Assembly (NCBI GenBank): GCA_002011165.2
Contig: MTMI02000003.1
Span: forward strand, 124,001 to 188,000
Direction of reading: 5' to 3'
Length of the DNA: 64,000 nt
Source: Candidatus Mnemosynella biddleae
Lineage (GTDB): Archaea; Halobacteriota; Archaeoglobi; Mnemosynellales; Mnemosynellaceae
The position numbers and the translations under genes were made by a program. Under the pieces are notes generated by a model. That model did not search any database. It saw nothing but the letters and a program-made list of their open reading frames with translations, and was not told where the DNA came from. Position 1 is the first letter of the stretch; each line of letters opens with the position of its first letter. Positions 1 through 64,000 of this stretch are shown one piece after another.

Positions 1-1
1 T

Positions 2-421
2 CTTGAGCTTGGAAGAGAGGCTGTTGAGATGATTGCAGAGAACATAAAGGTTCCAACCCTTCATGTGTGTGGTGATGTTGCCCATATTTTCGAGAAGCTC
101 CTCGAGATAGATGTCTCCATTTTAGATCATGAGTTCACAAACACGAGGAATTTGGATGTGATTGAGAGGGAGATGATTGAGCCTTATGATATAAGGATCG
201 GATACGGATGTGTAAACACTAAATTGAATGAGGTGGAGAGTGTTGAAGTGATTGAAAAGAGAATAGTTGAAGCGGTGAAGAAACTCGGAGCTGAGAATAT
301 CTGGATTGATCCTGATTGCGGATTGAGACTTCTCTCTAGAGAAGTTGCAAAGAAAAAACTTGAGAATATGGTAATAGCTTCAAAGAATGTTGCTAAAATG
401 ATTGAGGAGGGTGAACTGTGA
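2..421 (+). CDS. Methionine synthase, core-MetE type, C-terminal part (5' end outside window)
   Basis: The frame is open from base 2, so the gene starts upstream of the window; only about 139 C-terminal residues are seen. They match the zinc-binding TIM-barrel half of cobalamin-independent methionine synthase: HVCGD gives the His/Cys zinc ligands, and DPDCGLRLLSREVAKKKL carries the last Cys ligand and the family end. Archaeal versions lack the N-terminal MetE half and take the methyl group from a methylcorrinoid rather than from a folate (known for the MesA group). The stop overlaps the next gene's GTG by four bases, so the two are co-translated. Which core-MetE subfamily it belongs to cannot be told from this fragment. 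Confidence 0.85.
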   Translation, partial: LELGREAVEMIAENIKVPTLHVCGDVAHIFEKLLEIDVSILDHEFTNTRNLDVIEREMIEPYDIRIGYGCVNTKLNEVESVEVIEKRIVEAVKKLGAENIWIDPDCGLRLLSREVAKKKLENMVIASKNVAKMIEEGEL

Positions 422-1218
422 GAGCTGAAATTGTGTTGAGCGGTGAGGAAGCCAAGAGAATCATAGCCAAAGGAATTGTCGCTTTAGAAGAGGTTAAAAG
501 AGCTAAAGAGGATGGAATTGTCTTCGTTTCCAGAGGATCCACTAATGCATACATTCTCGAGGAACTGCTTGGAGAGGAGATCGAAAAGGAGAAATACGCC
601 GTTGGGATGATTCTGAGAGACAGACTCTGTCTCAACAGAGAGATGATTGGAGAAGTGGCAATCATAAAAGGAGAGGTCATAAAGATGAGTGCCGACGAAG
701 TCATCGAGAAGATGGACTCCGACGATGTCTTCATAAAAGGAGCAAGCGTCATAGACAGAAACTTCATTCCCGGAGTTCTTTTGGCTAATGAACGAGGGGG
801 AGTGGTTGGAAAAACGCTTGGTTCGATTTACGCAAGAGGAGTTAACCTCATCATACCGGCTTCAGTCATGAAGTTTCTTCCAGTGGAGCTTAGAGATCTC
901 GTGAGAGATTCTGGGATCACAAGAGTGGAGTACTCAACGGGAATTCCTGTTGGAATTTCCCCACTCTATGGAAGACTATTCACCGAAATTGATGCCTTTG
1001 AAGTTCTATTTGGAGTCAGAACTTTTCCACTCGGATTTTCCGATCTCGATGGAGCCTGTATTGCTTTTCTTCTTGAAGGAGAGGATGGGGACGTGAGAAG
1101 AGCAATAGATCTAATTAGAGAGATCAAAGGTGAAAAAAAGATGGAGTGGAGATCGAAAGAGTGCAAGAGCTGTAATGAGAAGACCTGCTTCTGGACTGGT
1201 GGAGAGAGACCTTATTGA
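418..1218 (+). CDS. Conserved archaeal protein of unknown function with C-terminal Cys cluster, coupled to methionine synthase
   Basis: A 266-residue soluble protein starting at GTG inside a GTGA overlap, with GAGGAGG just upstream. I do not recognise the family with certainty. There is no signal peptide or membrane segment. The body is alpha/beta-like with Gly-rich turns (VSRGSTNAYI, GGVVGKTLGS, GISPLYGR). The last 25 residues hold CKSCNEKTCF, three closely spaced Cys that could bind a metal or cluster. Strict coupling to core-MetE suggests a role in methyl supply or activation of methionine synthesis; this is inference from context only. I considered methanogenesis marker 8 and rejected it, since the sequence features I remember for that family are absent. 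Confidence 0.7.
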   Translation: MRAEIVLSGEEAKRIIAKGIVALEEVKRAKEDGIVFVSRGSTNAYILEELLGEEIEKEKYAVGMILRDRLCLNREMIGEVAIIKGEVIKMSADEVIEKMDSDDVFIKGASVIDRNFIPGVLLANERGGVVGKTLGSIYARGVNLIIPASVMKFLPVELRDLVRDSGITRVEYSTGIPVGISPLYGRLFTEIDAFEVLFGVRTFPLGFSDLDGACIAFLLEGEDGDVRRAIDLIREIKGEKKMEWRSKECKSCNEKTCFWTGGERPY

Positions 1219-1375
1219 GCTAGTTTCGGCCTGTGCAGAGGTTTTCTGTCCAGGTCATTTTTCCTTTTTAATTCTTGTGTATTATCATCAAACGGGAAAT
1301 GTGATTATGGCAAAAAAACTCGTTTTAAAAAACAGATGACTCACAATGAAGATCCTAAAATGACAGAAAATTTCT

Positions 1376-1415
1376 AAAAAACGAGGAAAAAGAATTAAAA
1401 ATTTAAAAATTAGAG
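1376..1415 (-). terminator. T-rich transcription termination region of the S-layer gene
   Basis: On the minus strand, just past the S-layer stop, several runs of five to six T follow each other (positions about 1376-1415). Archaeal RNA polymerase commonly terminates on such runs without a hairpin. The rest of 1219-1434 shows no gene. Confidence 0.3.
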
Positions 1416-1434
1416 GATTGGTGGTTTTCTAGCT

Positions 1435-4401
1435 TCACTCCTTTCTCTGGCGAAGCACCAGATATGCAACTGCGAGGAGTCCAACAATTGCGAAGACTGC
1501 CTCGAAGCCAGGCTGTTTTGGCGTTGGTGTTGGTGTCGTCGGAGCTGGTGTAGTCGCAGTTGGCTTAACCTCTTCCTTAACTGTTAGAGTCTTACTGACT
1601 CCATCGACATCAATCGTGTAGGTTCCTGCCTGAGTCTTCGTTATCTCGAAGGTCAGTGTTGTGGACTCTCCTGGAGCGAGAGTGACTTCTTCCTGCATCG
1701 TTGCAACGCCGTTCACGGAGAGTGTGATCGTCTTGGTTCCCTCGGCAACTCCGAGGTTCTTGACTACTGCAGTCACGGTTGCAGTCTCGCCAACCTTCAC
1801 AGATGCTGGTGAGACGTCCACAGACATTACCTGAATGTCCGCAACTGCTGGCTTGAGTTCAATTGTAACCTGATCAATGACGTCATCGGATGCATTCACG
1901 GAGGAGCTCTTGCCTGCCCAGCTGCTCCACTTATAGACAGCTTTGATAGTATATTCGCCTGCTGCTCTACCAGAAGTCTTCCAAGTCTTCTCGAATGCTC
2001 CGTCGGCTACAGTCGCAGTAAGCTCCTGATCATAGTTACCGTCTGCAGAGGTTATGTATATGTAAATCTTTGTACCATCCTCTTTGTTTGTCGTTCCTTT
2101 GATTACGATATCATCACCGATTGCGAATGCCTTTCCATCCTCTGGAGATGTGAGCTCAAGCGTTGGACTCACAACGGTTATTTCATCAGTAACCTTGTTT
2201 CCAGTGCTCTTATCGAGTAGTTCAAATGTATATGTTCCCGCTGCGAGATGGAGGATCTTCGTCTCGTCGGAGTTCAACTTATCGTAAGCCGAGGTGACCC
2301 ACTTGCCTTTATCTCCTCCCTCGAAGTACGTCTTACTATCTTTTGTGACGGTATTCCACTCAACCTTGTACCATCCTGCATAATCTCCTGAGGTCTCCTT
2401 TGTGCTCTTTGAAGTACCAGTTACCGTAAGTGTCGGAATATTGTTACCGGAAATCTTCAGTGAAACTGCACTGCTAGCCACCTGTGTATATGCCTCAACA
2501 GTTGCTTTCTCTCCAGATACAACCGAGTCTTGGACAACGAGAACCATGCTCTGCTCAGTTAGTTCGATCGTGGTTATGTCGTAAATATTGCTAAATTCAA
2601 CACCACCAGTGACATTCCACCCCACAACTTTTATTGTGTAAGTGTCCTCAAAGTATCCTGAGGTATTCCACTTTAGTGTCGCTTCTTTGTCATCTACAGT
2701 AGCACTTGCCTTATACTCATCATTTACATATAGTTTTACCACGGCGCCATCTGGTTGATCGTACCAAACTTTGATTTCAATTGTCTTACCTATTACACCT
2801 ACAGTCGGAGCATCAACAATTCTGATCTCTGGGTCTACAAGCTTTACAGTTACTTTGTCCTCAGGGTTACCATAGCCTATCAACTTCGCAGTAATTTCGT
2901 AAGTGTCTTCCTTGTCTTTTACTCCAGCAACATTAGTATCCCACTTATATGAGAACTTTCCGTCTGCATCCGTGTAAACTGGAACTGTCTCATTCCAAGA
3001 TGTACTCTTGCTCTTAATTGTAATATTAACTTGTGCACCTGCTCCGATATTTGGAGTAATAGAACCTGTAATCTCAACTTTGTTATTGTATGCCACTTCA
3101 CTTGGTGCAGAGACCGTAACGGTTGGCTTCTTTGCCTCAGTCTCAACTGTCACAGTCTTCTTAAGTGCGCTATATCCTGGATCCTGCACAATTGTAATCT
3201 TGTATGTATCTTCAACTGGCAGCGAGACACTCTCAAGTTTCCACGTTCCATCGCTCTTTACAGAGACTTGCTTGTTATCATATCCTGAAACTATAGTGCC
3301 ATTGCTATATTTTATTGTCACATTGATTTTTGTGTTCTCCTCTCTGTTAGAGGTACCCGTTATATCAAAAGACTTACTTACTACAACTTCACTTGGAACG
3401 TTCACAGTTACTTCTGGTGAGACGACCTCAACATAAGCGGTCTGGGACTTGCTTCCTACCTCTACTTTAATCTTGTAAACTCCTGTGAGTGTAACACCAG
3501 ATGGGAAGTCATAAGCGAGACTATTACTCTGATTCTGATTACCTGCACGCCACTTAAATTCGAAAATTCCATTGCTCTGAACTGTAGTCGCAGGATTATA
3601 TATAACTGTTCCAACAGGACCAGTAATAGTAATCTTTACGTTTGCACCGTATTCAGTTGAGCTTCCCCTTATTGTCAGCTTGTTTCCAAGCACCACAGTT
3701 GCAGGAACATTGATGCTGAGTTCAGCCTCAACGACGGTAAAGGTCTTCGTAAGCTTTGTACCAACTTTGTCCTTCACTTCGAGTGTGTAGGTCCCAGTAC
3801 CCAAATCACTCAATTTTCTACCCTGATCATCTGCAAGAACTGAATATCCAATCCCAGTAGTCGTATTAACACTGGTGGCATAGAATTTCACTATTCCGTT
3901 GGAGTCAAGAACCTTCACATATTCTACTCCTGCATTCGAGGTACCATTTATGTATACCGTATGACCTTCTACGAAGCTGCTAACATCAGTTTTACCTGTA
4001 TCGACATCATTAAGCTTTGCTGTGAGAACTGGCTCCGAGACGGAGACAACCTTACTGGCAAGTGTAGCAGTACTATTTGTAACGTTAACTCTATACTCGC
4101 CAGATTTGGTTATGACATCCTTAGTGGGTACTTCTAAAGTTGTAACACCAGAGCCGGGATCCCCCTGATACAATATAACTACTTGACCCTCAGCATCACC
4201 AGAAATTCCAACTGCTTTGACTGTTATACTCTCGTTAGTTCCAGAAAGACTAATGTAAATTTTCTGACCCATCACTATTGTATCATTTTGAATTGTTGCA
4301 CTAGTGTAAGCACTCGCCGGAATCACCGCAAGCCCTGCGAACACTGACAACACCATTATTGTTGCCATCACTATTGAGAGAATTTTTTTACTTCCTTCCA
4401 T
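1435..4401 (-). CDS. S-layer-like surface protein with tandem Ig-like domains, CARDB domain and PGF-CTERM anchor
   Basis: A 988-residue exported protein. Residues 1-31 are a Sec signal peptide ending AVIPASA. Then come about eight beta-sandwich repeats of roughly 90-120 residues, each opening with a pattern like TVTVSAPSEV or EVTVNVPSEV and closing on VTVE/VVSP. A CARDB-like domain follows at about 855-945 (SVKVGETATVTAVVKNLG). A Thr/Pro linker (TTPAPTTPTPTP) leads to PGFEAVFAIVGLLAVAYLVL plus a basic tail: this is PGF-CTERM, the signal for archaeosortase cleavage and lipid attachment. Many N-x-S/T sequons suggest glycosylation. Size, repeats and a strong promoter fit a main cell-envelope protein. 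Start is ATG with GGAGGAGG nine bases upstream. Confidence 0.85.
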   Translation of the reverse strand: MEGSKKILSIVMATIMVLSVFAGLAVIPASAYTSATIQNDTIVMGQKIYISLSGTNESITVKAVGISGDAEGQVVILYQGDPGSGVTTLEVPTKDVITKSGEYRVNVTNSTATLASKVVSVSEPVLTAKLNDVDTGKTDVSSFVEGHTVYINGTSNAGVEYVKVLDSNGIVKFYATSVNTTTGIGYSVLADDQGRKLSDLGTGTYTLEVKDKVGTKLTKTFTVVEAELSINVPATVVLGNKLTIRGSSTEYGANVKITITGPVGTVIYNPATTVQSNGIFEFKWRAGNQNQSNSLAYDFPSGVTLTGVYKIKVEVGSKSQTAYVEVVSPEVTVNVPSEVVVSKSFDITGTSNREENTKINVTIKYSNGTIVSGYDNKQVSVKSDGTWKLESVSLPVEDTYKITIVQDPGYSALKKTVTVETEAKKPTVTVSAPSEVAYNNKVEITGSITPNIGAGAQVNITIKSKSTSWNETVPVYTDADGKFSYKWDTNVAGVKDKEDTYEITAKLIGYGNPEDKVTVKLVDPEIRIVDAPTVGVIGKTIEIKVWYDQPDGAVVKLYVNDEYKASATVDDKEATLKWNTSGYFEDTYTIKVVGWNVTGGVEFSNIYDITTIELTEQSMVLVVQDSVVSGEKATVEAYTQVASSAVSLKISGNNIPTLTVTGTSKSTKETSGDYAGWYKVEWNTVTKDSKTYFEGGDKGKWVTSAYDKLNSDETKILHLAAGTYTFELLDKSTGNKVTDEITVVSPTLELTSPEDGKAFAIGDDIVIKGTTNKEDGTKIYIYITSADGNYDQELTATVADGAFEKTWKTSGRAAGEYTIKAVYKWSSWAGKSSSVNASDDVIDQVTIELKPAVADIQVMSVDVSPASVKVGETATVTAVVKNLGVAEGTKTITLSVNGVATMQEEVTLAPGESTTLTFEITKTQAGTYTIDVDGVSKTLTVKEEVKPTATTPAPTTPTPTPKQPGFEAVFAIVGLLAVAYLVLRQRKE

Positions 4402-4428
4402 ACTTTATCTTCCTCCTCCTTTTAGAGG

Positions 4429-4515
4429 GGTTCTTACCCAAGGTGACGGGCTTCATATTATTAAACCCTTCCTTCACTCATCCGAAGTTTTGACATCTCT
4501 GCTAACCCGTCACCT
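4429..4515 (-). promoter_or_regulatory. Structured 5' leader of the S-layer gene
   Basis: AGGTGACGGG at 4441-4450 and CCCGTCACCT at 4506-4515 form a perfect 10-bp inverted repeat with a 55-base loop. The distal arm falls at the expected transcription start, about 25 bases below the TATA box, so the mRNA 5' end would be closed into the stem. A second small hairpin (GGGT-AAGA-ACCC, 4429-4440) lies just before the ribosome binding site. The leader is about 115 bases, long for an archaeon. It may protect the mRNA or regulate translation. Confidence 0.6.
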
Positions 4516-4539
4516 CTTACCTTAATTATAATTAATCGC

Positions 4540-4550
4540 TATTTAAAACC
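4540..4550 (-). promoter_or_regulatory. Promoter (BRE/TATA) of the S-layer gene
   Basis: Read on the minus strand the site is GGTTTTAAATA preceded by AAAAA, an excellent archaeal TATA box with a purine-rich BRE side. It predicts transcription starting near 4515-4520. Confidence 0.65.
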
Positions 4551-4694
4551 TTTTTGGTTAGAAAGGTGAATCGAGAAGGAACAAAAAAGAGTAATCGAGC
4601 CTTTCAAAACTCCGTGAAGTTTACTACGACGATCGTCGAATGATATTAATGTCTGAATTTTTAAACTTTTTCCAACACACCGCGAAAAATTCAA

Positions 4695-5036
4695 TCAGAG
4701 AGATGATACAGGGATCATCGGGGAATATAACTTCTTGAGCTTCGAGAGTTTCCTTCTATTCAAAAGGTGAACGTTTACTCTGAGGTCATCCGTAAGTCTG
4801 AAGATCACATCCCTGTACCACTCGAACGTGAATTTTTCGGGAATCTCCTCTGAGACAATGAGTATATCGAGATCCGAAGATAGGGTATGCTCCCCTCTGG
4901 CATAACTTCCAGTAATATAAACTTCGGCATCTTCAAAAATTTCTTTAGCTTTTTTCTCAATCTCTTTTGCGATATCATTAATTCGGGAGAAAAATTCCTT
5001 ATTTTTCTCCAATTTTCTGTAGTAGTATTCAATCAC
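4695..5036 (-). CDS. MNT-type nucleotidyltransferase (HEPN/MNT pair)
   Basis: The minimal nucleotidyltransferase signature GSYARG followed by SSDLDILI gives the G-S and D-x-D metal-binding core of the pol-beta superfamily. It lies directly after a HEPN gene, the usual HEPN/MNT toxin-antitoxin layout, in which the MNT partner adenylylates the HEPN protein. The frame extends further upstream inside the HEPN gene. I chose GTG at 5036 because GGAGG (5046-5050) is nine bases before it and the overlap with HEPN is only eight bases; GTG at 5042 is the alternative. About 113 residues, usual for the family. Confidence 0.75.
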   Translation of the reverse strand: MIEYYYRKLEKNKEFFSRINDIAKEIEKKAKEIFEDAEVYITGSYARGEHTLSSDLDILIVSEEIPEKFTFEWYRDVIFRLTDDLRVNVHLLNRRKLSKLKKLYSPMIPVSSL

Positions 5037-5385
5037 TCCCACAAACCTCCATGAGCTTTTTCGCAACTTCAAGAGCTTTTCCTGCAGTCTCCTTAGAATA
5101 ATCCACATCGAAATATCGAGACGCAACATAAGAGAGCTCGATATCTCTCAGGATATCGTTATTTTTCTCTCGAAAACTTATCAACTCTTCATCTCCTGTA
5201 AGTTCAAAAAGTAGTTTTAATCCATGAGACCTAGGGAAATCTCCATATTTCTTGGATATCAAATATTTAAGTATGAGTTGGATCGCTTGTTCTACAAAAA
5301 ACATCGTGAAATTATAATCTCCTTCCTCATAACTTTCCTCTGCCTTTTTATAGAACTTTAAAGCATTTTTCTTCAGAAACTCCAT
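5029..5385 (-). CDS. HEPN-domain protein (HEPN/MNT pair)
   Basis: 118 residues, all helical, of the COG2250-like HEPN group: EEGDYNFTMFFVEQAIQLIL is the first helix pair and FPRSHGLKLLFEL the Arg-x-His-bearing turn. HEPN proteins of such pairs can be RNases or simply substrate-binding partners of the MNT enzyme. The two-residue R-S-H spacing is shorter than the R-x4-6-H motif of active RNases, so nuclease activity is doubtful. The start is ATG with no clear ribosome binding site; an AT-rich TATA-like stretch lies about 20-35 bases upstream, so the mRNA may be nearly leaderless. Confidence 0.75.
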   Translation of the reverse strand: MEFLKKNALKFYKKAEESYEEGDYNFTMFFVEQAIQLILKYLISKKYGDFPRSHGLKLLFELTGDEELISFREKNNDILRDIELSYVASRYFDVDYSKETAGKALEVAKKLMEVCGSD

Positions 5386-5511
5386 GATTTCTGATGTGTT
5401 TATATGTATCTATAAAATTTTCCTCCCTCATACGATTTTCGAGCTGAGATGTATATCTGAAGTTCCGCTGACGTGTCCTAGAATCTAAGGTCTCAAAAGC
5501 TTAAAAAGTTT

Positions 5512-5874
5512 TCAGAACTCAACTATCTCGAGAAAATCAACTCTCTTGAAATCCTCGTCGAAGGTTGCAATTCTTCTGATTCCAAGATGTTTACAAGTTG
5601 ATACTATCAGAGCATCGTTGGTGAGGAGAGAATACTTGCTGAGGACTTCTAGAAAATCCTCAAGCGGAAGGTATTCAATGACTTCTATTTCTAACTCTTC
5701 TAAAATTTTTCTCAGTTTTTCTGCGATATCTTGATTTGAAATTTTTGTCAACTTCCTTAGAATAAACGCTGTCTCCTCTATAACGCTCATCGAAGTAACA
5801 AAATCAAAATCTATGTAGCTTTCAATGACTTTTTTGGTTCTCTCAGACAACTGTGTTTCGACAATTATCGACAA
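5512..5874 (-). pseudogene. PIN-domain (VapC-type) toxin, N-terminus disrupted
   Basis: The 120-residue frame keeps most of a PIN nuclease: SMSVIEE (second acid), LLTNDALIVSTC (third) and IATFDEDF (fourth). The first-strand D-T-N motif is missing. If a 10-bp tandem copy at 5858-5877 and one base of the A4 run (plus strand T4, 5892-5895) are removed, the minus strand reads [20 protein letters not shown] in frame with the rest, a textbook PIN start. Restored length would be about 131 residues, usual for VapC. No normal start codon precedes the restored motif, so there may be a further lesion. It partners the DUF104 antitoxin upstream. A shortened active protein is unlikely without the first Asp. 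Confidence 0.7.
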
Positions 5875-6019
5875 TTAAGCTAATAAGAAAATTTTGTGTC
5901 AAAGAATATCCTCTGTCATCAACTCTGAGTCTGACCTTCTCACCATCTCTGAGTTCGACCTTCTCAAGAGGTTTAAAAACTCCGTTCTCGTAAATTGCTT
6001 CTATTATTTTTGGCATCAT
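5843..6019 (-). CDS. DUF104 (AF2212-like) antitoxin, C-terminus frameshifted
   Basis: A 58-residue frame starting ATGATG at 6019. It begins [20 protein letters not shown] and continues [12 protein letters not shown], the standard beta-hairpin signature of DUF104/AF2212-like antitoxins, which pair with PIN toxins in thermophilic archaea. After RGYSL the tail ([18 protein letters not shown]) looks out of family and overlaps the toxin reading frame. Deleting one A from the run at 5892-5895 would end it at RGYSLTQIFLLA. So both the antitoxin tail and the toxin head seem altered by the same small indels. Confidence 0.7.
5858..5877. repeat. Perfect 10-bp tandem duplication that breaks the PIN gene
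   Basis: TCGACAATTA occurs twice head to tail (5858-5867 and 5868-5877). Ten bases is not a multiple of three, so the copy shifts the toxin frame; removing one copy restores the reading [13 protein letters not shown]. Confidence 0.85.
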
Positions 6020-6109
6020 TCTTAATTTTTCACTTAATTTTTCATCTGGGATTAGATAAGGATTTCGTTTAGAGTTATCTGAGAAAAGAAATGATTATTA
6101 AGAGAGGAG

Positions 6110-7015
6110 ATGCCACTAAGATTGATGATCAAAGTCAGAGCTCCCGCAACCTCGGCAAATCTTGGTGTCGGATTTGACGTCTTTGCAATTGCACTCAAAG
6201 AGCCTTTCGATGAGATAATAGTTGAAGAGAGTGATGAGATGGAGGTCAGCGTCTCAGGATTGAAGGAAGGTATTCCTGAAGGAAGAGAAAATATTGCATA
6301 TAGAGTAGCGGAAGAACTCGGTGTCACGGCGAGAATAGAGATTAAAAAGGGAATAAGAGCGAGTAGTGGACTTGGAAGTAGTGCTGCAACTTCTGCAGGA
6401 GTCGTTTTCGCTTTGAATAAGCTATATTCTCTGAAGCTGAAGAGAGAGGAGATGATAGACATCGCAGCAAGAGGAGAGGAGATGATCTCTGGAGAGTATC
6501 ATGCTGATAATGTCTCCGCAGCACTTCTAGGATATTTCACAGCGGTAAGAGGAAAAGGGAAAAATCTCAGCGCAATTTCCATTCCAATCGATATCAAGGT
6601 TGCAATCTGCCTTCCAGAAATCTATCTCGAGACCTCCAAATCGAGAAGGGCTCTTCCACGAGAGATCCCTCTAGAAGATCACACAAGAAATCTTAGTTCT
6701 GCGGTGATGATGTTTCATGCAGTGATGAGAGGTGATGTGAAAGCAATCGGAGAGTTCATGAACGAAGGATTTGCGGAGAGGGCGAGAAAGCATCTCATAC
6801 CATTTTACGATGAGGTCAAGAGGAGGGCTCTTGAGGAGGGAGCTTACGGAGTGACGATAAGTGGAGGGGGGCCTTCGATCATTGCACTTATACCAGAAGA
6901 AAATATTGGAATTGAGAAGGTTATGAGAGAGGTTTATCTGGAGAGGGGGATAAAATGCGATTGTTTTGTGACGAGAAGCGGAGAAGGTGTTAGAATTCTG
7001 GAGGTGGAGCATTGA
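6110..7015 (+). CDS. thrB: Homoserine kinase (GHMP family)
   Basis: About 300 residues of the GHMP kinase fold. VRAPATSANLGVGFDVF is the N-terminal motif of homoserine kinases, RASSGLGSSAATSAG the Gly/Ser-rich ATP loop, and YGVTISGGGPSIIAL the third motif. It phosphorylates L-homoserine on the way to threonine. GAGAGGAG lies only a few bases before ATG 6110, and an internal ATG at 6125 gives MIKVRAPATS, closer to how family members begin; the choice is open. The stop shares TTGA with the next gene. Divergent from the DUF104/PIN locus. Confidence 0.92.
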   Translation: MPLRLMIKVRAPATSANLGVGFDVFAIALKEPFDEIIVEESDEMEVSVSGLKEGIPEGRENIAYRVAEELGVTARIEIKKGIRASSGLGSSAATSAGVVFALNKLYSLKLKREEMIDIAARGEEMISGEYHADNVSAALLGYFTAVRGKGKNLSAISIPIDIKVAICLPEIYLETSKSRRALPREIPLEDHTRNLSSAVMMFHAVMRGDVKAIGEFMNEGFAERARKHLIPFYDEVKRRALEEGAYGVTISGGGPSIIALIPEENIGIEKVMREVYLERGIKCDCFVTRSGEGVRILEVEH

Positions 7016-8193
7016 AATACCTCATTTTCATCCCGGATGGAATGGCAGACAGACCTCTGAAAGAACTCGATGGAAGAACTCCACTTCAAACTGCTAAGAC
7101 TCCAAATATGGATGAAATTGCAAGAGAGGGGAGATGTGGATTAACTGAAAATGTTCCGAAGGATATGGAACCCGGAAGCGAGATAGCAACTCTTTCGATC
7201 CTTGGATATGACCCGAAGAGGTATTACACAGGAAGAGGTCCTTTAGAGGCTGCAGGAATGGGAATAGAGGTAGAGGATGATGAAGTTGCCTACAGATGCA
7301 ACCTCGTGACTGTAAAAGAGGGGATTCTCGTAGATTACTCATCAGGACACATTTCAAATGAGGATGCGAAAAAGTTAATAGAAGCTCTGAACGAGGAACT
7401 GAATGGAGAAGCGAGATTTCTTGCTGGAGTAAGCTACAGAAATCTTCTCCTTTTGAGGGGATATTCTGAAAGGGTCACATGTACACCCCCGCACAATATT
7501 ATTGGTGAGGAAATAGAGAGACATCTCCCAGTGGGAGATGAGAGAACGGTGAGAAAACTTAAGGAGATGATGTTTCTCTCAACTGAAATTCTCATGAGAC
7601 ATGAAATTAACGAGGAGAGGGTGAGGAGAGGAGAGAATCCGGCAAATATGATATGGCCCTGGGGTCAGGGCAGAAAACCCGATATGCCGGAGATGAGCGT
7701 GAAATATGGGTTAAAGGGTTGTGTGATTTCGGCAGTGGATCTCATAAGAGGTCTTGGGAGCTACGCAGGTTTAAAGATCGTCGACGTTGCTGGAGCGACA
7801 GGATACGTCGACACGAATTACAGAGGGAAGGCTGAAGCTGCGCTGAGATGTCTTGAGAAGAATGATGTGGTTCTTCTTCACGTTGAAGCTCCTGACGAAG
7901 CTTCTCACGAAGGAGATATGGAGAAGAAGATCTATGCAATAGAGAGAATAGATGAAATGCTCGGAATGATTCTCGAGTTCGAAGAGAGTTTCAGAATACT
8001 TCTAACTCCAGATCACGCAACACCTTTGAAGCTGAGGACTCACTCGCACGATCCAGTTCCATTTGTCATATGGGGAGATGGAATAGAGAGAGATGGGATA
8101 GAAAGATATGATGAAATTTCCGCAAAAGGTGGATCTTACGGAATGAGGAATGGACTTGAGCTGATGGGCCTCCTTCTCGGTGAAAAAAGATGA
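7012..8193 (+). CDS. apgM: 2,3-bisphosphoglycerate-independent phosphoglycerate mutase, archaeal type
   Basis: 393 residues of the alkaline-phosphatase superfamily. FIPDGMADRP holds the first metal Asp, EPGSEIATLSILGYDP the active Ser, HVEAPDEASHEGD and LLTPDHATP further metal ligands, HSHDPVPFVIWG the last. It interconverts 3- and 2-phosphoglycerate. Start is TTG overlapping thrB by four bases, with GGAGGTGG before it. Some relatives of this enzyme sit in threonine operons and have been proposed as homoserine kinases; here a true GHMP thrB is present, so a glycolytic role is more likely, although the coupling is suggestive. Confidence 0.9.
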   Translation: MKYLIFIPDGMADRPLKELDGRTPLQTAKTPNMDEIAREGRCGLTENVPKDMEPGSEIATLSILGYDPKRYYTGRGPLEAAGMGIEVEDDEVAYRCNLVTVKEGILVDYSSGHISNEDAKKLIEALNEELNGEARFLAGVSYRNLLLLRGYSERVTCTPPHNIIGEEIERHLPVGDERTVRKLKEMMFLSTEILMRHEINEERVRRGENPANMIWPWGQGRKPDMPEMSVKYGLKGCVISAVDLIRGLGSYAGLKIVDVAGATGYVDTNYRGKAEAALRCLEKNDVVLLHVEAPDEASHEGDMEKKIYAIERIDEMLGMILEFEESFRILLTPDHATPLKLRTHSHDPVPFVIWGDGIERDGIERYDEISAKGGSYGMRNGLELMGLLLGEKR

Positions 8194-8948
8194 TCAGAGT
8201 ATTTCCAGTAAGAGGGCTTCCTCTACTGAAGAAAGGTGATAATCTCGTGAATTTCATTGAAGATAAAGTGATGAATGGAGACATCATAGCGATCTCCTCA
8301 AAAGCAATTGCGAAGATTGAAGGAAGAGAGATTCCTCTGGAAAATGTTGAGCCTTCTGAGAGAGCTGAGAGAATTGCAAGAAGATTAAACGAGGATTCTA
8401 GATTTGTGGAGCTCGTTCTCAGAGAATGTGATGAGGTAATTCTGGAATATCCTTTCATACTAACGAGAAGAGGAAGATGGATCTGCGTGAACTCAGCAGT
8501 AGACAGATCAAATGCTCCTGAAGGATTTGCAATCCTCCCTCCGGAAAACCCGGATGAGTCTGCAAGGAAAATAAGATGGGAGTTCAGAAAGAGGGAAAAA
8601 GAGGTTGGAGTAATCATCACTGATACTTCTGGAAGATGTTTCAGAAGAGGACATATTGGAATTTGTATTGGGGTATCAGGAGTGAAGAGGATGATCGAAG
8701 GAGGAGAGGATCTCTTTGGGAAGCCTCTGAAAATTACAAAAAGGGCAATTGCAGATGAGCTTGCTAGCTTTGCGAATCTCGTAATGGGTGAGGGAGACGA
8801 GGGCACGCCTGTGGTCATCTTCAGAGGTCTCAACCTTCTTAGCGATGAAGAGGGTGCAGAAATTCTTTTGAGAGATGAAAAAGAAGATGTGATACTCAGA
8901 GTTTTAAGGGAGGCCAAAACTAAAGATTTTAATACTCTCCGAGAATAA
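8190..8948 (+). CDS. cofE: Coenzyme F420:L-glutamate ligase
   Basis: 252 residues. GDIIAISSKAIAKIEGR is the N-terminal motif; VGVIITDTSGRCFRRGHIG and GIGVSG-like GICIGVSGVK are the conserved core; FANLVMGEGDEGTPVV is the C-terminal active-site strand. The enzyme adds glutamates through gamma linkages to F420-0, using GTP. It makes the deazaflavin hydride carrier used by methanogens and Archaeoglobi. ATGA overlap with apgM shows co-translation. Confidence 0.93.
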   Translation: MIRVFPVRGLPLLKKGDNLVNFIEDKVMNGDIIAISSKAIAKIEGREIPLENVEPSERAERIARRLNEDSRFVELVLRECDEVILEYPFILTRRGRWICVNSAVDRSNAPEGFAILPPENPDESARKIRWEFRKREKEVGVIITDTSGRCFRRGHIGICIGVSGVKRMIEGGEDLFGKPLKITKRAIADELASFANLVMGEGDEGTPVVIFRGLNLLSDEEGAEILLRDEKEDVILRVLREAKTKDFNTLRE

Positions 8949-8961
8949 GGAGTGAGGGAAA

Positions 8962-9915
8962 ATGAACATTGATAAGATCACAAGAAACGTCGAAGAAATC
9001 ATCACACTTGAGGAGTTGAAAGAGCTTATAGAAGAGAAGAGAGACCCATCCGTTTATGTCGGTTATGAGCCAAGTGGCAAGATTCATCTCGGACACATGG
9101 TTACGGTGAACAAACTGATTGATCTGAAAGAAGAGGGATTTCAAGTAACTGTTCTTCTTGCAGATCTTCATGCTTATTTGAACGAGAAGGGAACTATGGA
9201 AGAGGTCAGAGAGATTGCCGAATACAATAGGAGATGCTTTGAAGCACTTGGACTAAAAGGTGCTAATTTCGTACTCGGATCAGAGTTTCAAACAGAGAGA
9301 GAATACGTCATAAATGTTCTGAAACTTGCGAGGGAGACCTCACTTAAGAGAGCCAGAAGGAGTATGGATGAAGTCAGTAGAAATCTGGAGAATCCGATGG
9401 TCTCACAGATGATTTATCCTCTGATGCAGGCAATAGACATTGCGACTCTTGGAGTTGATGTTGCTCTCGGAGGAATAGATCAGAGGAAAATACACATGCT
9501 CGCAAGAGAAGGACTCCCGAAACTGGGGTACAATGCTCCAATCTGCATGCATACTCCGATAATAAGTGGATTGGATGGAAACAAAATGTCCTCCTCACTG
9601 AACAATTTCATATCGGTGGATGACGGAGAAGAGGAAATATACTCAAAGCTCAAAAAGGCTTTCTGTCCTCCAGATAGAGTTGAAGGAAATCCAGTAATGG
9701 AGATCTTCAAATATCACATCTTCCCGAGATTTGAAGTAGTGAAGATTGAGAGGGACGAAAAGTTCGGAGGGGATCTTGAATTTAAAAACTTCGATGAGCT
9801 TGAAAAGAGTTATCTTTCAAACGAGATTCATCCTCTCGACCTGAAAAACTCAGCAGCAAGATATCTCAATGAAATCATTGCTCCAGTAAGAGAGAGAGTT
9901 AAAAAGGGGTGGTAA
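8962..9915 (+). CDS. tyrS: Tyrosyl-tRNA synthetase
   Basis: 317 residues, the short archaeal/eukaryotic type without the bacterial C-terminal RNA-binding domain. [10 protein letters not shown] is the HIGH motif and [10 protein letters not shown] the KMSKS motif. [20 protein letters not shown] is the tyrosine/tRNA-binding middle. ATG follows a G-rich stretch (GGAGTGAGGG) by a few bases. The stop lies two bases before the likely CTG start of aIF1A. Confidence 0.95.
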
Positions 9916-9916
9916 G

Positions 9917-10225
9917 CTGAAAGGTGATGAGGGAGAAGAGGTTCTCCGTGTAAGAATTCCAGACAAGAAAAAAGGAGAAATACTTGGAATAGTTGAAAAT
10001 ATGCTTGGAGCCAATCACATAATTGTGAGATGTTTGGATGGAAAGACTCGAATGGCAAGGATTCCTGGGAAGATGAGAAGAAAGATCTGGATAAGAGAAG
10101 GAGATGTTGTGATAGTTGTTCCCTGGTCTTTTCAGGATGAGAAAGCAGATGTAATCTGGAGATATACAGAGCCTCAGGTTTCCTGGCTCGAAAGGAAAGG
10201 ATATCTGAAAGAAGGGATCAGATGA
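9917..10225 (+). CDS. Translation initiation factor aIF1A, apparently without ATG/GTG/TTG start
   Basis: The OB-fold protein aIF1A is clear: [75 protein letters not shown]. The factor promotes ribosome scanning/tRNA placement at the start codon. The conserved first strand lies upstream of the only in-frame ATG (10001), and no ATG, GTG or TTG exists between that and the upstream in-frame stop (TAA within tyrS). CTG at 9917, four to five bases after GGGGTGG, gives a 102-residue protein of normal length. Its stop shares ATGA with rio1. An assembly error is the other explanation. Confidence 0.85.
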
Positions 10226-10992
10226 GAGAGGATGACCTTAGGAGACTCGAAGAGGAAATAGACAAACTGAGAACCAAGATAGTTGATGCAGATGACTTTA
10301 AGGTTTACAGCGAGATTTTGGATAGAACAACACTCATGGCTTTATATAAACTATCGAAAAGAGGATCAATAGAGGCTCTGGGAGGAGTTTTGAGCAGTGG
10401 AAAAGAGGCGAATGTTCTTCATGCTCTTGGAAGCGAAGGAGAAGTTGCAGTGAAAGTCTACAGAATATATACTTCAGATTTCAGAAACATGTATGAGTAC
10501 ATCGAAGGTGATCCAAGATTTATGAAGGTGAGGAAGGATAGAAGAAGCGTGGTTATGGCATGGGCCAGAAAAGAGTTTAGGAATTTAAAGATAGCTGAGA
10601 AAGCTGGAGTGAGAGTCCCCCATCCTATAGACATAGAAAGCAATGTCTTGGTGATGGAGTTCATAGGAGAGGATGAGACCCCTGCTCCGAGATTGAAAGA
10701 TATTGAAAATGATATGAGTAAAGAGGATATGAAGAGGATATGCTTCAAGATCATAGAGTACGTGAAGAGGCTCTATGAAAAAGGTGACCTTGTGCATGGA
10801 GATGTCTCTGAATACAACATTCTCGTGCACCGCAATGAAATCTTTCTCATAGATATCGGACAAGCAGTTCTCACGAGACACCCAAGAGCCATGGAGTTTT
10901 TGAGGAGGGATCTCGAGAATATTAGCAGATATTTCAGAAGATTTGGAATTAAAGTCGATGCGAATGATCTATTTAGCGAGGTAACATCATGA
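10222..10992 (+). CDS. rio1: RIO1 atypical serine protein kinase/ATPase
   Basis: 256 residues. [11 protein letters not shown] is the RIO nucleotide loop, EVAVKVYRI has the ATP-binding Lys, [13 protein letters not shown] the catalytic loop and FLIDIGQAV the metal-binding Asp loop. RIO1 acts in late maturation of the small ribosomal subunit. It is joined by ATGA overlaps to aIF1A before and a KH-domain ribosome factor after, a conserved archaeal translation/ribosome-assembly cluster. Confidence 0.93.
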
Positions 10993-11534
10993 CGTATTTG
11001 AGAATTCCTAATGAGAGGATAGGAGTGCTTATAGGAAAAGGAGGAGAGACGAAAAAAGAGCTAGAAGAGAGAACCGGAGTTAAGATAGAGGTTGACTCTG
11101 AGACTGGGGAGGTGAAGATTGTCTCGTATGAGGATCCTGCAGAAGTTCTCAGAGCTATAAACGTAATAAGAGCAATTGGAAGAGGATTTTCCCCTGAAAG
11201 AGCTTTCAGATTACTTGAAGATGATCTCATCTCACTGGATATCATAGATCTTTCGGAATTTGCGAGGAACAAGAAGGATCTCGAAAGAATGAAGGGAAGA
11301 ATAATAGGAAGAGGAGGAAGAACAAGAGAGATTTTTGAGGAACTCACAGGAACTCTGATCTCGATTTATGGCAAAACAGTTGCAATTATTGGATATCCAG
11401 AGCAAATTCAGGCTGTGAGAAAAGCAATAATGATGCTTGTGGATGGAGCGCCTCACGGAGCTGTTTATGCGTATCTTGAGAAGATAAGAAGAGAGCTCAA
11501 AGATCTCGAGATGAGATATGAGGAATTACCATGA
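10989..11534 (+). CDS. KH-domain RNA-binding protein, Dim2/Pno1-like ribosome assembly factor
   Basis: 181 residues with two KH repeats: RIGVLIGKGGETKKELEERT at about 6-25 and MKGRIIGRGGRTREIFEELT at about 98-117, each with the GxxG RNA-binding loop. Archaeal Dim2/Krr1-type proteins bind the 3' end of 16S rRNA in pre-30S particles. Sits between rio1 and a CooC-type ATPase with ATGA overlaps on both sides. Confidence 0.88.
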   Translation: MTYLRIPNERIGVLIGKGGETKKELEERTGVKIEVDSETGEVKIVSYEDPAEVLRAINVIRAIGRGFSPERAFRLLEDDLISLDIIDLSEFARNKKDLERMKGRIIGRGGRTREIFEELTGTLISIYGKTVAIIGYPEQIQAVRKAIMMLVDGAPHGAVYAYLEKIRRELKDLEMRYEELP

Positions 11535-12274
11535 AGATTGCGATTAGCGGAAAAGGAGGCGTAGGAAAGAGCACGATTGCAGCAACGCTCTCAGTACTCT
11601 ATGCAAAAGAAGGAAGAAAAGTCATAGCGATAGACGCAGATCCAGATTCAAATCTTGCTGACATTCTTGGAGTATCAGAGACTCCACCACCTCTGAGTAA
11701 GCTTCCATTGGTAAGAGAGAGAGCCGAGATCGTTAATGGAATTTTCAGAGTCAATCCGAAAGTTGATGACATAGTTGAGCGATTTGGTGTTTCTTCAAGA
11801 GGAGTTACGCTGATGGTTCTCGGAACAATAGAAAAAGGAGGGAGGGGTTGTTTCTGCCCAGAAAGCGCTTTCCTTAGAGCGTTTCTCAAACACGTCCTTG
11901 TTAAAGAAGACATTGTAATAATGGATATGGAAGCGGGAATAGAGCATCTCGGAAGAGCAACAGCGAAGAATGTGGATGTGATGCTCGTAGTTTTGGAACC
12001 AAGTTTGAAAGCAGTTGAAACAGCGAAGAGAATTAAGAAATTGTCTGGAGATCTCGGATTGAAAAGTATTTTTGCTGTTCTAAACAAATCGAGAGGAGAA
12101 GAGGAAAAAATAAAGGAAATTCTTGGAGATATTCCGCTTATAGGATCGATTCCCTATGATGAGAAGATAATAGAATCTGACATTACTGGGGCTCCTCCAT
12201 TTGAAATCAGCGAGGATCTTGTCAGATCAGTGAAAGGAATAAAAGAGAGATTGGATAAGCTCATTCATACCTGA
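11531..12274 (+). CDS. CooC-type nickel-insertion ATPase
   Basis: 247-residue P-loop ATPase of the SIMIBI class. GKGGVGKST is the deviant Walker A, AIDADPDSNL the switch region, VIMDMEAGIEHLGR the Walker B stretch typical of CooC rather than MinD, and GRGCFCPES gives the paired Cys that bind nickel/zinc at the dimer interface. CooC loads nickel into CO dehydrogenase, so a CODH/acetyl-CoA synthase is expected elsewhere in the genome. The 3' end overlaps the converging ABC permease gene by 14 bases. Confidence 0.82.
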   Translation: MKIAISGKGGVGKSTIAATLSVLYAKEGRKVIAIDADPDSNLADILGVSETPPPLSKLPLVRERAEIVNGIFRVNPKVDDIVERFGVSSRGVTLMVLGTIEKGGRGCFCPESAFLRAFLKHVLVKEDIVIMDMEAGIEHLGRATAKNVDVMLVVLEPSLKAVETAKRIKKLSGDLGLKSIFAVLNKSRGEEEKIKEILGDIPLIGSIPYDEKIIESDITGAPPFEISEDLVRSVKGIKERLDKLIHT

Positions 12275-13469
12275 GAGCTTCAACTGGATCCATTTGAGCT
12301 GCTTTGTAAGCGGGATAAAGTCCAGCGAAAATTCCAACTGCAAGAGAGACTCCCAAACCTAGAAGAATCCACTCATACGAGATTACGGGTGAGATTTTTA
12401 TCCATTTTGAGATTGCTTTAGAGATGAGAATTCCGAGTGAGAGTCCTATGATTCCTCCGAGAACACTGAGGAGAGAGCTTTCAGTTAAGAAAATGAATAG
12501 GATGTTTCCCTTAGTTGCTCCAATGGCTTTCATAACTCCGATCTCCCTAGTTCTTTCAGTTACACTAACGAGCATAATGTTCATTATTCCGATAGAGCCG
12601 ACAAGAAGAGAGACTGCAGCGATGGATATAAGAACGTTTGAGAACGTTCCGGTCATCTGATTTACTCTTTCAAGTATCTCTTCCTGAGTTGTTATTCTGT
12701 ATGGTTTCTTCCTTGCATCTCCCATCTCGCTTCTTGGAACTCCGGTCTTCTGAGCAAGATGTTCGTCTATCTTATCCTTCAGATCTCCAACTATATTCAT
12801 CTTCTCGGCTGAGAGCATTATTGCGCTGTAATCTTCCTCCCCAAAAATTTCGTTAAGAGTAGAGACAGGTATGATCACAAGATTGTTGGGATTAAAAACT
12901 CCACCGACGATTGTAGCTTTTTTATCCGTTATCCCAATAACTCGAAACTCTTTCGTTATAGTACTTCCATCTGGAAGTGTGAAGGTTATTTTTATTGGAT
13001 TTCCCACAGAAATTTCCCTTATGAAGTACTCGTTAGCGATGTTATACCCAACTACTGCTGAAAAACGGCTTCTCTCATTTAAGAAATCTCCCTCCATCAT
13101 CTCAACTTTTGCAACCGAAAGATAGTCTGGAGAGACTCCAACCACGCTAATCGTCACGCTCTCGGACATGAAAGTCAGCTTAGCATTCACCGACTTCAAA
13201 GGAGTTGCTCCCTCAACTCCTGGAAGTCTCTCAAGCCATCTGAGCTCCTCTTCACCAAGAACTCCCGGGATTCTCGCTGAAATTATCACGAAATTCGTTC
13301 CCATCTCAGTCATCTGCTCGTTTAGATAAACCTGAAAACCAGAACCAATTGCAACATTCGCTATAACTGCTGCGACTCCGATGACGATGCCGAGAGTTGT
13401 AAGACCAGATCTGATCTTCGCACTCTTAAGATTCTCAAAAGCCATCCTGAGGACTTCAAGGATGTCCAT
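12261..13469 (-). CDS. ABC transporter permease, MacB/FtsX type
   Basis: 402 residues. An N-terminal membrane helix (about 20-40, SGLTTLGIVIGVAAVIANVA) is followed by a large periplasm-side MacB core domain (about 45-230). Three C-terminal helices follow, including the FtsX motif TERTREIGVMKAIGATKGNI. Such permeases work with a LolD-like ATPase, by mechanotransmission or export of lipoproteins, peptides or surface factors. Last gene of the ATPase-surface protein-permease operon. Confidence 0.88.
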   Translation of the reverse strand: MDILEVLRMAFENLKSAKIRSGLTTLGIVIGVAAVIANVAIGSGFQVYLNEQMTEMGTNFVIISARIPGVLGEEELRWLERLPGVEGATPLKSVNAKLTFMSESVTISVVGVSPDYLSVAKVEMMEGDFLNERSRFSAVVGYNIANEYFIREISVGNPIKITFTLPDGSTITKEFRVIGITDKKATIVGGVFNPNNLVIIPVSTLNEIFGEEDYSAIMLSAEKMNIVGDLKDKIDEHLAQKTGVPRSEMGDARKKPYRITTQEEILERVNQMTGTFSNVLISIAAVSLLVGSIGIMNIMLVSVTERTREIGVMKAIGATKGNILFIFLTESSLLSVLGGIIGLSLGILISKAISKWIKISPVISYEWILLGLGVSLAVGIFAGLYPAYKAAQMDPVEALRYE

Positions 13470-13470
13470 T

Positions 13471-14601
13471 TCACTTCCTTCTCCTTCTCCACCAAATCAG
13501 TGCTCCGAGAACTACTGCAAAGATGAGAAGATAATAGACAGTGTTCATGGGACTCTTCTCTGGAAGCACCGTGACCTTAACATGAACTATAGAGGTCTCC
13601 TTTAAAATTCCGTCCTCAACATAAACACCTTTAAAACCGAAAACTTCAGTTCCATTTACGGAAGATCCCTGAATTTTGAATCTCGCGGTAAAAACATCAT
13701 CAGGGTTCATCTTACCTATGTAATATTCCTTCGGAGAGAGCTTATCACTCAGAGAGATCACGCTTACTGAAGAGATTTCCTTATTCATCGAGTTTGCAAC
13801 ATCGATTTCGATACTTATCTCCTCGTTAGAAGTTCCAAGAACACGAGTTTCCACGGGAATAAGCTTCAGAGAGGATGATGAAGAGAGGACTCTGAGGGGA
13901 AACTCGAATGTGCGTTCATGAGAGTTTTCCCCATTCTTGTAGCTTACTCTGAACTTCAGAGAGCTTTCGGAAAAGTTCTCGGAAGAATATATCTCAAAAG
14001 TTAGCTTCTCAGATGAGTGAGCTTCCAAAGTTCCGATGAAGATTCTCTGAGGAAGAACTTCTGCATTCTCAATTTCAGGTTCAACAACGAGAGAGTTGAG
14101 AGAGTTATCTCTTGGATTCGTAATCTCAAGAGTTATTTCCGCTTTTGCTCCTCTCACGATAGAGAGAGGAGCTTCTGAAGAGATCCCTACAAGATGTAGT
14201 TCAGGAGATGATGAATCTACTCTTACGTGAATGGGGAATACAAGGCTTTCGCCCCCCTCAATAGAGATTACAACCTGAGGATAGTAACTTCCATCCTGAA
14301 CGTCTCCCGCAGAGATTGGAAAGCTCAGAGTGAGGGTCTCAGAGGGAGCTATCCACCCGATGTGCTGATAGTTCACATACTTGCTCTTCAAAACTCCTCC
14401 ATAGAGTGATGCTCCGGTGACCTTCAGAGAGGTGCTCCCGGTGTTCTTGAGAGTGATTTCCAACGTTCCTGCATCACCGGGCATGAGAACATCAGGTGTG
14501 ATAGTATAATCAACAATCGAAAGTGTGCTTTGTTCTGCAAAAGTTGACGAGGATAAAGCGATTAGAATTAAAAGCGATAGAAGGATGCTAATTTTCCTCA
14601 T
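13471..14601 (-). CDS. Membrane-anchored surface protein of ABC exporter operon (COG1361-like)
   Basis: 376 residues. A signal peptide (1-22, ending SSTFA) is followed by three beta-sandwich domains of NEW3/CARDB type, for example TPDVLMPGDAGTLEITLKNT and IVRGAKAEITLEITNP. A C-terminal membrane helix (about 350-370, VYYLLIFAVVLGALIWW) ends in RRRRK. There is no PGF motif. Such genes often sit between an LolD-like ATPase and a MacB-like permease in archaea; the protein probably extends the transporter outside the cell. It overlaps the ATPase gene and lies one base from the permease start. Confidence 0.8.
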   Translation of the reverse strand: MRKISILLSLLILIALSSSTFAEQSTLSIVDYTITPDVLMPGDAGTLEITLKNTGSTSLKVTGASLYGGVLKSKYVNYQHIGWIAPSETLTLSFPISAGDVQDGSYYPQVVISIEGGESLVFPIHVRVDSSSPELHLVGISSEAPLSIVRGAKAEITLEITNPRDNSLNSLVVEPEIENAEVLPQRIFIGTLEAHSSEKLTFEIYSSENFSESSLKFRVSYKNGENSHERTFEFPLRVLSSSSSLKLIPVETRVLGTSNEEISIEIDVANSMNKEISSVSVISLSDKLSPKEYYIGKMNPDDVFTARFKIQGSSVNGTEVFGFKGVYVEDGILKETSIVHVKVTVLPEKSPMNTVYYLLIFAVVLGALIWWRRRRK

Positions 14602-15289
14602 ATTTTTTCTCCTCCTTTTCGATTACTCCATCCCTAATCCTTATAATTCTTCTCGTTCTCTTCGCAACTTCAGATTCATGAGTAACGATGACTATGGTTA
14701 GACCTTCTCGATTCATCTCCTCGAAGAGCTCCATTATCTCATTTCCTGTTGTGGTATCGAGATTTCCCGTAGGTTCATCCGCAAGGATGACTCTGGGGTT
14801 GTTGACAAGAGCTCTTGCAATTGCAACTCTCTGTTGCTCTCCTCCACTCATCTCAGTCGGTCTGTGATGCATCCTTCCACCCAACCCGACTCTTTCCAGA
14901 AGCTCCGATGCTCTCTTTACTCTCTTCTCTTTCGGAACTCCGCTGAAAACCATCGGAAGTTCAACATTCTTCAAAGCTGAAAGTCTAGGGATCAGATTGA
15001 ATGATTGGAAGACGAATCCTATTGTTTTTCTTCTTATCTCAGAGAGTTCTCTGTCTCCAAGTTCTTTCGTGTTGACACCGCAGATGATGATGTCTCCGCT
15101 TGTTGGACGATCGAGACAACCCATGAGATGCATAAGAGTGGACTTTCCACTTCCTGATGGACCCACAATCGAAACGAGTTCACCTGAAGAGATTTCAAGA
15201 TTTATTCCTCTTAGCACATGAAGGCTGAGTTTTCCCATGTGATAAAACTTATGCACATCTCTGAGTTTTATCAGAACTTCAGAACTCAT
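14588..15289 (-). CDS. ABC transporter ATP-binding protein, LolD/MacB type
   Basis: About 233 residues. GPSGSGKSTLMHLMGCLDRP is Walker A, TEMSGGEQQRVAIARALV the ABC signature, VILADEPTGNLDT Walker B, VIVTHESEVA the switch His. I place the start at ATG 15289, because GGTGGAG stands four bases before it; an earlier in-frame ATG (15304) has no ribosome binding site. It energises the permease encoded two genes on. The 5' end overlaps a small coiled-coil gene. Confidence 0.9.
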   Translation of the reverse strand: MSSEVLIKLRDVHKFYHMGKLSLHVLRGINLEISSGELVSIVGPSGSGKSTLMHLMGCLDRPTSGDIIICGVNTKELGDRELSEIRRKTIGFVFQSFNLIPRLSALKNVELPMVFSGVPKEKRVKRASELLERVGLGGRMHHRPTEMSGGEQQRVAIARALVNNPRVILADEPTGNLDTTTGNEIMELFEEMNREGLTIVIVTHESEVAKRTRRIIRIRDGVIEKEEKKYEEN

Positions 15290-15464
15290 TGAACTCCACC
15301 ACATATTTTATATCGAGAAGAGCTACTTTTTTAACTATCTTAGAAATTTTCCTCTTCTGCTCATCATTGAGATTGCTCAACTTTGATTTCACAAGCTCGA
15401 GAAGTCCCCTCATGAAGATTATTCTTTTTTCTATTTCTTTCACATTATCTTGATTTTCCCTCAA
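15279..15464 (-). CDS. Small helical protein of unknown function upstream of ABC exporter
   Basis: 61 residues, Lys/Glu-rich, predicted helical. Start is TTG with GGAGAGGT about nine bases before it, and a TATA-like TTTTTATATTTT lies at about 15545-15557. The central part (LLELVKSKLSNLNDEQKRKI) resembles the small protein at 63747-63968 (LLRILESKLGNLDEEEIEKL), which supports both being real. Its end overlaps the ATPase start by 11 bases, so translation is likely coupled. Function unknown; a subunit or regulator of the exporter is possible. Confidence 0.5.
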   Translation of the reverse strand: MRENQDNVKEIEKRIIFMRGLLELVKSKLSNLNDEQKRKISKIVKKVALLDIKYVVEFNEF

Positions 15465-15569
15465 GAACTTTCGACCTCTCCGTTATTCGACAAACTTTTT
15501 TCCTTCTTTTGGGGATTCCTATGAGACAATATCGATGCCAGATTAGAAAATATAAAAAGATTTCGAAAT

Positions 15570-17882
15570 TCAAAGAAAATCCTCAAGAGTTCTCTGAGAT
15601 GCGAGATGAAGTTCCCTCTCGGAAATTCCGAAAACTTCGAGAACTCTGAGAGCTGCGGGAACAATTTGATTGGTGATATAGTAATCAATGTCAATCTCCT
15701 TGAGCTCTCCACTTTTCGTTCTGACTTTTACGCCTTCGGGTTTCAAAGCCTCAAAAGGTTCAGCTCTTTCGCTGACGCCCCCGGGACCAGAGAGAATAAT
15801 ATAAGGAACCTTATCTCCGACTTTATATTCGATTCCGTAACTCTTCGCCTTAATGGTAGCGATTACATGAGGCTGAGAGGCCTCATACCTTGATGGTTTC
15901 TTAACGAGGGTTTTCGAGATCACAAGCTTCTCAAGAGGAATTTTGCCTTCTCTAAGCTCTCTAATGATTTCTCTAACATACTCAACAGCTTTTTCGACTT
16001 TCTTCTCTTTCAGAATTGTCTCTATAACTTTCATCTGAACCTCTCTCGCTAAATCACACCAGTCACCTCTTCTGACCTCGAGACCTCTAACCATTATTCT
16101 CCCTTCGGAAGTGAGACCTGCATATCTCTTCTTCTTCCCCGTGAAGAAAATCGTCTCAAAAAGATCTTCCACATCGAGTTCAAGAGGAATCTCTTTAGAG
16201 ACCTTCTCGGAAAGCTTTCGAGCTTTTTCCACAACATCTCCATCGGATTTTACGAAAAGAGAGTCGGTATCTCCGTAGATGACCTCTAAACCCATAGATT
16301 TGGCGATTTCAACAGCACGGGTTATGAAATATCTTCCCCACGCAGTTGTCGCTTCTGCACATTCCCTTCGATACCATCTTGCTGCAGACCATCCGGTATA
16401 GCCGTAGAATGAGTTTGTGAGGATTTTCAGGGTTTGCTGTTCCACATCCTTGAGAGGATCAAAGTTTCTCTCGAGTTCCTCCTTTATTTTCTTCCTTCTT
16501 TCAACAAGATTTACAAGAATCTGCTTGAAGAAACCGTCGGGCTTCTTCCTGAACTTATGACCGACATAAGGAGCGACATACACATCATCTCCATCCTCCA
16601 CTAAAGTATCTGGAGAAATGTTAAAGGAGATCATGATCGAAGGATACATCGAAGAGAAGTCTAGAAGGACAACTTTTTCATGAATTCCAGGAACTGGTTC
16701 AAGAACGACTGCTCCGGTATAGCTCTCTCCAGTATCCCCTTTCCTCTTCGGTATCAGCTCGTTCATCTTAACAGCTTCTGCGGAGAGATACATCTCCACC
16801 ATTCTACCCCTTCCCATCTTGCTAATGTCATCAAGAGGATAACGTATGAGTCTCGAAAATTCTATTTGAATAGGAAGGAGCTTTTCCAGCATCTTAAATG
16901 TGCTGAGAACATCATCTTTTGCGTATTCGAGGAGTTTTTCCCTATCCTCTTTCCAGTAGCGATGAATTTCCGAAGAGGGAATCGTGACTCTATCCTCGGC
17001 TTCCTGAATTCCCAGATATTCCGCAACGTTCTCCAGCTTCTTGACTTTCACCTCACCAACGTCCCTCATGACCACACGATAAAGATCGACATCAAGCCTT
17101 CCAGCTATCGAGATCTGTGGAAGTGGAGCCCTTCTTATTTTCGGAGGTGATTCATCTCTTCCTAATTTAAGCTCGATACCAAGTTTCTTGCATCTCTTCA
17201 TGAGATAAGGAATGTCAAAGGAATTATGATTGTATCCAGCAATAACATCTGGATCTTCTCTTCTCACAAACTCCAAGAATTGCTTTATGATCTTTTCTTC
17301 TTCTCCGTGGAAAATTTCCACTCCTTTCTCAGTGCAGACCGAAATAATTATCACAGGATCTCTTTCTGGATCGGGAGTTCCTCTTGGATTGTAAACCTCA
17401 CAATCAAAAGCAAGAAGCTTTAGTTTTGGAGGGGGTGCCTTAAGAGGGGATATTCTCTTTATCTCATCTCCCTCAATCTCTGCTTCTATCATGCTAAGCG
17501 GAGTTAACATCTTATCCCAGAGATAGCGGATGTGAAAGGGAATGTCATCCTCAAGAGTCTCATAACCTAACTTTCCCGCAACACTTCTGAGAACAGGGAC
17601 CTCTCTTGGATGGGATGCATAAACTCTAAGAATTTCAATCTCTTTTCCGAAGTATTTCTTCTTAACCCTTTCAACCTCTCTAACCTGAACTCCTTCAGAA
17701 CTCCTAATTTTCTTTACTTCTTCAATTTCAGCTCCAAGAATGTAAAAATAAGGTCTGAAATTGCGATCCTTCAGAACTCTGATGTTGCCTTTCTTATCTT
17801 TACACCACAGTCGGATGACAGGAGAATCATCTTCGGTGATTGAATCTAAAGTCAGGAGCCAACCTCTGAAACCACTCATCAA
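15570..17882 (-). CDS. polB: Family B DNA polymerase with 3'-5' exonuclease
   Basis: 770 residues, the full length of archaeal PolB. Exonuclease motifs: LLAFDCEVYNP (Exo I), AGYNHNSFDIPYLMKR (Exo II), YAKDDVLSTFKM (Exo III). Polymerase motifs: LLDFSSMYPSIMISFNI (A), KILTNSFYGYTG (B), VIYGDTDSLFV (C). All catalytic Asp are present, so the enzyme should be active in replication and proofreading. The frame starts ATGATG (17882/17879) without a strong ribosome binding site. Confidence 0.96.
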   Translation of the reverse strand: MMSGFRGWLLTLDSITEDDSPVIRLWCKDKKGNIRVLKDRNFRPYFYILGAEIEEVKKIRSSEGVQVREVERVKKKYFGKEIEILRVYASHPREVPVLRSVAGKLGYETLEDDIPFHIRYLWDKMLTPLSMIEAEIEGDEIKRISPLKAPPPKLKLLAFDCEVYNPRGTPDPERDPVIIISVCTEKGVEIFHGEEEKIIKQFLEFVRREDPDVIAGYNHNSFDIPYLMKRCKKLGIELKLGRDESPPKIRRAPLPQISIAGRLDVDLYRVVMRDVGEVKVKKLENVAEYLGIQEAEDRVTIPSSEIHRYWKEDREKLLEYAKDDVLSTFKMLEKLLPIQIEFSRLIRYPLDDISKMGRGRMVEMYLSAEAVKMNELIPKRKGDTGESYTGAVVLEPVPGIHEKVVLLDFSSMYPSIMISFNISPDTLVEDGDDVYVAPYVGHKFRKKPDGFFKQILVNLVERRKKIKEELERNFDPLKDVEQQTLKILTNSFYGYTGWSAARWYRRECAEATTAWGRYFITRAVEIAKSMGLEVIYGDTDSLFVKSDGDVVEKARKLSEKVSKEIPLELDVEDLFETIFFTGKKKRYAGLTSEGRIMVRGLEVRRGDWCDLAREVQMKVIETILKEKKVEKAVEYVREIIRELREGKIPLEKLVISKTLVKKPSRYEASQPHVIATIKAKSYGIEYKVGDKVPYIILSGPGGVSERAEPFEALKPEGVKVRTKSGELKEIDIDYYITNQIVPAALRVLEVFGISERELHLASQRTLEDFL

Positions 17883-17917
17883 AATCTACTTTTGTTTCAC
17901 TCCCACAAATAACTTTT

Positions 17918-19315
17918 TCAGAAGTGTGTGAGTCTAACTTGCCTTCTCACACAGATCTCTCCGGGGACTTCTACGGGATATCTTGAGGTTAAACAGGCCA
18001 AACAGAGTCTTCTCTCGGGAATTCCCACTGCTTCTATTAGACCTTCCAGTGAAAGATAGTTAACGGAGTCTGCTCCTATGACTGTTTTTATGCCCTCAAC
18101 CGATTTATGAGCTGCTATGAGCTCCTCTCTCGTCGGCATGTCTATTCCGAAATAGCATGGTGCGATAATTGGAGGAGACCCTACCATCAGGTGAACCTCC
18201 TTAGCTCCTGCATCTCTGAGCATCTGAACAATTCTCCTCGAAGTCGTTCCTCTGACTATCGAATCATCCACGAGGATGATCCTCTTTCCTTCAACGTTTC
18301 TCCTAACAACATTCAGTTTTAGCCTAACTCCTGCATCCCTAAGCCTCTGATGTGGCATTATGAATGTTCTTCCCACATATCTGTTTTTTATGAGTCCCTC
18401 AAGAAAAGGAATTCCTGAGGCAAGAGAGTAGCCTATCGCAGAAGTCACTCCAGAATCTGGAACAGGGCAAACGAGATCCCCTTCTATTCCGTATTCCTCA
18501 TAAAGTCTTTCACCAATCCTCAAACGAACGTCATAAACGAGTTTTCCATCAATAATTGAGTCTGGTCTCGCAAAATAGATGAACTCAAAGACGCACTGGG
18601 ATGTGGATGGACTTCTGACGATCTGATAGGATTCAACTTCCTCTTCGATGATTAGGAGTTCCCCAGGCTTAACATCTCTGATGAGCTTCCCTCCCAGAAC
18701 GTCGATTGCAACGCTCTCCGAAGCCACAACATGAGTTCCATTAACCTTGCCAATGCAGAGAGGTTTGAAACCGTTTGGATCTCTTATGGCTACAAGTGTA
18801 TCATTGATTAGAATTGTGAGCGAATAGGCACCAATAAGTCTTTTCATAAGTTCTCTCGTAGCATCCACAATATCTTTTCTCAGAAGCTCCTTAGCTAGAA
18901 GATGAGCTATAACCTCGGTGTCGGACTCCGAAAGAAAAATATGCCCATCTTCTTCTAAAGCTCTTCTGAGTTTCGTAGAGTTCACTATGTTCCCGTTATG
19001 AGCTACTGCAATCGTGCCTCCTCTGAAAGAGATTGTCAGAGGCTGAGAGTTCTCAGGAGTTGAGGGACCTGTAGTAGAGTAGCGAACATGTCCAATTCCT
19101 CTATCTCCTCTCAAAAGCTTCAGCTTATCTCCGTTAAAGACCTCTGAAACTAAGCCCATATCCTTATGCACTCTTATCCTCGAACCATCAAAAGTCGCTA
19201 TTCCAGCAGATTCCTGACCTCGGTGCTGTAGAGAGAAGAGAGCATAATAGATGTGAGAAGAGACGTCTTCTCCCTCAGTGCTTAAAATTCCGACAACTCC
19301 ACACTCCTCTCTCAA
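17918..19315 (-). CDS. purF: Amidophosphoribosyltransferase
   Basis: 465 residues. After a four-residue propeptide comes the nucleophile Cys in ECGVVGIL; GIGHVRYSTTG is the glutamine-binding part of the Ntn hydrolase domain. The C-terminal phosphoribosyltransferase domain has ILVDDSIVRGTTSRRIV, the PRPP loop. It makes phosphoribosylamine, the first step of purine synthesis. C-terminal Cys (LCLACLTSRYP) resemble the iron-sulfur ligands of the B. subtilis-type enzyme. Confidence 0.95.
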   Translation of the reverse strand: MREECGVVGILSTEGEDVSSHIYYALFSLQHRGQESAGIATFDGSRIRVHKDMGLVSEVFNGDKLKLLRGDRGIGHVRYSTTGPSTPENSQPLTISFRGGTIAVAHNGNIVNSTKLRRALEEDGHIFLSESDTEVIAHLLAKELLRKDIVDATRELMKRLIGAYSLTILINDTLVAIRDPNGFKPLCIGKVNGTHVVASESVAIDVLGGKLIRDVKPGELLIIEEEVESYQIVRSPSTSQCVFEFIYFARPDSIIDGKLVYDVRLRIGERLYEEYGIEGDLVCPVPDSGVTSAIGYSLASGIPFLEGLIKNRYVGRTFIMPHQRLRDAGVRLKLNVVRRNVEGKRIILVDDSIVRGTTSRRIVQMLRDAGAKEVHLMVGSPPIIAPCYFGIDMPTREELIAAHKSVEGIKTVIGADSVNYLSLEGLIEAVGIPERRLCLACLTSRYPVEVPGEICVRRQVRLTHF

Positions 19316-19349
19316 TAAAGAGCACCCTCAGGGGGTTTTTAAATTTAGA

Positions 19350-19529
19350 TCAATTGTTATACTTTGCGGACTTTTTCACCCAACTGTAACTTCTTAGCCT
19401 TTTAGATCTTCCGAAACCGCATGAAGCACAGTATCGCTTGCTGACGTGAAAAGAGACCTTTCCACACCTTCTACATCTTATATGAGTTTTCTTCTGCCTT
19501 TTACCCATCGAAGGAGTTCCCTTGCTCAT
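19350..19529 (-). CDS. rpl37e: 50S ribosomal protein L37e
   Basis: 59 residues starting [16 protein letters not shown], the family's usual N-terminus. CRRCG and CASCG form a four-Cys zinc ribbon; the tail is Arg/Lys-rich. I chose ATG 19529, preceded by GAGGTGAG; a GTG three codons upstream (19538) has no suitable signal. Pairing with lsm is common in archaea. Confidence 0.95.
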
Positions 19530-19544
19530 CAATCTCACCTCGCA

Positions 19545-19844
<300 letters not shown>

Positions 19845-19871
19845 TTAAAATTCCAATATGCAAAGTAAGTG

Positions 19872-20369
19872 ATGAGAGAAATGAGAGTGAAAAACAGGCA
19901 TCAGCTTAGAGAGAGAGAAGCGAGAGCGATAGCAGAAGAGCTTGAGAAGATTTTCGGGGAAGATGCAAAAAGACTTCTCGAAGATAAGAAGATGGAAAGA
20001 GTAGAGATGAGAGATAAAACTGAACTGATACTCGTTGATGGAGAGCCTCTGCTGATCATGATTGACGGGAGACCATTTCCTACTGTAAAAGGTGCTCTAA
20101 AAATGAAGCCGAAGAAAAAAAGGGTTGTCGTTGATTTTGGAGCGGTAAAAGCAGTTTCTCAGGGAGCTGATGTCATGGCACCGGGAATAGTGGAAGTCGA
20201 TGACGATGTCGAAAAAGGAGATCTCGTGATTATAGTTGATGAGATCCACAGAAAGCCTCTAGCTATAGGAAGAGCTCTTGTTTCAAAAGATAGGATGATG
20301 GGGCAGAGGGGTAAAGCGGTGAAGTCCATTCATCATGTTGGTGATAGGATATGGAAACTACAAGTCTGA
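19872..20369 (+). CDS. PUA-domain RNA-binding protein (COG2016, MCT-1-like)
   Basis: About 165 residues. An N-terminal pre-PUA part (RLLEDKKMERVEMRDKTELI, LVDGEPLLIMIDGRPFPTVK) is followed by a PUA domain (RVVVDFGAVKAVSQGADVMA, PGIVEVDDDVEKGDLVIIVD, KPLAIGRALVS). Eukaryotic relatives (MCTS1/Tma20) act in translation reinitiation and ribosome recycling. GTG 19869 precedes ATG 19872; the TATA-like site 20-25 bases upstream suggests a leaderless mRNA starting at the ATG. Confidence 0.85.
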   Translation: MREMRVKNRHQLREREARAIAEELEKIFGEDAKRLLEDKKMERVEMRDKTELILVDGEPLLIMIDGRPFPTVKGALKMKPKKKRVVVDFGAVKAVSQGADVMAPGIVEVDDDVEKGDLVIIVDEIHRKPLAIGRALVSKDRMMGQRGKAVKSIHHVGDRIWKLQV

Positions 20370-20408
20370 GAAGAGATTTATTAAGGAGTTTTTCAAAATT
20401 ACTTTTCG

Positions 20409-20801
20409 ATGGTGATGTCATTGAGCGGACTTATAGATAAGTTGTTTGGAGGAGGAGCAAAGCCGAAGGGAGCTGAAGAGGAGTATATAGAACTGAATCT
20501 CAGCGAATACGAAGCACTAATGGAGAGAGAGGTAGCCAACCTTTACGTGAAGGTTGCAGAAATAGCGAATCTCAACGAACTTCAGGAAATTAGAAAGGAG
20601 ATATATAACGGAAACATCGTGATAATAGATCTCTCCCTCATGAGGAGAGATAGAGCGCTTGTGGAGAGAGTCATAAGAGAGTTGAAACAGGTGACCGAGG
20701 ATATTCACGGAGATATCGCTGGGATAAGTGAGGATCTTATAATAACAACTCCAACAGGTGTGAAGATAGATAGGAGAAAGATTATCGGGGGCAAGTATTG
20801 A
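20409..20801 (+). CDS. sepF: Archaeal SepF, FtsZ membrane anchor
   Basis: 130 residues. The N-terminal MSLSGLIDKLFGGG is a short amphipathic membrane-targeting helix; YIELNLSEYEALME and the beta-alpha core (NIVIIDLSLMRRDRALVERV, DIAGISEDLIITTPTGVKID) match archaeal SepF, which links FtsZ rings to the membrane in Euryarchaeota. No ribosome binding site is seen and ATTTATTA (about 20376) lies some 30 bases upstream, so the mRNA is probably leaderless. The stop overlaps the ZPR1 gene by TTGA. Confidence 0.85.
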   Translation: MVMSLSGLIDKLFGGGAKPKGAEEEYIELNLSEYEALMEREVANLYVKVAEIANLNELQEIRKEIYNGNIVIIDLSLMRRDRALVERVIRELKQVTEDIHGDIAGISEDLIITTPTGVKIDRRKIIGGKY

Positions 20802-21370
20802 AGAGAGCTACGACAAAATACGGTTGTCCCTCCTGTGGAGCTCAAGCAAATTATACTTGGGATTTCGAAGAGATTCCGTATTTCGGAGAAGTGATGATAA
20901 CTTCAATCCAGTGCTCTTCGTGTGGTTTCAAGCACTCAGACTGTCTTATTCTGAGTGTTAAAGATCCGATGAGATACGAGCTGAAGATAAGGAGCATTGA
21001 GGATCTCTCGGCCAGAGTTATAAGATCCTCATCAGGTACTATTAGAATTCCAGAGCTTGGAGTTGATATAGAACCGGGTCCACTTGCAGAATCATTCATA
21101 AGCAATGTTGAGGGAATTCTTGAGAGAATTGAGAACGTTCTGAAAGGAATTTTGAGGACCAGTGGAAACAAAAGAGCTAAAGAGCTTCTGAACGACATTT
21201 CAGAGATTAGAGAGGGAAAAAAGGAGATTACGGTGGTTGTGGAAGATCCATTTGGAAATAGTGCAATAATATCTGAGAGGGCATCTTCTAGGATTCTCAG
21301 TAGAGAGGAGGCTTCGAAACTCAAAACTGGATACCTTCTCTTTGAAGTTGAAGATGATCCGGAGAGTTAG
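20798..21370 (+). CDS. ZPR1-type zinc-finger protein
   Basis: 190 residues with one ZPR1 module: CPSCG and CSSCG about 30 residues apart, followed by the beta-rich ZPR1 body (VKDPMRYELKIRSIEDLSAR, SSGTIRIPELGVDIEPG). Eukaryotic ZPR1 carries two modules and is a chaperone for elongation factor eEF1A; the archaeal one-module form is less studied. TTG start within a TTGA overlap with sepF. Confidence 0.88.
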   Translation: MKRATTKYGCPSCGAQANYTWDFEEIPYFGEVMITSIQCSSCGFKHSDCLILSVKDPMRYELKIRSIEDLSARVIRSSSGTIRIPELGVDIEPGPLAESFISNVEGILERIENVLKGILRTSGNKRAKELLNDISEIREGKKEITVVVEDPFGNSAIISERASSRILSREEASKLKTGYLLFEVEDDPES

Positions 21371-22346
21371 AAGCGATAAATTCTCGAAAAAGATCTTTTC
21401 AGATGAGGACGGATTGAGATTTGCAACTCCCGAGATTGTCGCTGAATACAGAGCAAAAAGATTGAAGTGCAACATTATAGGAGAGCTTGGATGTGGAATT
21501 GGGGGTCAGACAATTTATTTTGCTAAGTACTCAAAAGATGTAATTGCTGCAGAGAGGAGTGAAGAGAGACTTGAGTGCGCAAAAAGGAACTGCAAGATCT
21601 ACGGAGTCTCAAACGTTAAATTCGTTCACGGTGATGTGATGAGCGAAGAGGTGAGAAGATGCTTCCGAGACGCGGAGATCATTTTTTGTGACCCATCAAG
21701 ACCTCCAGAGGAGGATTTCAGAGATATCATGAAAACTGAGCCAAAAATCACAGAAATCATGAGATTTTACGGAGAATTTACAGAGAATTTCTCTTTTGAG
21801 GTGCCACCGCAAATTCCTCCCTCAAGGGTACCTTTTGAGTGCGAAAAAGAGTACGTTTCTCTCAACCATCAGCTGAACAGATTGAATCTCTATCTTGGAG
21901 ATTTGAAGAGAAGCGATGTCTCTGTGGTGATTTTACCAGGAGAGTACGTGCTCTGTGGTGATGGAGAGATCAAATACGGAGGATTTGATGAGTATCTTCA
22001 TGAGGTTGATCCTGCAGTTATCAAAGCCGGTCTTATTGGAGTTCTCTGCGAGAGATACAATCTCCACATATGTTTCAGAGATGAGAGGAGGGTTCTTCTG
22101 AGCGGAGGTGAGGTTTCATCTCCTTTCCTGAAGCATTCCTATAGGTTAATCTCCATATGCAACACTCTCTCAGAGGTTAAAAGCGTGCTCAAAAAGATGA
22201 GAGCGGATAAGGCCATCCTGAGGTTCAAGATAGATCCTTCAGAATATTGGAGGGTTAGGAGGAAAGTGGAGGAAGGGTTAAATGGGGAGAAGGTTTTCCA
22301 TATTTTCAGAGGAGAAAAATATATCGTATGTGAGAGATTGAGATGA
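21354..22346 (+). CDS. Class I SAM-dependent methyltransferase with THUMP-like C-terminus
   Basis: 330 residues. GLRFATPEIVAEYRAKRL then IIGELGCGIGGQTIYFAK (SAM motif I), VIAAERSEERLECAKRNC (motif II) and IIFCDPSRPP (motif IV-like). The rest (about 170-330) resembles the THUMP-like domain found with this methyltransferase type in bacteria. RNA or protein methylation is likely; the substrate is unknown. ATG 21354 gives a 17-base overlap with the ZPR1 gene; a TTG at 21342 is possible. The stop overlaps the shikimate kinase ATG. Confidence 0.78.
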   Translation: MIRRVRSDKFSKKIFSDEDGLRFATPEIVAEYRAKRLKCNIIGELGCGIGGQTIYFAKYSKDVIAAERSEERLECAKRNCKIYGVSNVKFVHGDVMSEEVRRCFRDAEIIFCDPSRPPEEDFRDIMKTEPKITEIMRFYGEFTENFSFEVPPQIPPSRVPFECEKEYVSLNHQLNRLNLYLGDLKRSDVSVVILPGEYVLCGDGEIKYGGFDEYLHEVDPAVIKAGLIGVLCERYNLHICFRDERRVLLSGGEVSSPFLKHSYRLISICNTLSEVKSVLKKMRADKAILRFKIDPSEYWRVRRKVEEGLNGEKVFHIFRGEKYIVCERLR

Positions 22347-23173
22347 GAGGTAAGGGCTTCGCATATGGAGCGGGAACTATCGTAAATGCAATTGCAACTT
22401 TAAAAGGAGCTTCTTTCGGGCTTCCTCTTAGAGTAGAAGTAAGAGTCGAGTTTGGAGAGGATCTGAGAGGAGTTTCTGGGAGTGTCGAAGGCGGTGGAGA
22501 TCCGTTTCTCCTAGAATTCTGCGTTAGAGAGTGGATTGAAAAGTTTGGATATGAAGGGGGAGCTTTTGTGACGAGTTCCTCAGAAATACCCCAAGCAAGC
22601 GGTCTGAAGAGTAGCAGTGCAGTTGTGAATGCAACTCTTCTAGCTTGTATGGATGCTTTTGGAATAAAGATGAGTGCTCTTGAAATAGCGAGATGGAACG
22701 CAGAGATTTCCCTTAAAGCTGGCGTCTCGGTAACTGGAGCTTTCGACGATGCCATAACTTCTCTTTTGGGAGGTATTGTTTTAAGTGATAACGCAAAGAG
22801 AGAGATTCTCAAAAGAGTGGAGCTCAAAAGAGAAGTTTCGGTGCTGATTCCAGAAGGAAAAGTAGAGAGTGGAAAAGTGGATGTTAAAAGGTGTAGAGCG
22901 ATTGCACCAATAATAGAAATTGCCTTTGACAGAGCTATGAGAGAAGAATTTGAAGAGGCAATGTTAATAAATGGATTTCCCTACTGTGCAGCTCTGAATC
23001 TGAGCACAGAGCCGATCATCGACGCTCTGAAACGTGGAGTCAAGGGAGTGACCCTCTCGGGTACTGGCCCCTCTTACGTTGCCTGGGGTGAAATAGAAGA
23101 TTGGAAGAACTACGGAACGGTTATTAAATCTCGTGTGAATAACAAGGGGGTGATAAAATATGAGGAGTCTTGA
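22343..23173 (+). CDS. Archaeal shikimate kinase (GHMP type)
   Basis: 276 residues. FAYGAGTIVNAIATLKGASF is the archaeal shikimate kinase N-terminus; SEIPQASGLKSSSAVVNATL is the GHMP ATP loop; GVTLSGTGPSYVAW the third motif. Unrelated to bacterial AroK/AroL. It phosphorylates shikimate in aromatic amino acid synthesis and overlaps chorismate mutase by 14 bases. Confidence 0.92.
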   Translation: MRGKGFAYGAGTIVNAIATLKGASFGLPLRVEVRVEFGEDLRGVSGSVEGGGDPFLLEFCVREWIEKFGYEGGAFVTSSSEIPQASGLKSSSAVVNATLLACMDAFGIKMSALEIARWNAEISLKAGVSVTGAFDDAITSLLGGIVLSDNAKREILKRVELKREVSVLIPEGKVESGKVDVKRCRAIAPIIEIAFDRAMREEFEEAMLINGFPYCAALNLSTEPIIDALKRGVKGVTLSGTGPSYVAWGEIEDWKNYGTVIKSRVNNKGVIKYEES

Positions 23174-23453
23174 AGAAATTAGAAAGGAGATTGAAGATAT
23201 AGATAGAGAAATAGTCGAATTAATAGCGAAGAGGACGAATTTGGCGAGAGAAATTGTTGAAGCCAAAAAAAGAGAGGGTGTGCGAATAGAGGTTGAAGAT
23301 GAAGAGCAGAAGAGGAAAGTAATAGGAAGAGCAATAAAACTGGCAACAGAGAGAAACATCGATCCATCAAGCATTAAGGAGATTTTCGAAATTCTGACTA
23401 AAATGAACTGGGAACAACAGAAAATGCTCTTAGGAGAAGTTAACTCCTTCTAA
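23160..23453 (+). CDS. Chorismate mutase, AroQ type
   Basis: 97 residues, all helical. LEEIRKEIEDIDREIVELIA and KRTNLAREIVEAKK hold the active-site Arg/Lys of the AroQ fold. It converts chorismate to prephenate. GGGGTGATAAAAT precedes the ATG. Here it is a free protein, not fused to prephenate dehydrogenase or dehydratase as in A. fulgidus. It converges with tyrA, overlapping by 14 bases. Confidence 0.92.
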   Translation: MRSLEEIRKEIEDIDREIVELIAKRTNLAREIVEAKKREGVRIEVEDEEQKRKVIGRAIKLATERNIDPSSIKEIFEILTKMNWEQQKMLLGEVNSF

Positions 23454-24450
23454 TGACCTCATATTCATCGAGATTAATAGTCACAGTCTGTCCATTTACC
23501 TCGAGTCTCAGAAGATTCTCCTCTACCTCCAGGAGCCTCCCTTTCAAAATCTCAGAAGTTTTCAGATCCCTCAGAACTATCTCCGAATTAATTGATGATT
23601 TTAGGAGCTCTATTTCCTCTATTTTGCACTTTATAAGTTTCTCGGATCTGAGGAATGCATGAAATGTATCTTCAAAATGCTCCGAAGCTCTTTTCATGAG
23701 CTCAGCAAACTTTGATTCGTCGACTGACTTATTAAGTTCAACTACACTTTCAATAAATGCTTTTCTCACCTCTTTTGCGTGAGGGTTTTTCTGTATTTCC
23801 TCGTACATTCTAGGATTTTGGTGAAGAATTCTTCCAACGAGATCAAAGAAAATCAGATAAACAGGTGGTATGAGATGAGTGAGGGGCTTAAATCCGAGTT
23901 TTCTAAGGACCACTCCAAAACTCACGAGAGAGAAGTGAGAAAGGCATTGAACGATTGCCATGATTTTATCGTGTTCTTCAGGACTCATGAGAACAGTTTT
24001 CACACCTTCTCCTTCGAGAACCTCCTCCAGAAACTCCAGATGCTCCTCTCGATGTCTTGCAGGAGTTAAAACTACTGTCTGTCCTTTTAAAGGTGTGAAA
24101 GGGCCAAAAAGAGGATGCATTCCTATAACGCTGACGTCCTCTGAAGAATTATTTAGCATCTCTCTTACCGGAAATTCTTTAAGAGACGTGAGATCTGTTA
24201 AAAGGGCTCCGCTCTTCGCCCTAGGTGCAACTTCTCTGATAACTTCGGAGGTATTTTCAATTGGAACAGAAAAGACCACAACATCCATTTCCGGAATTTC
24301 TTCAAGAGAGCACATCCCCACGGAGAGTTTTCTCGCAACACTTTCGGTTTCTTCCGAGACGTCCATTATGTAAACTTCACCATATCTGGAGAAGATCTCA
24401 GCAAAAAGTCTACCCATCTTTCCTGCTCCTCCAACAACGCATATCTTCAT
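23440..24450 (-). CDS. tyrA: Prephenate dehydrogenase with extra C-terminal domain
   Basis: 336 residues. MKICVVGGAGKMGRLFAEIF is the NAD(P)-binding Rossmann loop; DVSVIGMHPLFGPFTPLKGQ holds the conserved His and Gly of TyrA; the dimerisation domain runs from about 155 to 265. The final roughly 65 residues (LRDLKTSEILKGRLLEVEEN on) form a predicted small beta-barrel-like unit that I do not recognise; it is not an ACT domain. ATGA overlap with aroE upstream. Confidence 0.9.
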   Translation of the reverse strand: MKICVVGGAGKMGRLFAEIFSRYGEVYIMDVSEETESVARKLSVGMCSLEEIPEMDVVVFSVPIENTSEVIREVAPRAKSGALLTDLTSLKEFPVREMLNNSSEDVSVIGMHPLFGPFTPLKGQTVVLTPARHREEHLEFLEEVLEGEGVKTVLMSPEEHDKIMAIVQCLSHFSLVSFGVVLRKLGFKPLTHLIPPVYLIFFDLVGRILHQNPRMYEEIQKNPHAKEVRKAFIESVVELNKSVDESKFAELMKRASEHFEDTFHAFLRSEKLIKCKIEEIELLKSSINSEIVLRDLKTSEILKGRLLEVEENLLRLEVNGQTVTINLDEYEVIRRS

Positions 24451-25241
24451 TCCTTCACCGCCCCTCTAACTGCGTTTTCCATAACTTCGAAAGGAGCTTT
24501 CCTGTTAAACCAAATCTCAAAATTCAGAGCGCCCTGATGAAGGAGAACAGAGAGGCCATCAACTGTTTTCGCTCCAGCTTTCTTTGCCTCTTTCAGTAAC
24601 CTCGTCTCTGGAGGTACATAAACTATGTCGAGAACAGTAAGATCCTCGTGAAGATCTTCCGCATAAAGAAGCGACTCATCAGACTTCATACCAACAGGAG
24701 TAGTGTTTATCACTATATCTGCAAATTTCACAGCTCTTCTTAGATTTTCCACAACGGATGCTCCAGTAAGTTCTGCAAGTTTTTTTGATCTTTCTAAACT
24801 TCTATTCCATATAAGGAGTCTCACATCCTCAAATGATAGACGGACTGCTATAGCTTTTGCAGAACCGCCTGCTCCGAGAATGAGGACTTTTGAGCCTTTT
24901 ACCTCTGTTCCACTGCTTTCTATGGCTCTGAGAGCTCCATCTCCATCAGTATTGAAGCCAAGAACCTCATCAGAGAACTTGAGTGTATTCACCGCATTCG
25001 CAATTTTTGAGACTTCATCCATCTTCCTAACGATGGATGATGCAACTTCTTTGTGGGGCATCGTGACGTTCAAACCGAGAAATCCTAGAGCCCGAGCGCC
25101 TTTTATTGCAGTTATCGCATCCTCAACCTCAAATGGAAGATAAACTGCATCCATTCCGAAATGTTCAAAAGCTGCTCTGTACATCACAGGTGAGAGAGAA
25201 TGTGAGACAGGTTTCCCTATGATTCCAAGAATCTTCATCAA
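24447..25241 (-). CDS. aroE: Shikimate 5-dehydrogenase
   Basis: 264 residues. IGKPVSHSLSPVMYRAAF is the substrate-binding N-terminus, LNVTMPHKEVA carries the catalytic Lys, NTDGDGALRAI the Asp, and VLILGAGGSAKAIAVRLS the NADP loop. It reduces 3-dehydroshikimate. Operon aroE-tyrA; divergent from mptA across an 81-base intergenic region. Confidence 0.95.
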   Translation of the reverse strand: MMKILGIIGKPVSHSLSPVMYRAAFEHFGMDAVYLPFEVEDAITAIKGARALGFLGLNVTMPHKEVASSIVRKMDEVSKIANAVNTLKFSDEVLGFNTDGDGALRAIESSGTEVKGSKVLILGAGGSAKAIAVRLSFEDVRLLIWNRSLERSKKLAELTGASVVENLRRAVKFADIVINTTPVGMKSDESLLYAEDLHEDLTVLDIVYVPPETRLLKEAKKAGAKTVDGLSVLLHQGALNFEIWFNRKAPFEVMENAVRGAVKE

Positions 25242-25322
25242 ACGATGATTCGAGTTGAGGAATTTAAAAGATTATGCTTCAAAAACCAAAAGATTAAATT
25301 GAGTTGAGGAGGAGCATATACC

Positions 25323-26258
25323 ATGCCACTTCCTGATGTTCAATCGAGTGAACCAGATATTCGAATTAATCTCACACGAGTTGGAGTAACTGATGTGAAA
25401 AAGCTTGTGAAAGTTTTAAGAAAGGATAAAAGGCCGATAATACTCATCTCTACCTTCGACATCTTTGTTGATCTTCCGAAAGATAGAAAGGGTGCCAATC
25501 TCTCGAGAAACTTTGAAGCTATAGATGAGGTTCTTGAGGAGACGACTTTTGAACCAGTGACAGAGATAGAGGAGCTATGCAGTAGAATTTCTGAAGAGCT
25601 CCTAAAGAGACACGAGTATGCATCAAGAGCAGAAGTTCATATGAGGAGCGAGTATGTGATAAGAAGAGAGACTCCAGTAACGAAGATGAAATGCCAAGAA
25701 GTTGTGGACATCTTTGCTAGTGCAATTTCCACAAGAGAGGATGGTGTGACTACGCGAAAATCTATAGGAGCAGAAGTTGTTGGTATGACTGCCTGTCCCT
25801 GCGCTCAGGGAATGATGAAAGAGATTGCAATTAAAAAGCTTAGAGAGTTGGGGATGAATGATAAGGAGATTGAAGAGTTTATTGCATGTGTACCGATTGC
25901 AACACACAATCAAAGAGGAAGAGGATTTATCTCGATAGAAGTTGGAGGAAAGGATAAAATTCCGTCACTGGATAGAATAATAGAGATCATCGAGGATTCT
26001 ATGAGCACAAGAATCTACGAGCTTTTGAAGAGGAATGATGAGGCAAGAGTCGTTATGGATGCTCATCGAAATCCAAAGTTCGTTGAGGATTGCGTCAGAG
26101 AGATGGCAAGAAGAGTTGTTGAGGAGTTCCCTCAGCTATCGGATGATGCTGTGATCACAATAAAGCAGGTGAACGAAGAGAGCATCCACAGACATAATGC
26201 TTTTGCGGAGAAGATAGCAACCATGGGAGAGCTAAGAAGAGAGTTGAACGGAGGATGA
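25323..26258 (+). CDS. mptA: GTP cyclohydrolase MptA (methanopterin synthesis)
   Basis: 311 residues of the GCYH-IB/FolE2 superfamily, long archaeal form. [20 protein letters not shown] is the family start; [16 protein letters not shown] has the metal Cys; [19 protein letters not shown] a further active-site strand. The Fe(II) enzyme makes 7,8-dihydroneopterin 2',3'-cyclic phosphate, the first step to tetrahydromethanopterin. GAGGAGG precedes the ATG. The stop overlaps the start of a decayed PLD gene. Confidence 0.94.
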
Positions 26259-27824
26259 AACTCCCCAAAATCCTTCCTATTTTACTTCTTTTCTCTTCTT
26301 TTTTCTGCTTCCGCTGAGCTTCTAATAATCGAGGTTGCACCCAACGGCTATGCTCCTAAGGATAATGATGAACTTGTGAGGATTATGAGCTTAGAAAAAG
26401 AGGAGAATTAGGAGAATACACTCTAACTGATCTCGAAGAGACTATTAAACTTCCTGATATCATTTTAAGACCCGGAGAGTCGATTTATCTCACGAGAAAT
26501 GAGAGCTGGCAGATATTTTATGAGAGAGGAGAGCATTGAAGTGAGACTTCCTCATCTCTCAAACGAAGGTGATGAGGTGCTTCTTCTCAAAGGTGATGAA
26601 GTGGTTGATGCGGTGAGATACGGAAAGAGCAAAGAAGTGGAGGGCTGGATTGGAGAGCCATTAAAAACCCCAAAGGAAGGAGAGATTCTAAAAAGATAGC
26701 ATGAAGACACAACACAAAAGAAGATTGGATAGGGAATAGATCTTTCTACATAGGTCAATCGAAATTCGGAGAAATGAGTTTTAAAGGCGAGGTTATTTCT
26801 TTACTTCGGAGAACTCTCTCGATGTGATTCTCGATGAACTCGAGAGAGCAAAGAAGTTTATTTATGTGGCTTCCTATACCTTCAATCACCCGATAATTGC
26901 GGAGCGGCTCCTCGAAACAGTAAAGAGAGGTGTAGAGGTAAGGCTCATCTTAGAAGGTGACCCAATAGGTGGTTTTCAAGAATCAGAGAATTTAAAAGCG
27001 CTTTCAGAACAAGTAAACATCAGACTTATGAGCTCAGAAGAATTGAGAGATCGATACAGATTCATGCATGCGAAATATGTTATGATCGACGGAGAGAGTT
27101 CTCATAACAACGGAAAACCTGAACGAAAGAGGATTTCCAATCTATGAGGGGGAACAAAGAGTAGGGAGTCGTTCTGATTGGAGATTCTGCAAAGTTCTTT
27201 GAAAAAGTCTTCAAAGATGACTGGAATGGTTACGACATGGAAAAAGTACGTAGAGTGGGGGAACTTAAAACTCAGAGTTATAAAGAAAGAGGGAAGGAGG
27301 CTCTACTGTGCAATGCACACTATGATGTCTTTGTTCTTCCAGATGCGGGATTTTCTCCACTTCTTAGAGCAATTGAGAGTGCAGACGAATTTCTTTATGT
27401 AGAGGAGCAATACCTCGAGAAAGATGGAATTTTCATAGATGCATTCTCAAAAAGACCTCAGAAGGTGTAAAGATTAGAATGATTTTGGATGAGAATGAGG
27501 GAAATAAAGAGACAAAAGAATATCTGGAGAGAGTTGCACAGAAAAATGGATGGGATCTTAAAGTTCGGACTATGAAAAACGTTCACACAAAGGGAATCGT
27601 ATCAGAAGACCTAGTTTTGATTTCAAGTGTGAATATGAATGAAGAGTCTGTTTTGATGAACAGGGAGACAGGAGTGATTCTCTATGGAGAACCGACGAAG
27701 TTCTTCAGGAATATCTTCGAAAAGGATTGGAAGGAAGCAGAAAAATCTTCTCCTAATCCCTTCTTTGAAGTTTCACTCGGAGTTCTCACTGATTCTACTT
27801 GTAAGACGATTTCTTAGATATTAA
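26255..27824 (+). pseudogene. Exported lamin-tail/phospholipase D-like protein, heavily frameshifted
   Basis: Read across frames this is one gene of about 520 codons. It starts with ATG in an ATGA overlap with mptA: signal peptide [17 protein letters not shown], then (after a shift in the T run near 26299-26304) SASAELLIIEVAPNGYAP, a lamin-tail domain whose fragments continue as GELGEYTLTDLEE, RPGESIYLTRN and ESIEVRLPHLSNEGDEV. Two PLD halves follow: FMHAKYVMIDGE (HxK-x4-D), VLITTENLNERGFPIYEG, and VHTKGIVSEDLVLISSVNMN, where the Asp is replaced by Glu. The end reads LILLVRRFLRY, a membrane tail, ending 27824. I count about eight frame changes plus an in-frame TAG at 26697-26699. No functional protein is likely. 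Confidence 0.85.
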
Positions 27825-28066
27825 TTCCCACTCTACTAATCCTCAGATCCCCTGGATGAAGATTATCTGATGGGAGTGATCGAAGTCATAGAGGTTCTTG
27901 ACCTCTTACTGTCGAGGAGTTGAAGTATCGGAATTTTGATAAAATTCTGAGGTAACTTTTTGAGGGGGGATGCTGAGAGAAGTTCATACGTGGATCAAAT
28001 ATAAAAAATTCTAAAAACACTTTCCAATGATGCGTTAATTTTAAGATGTATGAAGTGAAAGAAGTT
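27825..28066. other. Non-coding region after the PLD pseudogene
   Basis: No gene is seen. One frame from about 27860 reads DYLMGVIEVIEVLDLL before stops, perhaps another decayed fragment. AT-rich AAATATAAAAAATT at about 27998-28011 could be a promoter for the hairpin transcript or MBL gene that follows. Confidence 0.3.
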
Positions 28067-28118
28067 TTGAGAAATGGTGCTATCCATCCCCTCGAGCCCC
28101 ACCATTTCTCAATTTTTT
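28067..28118 (+). terminator. Strong hairpin with T-tract upstream of the MBL gene
   Basis: TTGAGAAATGGTG (28067-28079) and CACCATTTCTCAA (28100-28112) form a perfect 13-bp stem with a 20-base loop, followed at once by six T. It looks like a bacterial-style intrinsic terminator, unusual in archaea. It may end a small RNA transcribed from the AT-rich site near 28000 or regulate the gene 24 bases downstream. Confidence 0.5.
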
Positions 28119-28141
28119 CCCCCTCTTTTTGAGGTGTTAAG

Positions 28142-28723
28142 ATGGCGAGCTTTGAGATCGTCTTGAAGGGAGAGATTATCAGAAAAAACGATCTTATTCT
28201 CTATGCTTCATCAACAGTTTGTTTTATCGATGATGGAATTTATCTCATCGTTGACACCGGAAATAGAGATAAAAAAGTGGAAATTCTCGAAAGAATGAAT
28301 GAGATTGGAATATCTCCAAAAGAGATCGATGTTATTTTTAACACTCATGCTCACAGAGATCATATAGGAAACAATGAGCTCTTCGTAAATGCAAAGATTT
28401 TCGCTCCAGAAGTAGAATGCCTTGAAATTCCAAAAGCCGAAGTCTCTCTAGATTTTCTCTCTGACAACGTGAGAGTTCTGAAGACGCCAGGGCACACATG
28501 GAACCATTCCTCTGTTCTCATAGATGAGAAGATTTGTGTTGCAGGAGATGCAATTCCAACATTAGAGAATCTGAAGAACTGGAGTCCCCCAAGAATTCAT
28601 GTTTCCAAGGAGTTAGCGATGGAGAGTATGAGAAGGATAATTGAGAGCTCGGAACTCATAATTCCGGGTCATGATGATGTGTGCTTTAGAGAAGATGTAA
28701 ACAACTGGTTGAAGTCAAAGTGA
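28142..28723 (+). CDS. Metallo-beta-lactamase-fold hydrolase
   Basis: 193 residues. NTHAHRDHIGN is the HxHxDH metal motif (with Arg in the usual x position), TPGHTWNHSSV the next His, CVAGDAIP the bridging Asp and IIPGHDDVC the last His. This is a small glyoxalase-II-like member; substrate unknown. The start ATG follows GAGGTGTTAAG. It converges with thiD, overlapping by nine bases. Confidence 0.85.
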   Translation: MASFEIVLKGEIIRKNDLILYASSTVCFIDDGIYLIVDTGNRDKKVEILERMNEIGISPKEIDVIFNTHAHRDHIGNNELFVNAKIFAPEVECLEIPKAEVSLDFLSDNVRVLKTPGHTWNHSSVLIDEKICVAGDAIPTLENLKNWSPPRIHVSKELAMESMRRIIESSELIIPGHDDVCFREDVNNWLKSK

Positions 28724-29863
28724 GGAGAGGATTTCTTCAATAGTCTCTCCGAAAAGAGCGAGATAACACAATCCAAAGAGATAGATCTTAACAAATTCTT
28801 TTTTTCTCACTTTATCATTTAATTCTCCTTTTTTGAGAAGAAGAGCGAATTGAAAGTCTTTCTGAGATGCAAGAGCTGTGGAAAGAGAAGAATTTAGAGA
28901 GAGATCAAAAAAATCATCAGAAACCTCCATTTCGAGGAGATCTTCTCGAAAATATCCAGGAAGTTTGGAGATGATTATAAAGTGAGAGATCCCTTTTTCC
29001 CTCAAAATCTTCTTGATCTTGAAAAGTTTCTCGAAGATATTCCACCTCTCAGCAGGAATCTGAAGCCATGAGGTTGGATTAACGGGACACTCTCCGTGTC
29101 CGATCTTCTTCCCATGATAAATTGCAACTCCAATGAAGTCCTTCGCCCTATCAATAGCTTCACTGAGTTCAAAACCCTTCGCTAAGAATGCTGTAATTGC
29201 AGCTGAAAAAGTGCATCCCGTTCCATGAGTGCATCCAGATAACCTCGAGGATGAAAAGGTCTTGAGCTCTCCATTCTGATAGAGTACGTCCTTAGGCTCT
29301 CCACTGAAATGTCCGCCCTTTACAAGCACCGCTCTTGCCCCTGTGTTCCTTGAGATCCTCTCAGCAGCTTTTTTGGCATCTTCCAAAGTCTTAACTCTAA
29401 CTCCACTCAGCACCTCCGCTTCCAGAATATTTGGAGTCACGAGAGTTGCGAGAGGAAAGAGTTCCTTTTTCAACACCTCAACTGCATCTTTCCTCAATAG
29501 CTCCCTCCCAGACGTTGCTCTGATCACTGGATCGACAACCAGAGGGATTTCACTCTCTCTAAAGAATTGAGAGATAACTCTCACAATTTCAGAGCTCAGA
29601 AGCATACCGGTTTTCGCAGAATCTATACCTAAATCCTCGAAAACTGCGTTAATCTGCTCATAAACAATCTCTGCTGGAACCTCATGAACGGATTTAACTT
29701 CTTTCGTATTCTGAGCAGTGATTGCAGTTATTGCAACTAGCGGATGGACACCAAGAGCAGAAAAAGTTTTAATATCAGCTTCTATACCTGCTCCTCCTCC
29801 ACTATCACTTCCCGCAATTGTTAGAGCAGTCTTAATCTTTCTCATGATCTTTGAAAAAGTCAT
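28715..29863 (-). CDS. thiD: HMP(-P) kinase ThiD with unusual C-terminal extension
   Basis: 382 residues. Residues to about 265 are ThiD: ALTIAGSDSGGGAGIEADIK, VVDPVIRATSGRELL, SGCTHGTGCTFSAAITAFL. It phosphorylates hydroxymethylpyrimidine twice. In many archaea the C-terminus is a ThiN domain that makes thiamine phosphate; here the last 115 residues are shorter and show no ThiN motif I can recognise, while a separate thiE lies beside it. The extension contains KILREKGISHFIIISKLPG and a hydrophobic end (FVKIYLFGLCYLALFG). ATG 29845 (MRKIKTALTIAGS) is an alternative start. Overlaps thiE. Confidence 0.85.
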   Translation of the reverse strand: MTFSKIMRKIKTALTIAGSDSGGGAGIEADIKTFSALGVHPLVAITAITAQNTKEVKSVHEVPAEIVYEQINAVFEDLGIDSAKTGMLLSSEIVRVISQFFRESEIPLVVDPVIRATSGRELLRKDAVEVLKKELFPLATLVTPNILEAEVLSGVRVKTLEDAKKAAERISRNTGARAVLVKGGHFSGEPKDVLYQNGELKTFSSSRLSGCTHGTGCTFSAAITAFLAKGFELSEAIDRAKDFIGVAIYHGKKIGHGECPVNPTSWLQIPAERWNIFEKLFKIKKILREKGISHFIIISKLPGYFREDLLEMEVSDDFFDLSLNSSLSTALASQKDFQFALLLKKGELNDKVRKKEFVKIYLFGLCYLALFGETIEEILSSL

Positions 29864-30470
29864 CTATAATTTTTCTCATCCTCCTCGTTGCCTCTTCGAT
29901 ATCTTCGGCACCCATGATTGCAGAGATCACCGCTATTCCCTCCACTCCTTTTTCAAGAACTTTGAGAGCGCTCTCGTGATTGATTCCACCAATTGCGACT
30001 ACGGGTATCCTCACCCTTTTTACAACCTCTTCGAGAGCCTCTAACCCGAGAAACTCCACATCTTCTTTCGTTACAGTGGGGAAGATCGTTCCTGCTCCTA
30101 TGTAATCTGCACCTCCCTTCTCCGCCTCAATGGCCTCCTCAAGAGAGCTCGCAGAAACTCCAACAATCAAGTTGGGAGCAATTTCCTTGACGAGCTCTAC
30201 AGGCATATCTTCTTGACCAACATGAGCTCCGTCTGCATCAACCGCAAGAGCAACGTCAACTCTATCGTTAACGAAGAACAAAGCCTCATACTCAGAAGTA
30301 AGCTTTCTTATCTCCTTTCCGACCCTGATCATTTCTCTTGTCGGTGCTTCCTTCATCCTCAACTGAATTGTAGTTGCGCCTCCTTTCAGAGCTTTCTCTG
30401 TTCCTTCAACTTCATCTGCAAGTCTTCCATCAGTTATGACATAGAGTTTCAATTTCTCTCTAAGCTTCAA
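29832..30470 (-). CDS. thiE: Thiamine-phosphate synthase
   Basis: 212 residues of TIM-barrel type. TTIQLRMKEAPTREMI, FFVNDRVDVALAVDADGAHV, GQEDMPVE, YIGAGTIFPTVTK and VVAIGGINHESALKVLEKG are the ThiE motifs. It joins HMP-PP with thiazole phosphate. TTG start after GGTGGAGGAGA, overlapping thiM by 11 bases. Confidence 0.94.
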   Translation of the reverse strand: MKLREKLKLYVITDGRLADEVEGTEKALKGGATTIQLRMKEAPTREMIRVGKEIRKLTSEYEALFFVNDRVDVALAVDADGAHVGQEDMPVELVKEIAPNLIVGVSASSLEEAIEAEKGGADYIGAGTIFPTVTKEDVEFLGLEALEEVVKRVRIPVVAIGGINHESALKVLEKGVEGIAVISAIMGAEDIEEATRRMRKIIDDFFKDHEKD

Positions 30471-31263
30471 TCTCCTCCACCTTCCCCTTCTCCTCTATCA
30501 ACTCACCATCAATTCTGTAAAGCCAGTCGTAGAGCTTTAAATGAAAGCTTCCCGGATAAGGAGCTTCTTCATAGCTCTTCTCAGCACAAACTCCGAAAAC
30601 TACAAGTGCACTTATAGAGGCGTAAAGAGGCTCATCCACAGCTGAAAAAGCTCCGATGATAGAAGAGACCATACACCCAGTTCCTGTGACTCTTTCAAGC
30701 ATCTCGTGACCATTCATGACCGAGAAGATCTTCGATCCATTGCTCACATAATCAACTTTCCCCGTCACCGCAACGGTGCATCCGAAGATTTCTGAAGCTT
30801 TTAGAGCCAGATTTCTTGCTCCTTCAATATCATATTCGGCTGAGTCCACTCCTCTTGTCGCTCCATGTTCTCCGAGAAGGGCTTTGATCTCTCCGAAATT
30901 TCCTCTCAAAATGCTTATTGCTCCACTTTCAAGAAGCTTCAGACTTATCTCTGTCCTTAGTCTAGTTGCTCCAGCTCCAACAGGATCGAGGATTACTGGT
31001 TTTTTAAGATTGTCTGCAATTTCAACTGCTCTCTCCATAGATCTTATCCAGTGTCCATCGAGAGTTCCGATATTTATAACAAGAGCGTCTGCAAGTTTTA
31101 GCATATCCTCAAGCTCTTCAACTGCATGAGCCATCACGGGTGAGGCTCCGATGGAGAGGAGAGCATTTGCTGTTGTATTCATCACAACAAAATTCGTAAT
31201 GTTCTGAACGAGAGGTCTTCTTCTCCTCAATTCCTCTAGATTTTTTGCAATTCTATCCTTCAT
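30460..31263 (-). CDS. thiM: Hydroxyethylthiazole kinase
   Basis: 267 residues, ribokinase-like. PLVQNITNFVVMNTTANALL and SIGASPVMAHAVEELEDM are the family start; VILDPVGAGATRLR and VTGTGCMVSSIIGAF hold the ATP and catalytic sites. It salvages thiazole. First gene of thiM-thiE-thiD; GAGGTGAG precedes the ATG. No ThiC or ThiF is seen here. Confidence 0.94.
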   Translation of the reverse strand: MKDRIAKNLEELRRRRPLVQNITNFVVMNTTANALLSIGASPVMAHAVEELEDMLKLADALVINIGTLDGHWIRSMERAVEIADNLKKPVILDPVGAGATRLRTEISLKLLESGAISILRGNFGEIKALLGEHGATRGVDSAEYDIEGARNLALKASEIFGCTVAVTGKVDYVSNGSKIFSVMNGHEMLERVTGTGCMVSSIIGAFSAVDEPLYASISALVVFGVCAEKSYEEAPYPGSFHLKLYDWLYRIDGELIEEKGKVEEIEA

Positions 31264-31284
31264 TCCAGCTCACCTCGAAAGAAG

Positions 31285-31375
31285 CTTGACAATTACTTCT
31301 CCAAGCCCGTAATTTTCTTTTTTTCAGCTCTATGAGGACTGTCAAGAAAGAATTTGATGAGCTTTTATAAATATT
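31285..31375 (-). promoter_or_regulatory. Promoter and short structured leader of thiMED
   Basis: Minus strand ATATTTATAAAAG at about 31363-31375 is the TATA box. CTTGACA (31340-31346) near the predicted transcription start can pair with TGTCAAG (31285-31291) close to the ribosome binding site, 48 bases apart. No TPP riboswitch core is present. It could be a leader stem or an operator pair. Confidence 0.4.
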
Positions 31376-31385
31376 TTGTTGAAAT

Positions 31386-31859
31386 CTACAACTCAGTTAT
31401 ATCCAGCTCTCTGAGAACAAGTTTCACAGCTTCGTCAATAGCTCTTTTCACTTCCTCGCTTACGATATCTGTATATTCCGTCACAACTCCGGCCTCAATC
31501 CCAATAACAAGAATGTCCTTCGTAATTCTCTCAGGAAAGACCTTCTCTGCAAGTTCAAGAGTTTCCAAAAGACCTATATCATGAGGGGAGATCATGAAGA
31601 AGTTCGCAGAGGGGAGCTCCTCCCTCCTGAAAACGTGAAGCGTTCCAGTAGGTGCTCCTGTTTTCACAGCATCAACCACAATGATCTTCTTCCTATCGAG
31701 AAGAAGTTCGATAATCCCGAGACCTCCAACTCCGACATCCTCGAGTTCAATATTATCTGGAAGTTTATACTCTCTGAGTTTTTCAATGACTCTATTTCCA
31801 GCTCCATCATCCCCCATAAGGGGATTTCCACATCCTATGATCAGAATTGGCTTGGGCAT
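31386..31859 (-). CDS. Hydrogenase maturation endopeptidase (HycI/HyaD family)
   Basis: 157 residues. ILIIGCGNPLMGDDGAGNRV is the nickel-binding N-terminus, VVDAVKTGAPTGTLHVF the second Asp region and SPHDIGLLETLELA the His. It removes the C-terminal peptide of the hydrogenase large subunit after nickel insertion; mvhA directly upstream is the natural substrate. Gap of 21 bases, no ribosome binding site seen. Confidence 0.9.
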   Translation of the reverse strand: MPKPILIIGCGNPLMGDDGAGNRVIEKLREYKLPDNIELEDVGVGGLGIIELLLDRKKIIVVDAVKTGAPTGTLHVFRREELPSANFFMISPHDIGLLETLELAEKVFPERITKDILVIGIEAGVVTEYTDIVSEEVKRAIDEAVKLVLRELDITEL

Positions 31860-31880
31860 AAAAAAGAGGAGGAGAAAGGA

Positions 31881-33323
31881 TTAAATGTTTCTTCTCAGAG
31901 TTTCCACAACCTCACCATTGCTATCGTAGATCACAAGTTCGAGTGGCATCTTTCCAGGCAGTGTGTGCGTTGCACATGAATTGCATGGATCATAGGCTCT
32001 TATGATCATCTCTATTCTGTTGAGAACTCCCTGAGAGATCTCCTCCCCAGGTTTGATGAACTGCTTTGCCACCTGCTTGACACCCTCATTCCACGCAAGC
32101 TGATTCTGAGAGGTTGCAACTATGATGTTCGCTTCTCTCACAATTCCGTTCTCATCCGTCTTGTAGTGATGGAAGAGAGTTCCTCTCGGAGCCTCTATAA
32201 CACCAACTCCTTCGCTAGGTGTCTTCTCAAGCTTAATCCTATTCTTCGTGCTTGTAATGGTCTCCTTGTCTTCGAGAATTTCAACCGCTTTCTCGGCAGC
32301 ATGCATAACTTCGATCAGCCTGCAGTAGTGATAAAGCAACGTTTGTTGAGTTGGTCTTCCGAACTTATTTCTGAATTCCTTGAGAAGCTCATTCGCCCTC
32401 TCAGTGTTTATTTCATCGCACACATTGATCCTTGGCAGGGCATTCACTCTGTAGATTCCCTTCTCTGGAGAGCCCATTCTCTTGAGATACTGACTCTTCA
32501 TTGAAGAGAAGTTGTGCACGATCTCGGCGATCTCATTCTGATAATCTCTTGCTTCAAACTCGTAGATCTCTCCATCTGGCTTCATCACTCTGACAATTCC
32601 ATGATAGAGATCGAGATAACCGTTATTCACGAGACCCATATGGCTTGTTTCAACCACTCCAAATGTATCTATGAGATCTGCATATTTGTCGAAGAGCAGT
32701 TCCTGAGCAAGTTGAATTGACTTTTCCATGAAGGGGAGAACGTCGCTCTTCACTTTTTCCAGAAGTTCTCTTCTCTTCTCCTCAGAGAGAACTGCGGTGA
32801 TTCCTCCGGGAACTGCAGTCGATTGATGAAGTCTTTTTGCTCCTGTCGCAGCAACAAGTTCTTGACCAGTTGCTCTTGCTCTGATGACCTCCTTAACGAA
32901 GTCTACTCCAACTGCATCAACGAGACCGAGAATGTTTCTTGTAGCTGGAGCGGCATCTGGGCCAAGAACAAGATCTGGAGCGGCAAGAACGTAGAAGTGA
33001 ATCAGATGACTGTGGATTATTTGACCCATGTGCATGAGTTCTCTGAGCTTATATGCAGTCAGTGGAATCTCATCCTCAACTCCGTAAACAGCATCTCCTG
33101 CTTTCGCAGAGGCGAGATGATGAGAGACGGGACAGGTTCCACAGATTGTTGAGACAATTCTTGGCATCTCCTCAACTCTTCTTCCAACACAGAACTTTTC
33201 GTAACCTCTGAACTCCACAGTACTGGTGTGAGCATCCTTCACACTTCCATCTTCATCAAGGAAGACCTCAACTCTCATATGCCCCTCAACACGTGTCACG
33301 GGATTGATCGTAATTTTCTTCAT
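31881..33323 (-). CDS. mvhA: F420-non-reducing [NiFe]-hydrogenase large subunit
   Basis: 480 residues. STICGTCPVSHHLASAK gives the first Cys pair and YDPCNSCATHTLPGK the second, the four ligands of the NiFe centre; cleavage is expected after the His of CATH. EGHMRVEVFLDEDG is the family start. The cytoplasmic Mvh enzyme feeds H2 electrons through MvhD to HdrA for flavin-based bifurcation. ATG after GAGGTGATTT. Confidence 0.95.
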   Translation of the reverse strand: MKKITINPVTRVEGHMRVEVFLDEDGSVKDAHTSTVEFRGYEKFCVGRRVEEMPRIVSTICGTCPVSHHLASAKAGDAVYGVEDEIPLTAYKLRELMHMGQIIHSHLIHFYVLAAPDLVLGPDAAPATRNILGLVDAVGVDFVKEVIRARATGQELVAATGAKRLHQSTAVPGGITAVLSEEKRRELLEKVKSDVLPFMEKSIQLAQELLFDKYADLIDTFGVVETSHMGLVNNGYLDLYHGIVRVMKPDGEIYEFEARDYQNEIAEIVHNFSSMKSQYLKRMGSPEKGIYRVNALPRINVCDEINTERANELLKEFRNKFGRPTQQTLLYHYCRLIEVMHAAEKAVEILEDKETITSTKNRIKLEKTPSEGVGVIEAPRGTLFHHYKTDENGIVREANIIVATSQNQLAWNEGVKQVAKQFIKPGEEISQGVLNRIEMIIRAYDPCNSCATHTLPGKMPLELVIYDSNGEVVETLRRNI

Positions 33324-33337
33324 TCAAATCACCTCAC

Positions 33338-34261
33338 TTATTGATCCTCTCTTTTCTCTTTAATCAGCGACGATGGGAGAGTGAATCTGTAGAGCCATCC
33401 AACGGGATCCACAAACTTCTTTGCAAACTCCTCGGGATCGTCTGCTTCTCCTTCCTGAGCTGCAACATCAGCCATTGCTCCAATTGCTCCGATCATCTTT
33501 GCTCCTTGATCGACAACCTGATCTGTTGGTCCGTAACATCCGATACACGGTGCGTTTCCTTCATTTACGCATATTGCCCCGCATCCAGCTCTGGTTGCCG
33601 GACCATAGCAGAGGAATCCCTGTTCAAGGAGACAGGTTTCACCATCATCATCAACCCCTTCAGTCCATCTCCTAATCGTTGGCATCTTCTTGGCATTCCT
33701 CTTTCTCTCGCACTGCTCACACAGATTGAAATTTGGAAGTTCTGGTTCTCTTCCCTCAAGAAGGGCAGTTATGACCTCCACAAAAGTTTGGGGCTGTGGT
33801 GGACACCCAGGAATCATGTAATCTACTCTGATAACTTCTGAAAGTGCATAGACTCTTTCTGTCAGCGTTATAACCTCTGCATCGGGAAGAACTTTATCTG
33901 GATTTTCAGTAGTCGGGGAGTCGAAATAAGCATAGTCCATTAGATTTTCATTTCTCCAGAGGTTACCCAGACCTGGAATTCCTCCAAAACACGCACAGCT
34001 TCCATTTGCAACTATGATTTTAGCTCTCTCTTCAAGCATCTTGGCAATGTGTTTGTTCTCCTCATTCCTTATGTTTCCTGAGATGATTGCAACGTCAAGT
34101 TCTTTGGGAATGTCCTCGTATTTGAAGTCTGTTGCAATCTGGAGATGACAGAGATCAATTGCGTTGAGAATATCCAGAAGAGCTTCATCAGTATCAACGA
34201 TTGTAACTTCACAACCAGAGCAAACACCGAGAGCAACTATTGCAACTTTCGGTTTAGTCAA
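33338..34261 (-). CDS. mvhG: F420-non-reducing hydrogenase small subunit
   Basis: About 307 residues. VAIVALGVCSGCEVTIVD opens the proximal cluster, NGSCACFGGIPGLG and IPGCPPQPQTFVEVI supply further ligands; the Cys-rich C-terminus (CLLEQGFLCYGPATRAGCGA, CVNEGNAPCIGCYGPTDQV) binds two more clusters. I place the start at TTG 34261, six bases after GGAGGTG, giving MTKPKVAIVALG; GTG 34270 is the alternative. No twin-arginine signal, so cytoplasmic. Confidence 0.93.
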   Translation of the reverse strand: MTKPKVAIVALGVCSGCEVTIVDTDEALLDILNAIDLCHLQIATDFKYEDIPKELDVAIISGNIRNEENKHIAKMLEERAKIIVANGSCACFGGIPGLGNLWRNENLMDYAYFDSPTTENPDKVLPDAEVITLTERVYALSEVIRVDYMIPGCPPQPQTFVEVITALLEGREPELPNFNLCEQCERKRNAKKMPTIRRWTEGVDDDGETCLLEQGFLCYGPATRAGCGAICVNEGNAPCIGCYGPTDQVVDQGAKMIGAIGAMADVAAQEGEADDPEEFAKKFVDPVGWLYRFTLPSSLIKEKREDQ

Positions 34262-34685
34262 TCTCCACACCTCCTTTTATCTTGCTCGGACCGAGCTTCT
34301 TAAGAGTTTCAGTGAACTCTGCAATAACCTCTGAGAACTTTTGACCTTCTGAAGCAGAGACCCATTCAAGACGAAGTCTCTCGGACTCAATGCCCAGCTG
34401 TTCGAGAACTTTCTTTAATATCTCAATCCTTCTCCACGCTTTGAAGTTTCCTCTCTGATAGTGACAGTCTGCGGGAACGTGACATCCTCCGATGAAGACG
34501 CCATCTGCGCCTCTAGCGAAGGCTTCGAGAATGAAAGAGGGATCGACTCTTCCCGAACACATTACTCTGATAAGCTTCACCGTCGGCGGATACTCAAATC
34601 TCGAGAGACCTGCAAGATCTGCTCCAGCATAGGTACACCAGTTGCAGGCGAAACCAACAATATTGGGTTCAAACTCCTCACTCAT
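34254..34685 (-). CDS. mvhD: MvhD, [2Fe-2S] electron-transfer subunit linking hydrogenase to Hdr
   Basis: About 143 residues. FACNWCTYAGADLAG and IRVMCSGRVDP supply Cys for the cluster; GADGVFIGGCHVPADCHYQ supplies two more. It docks the MvhAG hydrogenase on HdrA. ATG 34685 lies seven bases after GGAGGGTG; TTG 34691 would overlap the hdrB stop as TTGA. Confidence 0.94.
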   Translation of the reverse strand: MSEEFEPNIVGFACNWCTYAGADLAGLSRFEYPPTVKLIRVMCSGRVDPSFILEAFARGADGVFIGGCHVPADCHYQRGNFKAWRRIEILKKVLEQLGIESERLRLEWVSASEGQKFSEVIAEFTETLKKLGPSKIKGGVEID

Positions 34686-34687
34686 TT

Positions 34688-35572
34688 TCAAACACCCTCC
34701 AACTTCTTTATCAGTTCATCTCTCGGTGTCTTTGCAAACGCAAGAACCTCTTTCGGATCTTTTCCCATTGCAATTGCGAGAAGGTGAGTGTAGTACACCG
34801 AAGGAATTGCGAAGTCAATTTCACCTCTCTTCCTCAGATCATCCTGACCTATGTCAAACTGGAGATGGCAGAATGGACACACTGTAACAACTGCATCTGC
34901 TCCAGCTTCCTTTAGGGCCAGCATCTTCTCCTTCGTTATCTTCAAAGCGAGTTCTGGATCAGTTCCTCTCATTCCCCCTCCAGCTCCACAGCACTTCGTC
35001 TTATCTCTCCACTCAATCACTTCAGCTCCGAGAGCTTCAACGAGGACTTCAACTTTATGAGGAGACTCTGGATCCTCAAAGGTCAGGTAATCTGAGGGTC
35101 TTATAAGATGACATCCGGGATGCACAGCAAGCTTCAACCCAGTGAGCGGTCTCTTTACTGCTTCCTTAATCTTCTCCACTCCCACATCTTCATAGAGAAC
35201 CTCTGCAAGATGTCTGACTCTTATCTTTCCCTTGAACTCCCTGTTTGCTCTTGCAAGCATTTCGTTGATCTTCTTCCTCTTCTCCTCATCATGCTTCAGC
35301 TTTTCATTTGTCTTTCTGAGAAAGCCGTAACATCCATTGCATACAGTCATCATATCGAGATTCATCTCTTCAGCAAGGGCTATATTTCTCGCACTAATAG
35401 CCATCGCAGCCATCTCATCAGCGCTCCAGAAAGCCCCTCCCGGAGGACAGCATGTCGCTTTCGGGATGTCCTCAAGCTCGATTCCGAGCTCTGGAAGAGT
35501 AGCTCTAACAGAGGCTTCGATATCCGGATATCTTAAAGGAGTTATGCACCCCAAATATATTGCGTACTTCAT
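34688..35572 (-). CDS. hdrB: Heterodisulfide reductase subunit B
   Basis: About 294 residues starting MKYAIYLGCITPLRYPDIE. Both CCG-type motifs are complete: LGC, ATCCPPGG, CNGCYG for the first; HPGC, KCCGAGGGM, CPFCHL for the second. These hold the noncubane [4Fe-4S] clusters where the CoM-S-S-CoB (or similar) disulfide is reduced. ATG 35572 fits family length better than GTG 35581. It follows hdrC. Confidence 0.95.
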   Translation of the reverse strand: MKYAIYLGCITPLRYPDIEASVRATLPELGIELEDIPKATCCPPGGAFWSADEMAAMAISARNIALAEEMNLDMMTVCNGCYGFLRKTNEKLKHDEEKRKKINEMLARANREFKGKIRVRHLAEVLYEDVGVEKIKEAVKRPLTGLKLAVHPGCHLIRPSDYLTFEDPESPHKVEVLVEALGAEVIEWRDKTKCCGAGGGMRGTDPELALKITKEKMLALKEAGADAVVTVCPFCHLQFDIGQDDLRKRGEIDFAIPSVYYTHLLAIAMGKDPKEVLAFAKTPRDELIKKLEGV

Positions 35573-35573
35573 A

Positions 35574-36125
35574 TCAATCACTCGCCTTTACCTCATCTGA
35601 TGGTGCTTCCCAATCTCTTCTCAAACCAAAGATATTGAGCGCTTTTGCTCCTTCAATTATCTTTTGGAGTTCCTCAACAGCCTCAGGATACTTCGCTGCT
35701 GTGGGGGGTAGTTCCTCCAGTCCGAGCTTCTTTCTTAGCTCTTTTGCCTTCCCGATAGTTATTGCATGACCAAGAGTGTAGATATTCTTAGCGACCTCCT
35801 TCTGAGCCCCTGGAACTCTTCCATTTTCCGCTTGGAATCTTCGAACTGCAAAGATCACGTAAGTGGGATCCGCATTCTGCGGACATCTTTCATAGCAAGT
35901 GTAGCAAGTGGTACATCTCCAAACTGCTTCATCCTCGAGAAGAAGATCTCTGAGAGCAAGAGAGGCTTTGTGCATGATCCTTCTTATATTAAATCCAGGA
36001 AAGTTCGTTGCTGGACAATCTGCAACGCAGGTTCCACACTGATAGCATCTCTCCAAGGTTTCTGCCCCTTTTTCTTCAAGTTCTTTAAGAAATTCCTTAT
36101 CCACACCTCTGAGAATGAGAACCAT
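35574..36125 (-). CDS. hdrC: Heterodisulfide reductase subunit C
   Basis: 183 residues with two [4Fe-4S] motifs: CYQCGTCVADCP and CTTCYTCYERCP. It passes electrons from HdrA to HdrB. A near-ideal ribosome binding site GAGGGGTGATCT stands before ATG 36125. Six bases separate it from the hdrA stop. Confidence 0.95.
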   Translation of the reverse strand: MVLILRGVDKEFLKELEEKGAETLERCYQCGTCVADCPATNFPGFNIRRIMHKASLALRDLLLEDEAVWRCTTCYTCYERCPQNADPTYVIFAVRRFQAENGRVPGAQKEVAKNIYTLGHAITIGKAKELRKKLGLEELPPTAAKYPEAVEELQKIIEGAKALNIFGLRRDWEAPSDEVKASD

Positions 36126-36131
36126 TTCAGA

Positions 36132-38099
36132 TCACCCCTCATATTCGGAAGTAAGAGCCTGAACTTGAGCTCTGATTTGTTCATCTTTGAATCCATGCTG
36201 AACGATTGCTCCTGCCGGACAGGATGCGACACACGCTCCGCAACCCTTACAAAGCACGGGATTGATCTCCGACTTGTACTTCCCATCCTTCTCAACTATC
36301 TGTGGAGCTCCATATGGACAAACTTCTTCGCATGTTCTACAGCCACCGCAGAACTCCTCGATGACCTCCGCCACAATCGGCTCAACTTTTATCTTTCCTG
36401 TGGACAGGGGAATTGCAGCAGCAGCTGCGGCTGCCTTACCCTGAGCGACAGAATCTGGAATATCCTTTGGTCCCTGAGCGCATCCCGCTATGTAAACTCC
36501 GTCTGTATTCGTATCCACAGGCCTGAGCTTCGGATGATTTTCAGTAAGCCATCCCGTCGCTCCGCATCCAATAGTGAGGAGTCTCGCCAGCTCCTGAGTT
36601 CCTGCACTTGGTTCAAGACCAACAGAAAGAACAACCATATCAGCTTCAACAATAATCGGTTCTCCGAGATCCACATCCTCGGCTTTCACGAGGAGCTTGT
36701 CTCCTTTCCTCTCGATCTCCCCGACCTTTCCTCTGATGAACTTCACTCCCTTTTCACGAGCCTGAGCATAATATTCTTCGAAATCCTTGCCCGGTGTTCT
36801 CATATCGATGTAGTGCACGTAGATGTCGATATCCGGATATTTCTCCTTGATTAGCCAAGTTTGTTTCACAGCATACATGCAACAGACTCTCGAACAGTAC
36901 GGATTGTGGTCCCTATCTCTCGAACCAACGCACTGTACCCAAGAGATGACCTTCGGTTTCTTCCCGTCTGAAGGTCTTTCAATGTGTCCTTTTGTTGGAC
37001 CGGATGCGCACATCAATCTCTCAAACTCAAGAGCTGTCAGCACATCAGGATCATCGTAATTCAAATTCGGCATCTTTCTTGGGTCAAACGGATCAAAACC
37101 TGTTGCGACTATGATAGTTCCGATTTCAAGCTCCACGATCTCCTCATTATTTTTCTCTATGTCCACCGCTCCCGCAGGACAGACTTTCATGCATTTTTTA
37201 CATCCTATGCAGTGCTCTTTATCAACAACTGCTCTTGCGGGAACAGCCTGATCAAACTGAATGTAAATTGCCCCTCTAGTGTCAAGTCCACAATTGAATT
37301 CATTTGGAACTCTAACCGGACATTCCTGAGTGCATATTCTGCATCCAGTACATTTCTCCCAGTCAACGTAAGTTGCTTTCTTCTTCACTTTCACTTTGAA
37401 ATTACCTATATATCCGCTGACTTCCTGAACCTCCGAATAAGTGAGGAGCTCAATGTTCGGATTATTTGCAACTTCGACCATCTTAGGAGCCAAAATACAA
37501 GCGGAACAATCATTCGTCGGGAAAGTCTTGTCGAGCTGTGCCATCCTTCCTCCAATCGAAGGATTCTTCTCAACGAGATAGACTTTGAAACCCATATTTG
37601 CGAGATCAAGTGCAGCATTTATCCCAGCTATTCCTCCCCCGATTACGAGAGCTCTGTCAATGACTTCAACTTCTTTCTCTTCAAGAGGTTCGAGATACCT
37701 AGCCTTTGCAACAGCACTTGCAACAAGAAGCTTTGCCTTTTCTGTTGCTTTTTCAGGGGTGCTCGGATGAGCCCAGCTACACTGATCCCTGATATTAGCT
37801 TGTTCATAGAGATATTTATTCAAGCCAGCTGAGGCGACACACTCTCGGAAGATTGGCTCATGAGTTCTGTGAGTACAGGAAGCTACGACAACTCTGTTCA
37901 CAAGCCCATCGCGAATGTCCTTCTTAATTATTTCCTGACCAGGATCGGAGCACATGTAAAGGTGTTCCCTCGCAACCACAACGTTCGGAAGTTTTGAAGC
38001 AAACTCGACGACTTCTGGAACGTTCACGACGCCACCAATATTTGTTCCGCAGTGACAGACATAAACGCCAATTCTCGGTTCCTCTGTTTTTTCACCCAT
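36132..38099 (-). CDS. hdrA: Heterodisulfide reductase subunit A (FAD, electron bifurcation)
   Basis: 655 residues. ALVIGGGIAGINAALDLANM binds FAD. Four ferredoxin-type motifs occur: CTGCRICTQECP (about 250), CIGCKKCMKVCP (about 297), CGGCRTCEEVCP (about 590) and CKGCGACVASCP (about 623). VGVYVCHCGTNIGGVV-like IGVYVCHCGTNI is the N-terminal domain. No in-frame TGA, so Cys rather than selenocysteine is used throughout. It splits hydrogenase electrons between ferredoxin and HdrB. Start ATG 38099 follows GGGAGGTAAG. Confidence 0.95.
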   Translation of the reverse strand: MGEKTEEPRIGVYVCHCGTNIGGVVNVPEVVEFASKLPNVVVAREHLYMCSDPGQEIIKKDIRDGLVNRVVVASCTHRTHEPIFRECVASAGLNKYLYEQANIRDQCSWAHPSTPEKATEKAKLLVASAVAKARYLEPLEEKEVEVIDRALVIGGGIAGINAALDLANMGFKVYLVEKNPSIGGRMAQLDKTFPTNDCSACILAPKMVEVANNPNIELLTYSEVQEVSGYIGNFKVKVKKKATYVDWEKCTGCRICTQECPVRVPNEFNCGLDTRGAIYIQFDQAVPARAVVDKEHCIGCKKCMKVCPAGAVDIEKNNEEIVELEIGTIIVATGFDPFDPRKMPNLNYDDPDVLTALEFERLMCASGPTKGHIERPSDGKKPKVISWVQCVGSRDRDHNPYCSRVCCMYAVKQTWLIKEKYPDIDIYVHYIDMRTPGKDFEEYYAQAREKGVKFIRGKVGEIERKGDKLLVKAEDVDLGEPIIVEADMVVLSVGLEPSAGTQELARLLTIGCGATGWLTENHPKLRPVDTNTDGVYIAGCAQGPKDIPDSVAQGKAAAAAAAIPLSTGKIKVEPIVAEVIEEFCGGCRTCEEVCPYGAPQIVEKDGKYKSEINPVLCKGCGACVASCPAGAIVQHGFKDEQIRAQVQALTSEYEG

Positions 38100-38102
38100 C
38101 AA

Positions 38103-38457
38103 TTCTTACCTCCCTTTTTTAGAGAATCTACTTGTTTGAAGGTGGCGATAAAGCCACATATATATTTAACGAAACTCCTCCAAACGAAAAGAGATCTAGA
38201 ACCGCTTTATTAACTTTTAGGCTTTTTGACTAACTTATAATGCTATTTAAATGATTTTGGTGTGTAAATAAAAGAAAATGAGGTTTTGATAGCTTTTTCG
38301 AAATTTCGGAGAAATTATAAAGATGAAAAATAATGATGTTTCCTTACCTATTTCACTCTGAGGAAAAGAAGTGGAGAAAATTTATAATAATATAATATGT
38401 TTTGATGGGGACTGTAAAAAGCGGAGGGATGAGTGTGAAATTCAGGAGGATGATTGA
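38103..38457. other. Divergent intergenic region between hdrA and the first antiporter gene
   Basis: 355 bases without a gene. The hdrA TATA (minus strand TTAAATATATAT) is at about 38158-38169. GTGGC-GATAAA-GCCAC (38142-38157) is an inverted repeat just inside it, placed between TATA and transcription start as an operator would be. Toward the antiporter, TTTATAATAATATAAT (38381-38396) is its TATA region, and AAAAATAATGATGTTTCC (38326-38343) recurs before the second antiporter gene. Confidence 0.5.
38326..38343 (+). promoter_or_regulatory. Conserved upstream element of antiporter gene 1
   Basis: AAAAATAATGATGTTTCC, matching 17 of 18 bases at 39579-39596 before the second copy, at a similar distance (about 110 bases) from each ATG. 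Upstream of both TATA boxes, so an activator site or a leftover of the duplication. Confidence 0.45.
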
Positions 38458-39468
38458 ATGAATGGTGTCACAGTTCTTTTCGCAGAAGTCATAGCTCTCG
38501 CAGTTGGAGTTATGGCATTCACCATTGGCTATGTGAACGCTGTTGAGGTCCTCGGAAGACAGCTCGGTCTTTCGGATACTGCAGCTGGAAGCATTCTCGC
38601 ATCTCTTGGAACTGCAACTCCAGAAACACTCGTTCCAGTCATAGCAATTCTTGTAGTTGGAGGAACTGGCGGTCACGAGGTTGGAATCGGTGCTATTCTT
38701 GGTGCTCCGTTTATGTTGGCAACTATTGCTTTATTCGTTGTTGGAATCGTAGCTACTATCGGAGTTCTCTCGAAGAAAAGAGAAGATCCATATCTCCATC
38801 TGGAAAGTGGAATTTTAAGAAACTTCAAATTCTTCTTCGTCTTCTACCCATTAGCAGTGATTGCAGCAATAATCCATATTCCACTATTCCACAAATTACT
38901 AGCGCTGTTCTTAGTCCTTGGATATGCCTACTATGTCTACATCACGATAAAATCTCCTGAAGAAGGAGAGGAAGAAGAGGAGGGACAACTTTTCCTTGGT
39001 AAACTGTTGAAGAAGGAGAGTACGGCACTTAGCGTTTTTCAGTTGATTGTATCACTGTTGATAATGATATACCTGATTAAACTCTTTACAGAGAGACTCG
39101 ATGAACTGGCACTTCATCTAGGCATTTCAGTAATGCTCCTCTCTCTGGTCATTGCACCTCTTGCAACTGAGCTTCCAGAAGTAGGAGGAGCCAGTGTTTT
39201 CTGGACTTGGAGAAGGAAAGATACTCTGGCTCTTGGAAATATTACGGGTGCAATGGTATATCAGAGCTCAATTGCAGTTGCAATAGGACTGTTCTTCACC
39301 GAATGGGCTCTTGATCCGACAGTAGCGGTAACTGTGGTTCTTGCACTTATCTCCGGTGGAATAGTCTTTGCGTGGTATGCAGCAAAGAAGGAGCTAAATG
39401 CCTACACAACGCTGATTGCAGGAATATTCTACTTTGCCTTCCTGTACTACGCTTTCACCTTAGTTTAA
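38458..39468 (+). CDS. Calcium/cation antiporter, CaCA family (copy 1)
   Basis: 336 residues with about ten membrane helices in two halves. The alpha repeats are LGLSDTAAGSILASLGTATP-ETLVP (about 39-63) and LVIAPLATELPEVGGAS (about 228-244), each with the acidic residue that binds the cation. A charged cytoplasmic loop (PEEGEEEEEGQ) lies between. It likely exchanges Ca2+ for Na+ or H+. ATG follows AGGAGGATGATT. It is 73 percent or more identical by eye to the next gene, with a perfectly identical end. Confidence 0.85.
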   Translation: MNGVTVLFAEVIALAVGVMAFTIGYVNAVEVLGRQLGLSDTAAGSILASLGTATPETLVPVIAILVVGGTGGHEVGIGAILGAPFMLATIALFVVGIVATIGVLSKKREDPYLHLESGILRNFKFFFVFYPLAVIAAIIHIPLFHKLLALFLVLGYAYYVYITIKSPEEGEEEEEGQLFLGKLLKKESTALSVFQLIVSLLIMIYLIKLFTERLDELALHLGISVMLLSLVIAPLATELPEVGGASVFWTWRRKDTLALGNITGAMVYQSSIAVAIGLFFTEWALDPTVAVTVVLALISGGIVFAWYAAKKELNAYTTLIAGIFYFAFLYYAFTLV

Positions 39469-39470
39469 AA
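39134..39470 (+). repeat. 337-bp tract identical to 40381-40717
   Basis: The last 335 coding bases plus two beyond the stop of antiporter copy 1 match copy 2 with no mismatch, including all third codon positions, while the middle of the two genes differs widely. This is a mark of recent gene conversion. Confidence 0.95.
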
Positions 39471-39578
39471 TTTTGAAATTTTTCATCATTTAATTAATTT
39501 ATTTTTTATATCCAAGCTCCATTAGGAGTTTCTGGTAAATTTCTTGTTTTTCTGCGACGACAATGAAGATAAATAATA

Positions 39579-39596
39579 AAAAATAATGATATTTCC
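39579..39596 (+). promoter_or_regulatory. Conserved upstream element of antiporter gene 2
   Basis: AAAAATAATGATATTTCC, 17 of 18 bases as at 38326-38343. TATA (ATTATATAATC) follows at about 39635-39645. The leader just before the ATG (GGGATG...GGGGGATGATTAA) is also like that of copy 1. Confidence 0.45.
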
Positions 39597-39701
39597 ACCC
39601 CTCTCGGATTTGAGTATGAATGTACCAGAGAAAAATTATATAATCGTGCTAGAAGTTGTGAGAAGCTGAGGGATGCTCATGAAACTCAGGGGGATGATTA
39701 A

Positions 39702-40715
39702 ATGAGTGATGCTACAATCCTTTTCGCAGAAGTCATAGCTCTCGCAGTTGGAGTTATGGCATTCACTCTCTTTTACGTGAACGCTGTTGAGGTCCTCGGA
39801 AGACAGCTCGGTCTTTCGGATACTGCAGCTGGAAGCATTCTCGCATCTCTTGGAACTGCAACTCCAGAGACTCTGGTGCCTTTGATTGCGATTCTTGTAG
39901 TTGGAGGAACTGGCGGTCATGATGTTGGAGTAGGTGCTATTCTCGGTGCTCCGTTTATGCTCACCACTATTGCTCTCTTCGTTGTTGGAGTTACAGCACT
40001 TATCGGACTTCTCATGAAAAGAAGGCGATCGCCCGTTCTTGATCTTGAGAGCGGAATCATCAGAAATTTCAAGTTTTTCTTCATTTTCTATCCTCTGGCA
40101 ATCATTGCAGCGTTCATCAGAGTACCAACCCTTCATAAAATTCTCGGAGCTCTTCTAATCCTCGGATACGCCTATTACGTTTACATTACCATCAGAACTC
40201 CAGGTGAAGAGCATGAAGAGGAAGAGCACGGAGAACTCTGGCTCAGTAAGCTGATCAAAAAAGAGAGTAGAGCCTTAACAGTCTTCCAGCTAATTGCCTC
40301 CTTCCTAATCATGGTTCTTCTCATAAAGATGTTTACCGAGAGACTTGACGAGCTTGCATATCACCTCGGAATTGCGACAGTGCTCCTCTCTCTGGTCATT
40401 GCACCTCTTGCAACTGAGCTTCCAGAAGTAGGAGGAGCCAGTGTTTTCTGGACTTGGAGAAGGAAAGATACTCTGGCTCTTGGAAATATTACGGGTGCAA
40501 TGGTATATCAGAGCTCAATTGCAGTTGCAATAGGACTGTTCTTCACCGAATGGGCTCTTGATCCGACAGTAGCGGTAACTGTGGTTCTTGCACTTATCTC
40601 CGGTGGAATAGTCTTTGCGTGGTATGCAGCAAAGAAGGAGCTAAATGCCTACACAACGCTGATTGCAGGAATATTCTACTTTGCCTTCCTGTACTACGCT
40701 TTCACCTTAGTTTAA
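39702..40715 (+). CDS. Calcium/cation antiporter, CaCA family (copy 2)
   Basis: 337 residues, tandem paralogue of the preceding gene. Same alpha repeats (LGLSDTAAGSILASLGTATP; LVIAPLATELPEVGGAS), same helices; differences are concentrated at about residues 63-225, including the acidic loop GEEHEEEEHGELW. Own promoter and ribosome binding site (GGGGGATGATTAA). Two differing middle regions with a shared pore end suggest different regulation or cation preference. Confidence 0.85.
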   Translation: MSDATILFAEVIALAVGVMAFTLFYVNAVEVLGRQLGLSDTAAGSILASLGTATPETLVPLIAILVVGGTGGHDVGVGAILGAPFMLTTIALFVVGVTALIGLLMKRRRSPVLDLESGIIRNFKFFFIFYPLAIIAAFIRVPTLHKILGALLILGYAYYVYITIRTPGEEHEEEEHGELWLSKLIKKESRALTVFQLIASFLIMVLLIKMFTERLDELAYHLGIATVLLSLVIAPLATELPEVGGASVFWTWRRKDTLALGNITGAMVYQSSIAVAIGLFFTEWALDPTVAVTVVLALISGGIVFAWYAAKKELNAYTTLIAGIFYFAFLYYAFTLV

Positions 40716-40717
40716 AA
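40381..40717 (+). repeat. 337-bp tract identical to 39134-39470
   Basis: Second copy of the perfect repeat at the end of the tandem antiporter genes. Shorter perfect tracts are at 38533-38624/39777-39868 (92 bases) and 38476-38522/39720-39766 (47 bases). Confidence 0.95.
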
Positions 40718-40744
40718 AATAAAGGGAGTAATCCCCAAATTTTT

Positions 40745-42982
40745 TCATGCTACTTCAGCACCAGGCTTTGCAAATTCTTTGTTTCTGGTGAAACGAGCAT
40801 AAAGAGCTTTATATCTCTCAAGTTCATCCTTTGTAACAGTTGGTTTTAGTTTCTTGAGTGCCTCCTCAAAGTGTCTCTTCTCGATCTTTAGATCCTTGAG
40901 CTTTTTCTTAACTTCTTCTCTCGAATCTCCTAGTTTTATTGTTTCTCTCATAGCCAAGAGAGATGCCTCTCTAACAATTGCTTCTATGTCCGCTCCGACA
41001 TACCCATCTGTGATCTTAGCGAGATGATCAATATCCACATCCTCTGCAAGTGGTTTTCCTTTGAGATGAACCTTGAAGATCGCTTTTCTCGCCTCGAAAT
41101 CTGGAGGCCCAACGTAGATCAACCTATCGAGTCTTCCCGGTCTGAGGAGTGCTGGATCTATGATATCTGGCCTGTTAGTGGCTGCAATCACTACTACTCC
41201 TCTAAGTTCTTCGAGTCCATCCATCTCAGTTAGAAGTTGTGAGACTACCCTCTCTGTAACATTTGAATCAAAGCCTTCGCCTCTTCTTGGGGCTATTGAA
41301 TCGAGCTCATCTAGGAAAACAATTGTTGGAGCTGTTTGTCTAGCTTTCTTGAATATCTCCCTGATTGCTTTCTCACTCTCTCCAACCCATTTGCTCATGA
41401 TCTCTGGTCCTTTAATTGAAATGAAGTTTGCGTCACTTTCATTCGCAACTGCTTTTGCCAGAAGTGTCTTTCCAGTTCCTGGCGGACCATACAACAGAAT
41501 TCCTTTAGGAGGTTCTGTATTCAAAGCTTCAAAAGCCTCAGGATATTTTAGAGGCCACTCTACAGCCTCTCTAAGTTCTTGCTTCACATCCTCAAGACCT
41601 CCGATATCATCCCATCTGACCTCTGGAACCTCCACAAGTACTTCTCTCATTGCAGAGGGTTCCACTTTCTTAAGAGCCTCCATGAAATCATCTCTTGTTA
41701 CTACAAGACTCTCTATTATCTCTTTTGGAATTTCCTCTGCCTCAATATCAATCTTTGGAATGACTCTTCTAAGAGCATTCATAGCAGCTTCCTTGCACAG
41801 AGCAGCTATATCAGCTCCAACGAATCCGTGAGTCCTCTCAGCAAGTTCCTCTAAGTCAACATCGTCTGCAAGTGGCATTTTTCTAGTATGAACTTCAAGA
41901 ATCTCTTTTCTTCCATTTTTATCAGGGACTCCAATTTCAATCTCTCTGTCAAATCTTCCTGGTCTTCTGAGAGCTGGGTCTACTGCATCTGGCCTGTTAG
42001 TGGCTGCAATCACTACTACTTTTCCTCTGCTTTTCAATCCATCCATTAAAGTGAGAAGCTGAGCAACGACTCTTCTCTCGACTTCTCCAGTAACTTCTTC
42101 TCTCTTTGGAGCTATGGAATCAATTTCATCTATGAAGATGATTGAGGGAGCGTTTTCCTCAGCTTTTTCGAAAATCTCTCTCAACTGCTTCTCGCTCTCT
42201 CCATAATACTTGCTCATGATCTCGGGACCAGCTATCGAATAGAAATTGGCTTGAACCTCGTTCGCAACTGCCTTGGCTATTAGAGTTTTACCAGTTCCAG
42301 GAGGTCCATGGAGCAGAACTCCTTTTGGAGGCTCTATTCCAAGTCTTCTGAAAAGCTCAGGGTGTTTCATTGGAAGCTCTATCATCTCTCTAACTTGCTC
42401 AAGCTCTTTCTTTAGACCCCCTATATCTTCATATGTTACTTCTGGAATGGCTCCAATCTCTTCAGCTCTTTCTCTGATGTCAATCTGAGTTCTTTCTGTG
42501 ACTACTACAACCCCAGAAGGTCTTGTCTGCACAACAGTGAATACAATTGGTTCTCCGATCATTCCATACATTCCATGGTACCTCAGATTCATTCCTTCCC
42601 ACACCGGCATGTTTATCATATCATTCCTAAGGACAGTCTTTAAGCCCTGAAGATTTGTAAGCTGCATCTCCCTAGCTGGTGCAAGAACAACTCTCTGTGC
42701 TTCTTTGACCTCTGCTTTCTTCACAGAAACTCTATCTCCGATGCTGACTCCAGCAGCTCTTCTCAGATATCCATCCATTCTGATTATTTCCCTGTCATAA
42801 ATTTCCTCTCTGGGGTCTCTTGGAAGAACCTTAGCGTAAGCACTTTTCGAACCTACGATTTCAACGAAATCTCCTGTCTGAACTCCAAGCTTTCTCATAA
42901 CCTCTCTATCAATTCTCACAATTCCCCTACCCACATCCTGATGATAAGCTTCAGCAACTTTAAGTGTGATATCCTCATTCAT
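40745..42982 (-). CDS. cdc48: CDC48/VCP-like AAA+ ATPase
   Basis: About 745 residues: N-terminal double-psi barrel (to about 185), then two AAA domains. D1: [32 protein letters not shown]2: [31 protein letters not shown]. Arg fingers ([26 protein letters not shown]) are present. It unfolds proteins for degradation or remodelling. Start ATG 42982 with GGAGGTGAG; the frame extends to TTG 42997, inside the regulator gene. Co-transcribed with the ArsR-type regulator, as in the heat-inducible HSR1-cdc48 operon of A. fulgidus. Confidence 0.95.
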
Positions 42983-42987
42983 TTTTC

Positions 42988-43500
42988 TCACCTCCAACTT
43001 TCATCTTCTTCCAGTTCCAGAAGCGTTTGATTGGATCTTTCAAGGATTGATCTCTCCACCAGCTTTACAAACTCAGAGTGAAGAGCTCTCTGAATGGTCG
43101 AGAGCTCTCTCATAAGAGACCGTATTGCTTTTATTCTTTCCGATATATCTTCCATGTCCTCAAGAACCCTTTCAAGGGCATTATTGACTCTTTCTCTTAA
43201 AGTTTTCAGATCAACGTCTTCTTCGTTTGGACAGCTAATCTCAAAGTTGAAGGGAGATAGGAATATCTCCATATGAAGATCCTTTGAGACGTAGTAGTAT
43301 TTCCTTTTCTGCTCTCCATAGAAGCACTCTATGATGCCTGAAGCTTCTAAGGCTTCAAGATGCTCAATTACAGCTTTGGGACTGATTTTAAGAGTTTCAG
43401 AGATTTCAGTAACGTAACACGGCTTTTGAGAGAGTAATCTAAGTATTCTCCTGCGATTTGGATTTCCGAGAAGATCCATGACACGCTCCTGAAATTTCAT
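42988..43500 (-). CDS. ArsR-family heat-shock regulator, HSR1-like
   Basis: 170 residues. An N-terminal winged helix ([40 protein letters not shown]) is followed by a wing ([11 protein letters not shown]) and a long helical C-terminal half (about 95-165) for dimerisation. In A. fulgidus the regulator HSR1 lies before cdc48 and binds CTAAC-N5-GTTAG at its own promoter (established knowledge); the same site lies one base upstream of this ATG. So autorepression released by heat is the best reading. Confidence 0.82.
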
Positions 43501-43501
43501 A

Positions 43502-43516
43502 CTAACTTTAAGTTAG
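43502..43516. promoter_or_regulatory. HSR1-type operator CTAAC-N5-GTTAG
   Basis: CTAACTTTAAGTTAG, a perfect palindrome matching the published A. fulgidus HSR1 consensus. It lies between the TATA box (minus strand CTTTAAATATAG, about 43524-43535) and the start codon, so bound protein would cover the transcription start. Confidence 0.8.
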
Positions 43517-43599
43517 TATATTCTATATTTAAAGTTTTCTATTAAGGTAAAGTGCAAAGGTATGTTTGAGTTCAACTCGTTTTTATTTCTTTCTGATAC

Positions 43600-43982
43600 T
43601 CAAAATAGGAGTATAACAACAGTATAAAAGAGGAAAAAGACTGAGGAAAGAATTATGAAAATCGCATACTCCGGAAAGAGAATTCCGAGAAATGTTACTA
43701 ATCCCGCTATCTTAAACAGTTTTTCACCAACTCTATGCGTTTTCTCCCAGACGACGTGACTTCTGAGTATCCACGGAGTCCTTATTCCGACAAACCAATT
43801 TCTTTTCGCATTTTCGCAGAGAATTCCAACATAAAAAGGAGAAATTCAAGAGAAATGGGGAGAATGATATTAGGAGAGATCTTGATTCCGATATTCTAGG
43901 AGATAACCCAAATATGGATGAGAAAGAGGAAAACAACAAATCCCTCGTAATAACTTCTGAACTCTTCGATATTCTCTTTCAT
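43600..43982 (-). pseudogene. SdpI/DUF1648-family membrane protein, disrupted
   Basis: Reading across frames from ATG 43982 gives MKENIEEFRSYYEGFVVFLF, then an in-frame TAG at 43896-43898, then further hydrophobic sequence. After a one-base shift near 43832-43840 comes YVGILCENAKRNWFVGIRTP followed by WILRSHVVWEKTHRVG, the SdpI signature, and two membrane helices ending LLF at 43600. SdpI proteins give immunity to a toxic peptide in Bacillus; the archaeal role is unknown. Two lesions make it a pseudogene or, less likely, a sequencing artefact. The rest of 43517-43599 holds no gene. Confidence 0.75.
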
Positions 43983-43997
43983 CGGATCTAATAAAAA

Positions 43998-45077
43998 TCA
44001 CCTGAGACAACTCCAGTAGCTAGAATGCACCATTTTCACTTCTTCTATATTTTTTCTGAGCTTAATTAAAGCTTTTTCGTCCTTTCTCATCCTCAGATAA
44101 ACCAAATAGTTCTCTGGCTCTCTGATCTGAGAGATGTCCAGCCCAGCCATTGCTGCTATTATTCCGAGATTTGTATAGGGAAGGGCTCCTTCAACACTGT
44201 AACCTCCTTCAAGAACTGCAACGAGTTTTCCCTTGCAGAATCTTTCGGATAGTTTAACTGCCTCTCTCATGATCTCTGCATATCCTCTTGCAGTTAGAGC
44301 AAGTTCAGTAATTGGATCGGTGAAATGATTGTCTTGGCCTGCGGAAATTGCTATGAACTCTGGGGAGAACTCTTCAACAACTGGTTTTATTATTTCATCC
44401 ATTACTAGCATGTAACCCTCGTCAGAAGTTCCAGGAGGAAGAGGAATGTTGATGGTGAAGCCTTCTCCTTCAGCTATTCCACATTCGTAAGGATATCCTG
44501 TCCCAGGATAGAGAGGTATCTGATGAGTTGAAATGTAGAGAACTGAAGGATTATCATAGAAGATTTCCTGAGTTCCGTCACCATGATGCGCATCCCAATC
44601 AAGGATCAGAATTCTCCTAAATCCCTTCTTCTGAAGCCATCTTACCATTATTGCAATGTTATTGAGATAGCAGAAGCCAGCACCAATATGCGGTTTTGCA
44701 TGATGTCCCGGTGGTCTGACCATCGCAAAAGCATTCTTGACTTCTCCCTTCAAAACCGCCTCAGCAGCCCTTATAGCTCCTCCTGCTGCCAGAACCGCAA
44801 CATCAAAAAGTCCCACCGGAATGTTTGTGTCCCAATCTATGATTCCTCCAGTTTTACTCTTCCTTATGAGAAAATTAACATACTCTTCTGTATGCACCTC
44901 GAGGATGTCTTCAATAGATGCTTCAAAGGGCTCCAGAATTTTGATCTCGGGAGAATCGAATATCCCTTCTTCTAAAAGCTGATCCATCGTATATACCAAT
45001 CTTTCCTTTCTCTCTGGATGTGTGGCACTCTGCTCGTATTCGAGATATTTTCTGTGATAAACGATTCCCGTAACCAT
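43998..45077 (-). CDS. Histone deacetylase / acetylpolyamine amidohydrolase family enzyme
   Basis: About 359 residues of the arginase-deacetylase fold. VRPPGHHAKPHIGAGFCYLN has the paired His, DWDAHHGDGTQEIF the zinc Asp/His, and FIAISAGQDNH and VLEGGYSVEGALPY later active-site pieces. Possible substrates are acetyl-lysine (Alba, histones) or acetylated polyamines. Start ATG 45077, nine bases after GAGG; TTG 45086 is the alternative. It follows hydantoinase A with a short overlap or gap. Confidence 0.88.
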   Translation of the reverse strand: MVTGIVYHRKYLEYEQSATHPERKERLVYTMDQLLEEGIFDSPEIKILEPFEASIEDILEVHTEEYVNFLIRKSKTGGIIDWDTNIPVGLFDVAVLAAGGAIRAAEAVLKGEVKNAFAMVRPPGHHAKPHIGAGFCYLNNIAIMVRWLQKKGFRRILILDWDAHHGDGTQEIFYDNPSVLYISTHQIPLYPGTGYPYECGIAEGEGFTINIPLPPGTSDEGYMLVMDEIIKPVVEEFSPEFIAISAGQDNHFTDPITELALTARGYAEIMREAVKLSERFCKGKLVAVLEGGYSVEGALPYTNLGIIAAMAGLDISQIREPENYLVYLRMRKDEKALIKLRKNIEEVKMVHSSYWSCLR

Positions 45078-45079
45078 CC

Positions 45080-46585
45080 TCAGCAACCTCTGAGCTTCTT
45101 GGCTTCTTCACTCAAACCGGGTTTCAGCTGAATTATGAGATCTGCGATGATTCCCTGACGCCATCCACCGCGAAGAACGGGATAGGAGTTAAAATAAACT
45201 ATCTCCGGTTCTCCTTCGGGTTCAAATCCATAAGATTTTACGATCTCAAAAAGCTTTTTTCTCGCCTCCTCAAAGAGTTCTTCCTCAGATGGAGAGGATC
45301 CACGAGAGAATGGAGATGATTCGATGACTCCATTGAAAACTGCTTTTGAGTTTACAGTGTCAAATCTCGCGTAAACCGTTAAACTGATTCTCGAAACCGC
45401 AACTCCAACTGCATTCATAACCTCGCTGTGCTTGGGAACGATGACCTTGGAGGAGGTCCTTTCTGAGATGAGTTTTTCCAAATGTTTCGAGAGATATCCC
45501 CCGAGAACCACTTTGTCAGTTCGAAAATCATTGATTTTCTCGACAATCTTCTTCAAGAACTCTTCGATGATTTTCGTATGGTCAACCTCTCTGAGCTCCT
45601 CACACCTTAGAGAAGCCCGATAATCACCTATTTCGAATCCCTCTAAATTCAGAACATCAGTCAGAGTTGGTTTATCACCTCCAAAAGCAATGGGCTTTCC
45701 TTCTCTTCTCGGGAGGAGCTTTCCTTCATGAATTAGAGAGTCACCACCGAAAGGAATTGAGACTGAGTTTACACATCTCACTAGAGTTCTCTCCCCCAAG
45801 ATTACTGCATTCTCAACGAGTTTTGGAAGACCTCTCTCAAGGAGCACGAAATCAGTTGTAGTTCCTCCTATATCAACAACAAGAGCGTCCTCTTCTTCAC
45901 TTAAGAAATGAGCTCCGAGGGCAACTGCAGCTGGACTGGAGTTGTAGAGAAGCGAGGGGTTATCCAATGCGAGTTTATAGGGAATGAGACCGCCGTCACC
46001 CTTATAGTAAAGAAAATCCTTGAAATATCTTCTCACAATCTCAGTTAACTCGAAAACAGTTTTGCGTATCTTGGCATTCACAACCGAGGTATTTATTCTC
46101 AGAGGATAGTTCATACCTCCGCAATGACGCGATAACGCAATCATCCTTTCTTCAACATATTCCTTTGCAATTCTAAAAACTCTTTCTTCTATCTCAGAAT
46201 TTCTTACGCTGAATTTTGATGCAATGGCAACGTTACTGAAATTTCCTCTCTGAAGAACTCTTCTGACCTCACTCTCGTCTATCTCCTCCACACTATCTCC
46301 TCGATGATTCACATAACCTCTGAGAACCACCCCTTTTGAAGATAGATTCAGTCCTGGACCGGGAAAGAGAAGCGTGAGAGTTGGATGCTCCTGAGCTCTA
46401 CTAAGAAGAAGATTCAACGGAAGTGAAGTGCTCACTGCAACTCTGGAGTTCTTTTTGATTTCGGGAAGCCTTTCGAAGATTACGGAAAAGCCCTCTTCAT
46501 TCGGAACTTTCAGCGAGATGACTTCATCCTCATTTATCACAACCGCATCCGTATTGGTTCCTCCGATGTCAACTCCGACGAGCAT
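45080..46585 (-). CDS. Hydantoinase/oxoprolinase family protein, subunit A type
   Basis: About 501 residues, ASKHA ATPase fold. MLVGVDIGGTNTDAVVINED is the N-terminal phosphate loop and DALVVDIGGTTTDFVLLERG the second. NAVGVAVSRISLTVYARFD closes the core. These enzymes cleave cyclic amides such as hydantoin or 5-oxoproline, but archaeal members are uncharacterised and no B subunit is nearby. Start ATG 46585: TTTATATTTC lies about 25 bases upstream, so a leaderless mRNA is likely. Confidence 0.85.
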   Translation of the reverse strand: MLVGVDIGGTNTDAVVINEDEVISLKVPNEEGFSVIFERLPEIKKNSRVAVSTSLPLNLLLSRAQEHPTLTLLFPGPGLNLSSKGVVLRGYVNHRGDSVEEIDESEVRRVLQRGNFSNVAIASKFSVRNSEIEERVFRIAKEYVEERMIALSRHCGGMNYPLRINTSVVNAKIRKTVFELTEIVRRYFKDFLYYKGDGGLIPYKLALDNPSLLYNSSPAAVALGAHFLSEEEDALVVDIGGTTTDFVLLERGLPKLVENAVILGERTLVRCVNSVSIPFGGDSLIHEGKLLPRREGKPIAFGGDKPTLTDVLNLEGFEIGDYRASLRCEELREVDHTKIIEEFLKKIVEKINDFRTDKVVLGGYLSKHLEKLISERTSSKVIVPKHSEVMNAVGVAVSRISLTVYARFDTVNSKAVFNGVIESSPFSRGSSPSEEELFEEARKKLFEIVKSYGFEPEGEPEIVYFNSYPVLRGGWRQGIIADLIIQLKPGLSEEAKKLRGC

Positions 46586-46670
46586 CAGATAGAAGAAGAC
46601 AGAAGAGAAATATAAAGGATTTCCCAAAAAATTTTATAATTCGTTGAGAGAGATGAGAGATGGGAGTCTT

Positions 46671-46849
46671 ATGAATGAAGACGCTGTTCTCGGGGTTTTA
46701 AGAGATGCAGAAAGACCTCTGAGAACTGGAGAAATAGCAGAATTAACTGGAATAGATAAAAAAAGAAGTTGAGAAGATTACCAAAAAGCTGGAAAAATGA
46801 GGGGAAAATAGTCTCTCCAAAGAGATGTTATTACATTACAAATGAATGA
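46671..46849 (+). pseudogene. Small winged-helix DNA-binding protein, frameshifted twice
   Basis: From ATG 46671 the frame reads MNEDAVLGVLRDAERPLRTG, EIAELTGIDKK and then stops. Removing one A of the A7 run (46758-46764) continues EVEKITKKLEK; removing T 46798 continues EGKIVSPKRCYYITNE to a stop at 46849. The restored 58-residue protein is a complete MarR-like helix-turn-helix of a type common in Euryarchaeota. Two single-base insertions explain the break. Confidence 0.72.
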
Positions 46850-46876
46850 TTTGAATTTAAAAAATTATGGAAGGGA

Positions 46877-47503
46877 TTAATTCCTTCTCAAAATATAGAA
46901 GACTATGAAAACAGCGACTAAAAGACTTAAAAGCTCAAACCCTGGAGACTCTCTGGTTTCGATGATGGTTGCTTGAATATTCATCGTTTTCGGACCGAAA
47001 TAAATGGCGGTGTTTCCCTCCAAGACATCGGGAGATGGTTGAATATCTGAGAAGCTCATACCCTCTGGTGTCCGAATCTTCAGAATGTATCCCTCTGGAA
47101 TGTAGAGATCATCCAGAACATCACTGAGATTGAGTTTTCCGTTCTCAAGAGTGCAGAAATTCTCCCAGACAAAGGAAATTTTGATCTCTCCGTGATCCCC
47201 AAGGAAGTCCTTTTCAACACTCCAAGAATGTACCTGCATTGCTCTTCCTGTTCTCTGGGATGCACTTTCTACAACTTCTGAGATTAACTGCTGATAGGAG
47301 ATGAAAGCAGACTCATCGAGAGAAGATGATATCTGGTTCCATTCCTCCTGAGAGCTCACTGGAATGCTGATTTTAATTGTTATTTGAGCTTCTCCACTCT
47401 TCTGGATGTCAATGATCCACTCAGTTTGAAAATCGCTCTGAGCGATTACGGGCGAGAATACTGAGAATAAAAGTAGAAATGGAAGTATAATCTTTAATTT
47501 CAT
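46877..47503 (-). CDS. Exported protein with PGF-CTERM anchor, function unknown
   Basis: 208 residues. A signal peptide (1-21, ending PVIA) is followed by a beta-rich domain with Ser/Glu-rich parts, then RESPGFELLSLLVAVFIVFY and ILRRN, a PGF-CTERM sorting tail as on the large S-layer protein. I recognise no catalytic motif. It lies three bases after the coiled-coil exported protein, so the two are one transcription unit. Confidence 0.75.
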   Translation of the reverse strand: MKLKIILPFLLLFSVFSPVIAQSDFQTEWIIDIQKSGEAQITIKISIPVSSQEEWNQISSSLDESAFISYQQLISEVVESASQRTGRAMQVHSWSVEKDFLGDHGEIKISFVWENFCTLENGKLNLSDVLDDLYIPEGYILKIRTPEGMSFSDIQPSPDVLEGNTAIYFGPKTMNIQATIIETRESPGFELLSLLVAVFIVFYILRRN

Positions 47504-47506
47504 ATC

Positions 47507-48457
47507 TCAATGCCCCCTTTCTTCTCCATGTTTCTCCTCATGTTCCTCTTCAATCTCTTTCTGTTCTTTTGCGTGTTCCTTCATCTCTTTTGCAATCTCT
47601 CTTGCTTCTTCCCTGAACTCTTTCCCTATTTCTTTCATCCTCTCTTTAAATTCCTTCTCAGTAATGTTTCCTTTTTGGAACTCCTCGATTGTCTCATTTA
47701 TCTTCTCTTTCGTTTCATTTACAAGCTTTTTGTACTCCTCTTTATGTTCCTCTAGTTCTTCCAGTTCTTCGAGTCTCTTCATCTCCTTTTTTCTTTCCTC
47801 CATCTCTTCCCTTACCTTCTTATGGATTTTTATCATCTTTGCTATCTCTCTCACATCCTCTCCGCTCATGACTCTAGCTTTTTCCTTAAGAATCTCAATT
47901 GCAGTGGCATTCACACCCTTCTCCATGAGCTTTAACCTGAGTTTCTCGTCAAACTTTCCGTAGCTCTCTTCAAGAGCCATAAGCTCCTTCACCGCATTCC
48001 TGAACTCCATGTTTATTTTAAGCATTTCAATTGCAAACTCTGTTTCGTTGATTTCTCCGCTCTGAAATTCCTCAATAAGCTCTTTTTTCTCCTCAAGCAT
48101 CTCCTGAATATGTTCTCTTAACTCTTCGGTTTTTTCCAGCATAATCTCTGCAGTCTCGCTCTCATTTGCCTTGTGCATTTGCATTAATCTATATTCCAAC
48201 ATGATTGCCCGAGAATCTCCTCTGACTTCGAGAGTTATTTTAGCCATCACCATTCCAAGAGCCAATCCAGGAGGTAGCTCGGATAAGTCTTCTGTTTCAT
48301 TCACAGCACTCTCATTGATTTCTCCCGCTGATGTTATTGCACTTGTTACATTTATTGTCACTTCCGTTGTCTCATTCACTTCCTGCGCAAGTGCAAGTCC
48401 ACCGAGAGAGGAGAGTAGAAGCAATGAGATGATTATGCTGAACATTTCCTTCATCAT
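47507..48457 (-). CDS. Exported coiled-coil protein, function unknown
   Basis: 316 residues. A signal peptide (about 1-24, GGLALA) and an N-x-S/T-rich stretch (NETTEVTINVTS) come first. From about 95 on the sequence is almost wholly Glu/Lys/Met-rich helix with heptad character (LEELEELEEHKEEYKKLVNE, TEKEFKERMKEIGKEF), ending HEEKHGEERGH. No membrane anchor, so it may be secreted or bind the PGF-anchored neighbour. The His/Glu-rich end might bind metal. Confidence 0.7.
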   Translation of the reverse strand: MMKEMFSIIISLLLLSSLGGLALAQEVNETTEVTINVTSAITSAGEINESAVNETEDLSELPPGLALGMVMAKITLEVRGDSRAIMLEYRLMQMHKANESETAEIMLEKTEELREHIQEMLEEKKELIEEFQSGEINETEFAIEMLKINMEFRNAVKELMALEESYGKFDEKLRLKLMEKGVNATAIEILKEKARVMSGEDVREIAKMIKIHKKVREEMEERKKEMKRLEELEELEEHKEEYKKLVNETKEKINETIEEFQKGNITEKEFKERMKEIGKEFREEAREIAKEMKEHAKEQKEIEEEHEEKHGEERGH

Positions 48458-48583
48458 TTCACATCACCTCAAACTAGAATGTCATTTTGAAAAATATAAG
48501 AGCTATGAAAGTTCTTTTACTTTGAATAACGTTTTAGACCGTTTATTAAAGTTTAAAGAGAGTGAATATGGTTCATTTCACCT

Positions 48584-50047
<1,464 letters not shown>

Positions 50048-50082
50048 TCACCGTTCCCCTTTTTTGTATCCTTACGACTCCT

Positions 50083-50094
50083 TATTATTTAAAA
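50083..50094. promoter_or_regulatory. Shared TATA element between guaB and the HisA-like gene
   Basis: TATTATTTAAAA reads as a TATA box on both strands (TTTTAAATAATA on minus). It lies about 45 bases before the guaB TTG and about 35 before the plus-strand ATG 50125. Confidence 0.45.
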
Positions 50095-50124
50095 CCATTA
50101 CCATATGTTCATTGAGGGAGAAAA

Positions 50125-50778
50125 ATGAGGAAGATCTTCGTGATGGATCTGAAAGATGGCATTGTTGTTCATGCCTTTAGAGGTGAGAGAGAGAAGTATG
50201 AACCAATTGAAAAGTTCAGTAAGATCGTGAGTACTTCAGATGCTATGGAGATTGTTAAAGAGCTCAAACCGAAAGAAGTTTATGTAGCTGATCTTAATGC
50301 GATAGAGAAGAATGGAAATAACTTCGAAATCATAAAGGAGCTAAGTGCAAACATTCCGGTTATGGCAGATTGCGGAGTTAGAGATGAGAAGGATCTCCAG
50401 AATATCAGAAAATTGAGATGTACTCCAGTGATTGGAACTGAGACTGCAGAAAAGAGAATTTTTGAGATCTCAACTGGATGTGTGGCAAGCATTGATATCA
50501 AGGATGATAAAGTTCTCGGAGGATGGAAAAGTGTGGAAGAAGCTGTGAAATTTCTCAATGAGAGTCTGGTTAAGGAGATTATAATTCTCGATATAAGCAG
50601 GGTTGGAACTGGTAGAGGATGGAGAAAAAATGAAATTGAGAGAATTGTGAGACTTTCAGAAAAACCTGTGATTATTGGCGGGGGAATAAAAGCAAATGAC
50701 CTTGAAATGATGGAAGACTGTGGAGTCTCAGGGGTTCTTGTGTCAACCTCTGTTCATCTAGGAGAGCTGAAGTTATGA
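50125..50778 (+). CDS. HisA/HisF-like TIM-barrel protein (COG1411 type)
   Basis: 217 residues. FVMDLKDGIVVHAFRGERE is the HisA-like first strand with Asp, VYVADLNAIEKNG, VMADCGVRD, IILDISRVGTGRGW (second catalytic-like Asp) and VIIGGGIKANDLEMMEDCGV the phosphate-binding end. It is too short and divergent to be HisA of histidine synthesis. GAGGGAG precedes the ATG. ATGA overlap with an MptN/CofF-type ligase suggests a task in cofactor (methanopterin or F420) synthesis; that is inference. Confidence 0.78.
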   Translation: MRKIFVMDLKDGIVVHAFRGEREKYEPIEKFSKIVSTSDAMEIVKELKPKEVYVADLNAIEKNGNNFEIIKELSANIPVMADCGVRDEKDLQNIRKLRCTPVIGTETAEKRIFEISTGCVASIDIKDDKVLGGWKSVEEAVKFLNESLVKEIIILDISRVGTGRGWRKNEIERIVRLSEKPVIIGGGIKANDLEMMEDCGVSGVLVSTSVHLGELKL

Positions 50779-51599
50779 GAATTGCCTTGGTTTATACCAA
50801 GAGAACATGGGAAATCGAAAGAATTGAAGAAGAGATGAGAAGAGGAGGAGTGGAGATTGAACGTTACTATCCTTCAGAGTTCTCTCTGAAGATTGAAGAG
50901 GGCGAGATGAAGGTTTTACCAGAAATTCAAGCTGATGCAATCTATTTCAGAGGTCCGGGAAAGGGTAGCTGGGAGGAGACAACGATAAGAATGAACATAT
51001 TCAAAGTTATAAATCAAAGTATTCCCGTAGTAAACTCACCAGAAAGCATAGAAAAGTGCACTGACAAAATGGAGGCAACAATAAGACTTTTCCTTTCCGG
51101 AATTCCAGTTCCTGAAACTTTCATAGTTCAGAAAGAAGATATTACAGAGGAATTTCTGAAGAAATACAAAAAGGTGATTCGAAAACCACTTTTCGGAAGC
51201 AAAGGAGAAGGAATAGAGATGATAAAAAGGGGAGGGACAGGATATCTTCAGAAATATATCGAGCACGGAGGAAGAGACATAAGAACCTTCGTTGTAGGAG
51301 ATGAAGTCCTTGGAGCGGTTTGCAGAGTTAGAAAGGGGTCTCTGGTGACTAATGTTGCGAGAGGTGGTAGAACAGAGGTCTGTGAGCTTGATGAAGAGCT
51401 CAGAGATCTCTCAATCCTTTCTGCAAGGGCTCTTGGAGCAGAGATCTGTGGAGTTGATATAGTGGAGAGTAAAGAGGGAAGATACGTCATCGAGGTGAAC
51501 TCATCTCCTTCGTGGAAAGGTTTTCAGAGTGCCACAAAAATAAACGTTGCATCCAAGATTGTGGAATATTTTCTGAGAGGATGCCCAGAACACAAGTGA
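50775..51599 (+). CDS. ATP-grasp glutamate ligase, MptN/CofF (RimK) type
   Basis: 274 residues. NSPESIEKCTDKMEATIRLF, VIRKPLFGSKGEGIEMI (ATP-grasp loop), YLQKYIEHGGRDIRTFVVGD and YVIEVNSSPSWKGFQ (metal site) are RimK-family motifs. Archaeal relatives add alpha-glutamate to tetrahydromethanopterin (MptN) or to F420 (CofF); sequence alone does not tell which. Presence of mptA and cofE in the window fits either. Confidence 0.8.
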   Translation: MRIALVYTKRTWEIERIEEEMRRGGVEIERYYPSEFSLKIEEGEMKVLPEIQADAIYFRGPGKGSWEETTIRMNIFKVINQSIPVVNSPESIEKCTDKMEATIRLFLSGIPVPETFIVQKEDITEEFLKKYKKVIRKPLFGSKGEGIEMIKRGGTGYLQKYIEHGGRDIRTFVVGDEVLGAVCRVRKGSLVTNVARGGRTEVCELDEELRDLSILSARALGAEICGVDIVESKEGRYVIEVNSSPSWKGFQSATKINVASKIVEYFLRGCPEHK

Positions 51600-51627
51600 T
51601 TTATGAGACGGAGAAGTTGAAGAAATT

Positions 51628-54171
51628 GTGATAGGACGCTCTAAAGAATATTCCGATGAAGAGATCCTGAACCATCTTGAACCGACAATAGCAGAGTGGT
51701 TCAGGAAGAAATACGGATTCTTTACTCCTCCTCAGAAACACGCAATAATAGAGATAGCAAGGAGGAGAAATATTCTGATATGTTCCCCTACAGGGACAGG
51801 AAAAACAATGGCGGGTTTCCTTGCGATAATAGATTATCTGTTCAAACTTTCTCTCAGAGGAGAACTTGAAGATAAGGTATATTGTCTATATATCTCTCCT
51901 CTCAAAGCCCTTGGAAACGACATTCAGAAGAATTTGAAAGAGCCTCTGAGAGAGATTTCCGAGCTTGCCAAGAAGAAAGGAATCGAGCTGAACATACGAG
52001 TAGGTGTGAGAACTGGAGACACTCCTCAAAACGAGAGGCAGAAGATGTTGAGGGAGCCTCCGCACATCCTCATTACGACGCCTGAGACTGCTTCCATAAT
52101 ACTCAACGCACCTAAATTCAGAGAGCATCTTAGAGCTCTGGAGTTCGTGATAGTGGATGAGATCCATGATGTGGCGGATAACAAAAGAGGTGCTCATCTC
52201 AGCATCACACTAGAGAGGCTTCAGCATCTCTGTGAAAAGGAGTTCACAAGAGTGGGAATGAGTGCAACGATACACCCGGTGGAAGAGGTTGCGAGATTCC
52301 TGATAGGAGTTGAGGAGAGAGGATGTATTATTGCAGATGTTGCTTTCGAGAAGAAGATCGAGCTCAGAGTTGAAACTCCATCTTCCGACATTCTCGGAGA
52401 TCCAGAGATAACGGAGAAGATGTACAAAAGAATAAAAGAGCTTGTGGAATCTCACAGGGGAGTTCTAATATTCACGAATACAAGATCGGGAGCAGAGAGA
52501 GTTGCATATCATCTCTCGAAACTCCTCAAAGATGAAGTAGGCGCTCACCACAGCTCCCTCTCAAGAGAGATAAGATTGAGTGTTGAAGAGGCGCTGAAGG
52601 AGGGAAAGCTAAAAGCAGTAGCCTGTTCCTCATCCCTAGAGCTCGGGATAGATATAGGTCACATAGAGCTCTGCATCTTGGTTGGATCGCCCAAGAGCGC
52701 GATAAGACTCCTTCAAAGAGTTGGAAGATCGGGTCATGGAATTCATGAAACTGCAAAGGGAGTTATCATTGCGATGGATAGAGATGATCTTATAGAGTGC
52801 CTCGTCCTCTCGGACTGCGCTCTGAAAAAGAAGCTCGACAGAATTCAAATAGTAGGTCCCGCTCTCGATGTTCTGGCTCAGCAAATCGTTGGGATGGCTC
52901 TTGAGAAGAGATGGAGTGTTGAGGAAGCTTATGAAGTTGTGAGAAAAGCTTATCCATACAGAAACCTGAGAAAGGAGGATTTTCTCAACGTTCTGAGATA
53001 TCTCTCCGGAAAATACGAACATCTCGAAGAGAGGAAAGTTTATCCCAAAGTCTGGTTTGATGAGGAGGAAGGAGTTTTTGGAAGAAGGAAAAGCAGTAGG
53101 ATGATATATATGACCCACGTGGGAACGATTCCCTCCGAGGTTTCAATTGACGTCTATCTAAAGGAACCGAAGAGGTGGATAGGAAAGATAGACGAACCCT
53201 TCTTGGAGAGGCTTTCAAAAGGAGATATCTTTGTTCTCGGAGGAAATACATATCGTTTCCTCAGTTCTTCGGACACGAGGATTTATGTTGAGAAAGTTGA
53301 AGGAACTCCAACGATTCCATCTTGGATAGGAGAGATGCTTCCGCTCTCATTCGATTCTGCATGTGAAGTGGGAGAATTCAGAAGAAAGGCTGAAGAGATG
53401 TTGAAAAGAGGAGAATTCAGAATAGAGAGTGATGTCCTCAGTGGGGATGCAAAGAGATGCATTGAAGATTACTTCAGAGAGCAGATAAGCTTCTGCGGGA
53501 TGATTCCTCATAGAAAAAGGATTATAGTTGAGAGTTACGAAGAAGATGGAATTTATAACATCATTGTCCATGCGATCTTTGGAAGAAGGGTTATAGATGC
53601 TATTTCGAGAGCCTTAGCTTATCTAATCTCAAGGAATTACAGAACAAATGTAAGTGTGACTATAAGCGATAATGGGTTCATTCTGAGATGCACGAAGAGA
53701 GTTCCTCTAGAAGAAATTCTCTCTCTGAGGTCTTCCGAGCTGAGAGGAGTTCTGAGGAGAGCAATAAGAAATACGGAGCTTTTCCTCAGAAGATTTAGAC
53801 ACTGTGCCAACAGAGCTCTTATGGTTCTCAGAAGCTACAGAGGACATCAGATAAGAATAGGTAAACAGCAGAGAAGCTCGGAGTTCATTCTGAGTTCTGC
53901 TGAGAGAATAGAAGGATTTCCTGTTGTTGAGGAGACTTACAGAGAGATACTCGAAGAAGTAATGGATGTAAAGAATGCAGAGAGAGTTCTCGAAGAGATA
54001 GAGAATGGAGAGATTGAAGTTGTTTTCCTTAAGGATGTTATTTATCCCTCTCCTTTCGCTCACAATCTTGTGGCTCTTGGACTGAGCGATGTAGTGCTTA
54101 TGGAATCCAGAAGAGAACTCCTTCTTGAGATGCACAGGAAGGTGATGGAGTACATTGAAGCGAATAGCTGA
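51628..54171 (+). CDS. lhr: Lhr-type large superfamily 2 helicase
   Basis: 847 residues, the Lhr-core length. ICSPTGTGKTMAGFLAI is motif I, IVDEIHDVADNKRG the DEIH box, ACSSSLELGIDIGHIE motif V, LLQRVGRSGHGIHE motif VI; the C-terminal half holds the winged helix and beta-sheet Lhr domains. A 3'-5' DNA helicase of repair. GTG 51628 is the likely start; the ribosome binding site is weak. It overlaps the next phosphoesterase by 17 bases. Confidence 0.92.
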   Translation: MIGRSKEYSDEEILNHLEPTIAEWFRKKYGFFTPPQKHAIIEIARRRNILICSPTGTGKTMAGFLAIIDYLFKLSLRGELEDKVYCLYISPLKALGNDIQKNLKEPLREISELAKKKGIELNIRVGVRTGDTPQNERQKMLREPPHILITTPETASIILNAPKFREHLRALEFVIVDEIHDVADNKRGAHLSITLERLQHLCEKEFTRVGMSATIHPVEEVARFLIGVEERGCIIADVAFEKKIELRVETPSSDILGDPEITEKMYKRIKELVESHRGVLIFTNTRSGAERVAYHLSKLLKDEVGAHHSSLSREIRLSVEEALKEGKLKAVACSSSLELGIDIGHIELCILVGSPKSAIRLLQRVGRSGHGIHETAKGVIIAMDRDDLIECLVLSDCALKKKLDRIQIVGPALDVLAQQIVGMALEKRWSVEEAYEVVRKAYPYRNLRKEDFLNVLRYLSGKYEHLEERKVYPKVWFDEEEGVFGRRKSSRMIYMTHVGTIPSEVSIDVYLKEPKRWIGKIDEPFLERLSKGDIFVLGGNTYRFLSSSDTRIYVEKVEGTPTIPSWIGEMLPLSFDSACEVGEFRRKAEEMLKRGEFRIESDVLSGDAKRCIEDYFREQISFCGMIPHRKRIIVESYEEDGIYNIIVHAIFGRRVIDAISRALAYLISRNYRTNVSVTISDNGFILRCTKRVPLEEILSLRSSELRGVLRRAIRNTELFLRRFRHCANRALMVLRSYRGHQIRIGKQQRSSEFILSSAERIEGFPVVEETYREILEEVMDVKNAERVLEEIENGEIEVVFLKDVIYPSPFAHNLVALGLSDVVLMESRRELLLEMHRKVMEYIEANS

Positions 54172-54883
54172 TGAGATTGAGATCTTTGAGTATTATCCGG
54201 CTTGTATTATAGATGATTCTCTCGTGATTGCCGATGTACACCTCGGGTATGAGGAAGCGATGAGCTTAGATGGGACTTCGGTATTTCACAGACAAATAGA
54301 CGATCTCAAAAGGGTGTTGGAGCTCATCTTCGAAGAGAGTGGAGTGGACAGACTCGTGATAAACGGAGATCTGAAGCATACTTTCGAGAGAGCCACTCCC
54401 GAAGAATGGGAAGATCTCCCAGAATTCATCGAAAAAGCTCTTGAATACGCAAAAGAGATAATATTGGTGAGGGGGAATCATGACACGATTCTTGGTCCTT
54501 TGAAAAGATACAAAAGGGTGAGAATTGTGGATGAACTGAATATTGGTGATCTCAAACTCGTGCACGGACACAAGATGGTTGGTGGAGAGAGACTCCTGAT
54601 TGCTCATGAGCATCCAGTAGTTCTTCTTGGTGACAGGGTAGGAGCCAGAATAAAAGTTCCTTGCTTTCTTCACAGCGAAGAACTTAGACTAACAGTCATG
54701 CCTGCATTTTCTCCAATCGTTGGAGGGACTCCAATTAATCTTTTGGCGAGAGGAGAGTTTCTTTCTCCGATTCTCAATGAGAGTGGTGTGGATGAGATGA
54801 AAGTTTTCTGTATTGATGAGGAAACTGGGATGCTCGAGTTCCCTGAGCTAAAGAGGTGGCGCGACATATCGCTTAATCTCTGA
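54155..54883 (+). CDS. Metallophosphoesterase, COG1407 type, Lhr-associated
   Basis: 242 residues. IADVHLGYEEA, LVINGDLKHTF, ILVRGNHDTI, LVHGHKM and IAHEHPVV are the five calcineurin-like metal motifs. This family is often encoded beside Lhr helicases in bacteria and archaea, so a nuclease role in repair is likely. TTG start inside the lhr end, after GGTGATGGAG. Confidence 0.88.
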   Translation: MKRIADEIEIFEYYPACIIDDSLVIADVHLGYEEAMSLDGTSVFHRQIDDLKRVLELIFEESGVDRLVINGDLKHTFERATPEEWEDLPEFIEKALEYAKEIILVRGNHDTILGPLKRYKRVRIVDELNIGDLKLVHGHKMVGGERLLIAHEHPVVLLGDRVGARIKVPCFLHSEELRLTVMPAFSPIVGGTPINLLARGEFLSPILNESGVDEMKVFCIDEETGMLEFPELKRWRDISLNL

Positions 54884-54893
54884 GGTGAAGGAA

Positions 54894-55631
54894 ATGATAG
54901 AGAGGATAATGGAAATGGGGAGAAAATCCAGAGGAACAATTGGGATAGGAATGGCCGAAGAGGATGAAAGAATAAAAAAAGCAGTTGAGAGAGCAGAGAA
55001 ATACATGGAAGTGAGAATCTTTAACGACTCGGAGGAGCTTCTTGATGAACTCAGAAGTGGGGGAATAGAAGCCGGAGTTAGAGGGACTTTAAGCGCATCA
55101 AAAACAATTTTAAGGCTCAGGAAAATTTATTCAAGTTATATTGGAAGAGTTGCCTTATTTAGAGTTAAAAACTTCGAGTTCTTCTTTCTTCCCGTGGGAG
55201 TTGACGAAGGGAGAGATCTTGAGGAGAAGCTAAAAATGATTGGAGAGACAGAGAGAATTCTCGAAGCTCTCGGAATTGAGATGAAGTGTGCGGTTCTTTC
55301 TGGAGGTAGAATTGAGGATTTGGGAAGAGATGAGAGAGTGGACGAGACGATAAGAGAGGCTGAGGAGCTTGTAGCGAGAATTGGAGGGAGAGCCAAGCAT
55401 TTTCAGATTCTCATAGAAGATGCAATAAAATGGGCAAATCTCATTGTCGCTCCTGAAGGAATCTCCGGAAACCTTATCTTCAGATCTCTGATTCTAATAG
55501 GTGAAGGAGAAGAGTACGGTGCTCCTGTTCTCGGAATTCCAGAGATCTTCGTGGACACTTCGAGAGCTATGAGAGAAGACGGATATTTAAGATCGCTTCT
55601 CATGGCAAATGCTTTAAGGTGTATAAGATGA
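54894..55631 (+). CDS. mtxX: MtxX / methanogenesis marker protein 4-like
   Basis: About 245 residues related to the phosphotransacetylase/PlsX fold. GTIGIGMAEEDERIKKAV, AGVRGTLSASKTILRLRK, KFAHFQIL-like KHFQILIEDAIKWANLIVAP and GEEYGAPVLGIPEIFVDTSR are conserved in MtxX. The function is not known; the family is mostly found in methanogens. Start ATG 54894, five bases after GAGGTGAAGG-type site; GTG 54885 is possible. ATGA overlap with the radical SAM gene. Confidence 0.78.
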   Translation: MIERIMEMGRKSRGTIGIGMAEEDERIKKAVERAEKYMEVRIFNDSEELLDELRSGGIEAGVRGTLSASKTILRLRKIYSSYIGRVALFRVKNFEFFFLPVGVDEGRDLEEKLKMIGETERILEALGIEMKCAVLSGGRIEDLGRDERVDETIREAEELVARIGGRAKHFQILIEDAIKWANLIVAPEGISGNLIFRSLILIGEGEEYGAPVLGIPEIFVDTSRAMREDGYLRSLLMANALRCIR

Positions 55632-56617
55632 GCAGAGGATGTGAGCTCTGTGAAATAGGAGCAAAGATGGTTCTCTTCGTAAGTGGGAAATGTCTTGGAT
55701 CCTGCTTTTACTGCCCGATTTCAGAGAAGAGAAGAGGTGATGTTATCTACGCCAATGAGAGACCTGTGAAGAGAGATGAAGATGTTTTGGAAGAGGCAAA
55801 ACTGATGGATGCTCTTGGAACTGGAATAACTGGTGGAGAGCCACTTTTGAAGATTGAAAGGGTTATTCACTACGCAAAATTGCTGAAAAAGGAATTCGGA
55901 AGAGAGCATCACATCCACCTTTATACTTCTCTAGCTCCTCCAAAAAAAGTCATTGATATTCTGAAAAGTGCTGGGATAGATGAGCTCAGATTTCATCCTC
56001 CAATGGAGCTTTGGGATAAGATAGATCAAACAGAATACCCAAAAGTGATGAAATACGCAAGGGAAAAGGGATTTGAGGTCGGTTTTGAGCTTCCCGCAAT
56101 AAAGGAGATTCCAAAGATTCTCGAAGTACTTGAAGAGATAGGAGGGTTTCTCAATCTAAACGAACTTGAGTTCTCCGATACAAATGCGGAGGAGATGAGA
56201 AAGAGGGGATTCGTACTTAAGAGTGATGAGGAAAATGCTGTGAAAGGAAGCGAGGAAATTGCAAAGAAGATTATGAGAGATGCAAAAGTCCAAGTGAGAT
56301 TCTGTTCTTCTTCGTTTAAGGATAGAGTTCAGCTGAGGATGAGACTGAAGAGGACTGCAAAGAATGTGGCCAGAGAGTTCGACGAGATAACAGAAGATGG
56401 AACCATTGTCTATGGAGTGATTGAAAGTGATGTGGATCCTAAAACTCTCGGAATTCCTGAAGGATTCTATGAGAGGACTGAGAGAGGAATTGAGACTGCT
56501 TGGTGGATAGCCGAAGAGTTGAGCGAGGAATTCAAATGTTACGTAGAGGAGAGATATCCAACTTATGATAGAATCGTGGTCGAGAGAACTTATCTGAGAA
56601 AAGGTGGAAAGGATTAA
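55628..56617 (+). CDS. Radical SAM protein, COG2108 type
   Basis: About 329 residues. GKCLGSCFYCP is the CxxxCxxC cluster motif and GITGGEPLL the SAM-binding GGE loop; an N-terminal Cys pair (CELCEIG) precedes it. The C-terminal part (about 210-330) is special to this archaeal family. Substrate unknown. ATGA overlap with mtxX (start 55628, after AAGGTG) suggests a shared task. It converges with the UPF0173 gene, overlapping by four bases. Confidence 0.85.
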   Translation: MSRGCELCEIGAKMVLFVSGKCLGSCFYCPISEKRRGDVIYANERPVKRDEDVLEEAKLMDALGTGITGGEPLLKIERVIHYAKLLKKEFGREHHIHLYTSLAPPKKVIDILKSAGIDELRFHPPMELWDKIDQTEYPKVMKYAREKGFEVGFELPAIKEIPKILEVLEEIGGFLNLNELEFSDTNAEEMRKRGFVLKSDEENAVKGSEEIAKKIMRDAKVQVRFCSSSFKDRVQLRMRLKRTAKNVAREFDEITEDGTIVYGVIESDVDPKTLGIPEGFYERTERGIETAWWIAEELSEEFKCYVEERYPTYDRIVVERTYLRKGGKD

Positions 56618-57294
56618 ATTTCATAACTCTCTTCTGGATTTAAAATAACGATTTTAACGTCAAGACCTCTCTTTTCAACTGCTTTTTTGAAATCCTCTGG
56701 ATTCTGGTTGATGACCGGAAAAGTATTGTAATGCATTGGAATTGCAACTTTCGGTTTCACCAGCTCCACCGCTTTCACAGCCCCCGTGATACCCATGGTA
56801 TAGTAATCTCCTATGGGCACTAACATAACATCAGGTTTATAAAGCTCTCCGATGAGCTTCATATCTAAGAACACGTCGGTATCTCCGGTGTGATACACTC
56901 TAAGTCCATCCATCTCCACGATTCCTCCTGCAGGAGCTCCGGCACTTATGGGTTCCTCTCCAAAGTCCGCAGAGTGAACTGCATTAACCATCGTAATCTT
57001 AACTTCATCGAATTTCGCTGTCCCTCCTATGTTCATTCCAATTGCATTCACTCCCATTTTGCTCAGAATCACAGAGAGCTCATGGATGCAGACAATAGGA
57101 GCATTATTTTTCTTTGCGATCTCCACCGCATCTCCGAGATGATCTCCGTGGCCGTGAGTCACAAAAATTATATCTGCTTGAACCTCTTCTGGTTTTTTCG
57201 CGGCATTCGGATTTCCGCTGAGAAATGGATCTATGAGGACCTTTTGAGTTCCCTCCAAGAGAAACGCAGAATGACCAAGCCAAGTGATCCTCAT
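56614..57294 (-). CDS. UPF0173 metallo-beta-lactamase-fold hydrolase
   Basis: 226 residues. WLGHSAFLL opens the fold, VTHGHGDHLGD is the HxHxDH motif, YHTGDTDVF the bridging Asp, and VAIPMHYNTFPVINQNPEDF the last His region typical of UPF0173. Substrate unknown. GAGGTGATGAAGA stands before the ATG. Confidence 0.92.
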   Translation of the reverse strand: MRITWLGHSAFLLEGTQKVLIDPFLSGNPNAAKKPEEVQADIIFVTHGHGDHLGDAVEIAKKNNAPIVCIHELSVILSKMGVNAIGMNIGGTAKFDEVKITMVNAVHSADFGEEPISAGAPAGGIVEMDGLRVYHTGDTDVFLDMKLIGELYKPDVMLVPIGDYYTMGITGAVKAVELVKPKVAIPMHYNTFPVINQNPEDFKKAVEKRGLDVKIVILNPEESYEI

Positions 57295-57349
57295 TCTTCA
57301 TCACCTCAAAAAAGGATTTCACGACTGTGTATTTTAGAGTTACTCTTTT

Positions 57350-57802
57350 TCAGATTTCCAAATAATTATCTTTGAGAGAGTCGAAATCCTCTCTCGGAAT
57401 TCCAGCTCTTTCCATAACACTTTTCGAAACGTATATGGAGGCGTTAGCTCTCAGAGCAAGAGCTATACTGTCGCTTGGTCTTGCATCAAACTCTTTTAGT
57501 ACTTCTCCACACCTGAGAATAACTCTGGCATAAAAAATCCCTTCTTCGAGATCATCTATCACAATCCTTTGAAGGCTAGCATTCAATCCCTCAAGAACAG
57601 AGATGAAAAGGTCATGAGTCATCGGTCTTGGAGGAATTTCACTCTCAAGTGCAGAATGAATCGCCATGGCTTCAGAAATTCCTATGTAAATTGGGAGGAC
57701 AAAATTTCTGTTCTGAAGAACAACTACGGGAGCAGATCCCTCTGGAGTTTCGGCTATATAAATCCCTCGAACCTCAACTTCCTCGAAGTCATCTTCAACC
57801 AT
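57350..57802 (-). CDS. Bifunctional nuclease-domain (BFN/DUF151) protein
   Basis: 150 residues. VVVLQNRNFVLPIYIGISEA, PPRPMTHDLFISVLEGL and DARPSDSIALALRANASIYV are the BFN motifs. Plant and thermotogal relatives have DNase/RNase activity. No partner is apparent. Confidence 0.9.
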   Translation of the reverse strand: MVEDDFEEVEVRGIYIAETPEGSAPVVVLQNRNFVLPIYIGISEAMAIHSALESEIPPRPMTHDLFISVLEGLNASLQRIVIDDLEEGIFYARVILRCGEVLKEFDARPSDSIALALRANASIYVSKSVMERAGIPREDFDSLKDNYLEI

Positions 57803-57850
57803 TAATCATTACCTCTTTCTACCCCACTATAAAGATTCTCATTGAAGCAA

Positions 57851-58807
57851 TCATTCAGATCTTTTTAAAGCCTTCCACTCAATTCTCCTTCTAAACAACT
57901 TCTTGAAAAGAGCAATAAAGGCGCAGAAAGATATTATCCACCCATATACAAATAATCCGAAGAAACGTAGAAGGAGATCCTTCCAATCCTTAGATATTCT
58001 CGTGAGTCTCCAGAGGTAAAGAGGAACTAAAAATGAGAGAAGGAATGAGTAGAACGGACTGAGAATTGTCGCGAACCAAGAAAGCTTGAAGGAAATAGAG
58101 TGCGGAGATTTCAGTATTTCCCTTGAAAATCTGAGGCTCTCCAGAGAACCAGCACACCAGCGAATACGCTGATTTATGAGATCTCTGAGAGTTATTGGAG
58201 CTTCTTCTTTGATCTTCGAATTCACTAGTCCTGCTCTATAACCTTCGAGGACTAACCTATTCATCATTTCGATGTCTTCGCACAGCACTTTTTCGTTAAA
58301 CTCCTTGTCTTTCAAAGCCTCTGCTCTGAGAACCCCTATGAGTCCGTTAAAGTGGATAAAAGAGCGAAAGTGATTCATGAGTCTGTAAATATCACAGAAA
58401 AACGCATATTCAGAGGATATGATTTTCGTTATAAGAGAGTCCTCCTCGTTAAGAACCTTTCTGCATCCACTTGCAATAGCGACGCTTTCGTCACTCTTCA
58501 AAACCTCAACACATTTCTCTATAAATTCTCTCTCTGGAAGACAATCCACGTCAAAAATCGCAATAAAATCTGCATCAACTCTTTGAATTGCATAATTCAG
58601 AGCTCCTGCCCGTTTCCCTTTAGAAGTGTTTCTGCAAAAAACCTTTACAGGAAAGGAAGAAAGAATTTTTTTCATCCTTTCATCATCGATAACATATATG
58701 ATTTCTGCATCGAGATTCTCAGTTATCCGAATGAGATGATTTGCGGATCTCAGTATAATCCTCTCGGGCTCAAAGGGAGAGACTGGAACTATAACCGCAA
58801 TTTTCAT
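57851..58807 (-). CDS. Membrane glycosyltransferase family 2
   Basis: About 318 residues. MKIAVIVPVSPFEPE, FIAIFDVDCLP (D-x-D), VLCEDIEM (catalytic ED) and QRIRWCAGS (QxxRW) define a processive-type GT2; two or three C-terminal helices (about 240-305) anchor it. It acts on a lipid-linked or surface polysaccharide. Start ATG 58807 after AGAGGTG, overlapping the GT4 stop by four bases. Confidence 0.87.
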   Translation of the reverse strand: MKIAVIVPVSPFEPERIILRSANHLIRITENLDAEIIYVIDDERMKKILSSFPVKVFCRNTSKGKRAGALNYAIQRVDADFIAIFDVDCLPEREFIEKCVEVLKSDESVAIASGCRKVLNEEDSLITKIISSEYAFFCDIYRLMNHFRSFIHFNGLIGVLRAEALKDKEFNEKVLCEDIEMMNRLVLEGYRAGLVNSKIKEEAPITLRDLINQRIRWCAGSLESLRFSREILKSPHSISFKLSWFATILSPFYSFLLSFLVPLYLWRLTRISKDWKDLLLRFFGLFVYGWIISFCAFIALFKKLFRRRIEWKALKRSE

Positions 58808-59877
58808 GCTAAACACCTCTCGTAAACCTCTATGAGTCTACCAATAACCACATCCCACGAGTATTTCTCCCTTACAATTCTTTTTCCCTTCTCTCCGAGT
58901 TTTCTTATTTTCTCCTCATCGGAAAGAAGTTCGTTTATGATTTCTGCAAGCTTTCTGTGATCTCCGGGAGGAAAGAGGAGTCCCGCTTCACTTGCAACAT
59001 CTCTCACTCCTGGAATGTCTGAAGCTACCACTGGAGTTCCACAAGCCATAGCTTCGAGAAGTACTATGCCAAAAGCCTCCAAGCGTGAAACAGAGGGAAG
59101 AACAAGAAGGGAAGCTCTTTTAAGATAATTGACGACCTCCTCTCTCGGAAGAAATCCCGTGAACTCAACATTAACTTCAAGATCCTTTGCCAGTTTCATA
59201 AATCTCTTTTTCTCCTCCCCATCTCCTATGATGACGCATCTTGCTTCAACTTCCACTTCCCTCATAGCTCTTATCAGAACGTCAACTCCTTTAGAGAGGG
59301 AGAGTCTTCCCAAAAAGACGATCAAAGGCTCCTTCCCAACTTCACTATCCTGAAACTCTCCGAGATCGATTCCATTCGGAATAACATGATATTCTCTTCC
59401 CTTTAAAAGCTTAGAAGTCTCTGCATAGCTTCTCGTAGTTGCAATGATCTCATCCGCTCTATCAAGAGCTTTTGATAGCATGTCCTCGGACTTTCTTATG
59501 ATCGTCTCTGAAATTTTTCTCGGAATGGGAACTCCTCTGTAATTCGAGGGTAGCTCTATGTCACAGTGATATGTGATGACGTGAGGAGATTTCTCAAGTG
59601 CTGATGAGAAGAAAGGAGGAGGAGTGTGAGAATGATACACGTCTCCCTCGATTTTTTCGAGAAATTTGCGAAGAAAGGGAACTACTGGAGAATAGGGAAA
59701 GTGAATTGAGGGTAAACGCTTCACTTCAAACGGATATTCTTTTTTTCCTGAAGCACTCGAAGTTATGACTGTTACCTCAAAGTCTCTTGTGTGAAGATGA
59801 AAGGCGAGACTTTCAACGTGTTTTTCCACACCTCCAACGTGAGGAGGGAAATAGGAGCTCATGAGAACTATTTTCAT
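58804..59877 (-). CDS. Glycosyltransferase family 4
   Basis: 357 residues, GT-B fold. SSYFPPHVGGVEKHVESLAF is the N-terminal glycine-rich start, PLIVFLGRLSLSKGVDVLIR the donor-binding start of the second half, and SRLEAFGIVLLEAMACGTPV the E-x7-E nucleotide-sugar motif. No membrane helix. Coupled to the GT2 gene: both likely build a glycan for the surface layer. Confidence 0.92.
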   Translation of the reverse strand: MKIVLMSSYFPPHVGGVEKHVESLAFHLHTRDFEVTVITSSASGKKEYPFEVKRLPSIHFPYSPVVPFLRKFLEKIEGDVYHSHTPPPFFSSALEKSPHVITYHCDIELPSNYRGVPIPRKISETIIRKSEDMLSKALDRADEIIATTRSYAETSKLLKGREYHVIPNGIDLGEFQDSEVGKEPLIVFLGRLSLSKGVDVLIRAMREVEVEARCVIIGDGEEKKRFMKLAKDLEVNVEFTGFLPREEVVNYLKRASLLVLPSVSRLEAFGIVLLEAMACGTPVVASDIPGVRDVASEAGLLFPPGDHRKLAEIINELLSDEEKIRKLGEKGKRIVREKYSWDVVIGRLIEVYERCLA

Positions 59878-59945
59878 GTTAATGAAAATTTGAGGAGGAA
59901 GATATTATAAATAAATTAAGTCCAATTAGATTTGGAGGTAATGAG

Positions 59946-60809
59946 ATGGAGAGGAAGGTTCCGACAGGAATATACGGATTGGATGAGCTCATAGGAGGGG
60001 GTTTCAGAAATAATAGTGTAAATATGATTTTTGGGGGCACAGGAGTTGGAAAAACTACTTTCTCAATGCAGTTTATAAACTACGGATTGAACAGAGGGGA
60101 GAAAGGAATTTACATCTCAATGGAGATGACAGAAGAGCAGATTATAAGGGAGAGTAAACAGATTGGTTGGGGGGAGATTGAAAAACACATCGAAAAAGGA
60201 AGATTAAGAATCATTCACACCCACGGAGAAGATATAGTTATTCTTTCTAGGTTTCTTCAGGACATAGAAGAGGAAATAGGAGAAGAAGAGGTTAGATTAG
60301 CGATTGACCCTCTTACGCCGATAATTTATAATGTTCAGCAGAAGAGACATAGAAAAACAATAAGCGAGTTTTTCAATGGTTTGAGAAGATTTGGAACCTC
60401 TGTCGTGACTTTGGAAGAGATGGAAGGCGTTGAAATGATGCCACTTTATTTAGCAGATTCGGTCATAAAACTTCAGAGTCTGGGATACGGAGAGAGATAC
60501 GACAGAACTCTGAGAATAGTGAAATATCGAGGAGGAAAGCATGGAGAAGGTCTCTACCCGTTCTCTATTGAAAGAGGTCTGGGAATAGTCGTGGATGTCA
60601 CGGAGGAGCAGATAAACAGAGTAACTCCAAAGATGAAATACAGAGAGTATTTCGAAGATGCAAAAAGAAAGATCAGGCAAGTTGAGGGAGAATTGAGGGA
60701 GGCGTTACTTAACAAGATAGAGGCACTTGAGACTTCATGGACGAGAGATGAGAGCCCAGAGAGAGTTCTTCAGATGTTCTTCAGAACAGAGTTGGGGAGA
60801 GAGATTTGA
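59946..60809 (+). CDS. RecA/KaiC-like (RAD55 family) ATPase
   Basis: 287 residues, one domain. TGIYGLDELIGGGFRNN, MIFGGTGVGKTTFSMQF (Walker A), GIYISMEMTEEQII and VRLAIDPLTPII (Walker B). The C-terminal helix (about 235-287) is charged. Archaeal single-domain KaiC-like ATPases are linked to signalling and motility. ATG follows GGAGGTAATGAG; TATA at about 59903-59912. It overlaps a roadblock-like gene (TTGA). Confidence 0.85.
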   Translation: MERKVPTGIYGLDELIGGGFRNNSVNMIFGGTGVGKTTFSMQFINYGLNRGEKGIYISMEMTEEQIIRESKQIGWGEIEKHIEKGRLRIIHTHGEDIVILSRFLQDIEEEIGEEEVRLAIDPLTPIIYNVQQKRHRKTISEFFNGLRRFGTSVVTLEEMEGVEMMPLYLADSVIKLQSLGYGERYDRTLRIVKYRGGKHGEGLYPFSIERGLGIVVDVTEEQINRVTPKMKYREYFEDAKRKIRQVEGELREALLNKIEALETSWTRDESPERVLQMFFRTELGREI

Positions 60810-61156
60810 GAACCCCAGACGAAATTTTAGGAGAGTTAGCCGAGTCGGAGTGGGTGGAAGCTGCGATACTCTATCGTCTCGATGGAGAGATTATCTCTCT
60901 GAAGATTTCAAGAGAGGGTTATTCGATTCTCGGAGTGCTTCACTGGATGGAGAGACAGGTTAAGCATGTGCTCAGAGTCATCGAGATGGAAGGGTTAGAG
61001 AACGTTATCTACACTTTTGAAAAAAACAAAGTTATCTTCTATCCAGCATCTAAATCCACTGTTCTCGCCGTGATTACAGAAGTTGGTGTTCATCAACAGC
61101 TTTTGATGATGGAGATAATAAAAGCAATTGAGAGTATAAGGAGTTACATGAGATAG
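60806..61156 (+). CDS. Roadblock/LC7-like small protein
   Basis: 116 residues. EILGELAESEWVEAAILYRL, DGEIISLKISREGYSILGVL and a C-terminal KSTVLAVITEVGVHQQLLMM match the alpha-beta roadblock (MglB-like) profile by eye. Such proteins regulate small GTPases or ATPases as dimers. TTG start in a TTGA overlap with the RecA-like ATPase, so they are probably partners. Confidence 0.6.
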   Translation: MRTPDEILGELAESEWVEAAILYRLDGEIISLKISREGYSILGVLHWMERQVKHVLRVIEMEGLENVIYTFEKNKVIFYPASKSTVLAVITEVGVHQQLLMMEIIKAIESIRSYMR

Positions 61157-61238
61157 AAACTGGAGATTTCAACATTTATCCAAAAACCAGAGTGAGAGCG
61201 AAAATTTATGAACAGAGAGACCAAAAAGAGTTAGTGAA

Positions 61239-62600
61239 ATGAAGTGTCAAATCGCCTTTACAAATAAAAGAGAAGAAAGTAAAGCTGTAGAAGATCTGAT
61301 CACTCAGATAGAGAATTTTAATGTTGAACCTCATCTTGTGATGGTTTACTGTACTCTCAAATATCACGGAAAGTACCAGAAAATTCTTGATGGACTTCAT
61401 GCTCACTTTGGAGATGTTGCGATGATTGGGTCCACCGCCGATGCTTTCGTATCTCCTCATGAAATCAGAAGCGATGGAATTGCTGTTGTAGTTTGTGAAG
61501 ATGAAAATGCGAAGATAGAGACGCTTTACGAGAAGGAGAGAACCGCCAGAGAAGGGGCTAAAAAACTTGCTGAAAAAATAAAGTGTGAGAACGGAGTTAT
61601 AATTTTGCATTTTCCACCTGTGAGGGTTCCGGGAAAAATTGAGGCAGTTCAAGTCATTTTGAGAGGAATATATTACAGTCTGAGGGCTAAAATGAGGAGG
61701 GAGAGAGCTAAAGAATTTGCGCACCTTTTGGCGGAGTATTTATATGATGTTAGGCTTTTTAATTTGCCTCAACATATTTTACCGGAATTTGCGGAGAGAT
61801 TTCCTGAAATTCCGGTAGCCGGAGTTAATGTTTCCCATGCACAGATTAAGCTTGATTCTCCTAATATTTTCTGTAACTGGAAAGACATAGGAAATGGAAT
61901 TTCAGCTCTCGTTATTGAGAAAGAAGGAATAGAATTCCACTACGATGATATCTTTCCAGATAAAGGGAACACACCAGAAGAGACCATGGAGAGATTAAGA
62001 AGTATGAAAGGAATTCTAAAAGAGGCAGAGGCAGAGTTCGTTGACAATGTAATAATTTCCATTGATGGGAGAGAGCCTCAGGAAGTTATAAAAGAACTTA
62101 CTGGAGTGAAGAAACCAGATGAAGAAGAATTTCTTGGAAAATTAAGCTCAGGAAAATTCGAAGTGCAAATTCCATACACTATAAACTTCGTTAATAAAAA
62201 GACTGGAGGTTCATTTTACACAGGAGCTGCTCCTTATTACCCATTTGACCTATATCCAATTATTTTTGATACAAAAAACTTAGATAACAAAATATTTTTG
62301 GGATATGAACCGTTCTATGGAAGAATAACCGATTTTGTTCGATGTATAGAAAGCTTAAAAGAGCCTTCGAAATTCGATTTCATTCTATTAGATGTTAGTA
62401 GTATACTCGCATTTGGGGAATACGCATATAATTATCGTGATTTCATAAGAGATAAATGCAAAGATAATTATTTCGGCATTTTTACTGCGGCCCCATGTGC
62501 TTATTTGCCAGAAAGATTCAAAAAGAGAAAATATATACCAGAAATTGAGAAAAATACCTATTTTACAGGAGGAGGGACAAACATAGTTATCGAGATTTGA
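61239..62600 (+). CDS. FIST-domain sensory protein
   Basis: 453 residues. The N-terminal FIST part (about 35-240: VMVYCTLKYHGKY, VAMIGSTADAFVSPHEIRSD) is followed by a FIST_C-like part (about 265-450: NVIISIDGREPQEVIKEL, GRITDFVRCIESL, GIFTAAPCAYLPERF, YFTGGGTNIVIE). FIST domains sense small ligands, perhaps amino acids. There is no membrane helix or kinase domain. It follows the roadblock gene by 82 bases on the same strand. Confidence 0.75.
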   Translation: MKCQIAFTNKREESKAVEDLITQIENFNVEPHLVMVYCTLKYHGKYQKILDGLHAHFGDVAMIGSTADAFVSPHEIRSDGIAVVVCEDENAKIETLYEKERTAREGAKKLAEKIKCENGVIILHFPPVRVPGKIEAVQVILRGIYYSLRAKMRRERAKEFAHLLAEYLYDVRLFNLPQHILPEFAERFPEIPVAGVNVSHAQIKLDSPNIFCNWKDIGNGISALVIEKEGIEFHYDDIFPDKGNTPEETMERLRSMKGILKEAEAEFVDNVIISIDGREPQEVIKELTGVKKPDEEEFLGKLSSGKFEVQIPYTINFVNKKTGGSFYTGAAPYYPFDLYPIIFDTKNLDNKIFLGYEPFYGRITDFVRCIESLKEPSKFDFILLDVSSILAFGEYAYNYRDFIRDKCKDNYFGIFTAAPCAYLPERFKKRKYIPEIEKNTYFTGGGTNIVIEI

Positions 62601-62775
62601 TGGAAAAACAAAATTGAAAATTAAGAAGAGAAAATTTTATAGGGACTAAGTCACAATCCGTATAATACAGCCTTCTTGAAAACCTCTTCAGCCTTCATTT
62701 TTCTTTTCCCTCCTTCTCCCTTTTCTAAAAACAATTAAAAAAAATAGTTTTACTTAAAGTCTAATGCGTAAATGT

Positions 62776-62795
62776 CTGCGCAAATATATGTGCAG
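62776..62795 (-). terminator. Hairpin in the FIST/UbiA convergent region
   Basis: CTGCGCA (62776-62782) and TGTGCAG (62789-62795) form a 7-bp stem (one GU) with a six-base loop, eight bases past the UbiA stop. Otherwise 62601-62803 is AT-rich and shows no gene. Confidence 0.35.
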
Positions 62796-62803
62796 ATAGA
62801 AAC

Positions 62804-63700
62804 TCAGCCTAGAAAATTCGCAAGACCCCAGAGGAGGAGAGAGGAGAAGGTTGTGAATGACATGACCTGAATTGCACAGAGATCCTCTTCTTCAATTTCC
62901 CAATTTTTCTTTCTGAAATGGAGATATGTTTTCACAAAAAATAGAGAAAAAGGAACGATAAGAATCAGAGTTGAGAGTTTGAAGAGACCGAAAAAAGTCA
63001 GAAGGAAAATGGAGAGATAGTAGAGGATGAGAAAATGTGATGACCCTCTTAAAAGTAGAGAGGGTGAAAAGACGACTCCAAGAGTTCTCAAACCAGCATT
63101 TCTATCTTCAGTGATGTCTTTTATATCCTTCAAAAGGAGGGCAGAAAGACCGAAAAAAAGCATCGGAAAGGCAACTGCAAGACCCTTTTGAAGATTGTTA
63201 TCCATGATCAAATAAAGAGCAAGAGTGTAAGATGGAAATGCAATGGAATAAGTAATAACCTCTCCACGCCAGTCATCTTTTAACCGTTTGAAAAATTTTC
63301 CAAAAAAGACTCTATCCGAGTATATCCAAGTGAAAATTGCCCAAAGGATGAGAAAGATCGGAATAAGAGGATTTCGAAGATAAAGATAAATTAAAAGAGA
63401 GATGAGTATCGAGATTGCATAAAGAAGAATTGAAATTAAGATTGCATGCTCCTTCTTCAGAACTCCAAGCGTGAGAATGTTATCTGCATATCCTCTGTCA
63501 TACTCCATGTCATTTGTGTGATTCCAGAAGATAGATGCCCATATGCTCGGATAAGTCAGAGCGAGAGCATAGAGGAAGGGGAGAAGATTGAAATTTCGAA
63601 GCTCATTGGAGAGAAGAAAGAGAGAGATTGTAAACACTGGGATTGGTGCGAAAACGGATTTCGGTTTGTTGAAAAGTTTTAGAAGTTCGAGGAGGAGCAT
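62804..63700 (-). CDS. UbiA-family prenyltransferase
   Basis: About 298 residues, eight or nine membrane helices. The two Asp motifs are NDMEYDRGYADN (after the second helix) and DIKDITEDRNAGLRTLG. It transfers an isoprenoid chain, for example in archaeal lipid or quinone synthesis; the exact acceptor is unknown. The frame continues far upstream, but I start at ATG 63700, preceded by AT-rich promoter sequence, which keeps it clear of the divergent gene. Confidence 0.85.
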   Translation of the reverse strand: MLLLELLKLFNKPKSVFAPIPVFTISLFLLSNELRNFNLLPFLYALALTYPSIWASIFWNHTNDMEYDRGYADNILTLGVLKKEHAILISILLYAISILISLLIYLYLRNPLIPIFLILWAIFTWIYSDRVFFGKFFKRLKDDWRGEVITYSIAFPSYTLALYLIMDNNLQKGLAVAFPMLFFGLSALLLKDIKDITEDRNAGLRTLGVVFSPSLLLRGSSHFLILYYLSIFLLTFFGLFKLSTLILIVPFSLFFVKTYLHFRKKNWEIEEEDLCAIQVMSFTTFSSLLLWGLANFLG

Positions 63701-63710
63701 CGATAACTTA

Positions 63711-63728
63711 TTTATTCTTAAGAATAAA
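63711..63728. promoter_or_regulatory. Perfect 18-bp palindrome between divergent promoters
   Basis: TTTATTCTTAAGAATAAA is self-complementary over all 18 bases. It lies 10 bases from the UbiA ATG and 18 from the small-protein ATG, where TATA boxes or an operator for both would be. Confidence 0.6.
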
Positions 63729-63746
63729 AAATTTCTCTGAGATAGC

Positions 63747-63968
63747 ATGAACGAAGAGATTGACGAGTTGTTGAGGAGAATCAACGAAGTTGAGGAAAAG
63801 TTGAGCAGAGTGGATAATGTGGAGGAAGTTCTCAGAGAGGTTGTTGAAATAACGATCAAAACAACTGAAATTCTCCTTCGAATTTTAGAGTCAAAACTTG
63901 GAAATTTAGACGAGGAAGAGATTGAGAAATTAAAAGAGATTGCGGATAAAATTAGAATAATCTCTTAA
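63747..63968 (+). CDS. Small coiled-coil protein of unknown function
   Basis: 73 residues, heptad-rich (IDELLRRINEVEEKLSRVDN, EEVLREVVEITIKTTEILLR). The second half resembles the small protein before the ABC exporter (15279-15464). No known motif. ATG with no strong ribosome binding site; the AAGAATAAAAA stretch 20-25 bases upstream suggests a leaderless mRNA. Confidence 0.6.
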   Translation: MNEEIDELLRRINEVEEKLSRVDNVEEVLREVVEITIKTTEILLRILESKLGNLDEEEIEKLKEIADKIRIIS

Positions 63969-64000
63969 ATTAATACGTGTTGAAACCCTCTATGATAATA

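Follow-up and report, generated by a model that had tools for sequence, protein, structure and literature searches.

The nearest functional parallel to the element described here is the slpA gene of Lactobacillus acidophilus, which encodes an S-layer protein, is served by two promoters and has a large stem-loop in its P-1 leader (PMC6482533, in excerpt). Among archaeal S-layer genes, slmA1 of Methanosarcina (MA0829, Mbar_A1758) has a leader of 154-159 nt, with 5' ends mapped 159 and 154 nt before the ATG, and this leader is conserved and carries potential secondary structures, its role being called unknown in excerpts of that report (PMC3361143). Long leaders are also common in Methanolobus psychrophilus, with ~51% of 5' UTRs exceeding 50 nt (PMC5378194, in part), and in Thermococcus kodakarensis, with ~20% of mRNAs carrying a 5' UTR of 50-300 nt (PMC4247193, in part); a first-pass annotation of the DNA studied here, which called leaders of this length rare in archaea, was thus overstated. 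In bacteria, a 5'-terminal stem-loop counteracts mRNA decay, and aCPSF2 is a 5'-to-3' exoribonuclease acting in Sulfolobus (both from parts of PMC3792030). How the most abundant archaeal mRNAs are stabilized and controlled is poorly known, and a literature search, chiefly of freely accessible papers, yielded no paper on an S-layer leader of Archaeoglobi.

We have analyzed the leader of an S-layer-like gene within a 64,000-nt stretch (the window) of Candidatus Mnemosynella biddleae (genome G000). The leader appears to begin with a hairpin that recurs, at a fixed distance from the promoter, before surface-protein genes across its heat-loving class, the Archaeoglobi, and we surmise that it may act as a stabilizing stem-loop at the 5' end of the mRNA.

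Anatomy of the leader in the window

Comparison within the genus relied on G001, Candidatus Mnemosynella bozhongmuii MAG-16 (class Archaeoglobi), the sole same-genus genome compared, for which Ca. M. biddleae (JdFR-21) is named as sister species (PMC9635834, in part). The features of the locus, in order of transcription, are as follows.

4539..4559, minus strand: BRE and TATA box of promoter P1, AACCAAAAAGGTTTTAAATAG; 21 of 21 bases identical in both G001 copies
4516..4521, minus strand: predicted transcription start zone, 22-27 nt from the TATA centre by the usual spacing rule
4506..4515, minus strand: 5' arm, AGGTGACGGG; from sequence, fold and comparison with G001
4494..4505, minus strand: conserved start of the loop, TTAGCAGAGATG; 11 of 12 bases identical in G001
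4472..4487, minus strand: small inner loop hairpin, predicted from the fold only
4441..4450, minus strand: 3' arm, CCCGTCACCT; from sequence, fold and comparison with G001
4412..4430, minus strand: weak hairpin CCCCUCU-AAAA-GGAGGAGG, including the Shine-Dalgarno sequence; from the fold, with a related hairpin predicted in G001
1435..4401, minus strand: S-layer-like gene, an open reading frame of 988 aa with a signal peptide (by eye), a PGF-CTERM anchor, and CARDB and Ig-like matches

The first-pass annotation had described a leader flanked by two 10-nt arms, and both arms were found where it had placed them (on the plus strand, AGGTGACGGG reads at 4441-4450 and CCCGTCACCT at 4506-4515); in the leader of the gene at 4401-1435 (minus) they pair perfectly over 10 bp and enclose a loop of 55 nt. 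The BRE/TATA element reads AAAAAGGTTTTAAATAG at 4555-4539 of the minus strand, and the usual spacing from the TATA centre to +1 is 22-27 nt. The annotation's view that the distal arm coincides with +1 holds within error, in that the arm starts 1-6 nt after the predicted +1 (4521-4516), a start predicted from the TATA spacing only. The second hairpin that it saw at the ribosome binding site does include the Shine-Dalgarno sequence (4430-4412) but is weak, with a predicted energy of -8.7 kcal/mol at 37 C and -3.5 at 65 C.

The 120-nt leader has a predicted fold of -34.8 kcal/mol (z -3.4; 0/200 shuffles as stable), with -10.3 kcal/mol for the main stem at 65 C, and the exact 10-mer of the arms occurs at three places in the window's own genome, two of which are these arms. 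When the upstream 250 nt were dinucleotide-shuffled, 73 of 3,000 sequences also contained a perfect inverted repeat of at least 10 bp; such a repeat is therefore not very rare by chance, and the case for the stem in the window rests on comparison.

The 988-aa protein matches the S-layer model NF041431 at 27.7 bits, far below the cut-off of 600, and we regard it as S-layer-like, with a putative role in the S-layer. Profiles A4 and A5, which represent S-layer-like proteins of Archaeoglobaceae, had no match in G000 or G001 at 1e-20; the window gene would thus be tied to the Archaeoglobaceae genes by leader architecture and by its membership among PGF-CTERM surface proteins, rather than by demonstrated orthology. 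Adjoining the S-layer gene are HEPN and nucleotidyltransferase (MNT) genes followed by a PIN-domain gene (window 4695-5874), which are likely toxin-antitoxin genes.

Several other candidate functions were discarded. The window and G001 loops share the position of an ATG, but the frames that it opens, read by hand, run to 11, 4 and 19 codons, and a single substitution that distinguishes the two G001 copies abolishes the stop, which is not the behavior of a conserved leader peptide. An attenuator or terminator was dismissed as the stem is not immediately followed by a run of U in the sequences read, and a riboswitch as there is no fixed ligand-binding core or Rfam family and both the loop size and the inner helices differ between genera. 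Searches against Rfam gave no match at the gathering cut-off in 12 loci, some of them lacking the leader, and positions 4100-5100 of the window drew three matches, all far below cut-off.

The leader in the congener

Two G001 loci, C67 and C150, share with the window the promoter element (21/21 bases), both arms (20/20 bases), a loop of 55 nt and a distance of 44 nt from the start of the promoter element to the arm. The loop itself has diverged, with only 22 and 24 of its last 38 bases matching the window, and a different hairpin is predicted in the part that corresponds to 4472..4487. The perfect stem continues unbroken for 17 bp in C67 and 15 bp in C150, extending to the predicted start. At the third copy, C137, the promoter, the 5' arm and most of the loop are gone while a remnant of the 3' arm and the region of the ribosome binding site are kept, and the 61 nt before the start codon fold no better than shuffles (z 0.25). 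The C137 gene shares the signal peptide and N-terminal domain, and its C-terminal part looks cohesin/dockerin-like by eye.

The C67 and C150 copies also share a 319-bp block (5767-6085 in both L040 and L042) comprising promoter, leader and signal peptide at 98.4% identity, with differing flanks and differing mature proteins; gene conversion, a shared expression cassette or a mixture of strains in the MAG could each account for it. A 16S rRNA gene was not found in G000 or G001.

The strong matches of an RNA model (R1) were all leaders of the genus (three full, the C137 remnant and two on the opposite strand); weak matches elsewhere, at E 0.0014 to 0.1 and unsorted, include one at the start of the L143 gene (G024:C18:52-124). 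Part of the conserved loop start, CGGGTTAGC, recurs in leaders of genus g10.

Distribution across the Archaeoglobi

S-layer-like homologs were located by two profiles, each matching 48 of the 59 genomes of the class, and leaders in Archaeoglobaceae were found through protein homology and reading of the upstream DNA. In a first, loose set of 16 PGF-CTERM loci, six had the motif and nine did not, and L063 ended short of it. Upstream DNA was read at 38 loci outside the genus (30 + 8): the hairpin leader is complete at 29, reduced to its 5' arm at one (L110) and absent from five (L034, L091, L093, L106, L112), and the remaining three (L086, L107, L113) ran into a contig end or had no start to read from. 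A pattern search contributed six more leaders (L127, L135, L136, L139, L143, L144), giving 38 hairpin leaders, three of them from Mnemosynella, in 12 of the 16 Archaeoglobi genera examined.

The order of elements is constant. An A-rich stretch and TATA box are followed by the hairpin and then by the ribosome binding site and the ATG; Archaeoglobaceae have another TATA-type box between hairpin and ribosome binding site. The distance from the TATA centre to the arm is 23-29 nt in all 33 leaders measured, L110 included, and the 5' arm reads GGTGRCGG in 34 of 38, differing in L094, L095, L096 and L105. The space between the arms ranges from 5 nt to over 50, with varying inner helices, and the predicted leader length from P1 is 80-172 nt across the 38 hairpin leaders.

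The pattern TTAAATA-N20-28-GGTGRCGG, which would miss shorter or changed versions of the element, occurs at 35 places in the 59 class genomes vs. 2 for the control. At 33 of these, a hairpin leader precedes a gene whose product has a signal-peptide-like start; the other two are the ribosome binding site of a lipoprotein-like gene that has no hairpin (G052) and a place with no fitting gene (G040). Outside the class, the same pattern was found at 14 places in 240 genomes sampled from the phylum, with 15 for the control. To judge from these counts, the element looks like an Archaeoglobi feature tied to surface-protein genes. Matches of a 17-mer in viral contigs (L043, L044) were set aside, with no matching second arm in the stretch inspected.

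Individual loci depart from the common layout. In L110 (G003) the leader is reduced and the 5' arm stands directly before the ribosome binding site, where a 4-bp CAGC/GCTG hairpin is possible by eye, and in G004 two copies of the hairpin leader (L144 and L131) lie ~5.8 kb apart, each before a similar signal peptide start.

After the hairpin, 42-62 nt before the ATG, a second TATA-type box (mostly TTTATATA) is present in all 35 Archaeoglobaceae hairpin leaders (e.g., L066, L060, L092, L102); it was not found in any of the three Mnemosynella leaders, the window's included. We consider it likely that the Archaeoglobaceae leaders contain tandem promoters, P1 and P2.

Pairing, covariation and strand

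We counted base pairs in two ways, neither of which yields independent observations, given that the leaders are related. In a strand-blind alignment of the inverted repeats of 33 leaders (L110 is included, adding only two pairs, and in four, L060, L072, L087 and L088, the best repeat is an inner helix and not the stem base), there were 25 G.U, 0 A.C, 15 other and 378 Watson-Crick pairs. A count anchored at the stem base in 38 leaders, from which L110 is excluded for want of a 3' arm, gave 53 G.U, 0 A.C, 22 other and 448 Watson-Crick pairs; here the hairpin ends were picked using predicted folds, which favors G.U, and the GGC repeat of L066 and L143 permits a second register, whereas the strand-blind count is free of the former choice. 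The anchored G.U pairs represent 30 distinct genus-position events, and composition alone would produce 1.85 G.U to 1 A.C. The 25 G.U against 0 A.C point to RNA on the mRNA strand, and this bias is our strongest argument for RNA character.

Paired substitutions in relatives, which the first-pass annotation had proposed as a check, were supported, with the arms covarying among the leaders and both arms kept in the congener. Pair 5, for instance, is never mismatched in the 37 leaders where it is reached, 13 having A-U and 24 having G-C. In alignment A7, which like A6 excludes L061 (its hairpin is that of L084) and in which genus g1 is out of register by two to three columns on either side, 93.4% of cells are paired vs. 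89.6 in shuffles (0/500) and 17 cells changed on both sides vs. 5.2 +/- 1.8 (0/500). Two other measures in A7 did not beat the shuffles, namely how many pairs had changed on both sides (5 vs. 3.4; 67/500) and how many further pair types occurred (11 vs. 11.4; 392/500). Slides of three columns still pair 73-81% due to the GGC repeat, and the covariation of A7 slid by -3 columns was 0.225 vs. 0.227 in register.

The predicted fold of the leader is stronger in sense than in antisense in 38/38; the z-scores favor sense in only 22/38 and so do not separate the strands, one leader having z -0.2, and L100 folds better in antisense on the hairpin region alone. The hairpin is predicted to be stable in 38/38 at 65 C, with energies between -2.0 and -26.4 kcal/mol, and in 37 at 80 C; two g15 leaders have stems of only 5 and 7 bp, at 0 and -1.9 kcal/mol at 80 C. 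Taken together with the pair counts, we take this as a functional hairpin in an mRNA-sense RNA.

Discussion

Our preferred reading, to which we assign a probability of roughly 0.5, is that the feature is a 5'-terminal stabilizing stem-loop of an S-layer-like mRNA, akin to that proposed for Lactobacillus slpA. In this scheme: 1) transcription from P1 would begin a few nucleotides short of the 5' arm, as predicted from the TATA box; 2) the RNA would fold back almost at its first base, with little or no single-stranded 5' tail; 3) nucleases that depend on the 5' end (aRNase J or other beta-CASP enzymes), or proteins that read it, would have no landing site; 4) the message, probably needed in very large amounts, would live longer; 5) the ribosome would bind downstream of the hairpin, unblocked. 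The position relative to the TATA box, the pairing, the conservation and the sense-strand RNA character are the part of this explanation that the sequences support. Of the two functions offered by the first-pass annotation, shielding the mRNA from 5' decay seems to fit the anatomy best. As the loop and inner helices vary while the stem near the predicted 5' end stays constant, a block at the 5' end is likelier than a ligand-binding RNA, and an aptamer is unlikely.

Both Mnemosynella genomes encode RNase J (TIGR00649, E 1e-20; in G000 as an intact 443-aa frame, L164, at G000:C9:137200-138540), which was found in only one of 55 Archaeoglobaceae, as a weak match below the cut-off, and in neither of two genomes of a third family; this nuclease therefore cannot be the common reason for the hairpin. 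Also counting against a stabilizer are that a stem serving only as a block would not call for so constant a GGTGRCGG, that P2 could yield mRNA without the hairpin in Archaeoglobaceae, that the two g15 stems are short and weak, and that the element is missing from five of the 38 loci read, reduced in L110 and lost from C137.

The presence of P2 can nevertheless be accommodated in an extended version of the stabilizer reading. With two conserved tandem promoters, P1 would give mRNA with a 5' hairpin and P2 mRNA without it, and the choice of promoter would set the mRNA lifetime, amounting to a dual-speed supply of the coat; the layout would have arisen also in Lactobacillus slpA, and Mnemosynella would have kept the hairpin-capped form only. 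We offer this as a speculative and rather doubtful proposal. Alternatively, the mRNA of Archaeoglobaceae may come mainly from P2, with P1 and the hairpin making a separate short RNA or controlling P2, and with Mnemosynella having turned them into a leader. The distribution of the P2-type box (35/35 in Archaeoglobaceae, 0/3 found in Mnemosynella) is consistent with this idea, but the sequences read have no U run directly after the hairpin and Mnemosynella keeps P1 and hairpin without the box between, making it unlikely in our view.

The conserved 5' arm could also be explained by an RNA-binding protein that recognizes the GGTGRCGG helix and sets the translation or decay of the S-layer message, whether autogenously or as a global regulator. 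The arm sequence is conserved beyond the needs of pairing alone, and its initial GG, often unpaired in predicted folds, is largely retained. Nonetheless, no conserved loop or bulge was noticed, and the interior ranges in length from 5 nt to over 50; we consider such a protein improbable. A translation switch, in which the leader would refold or melt with temperature or a signal and thereby expose or hide the ribosome binding site, was the other function that the first-pass annotation had put forward, and it is poorly supported. In its favor, the Shine-Dalgarno sequence of the window and of G001 is covered by a hairpin, albeit a weak one; no equivalent was noticed by eye in the Archaeoglobaceae leaders, and the main stem is predicted to be stable at 65 C and lies apart from the ribosome binding site. 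We regard a switch as quite improbable. Finally, a DNA-level operator, with the inverted repeat binding a regulator or forming a cruciform, would suit the location at the predicted start site and the conserved 5' arm sequence, but with 25 G.U vs. 0 A.C, widely varying arm spacing and a 3' arm that tracks the 5' arm by compensation, we hold it to be very improbable.

How does the Archaeoglobi leader compare with known systems? In the Methanosarcina slmA1 system, a long structured leader precedes an S-layer gene, and the same can be said of the Archaeoglobi leaders, with predicted starts and a putative S-layer role; the two differ in that the promoter-arm pattern of Archaeoglobi falls to control level outside the class. 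Upstream regions of 19 genes with S-layer domains, drawn from Methanosarcinaceae and a second family, showed no shared motif by eye; 14 of them gave a start, and slmA1 itself was not recognized among them. Two Methanosarcinaceae S-layer-domain genes (L145, L146) have an inverted repeat, GGGAGTA/TACTCCC, across the upstream region, ending just before the ribosome binding site (by eye). The E. coli ompA mRNA, an abundant message for an envelope protein, reportedly (Emory et al., 1992) has a hairpin near its 5' end that acts against RNase E, and in Archaeoglobi the hairpin stands at a constant spacing from the TATA box, close to a predicted 5' end. As a covarying hairpin at a fixed promoter distance in 12 of 16 genera, the Archaeoglobi element offers a compact target for deletion, mutation and restoration in Archaeoglobaceae that can be cultured. 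The slpA gene of L. acidophilus is likened to this element by layout, with no homology implied, and differs in belonging to a bacterium, in encoding a different protein and in that only P-1 is said to be used, at least in excerpts of the report (PMC6482533). By analogy, this likeness suggests that bacteria and archaea may have independently reached a similar design for S-layer genes, with two promoters and a hairpin leader.

Follow-up and report, generated by a model that had tools for sequence, protein, structure and literature searches.

How can two adjacent genes of one archaeal genome match letter for letter near their ends and yet differ widely in between? The question is raised by a pair of predicted antiporter genes in Candidatus Mnemosynella biddleae, here called A and B, which lie head to tail on the plus strand of the window (the whole 64-kb stretch of DNA analyzed). 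The pair sits deep within a 341-kb contig of a genome made up of 11 contigs and is flanked by a probable hdrA gene and a Cdc48-type ATPase gene:

36132-38102, minus strand: neighbor with ferredoxin and FAD domains, probably hdrA, on the 38223 side of the antiporter pair
38458-39468, plus strand: gene A, open reading frame for a predicted CaCA-family antiporter of 336 aa (PF01699, E = 9.4e-21)
39702-40715, plus strand: gene B, open reading frame for a predicted CaCA-family antiporter of 337 aa (PF01699, E = 2.8e-22)
40745-42997, minus strand: neighbor beyond gene B, Cdc48-type ATPase

PF01699 matches twice per protein in A and B (74.8 and 79.7 bits, cut-off 24.9), so that each has the two Na_Ca_ex domains above the curated cut-off that define the CaCA superfamily. 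Scores against TIGR00367, the NCBIfam calcium/sodium antiporter model, are 66 to 72 bits and fall below its cut-off of 180 bits; the transport function of A and B is a prediction from family resemblance only. As in NCX_Mj (MJ0091) and other CaCA antiporters whose structures are known, both proteins have two alpha repeats with aligned GTxxPE-type motifs, and a profile of the A/B family finds NCX_Mj at 2e-21. In the A/B subfamily, however, D240 and S210 of NCX_Mj align with Q and E, respectively, and N81 and S51 fall on L and A when the motifs are read by eye. Several ion ligands of NCX_Mj are thus replaced, the family match does not predict the substrate, and A and B may be specific for other ions than a Na+/Ca2+ exchanger.

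Aligning the two genes confirms the lengths of the three exact tracts (337, 92, and 47 bases) given by an earlier sequence-only reading of this DNA, which had left out one further exact run of 29 bases. The widely differing middle that it described is also borne out: residues 89 to 226 of A share 66% DNA and 70% protein identity with B, with synonymous sites near saturation. From 5' to 3', the segments are as follows:

38476-38522, plus strand: 5' tract of A, 47 bp, identical to 39720-39766 in B
38523-38532, plus strand: divergent patch of 10 bp with 7 differences, between the 47- and 92-bp tracts (39767-39776 in B)
38533-38624, plus strand: 5' tract of A, 92 bp, identical to 39777-39868 in B and reaching the alpha-1 motif GTATPE
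38647-38675, plus strand: further identical run of 29 bp in A, equal to 39891-39919 in B
38720-39133, plus strand: unconverted middle of A (about 39964-40380 in B)
39134-39470, plus strand: 3' homogenized tract of 337 bp in A
40381-40717, plus strand: 3' homogenized tract of 337 bp in B, identical to that in A

Divergence between A and B is intermediate in the stretch 38625-38719. Within the 10-bp patch, the B residues LF agree with those of single-copy relatives, whereas the A residues IG do not; a patch of this kind between identical tracts points to several short events or to a change confined to this spot in A. In the whole genome, the 337-base tract has exactly two occurrences, and no other exact 40-mer repeats, direct or inverted, were found within the window.

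The duplication is not confined to the coding sequences. When the region upstream of A (38103-38457) was searched, the spacer 39471-39701 aligned with it from 38223/39471 to just before the start codons, with a local alignment score of 99 against a shuffle maximum of 50. Because the spacer is homologous to the upstream region of A, the locus consists of two abutting units of approximately 1,247 bp:

38223-39470, plus strand: tandem unit 1, upstream region and gene A, from local alignment (the 5' edge is an estimate)
39471-40717, plus strand: tandem unit 2, upstream region and gene B, directly abutting unit 1

In the identity profile, the two upstream regions are approximately 60% identical, a level low enough to mark the duplication as old. 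The sequences following unit 1 and unit 2 show no significant homology (score of 28, shuffle maximum of 41), and the 3' identical tract ends at precisely the point where the two units cease to be homologous, which is what conversion running out to the limit of homology would leave.

Synonymous sites give the strongest contrast between the segments. At fourfold sites, A and B show no difference in the 3' tract (0/66) and differ at 22 of 38 sites in the middle (Fisher P about 1e-12), with a single difference at 34 sites in the 5' tracts (P about 4e-7). The NG86 dS is 0 in the 3' tract, and the middle is saturated to the point that no value can be computed. The 284 codons with a shared residue in A and B were put in random order 100,000 times: the longest observed run without a synonymous change (111 codons) was not equaled in any shuffle (maximum of 52), and a second run of 30 codons in the 5' part was reached in only one. 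The 95% upper bound for the 3' tract is 4.4% per fourfold site, so that the identity there is recent. An excess of synonymous-site identity between paralogues, one of the marks of interlocus conversion, is therefore present at this locus.

These observations are very probably explained by an old tandem duplication and a long period of divergence, followed by recent ectopic gene conversion, or paired unequal crossovers, at the ends of the genes. An ancestral antiporter gene would have been duplicated head to tail together with its upstream region, and the A and B copies would then have diverged over a long time. At least one recent ectopic intrachromosomal conversion between the neighbors (or an equivalent pair of unequal crossovers) would have overwritten the last 337 bp of one copy, the recipient, with those of the other, and one or more short events would likewise have homogenized the first approximately 150 bp. 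The homogenized ends would mark where recombination last acted, with the 3' tract extending right up to the edge of the duplicated unit, since there is no homology beyond it. The claim that tandem antiporters are undergoing conversion holds as regards the tandem genes and the conversion, given the synonymous sites and the single-copy control described below; "ongoing" overstates the case, as it would require a second genome.

Among the other readings, we consider unlikely an assembly artifact, in which similar but not identical 3' ends were collapsed into one sequence or the pair is a chimera of strains. The 337-bp repeat is longer than an ordinary short read and the genome is in several contigs, and the exact identity could have been sharpened by assembly. 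Against this, each copy has its own flanks, the pair lies far from the contig ends, and the spacer, as a diverged counterpart of the sequence upstream of A, is not something that a false join would produce. Moreover, only tracts that already resembled each other far more than the 66% identical middle could have been collapsed, and a collapse would weaken the exactness of the tracts, not their contrast with the middle.

A reading that we regard as improbable is that selection favors repeated short conversions, which would keep the transport core uniform and let a central module (from late helix 3 to helix 6, with the loop) specialize. If true, the two genes would form a system in which the core is common to both and regulation or partners differ. 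Helix limits were taken from an AlphaFold model built from three sequences (mean pLDDT of 38.8), of which only these approximate limits were used. On these low-confidence limits, the 3' tract would span helices 7 to 10, i.e., the alpha-2 core plus the peripheral helices 9 and 10, and the 5' tracts would take in helix 1 and the beginning of alpha-1 (residues 7 to 56, 96% protein identity), with the variable part running approximately from late helix 3 through helix 6. The idea that the pore is uniform and the first-half helices vary is accordingly correct for alpha-2 and incomplete elsewhere, as helix 1, part of alpha-1, and helices 9 and 10 are also nearly identical. Within the antiporter family, conservation is highest in the two alpha repeats; the last two helices differ widely among relatives and are identical in A and B. 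Recombination near the gene ends, rather than selection singling out the pore, is the simpler reading.

About 750 genomes were searched for a relative carrying the A/B pair, and none was found, whether among 60 relatives that make up nearly all of the class, among 393 genomes from the phylum, or among 299 relatives of the clostridial homologue; plasmids and viral contigs gave none either. The only congener (G001) was rejected as evidence of the absence of the pair, since its assembly breaks on either side of the locus: one contig terminates within hdrA and the next begins near the gene at 43998, which places the antiporter region in an assembly gap (on C150:1, L120, an hdrA fragment 94% identical at the contig end; on C102:1, L121, the 43998 gene, 86% identical, near the contig start). 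Its Cdc48 gene on contig C32 was likewise rejected as a marker of the locus, being a paralogue (56%) that neighbors a RadA-like gene. Among the homologues found, the nearest are the single-copy genes L062 and L037/L058, from two genomes of which one is labeled a clostridial MAG and the other is its relative (57% and 56% identity by tblastn); L058 is the same gene as in Clostridia bacterium 41_269. Homologues in the archaeon's own class reach about 40% identity or less, which suggests transfer between domains. With respect to the clostridial genes, trees of the middle segment alone are compatible with A and B being sisters or not (AU P = 0.35 and 0.42). Another genome of the phylum (G249) carries an independent tandem pair of the same family (L047, 280-1281 and 1504-2487, minus strand), with 78% of the DNA alignment columns identical; its longest exact runs are 56 and 45 bases, i.e., it has no long homogenized end tract.

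If the whole gene had been duplicated recently and one copy had then acquired its middle from a foreign homologue, this would equally yield identical ends and a different middle, and related genes do occur across domains. Nevertheless, we hold this to be very improbable, given that the upstream regions of both units have diverged as well, that no sequence found is as close to either middle as the middles of A and B are to one another, and that third-position GC is similar. The 10-bp patch and the intermediate stretch before the middle would, in addition, require several replacements.

The two single-copy relatives, L062 and L058, served as a control for constraint. Their fourfold differences show no significant contrast between the 3' part (22/60) and the middle (34/72; P = 0.29). 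Over the 3' part, 30 of 44 fourfold sites distinguish L062 from A and likewise from B, and protein identity to L062 is only 65%; fourfold sites there are thus free to change. In the equivalents of A residues 7 to 56 (the alpha-1 region), the control pair has a low fourfold divergence (2/28 versus 34/72 in the middle, P about 1e-4), possibly due to local constraint or recombination. As the control pair is also slow in this segment, the 5' tracts carry less weight than the 3' tract, and identity beyond protein constraint, a further mark of interlocus conversion, is found for the 3' tract relative to L062/L058 and is less certain for the 5' tracts. Purifying selection alone, keeping functional ends alike without conversion, would agree with the conservation of the alpha repeats and with the slow 5' segment of the control pair, but it has next to no likelihood, being refuted in the 3' tract by the identity of all 66 fourfold sites, by the divergence of both copies from L062 (a third of residues included), and by last helices that vary widely in relatives and not between A and B. 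The synonymous contrast between the 3' part and the middle is absent from the single-copy relatives, and neither constraint nor a simple recent duplication can explain the A/B pattern.

Read as old duplication with recent conversion at the ends, the A/B pair is a clean natural case of partial conversion between neighboring archaeal genes, in which an old, diverged middle is combined with newly matched ends. The segment chosen affects any tree of such genes, and a reader of the exact 3' identity by itself would be misled into assuming that the duplication is recent.

That paralogues can convert one another in part is well established. Open-access papers yielded nothing relevant on gene conversion together with calcium exchangers, and the closest parallels come from other families. 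An archaeal precedent is mtrA-1/mtrA-2 in Methanococcales and Methanomicrobiales, also tandem duplicates in which one domain is homogenized by conversion and another part differs (PMC4632066). That pair, however, recurs in many species and its differing part stems from fusion (PMC4632066), whereas A/B is known from one genome and one family and its middle differs by ordinary divergence. In RF1-RF2 of Bacteroidia and Chloroflexi, a shared domain was exchanged by gene conversion (PMC4530459); the likeness lies in conversion being limited to the domain with a shared job in long-diverged paralogues, and the difference in that those events are old and were found by phylogeny (PMC4530459), while A/B shows recent, exact identity of neighbors. 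Long-lasting concerted evolution in prokaryotes has been cataloged for tuf and other genes, whose paralogues are likewise more alike than expected at synonymous and nonsynonymous sites (PMC6053082); there it is long-lasting and recurrent across species (PMC6053082), unlike in the single genome with A/B. Set beside these systems, the A/B pair is a clear and well-supported example of a well-known process, ordinary in kind.
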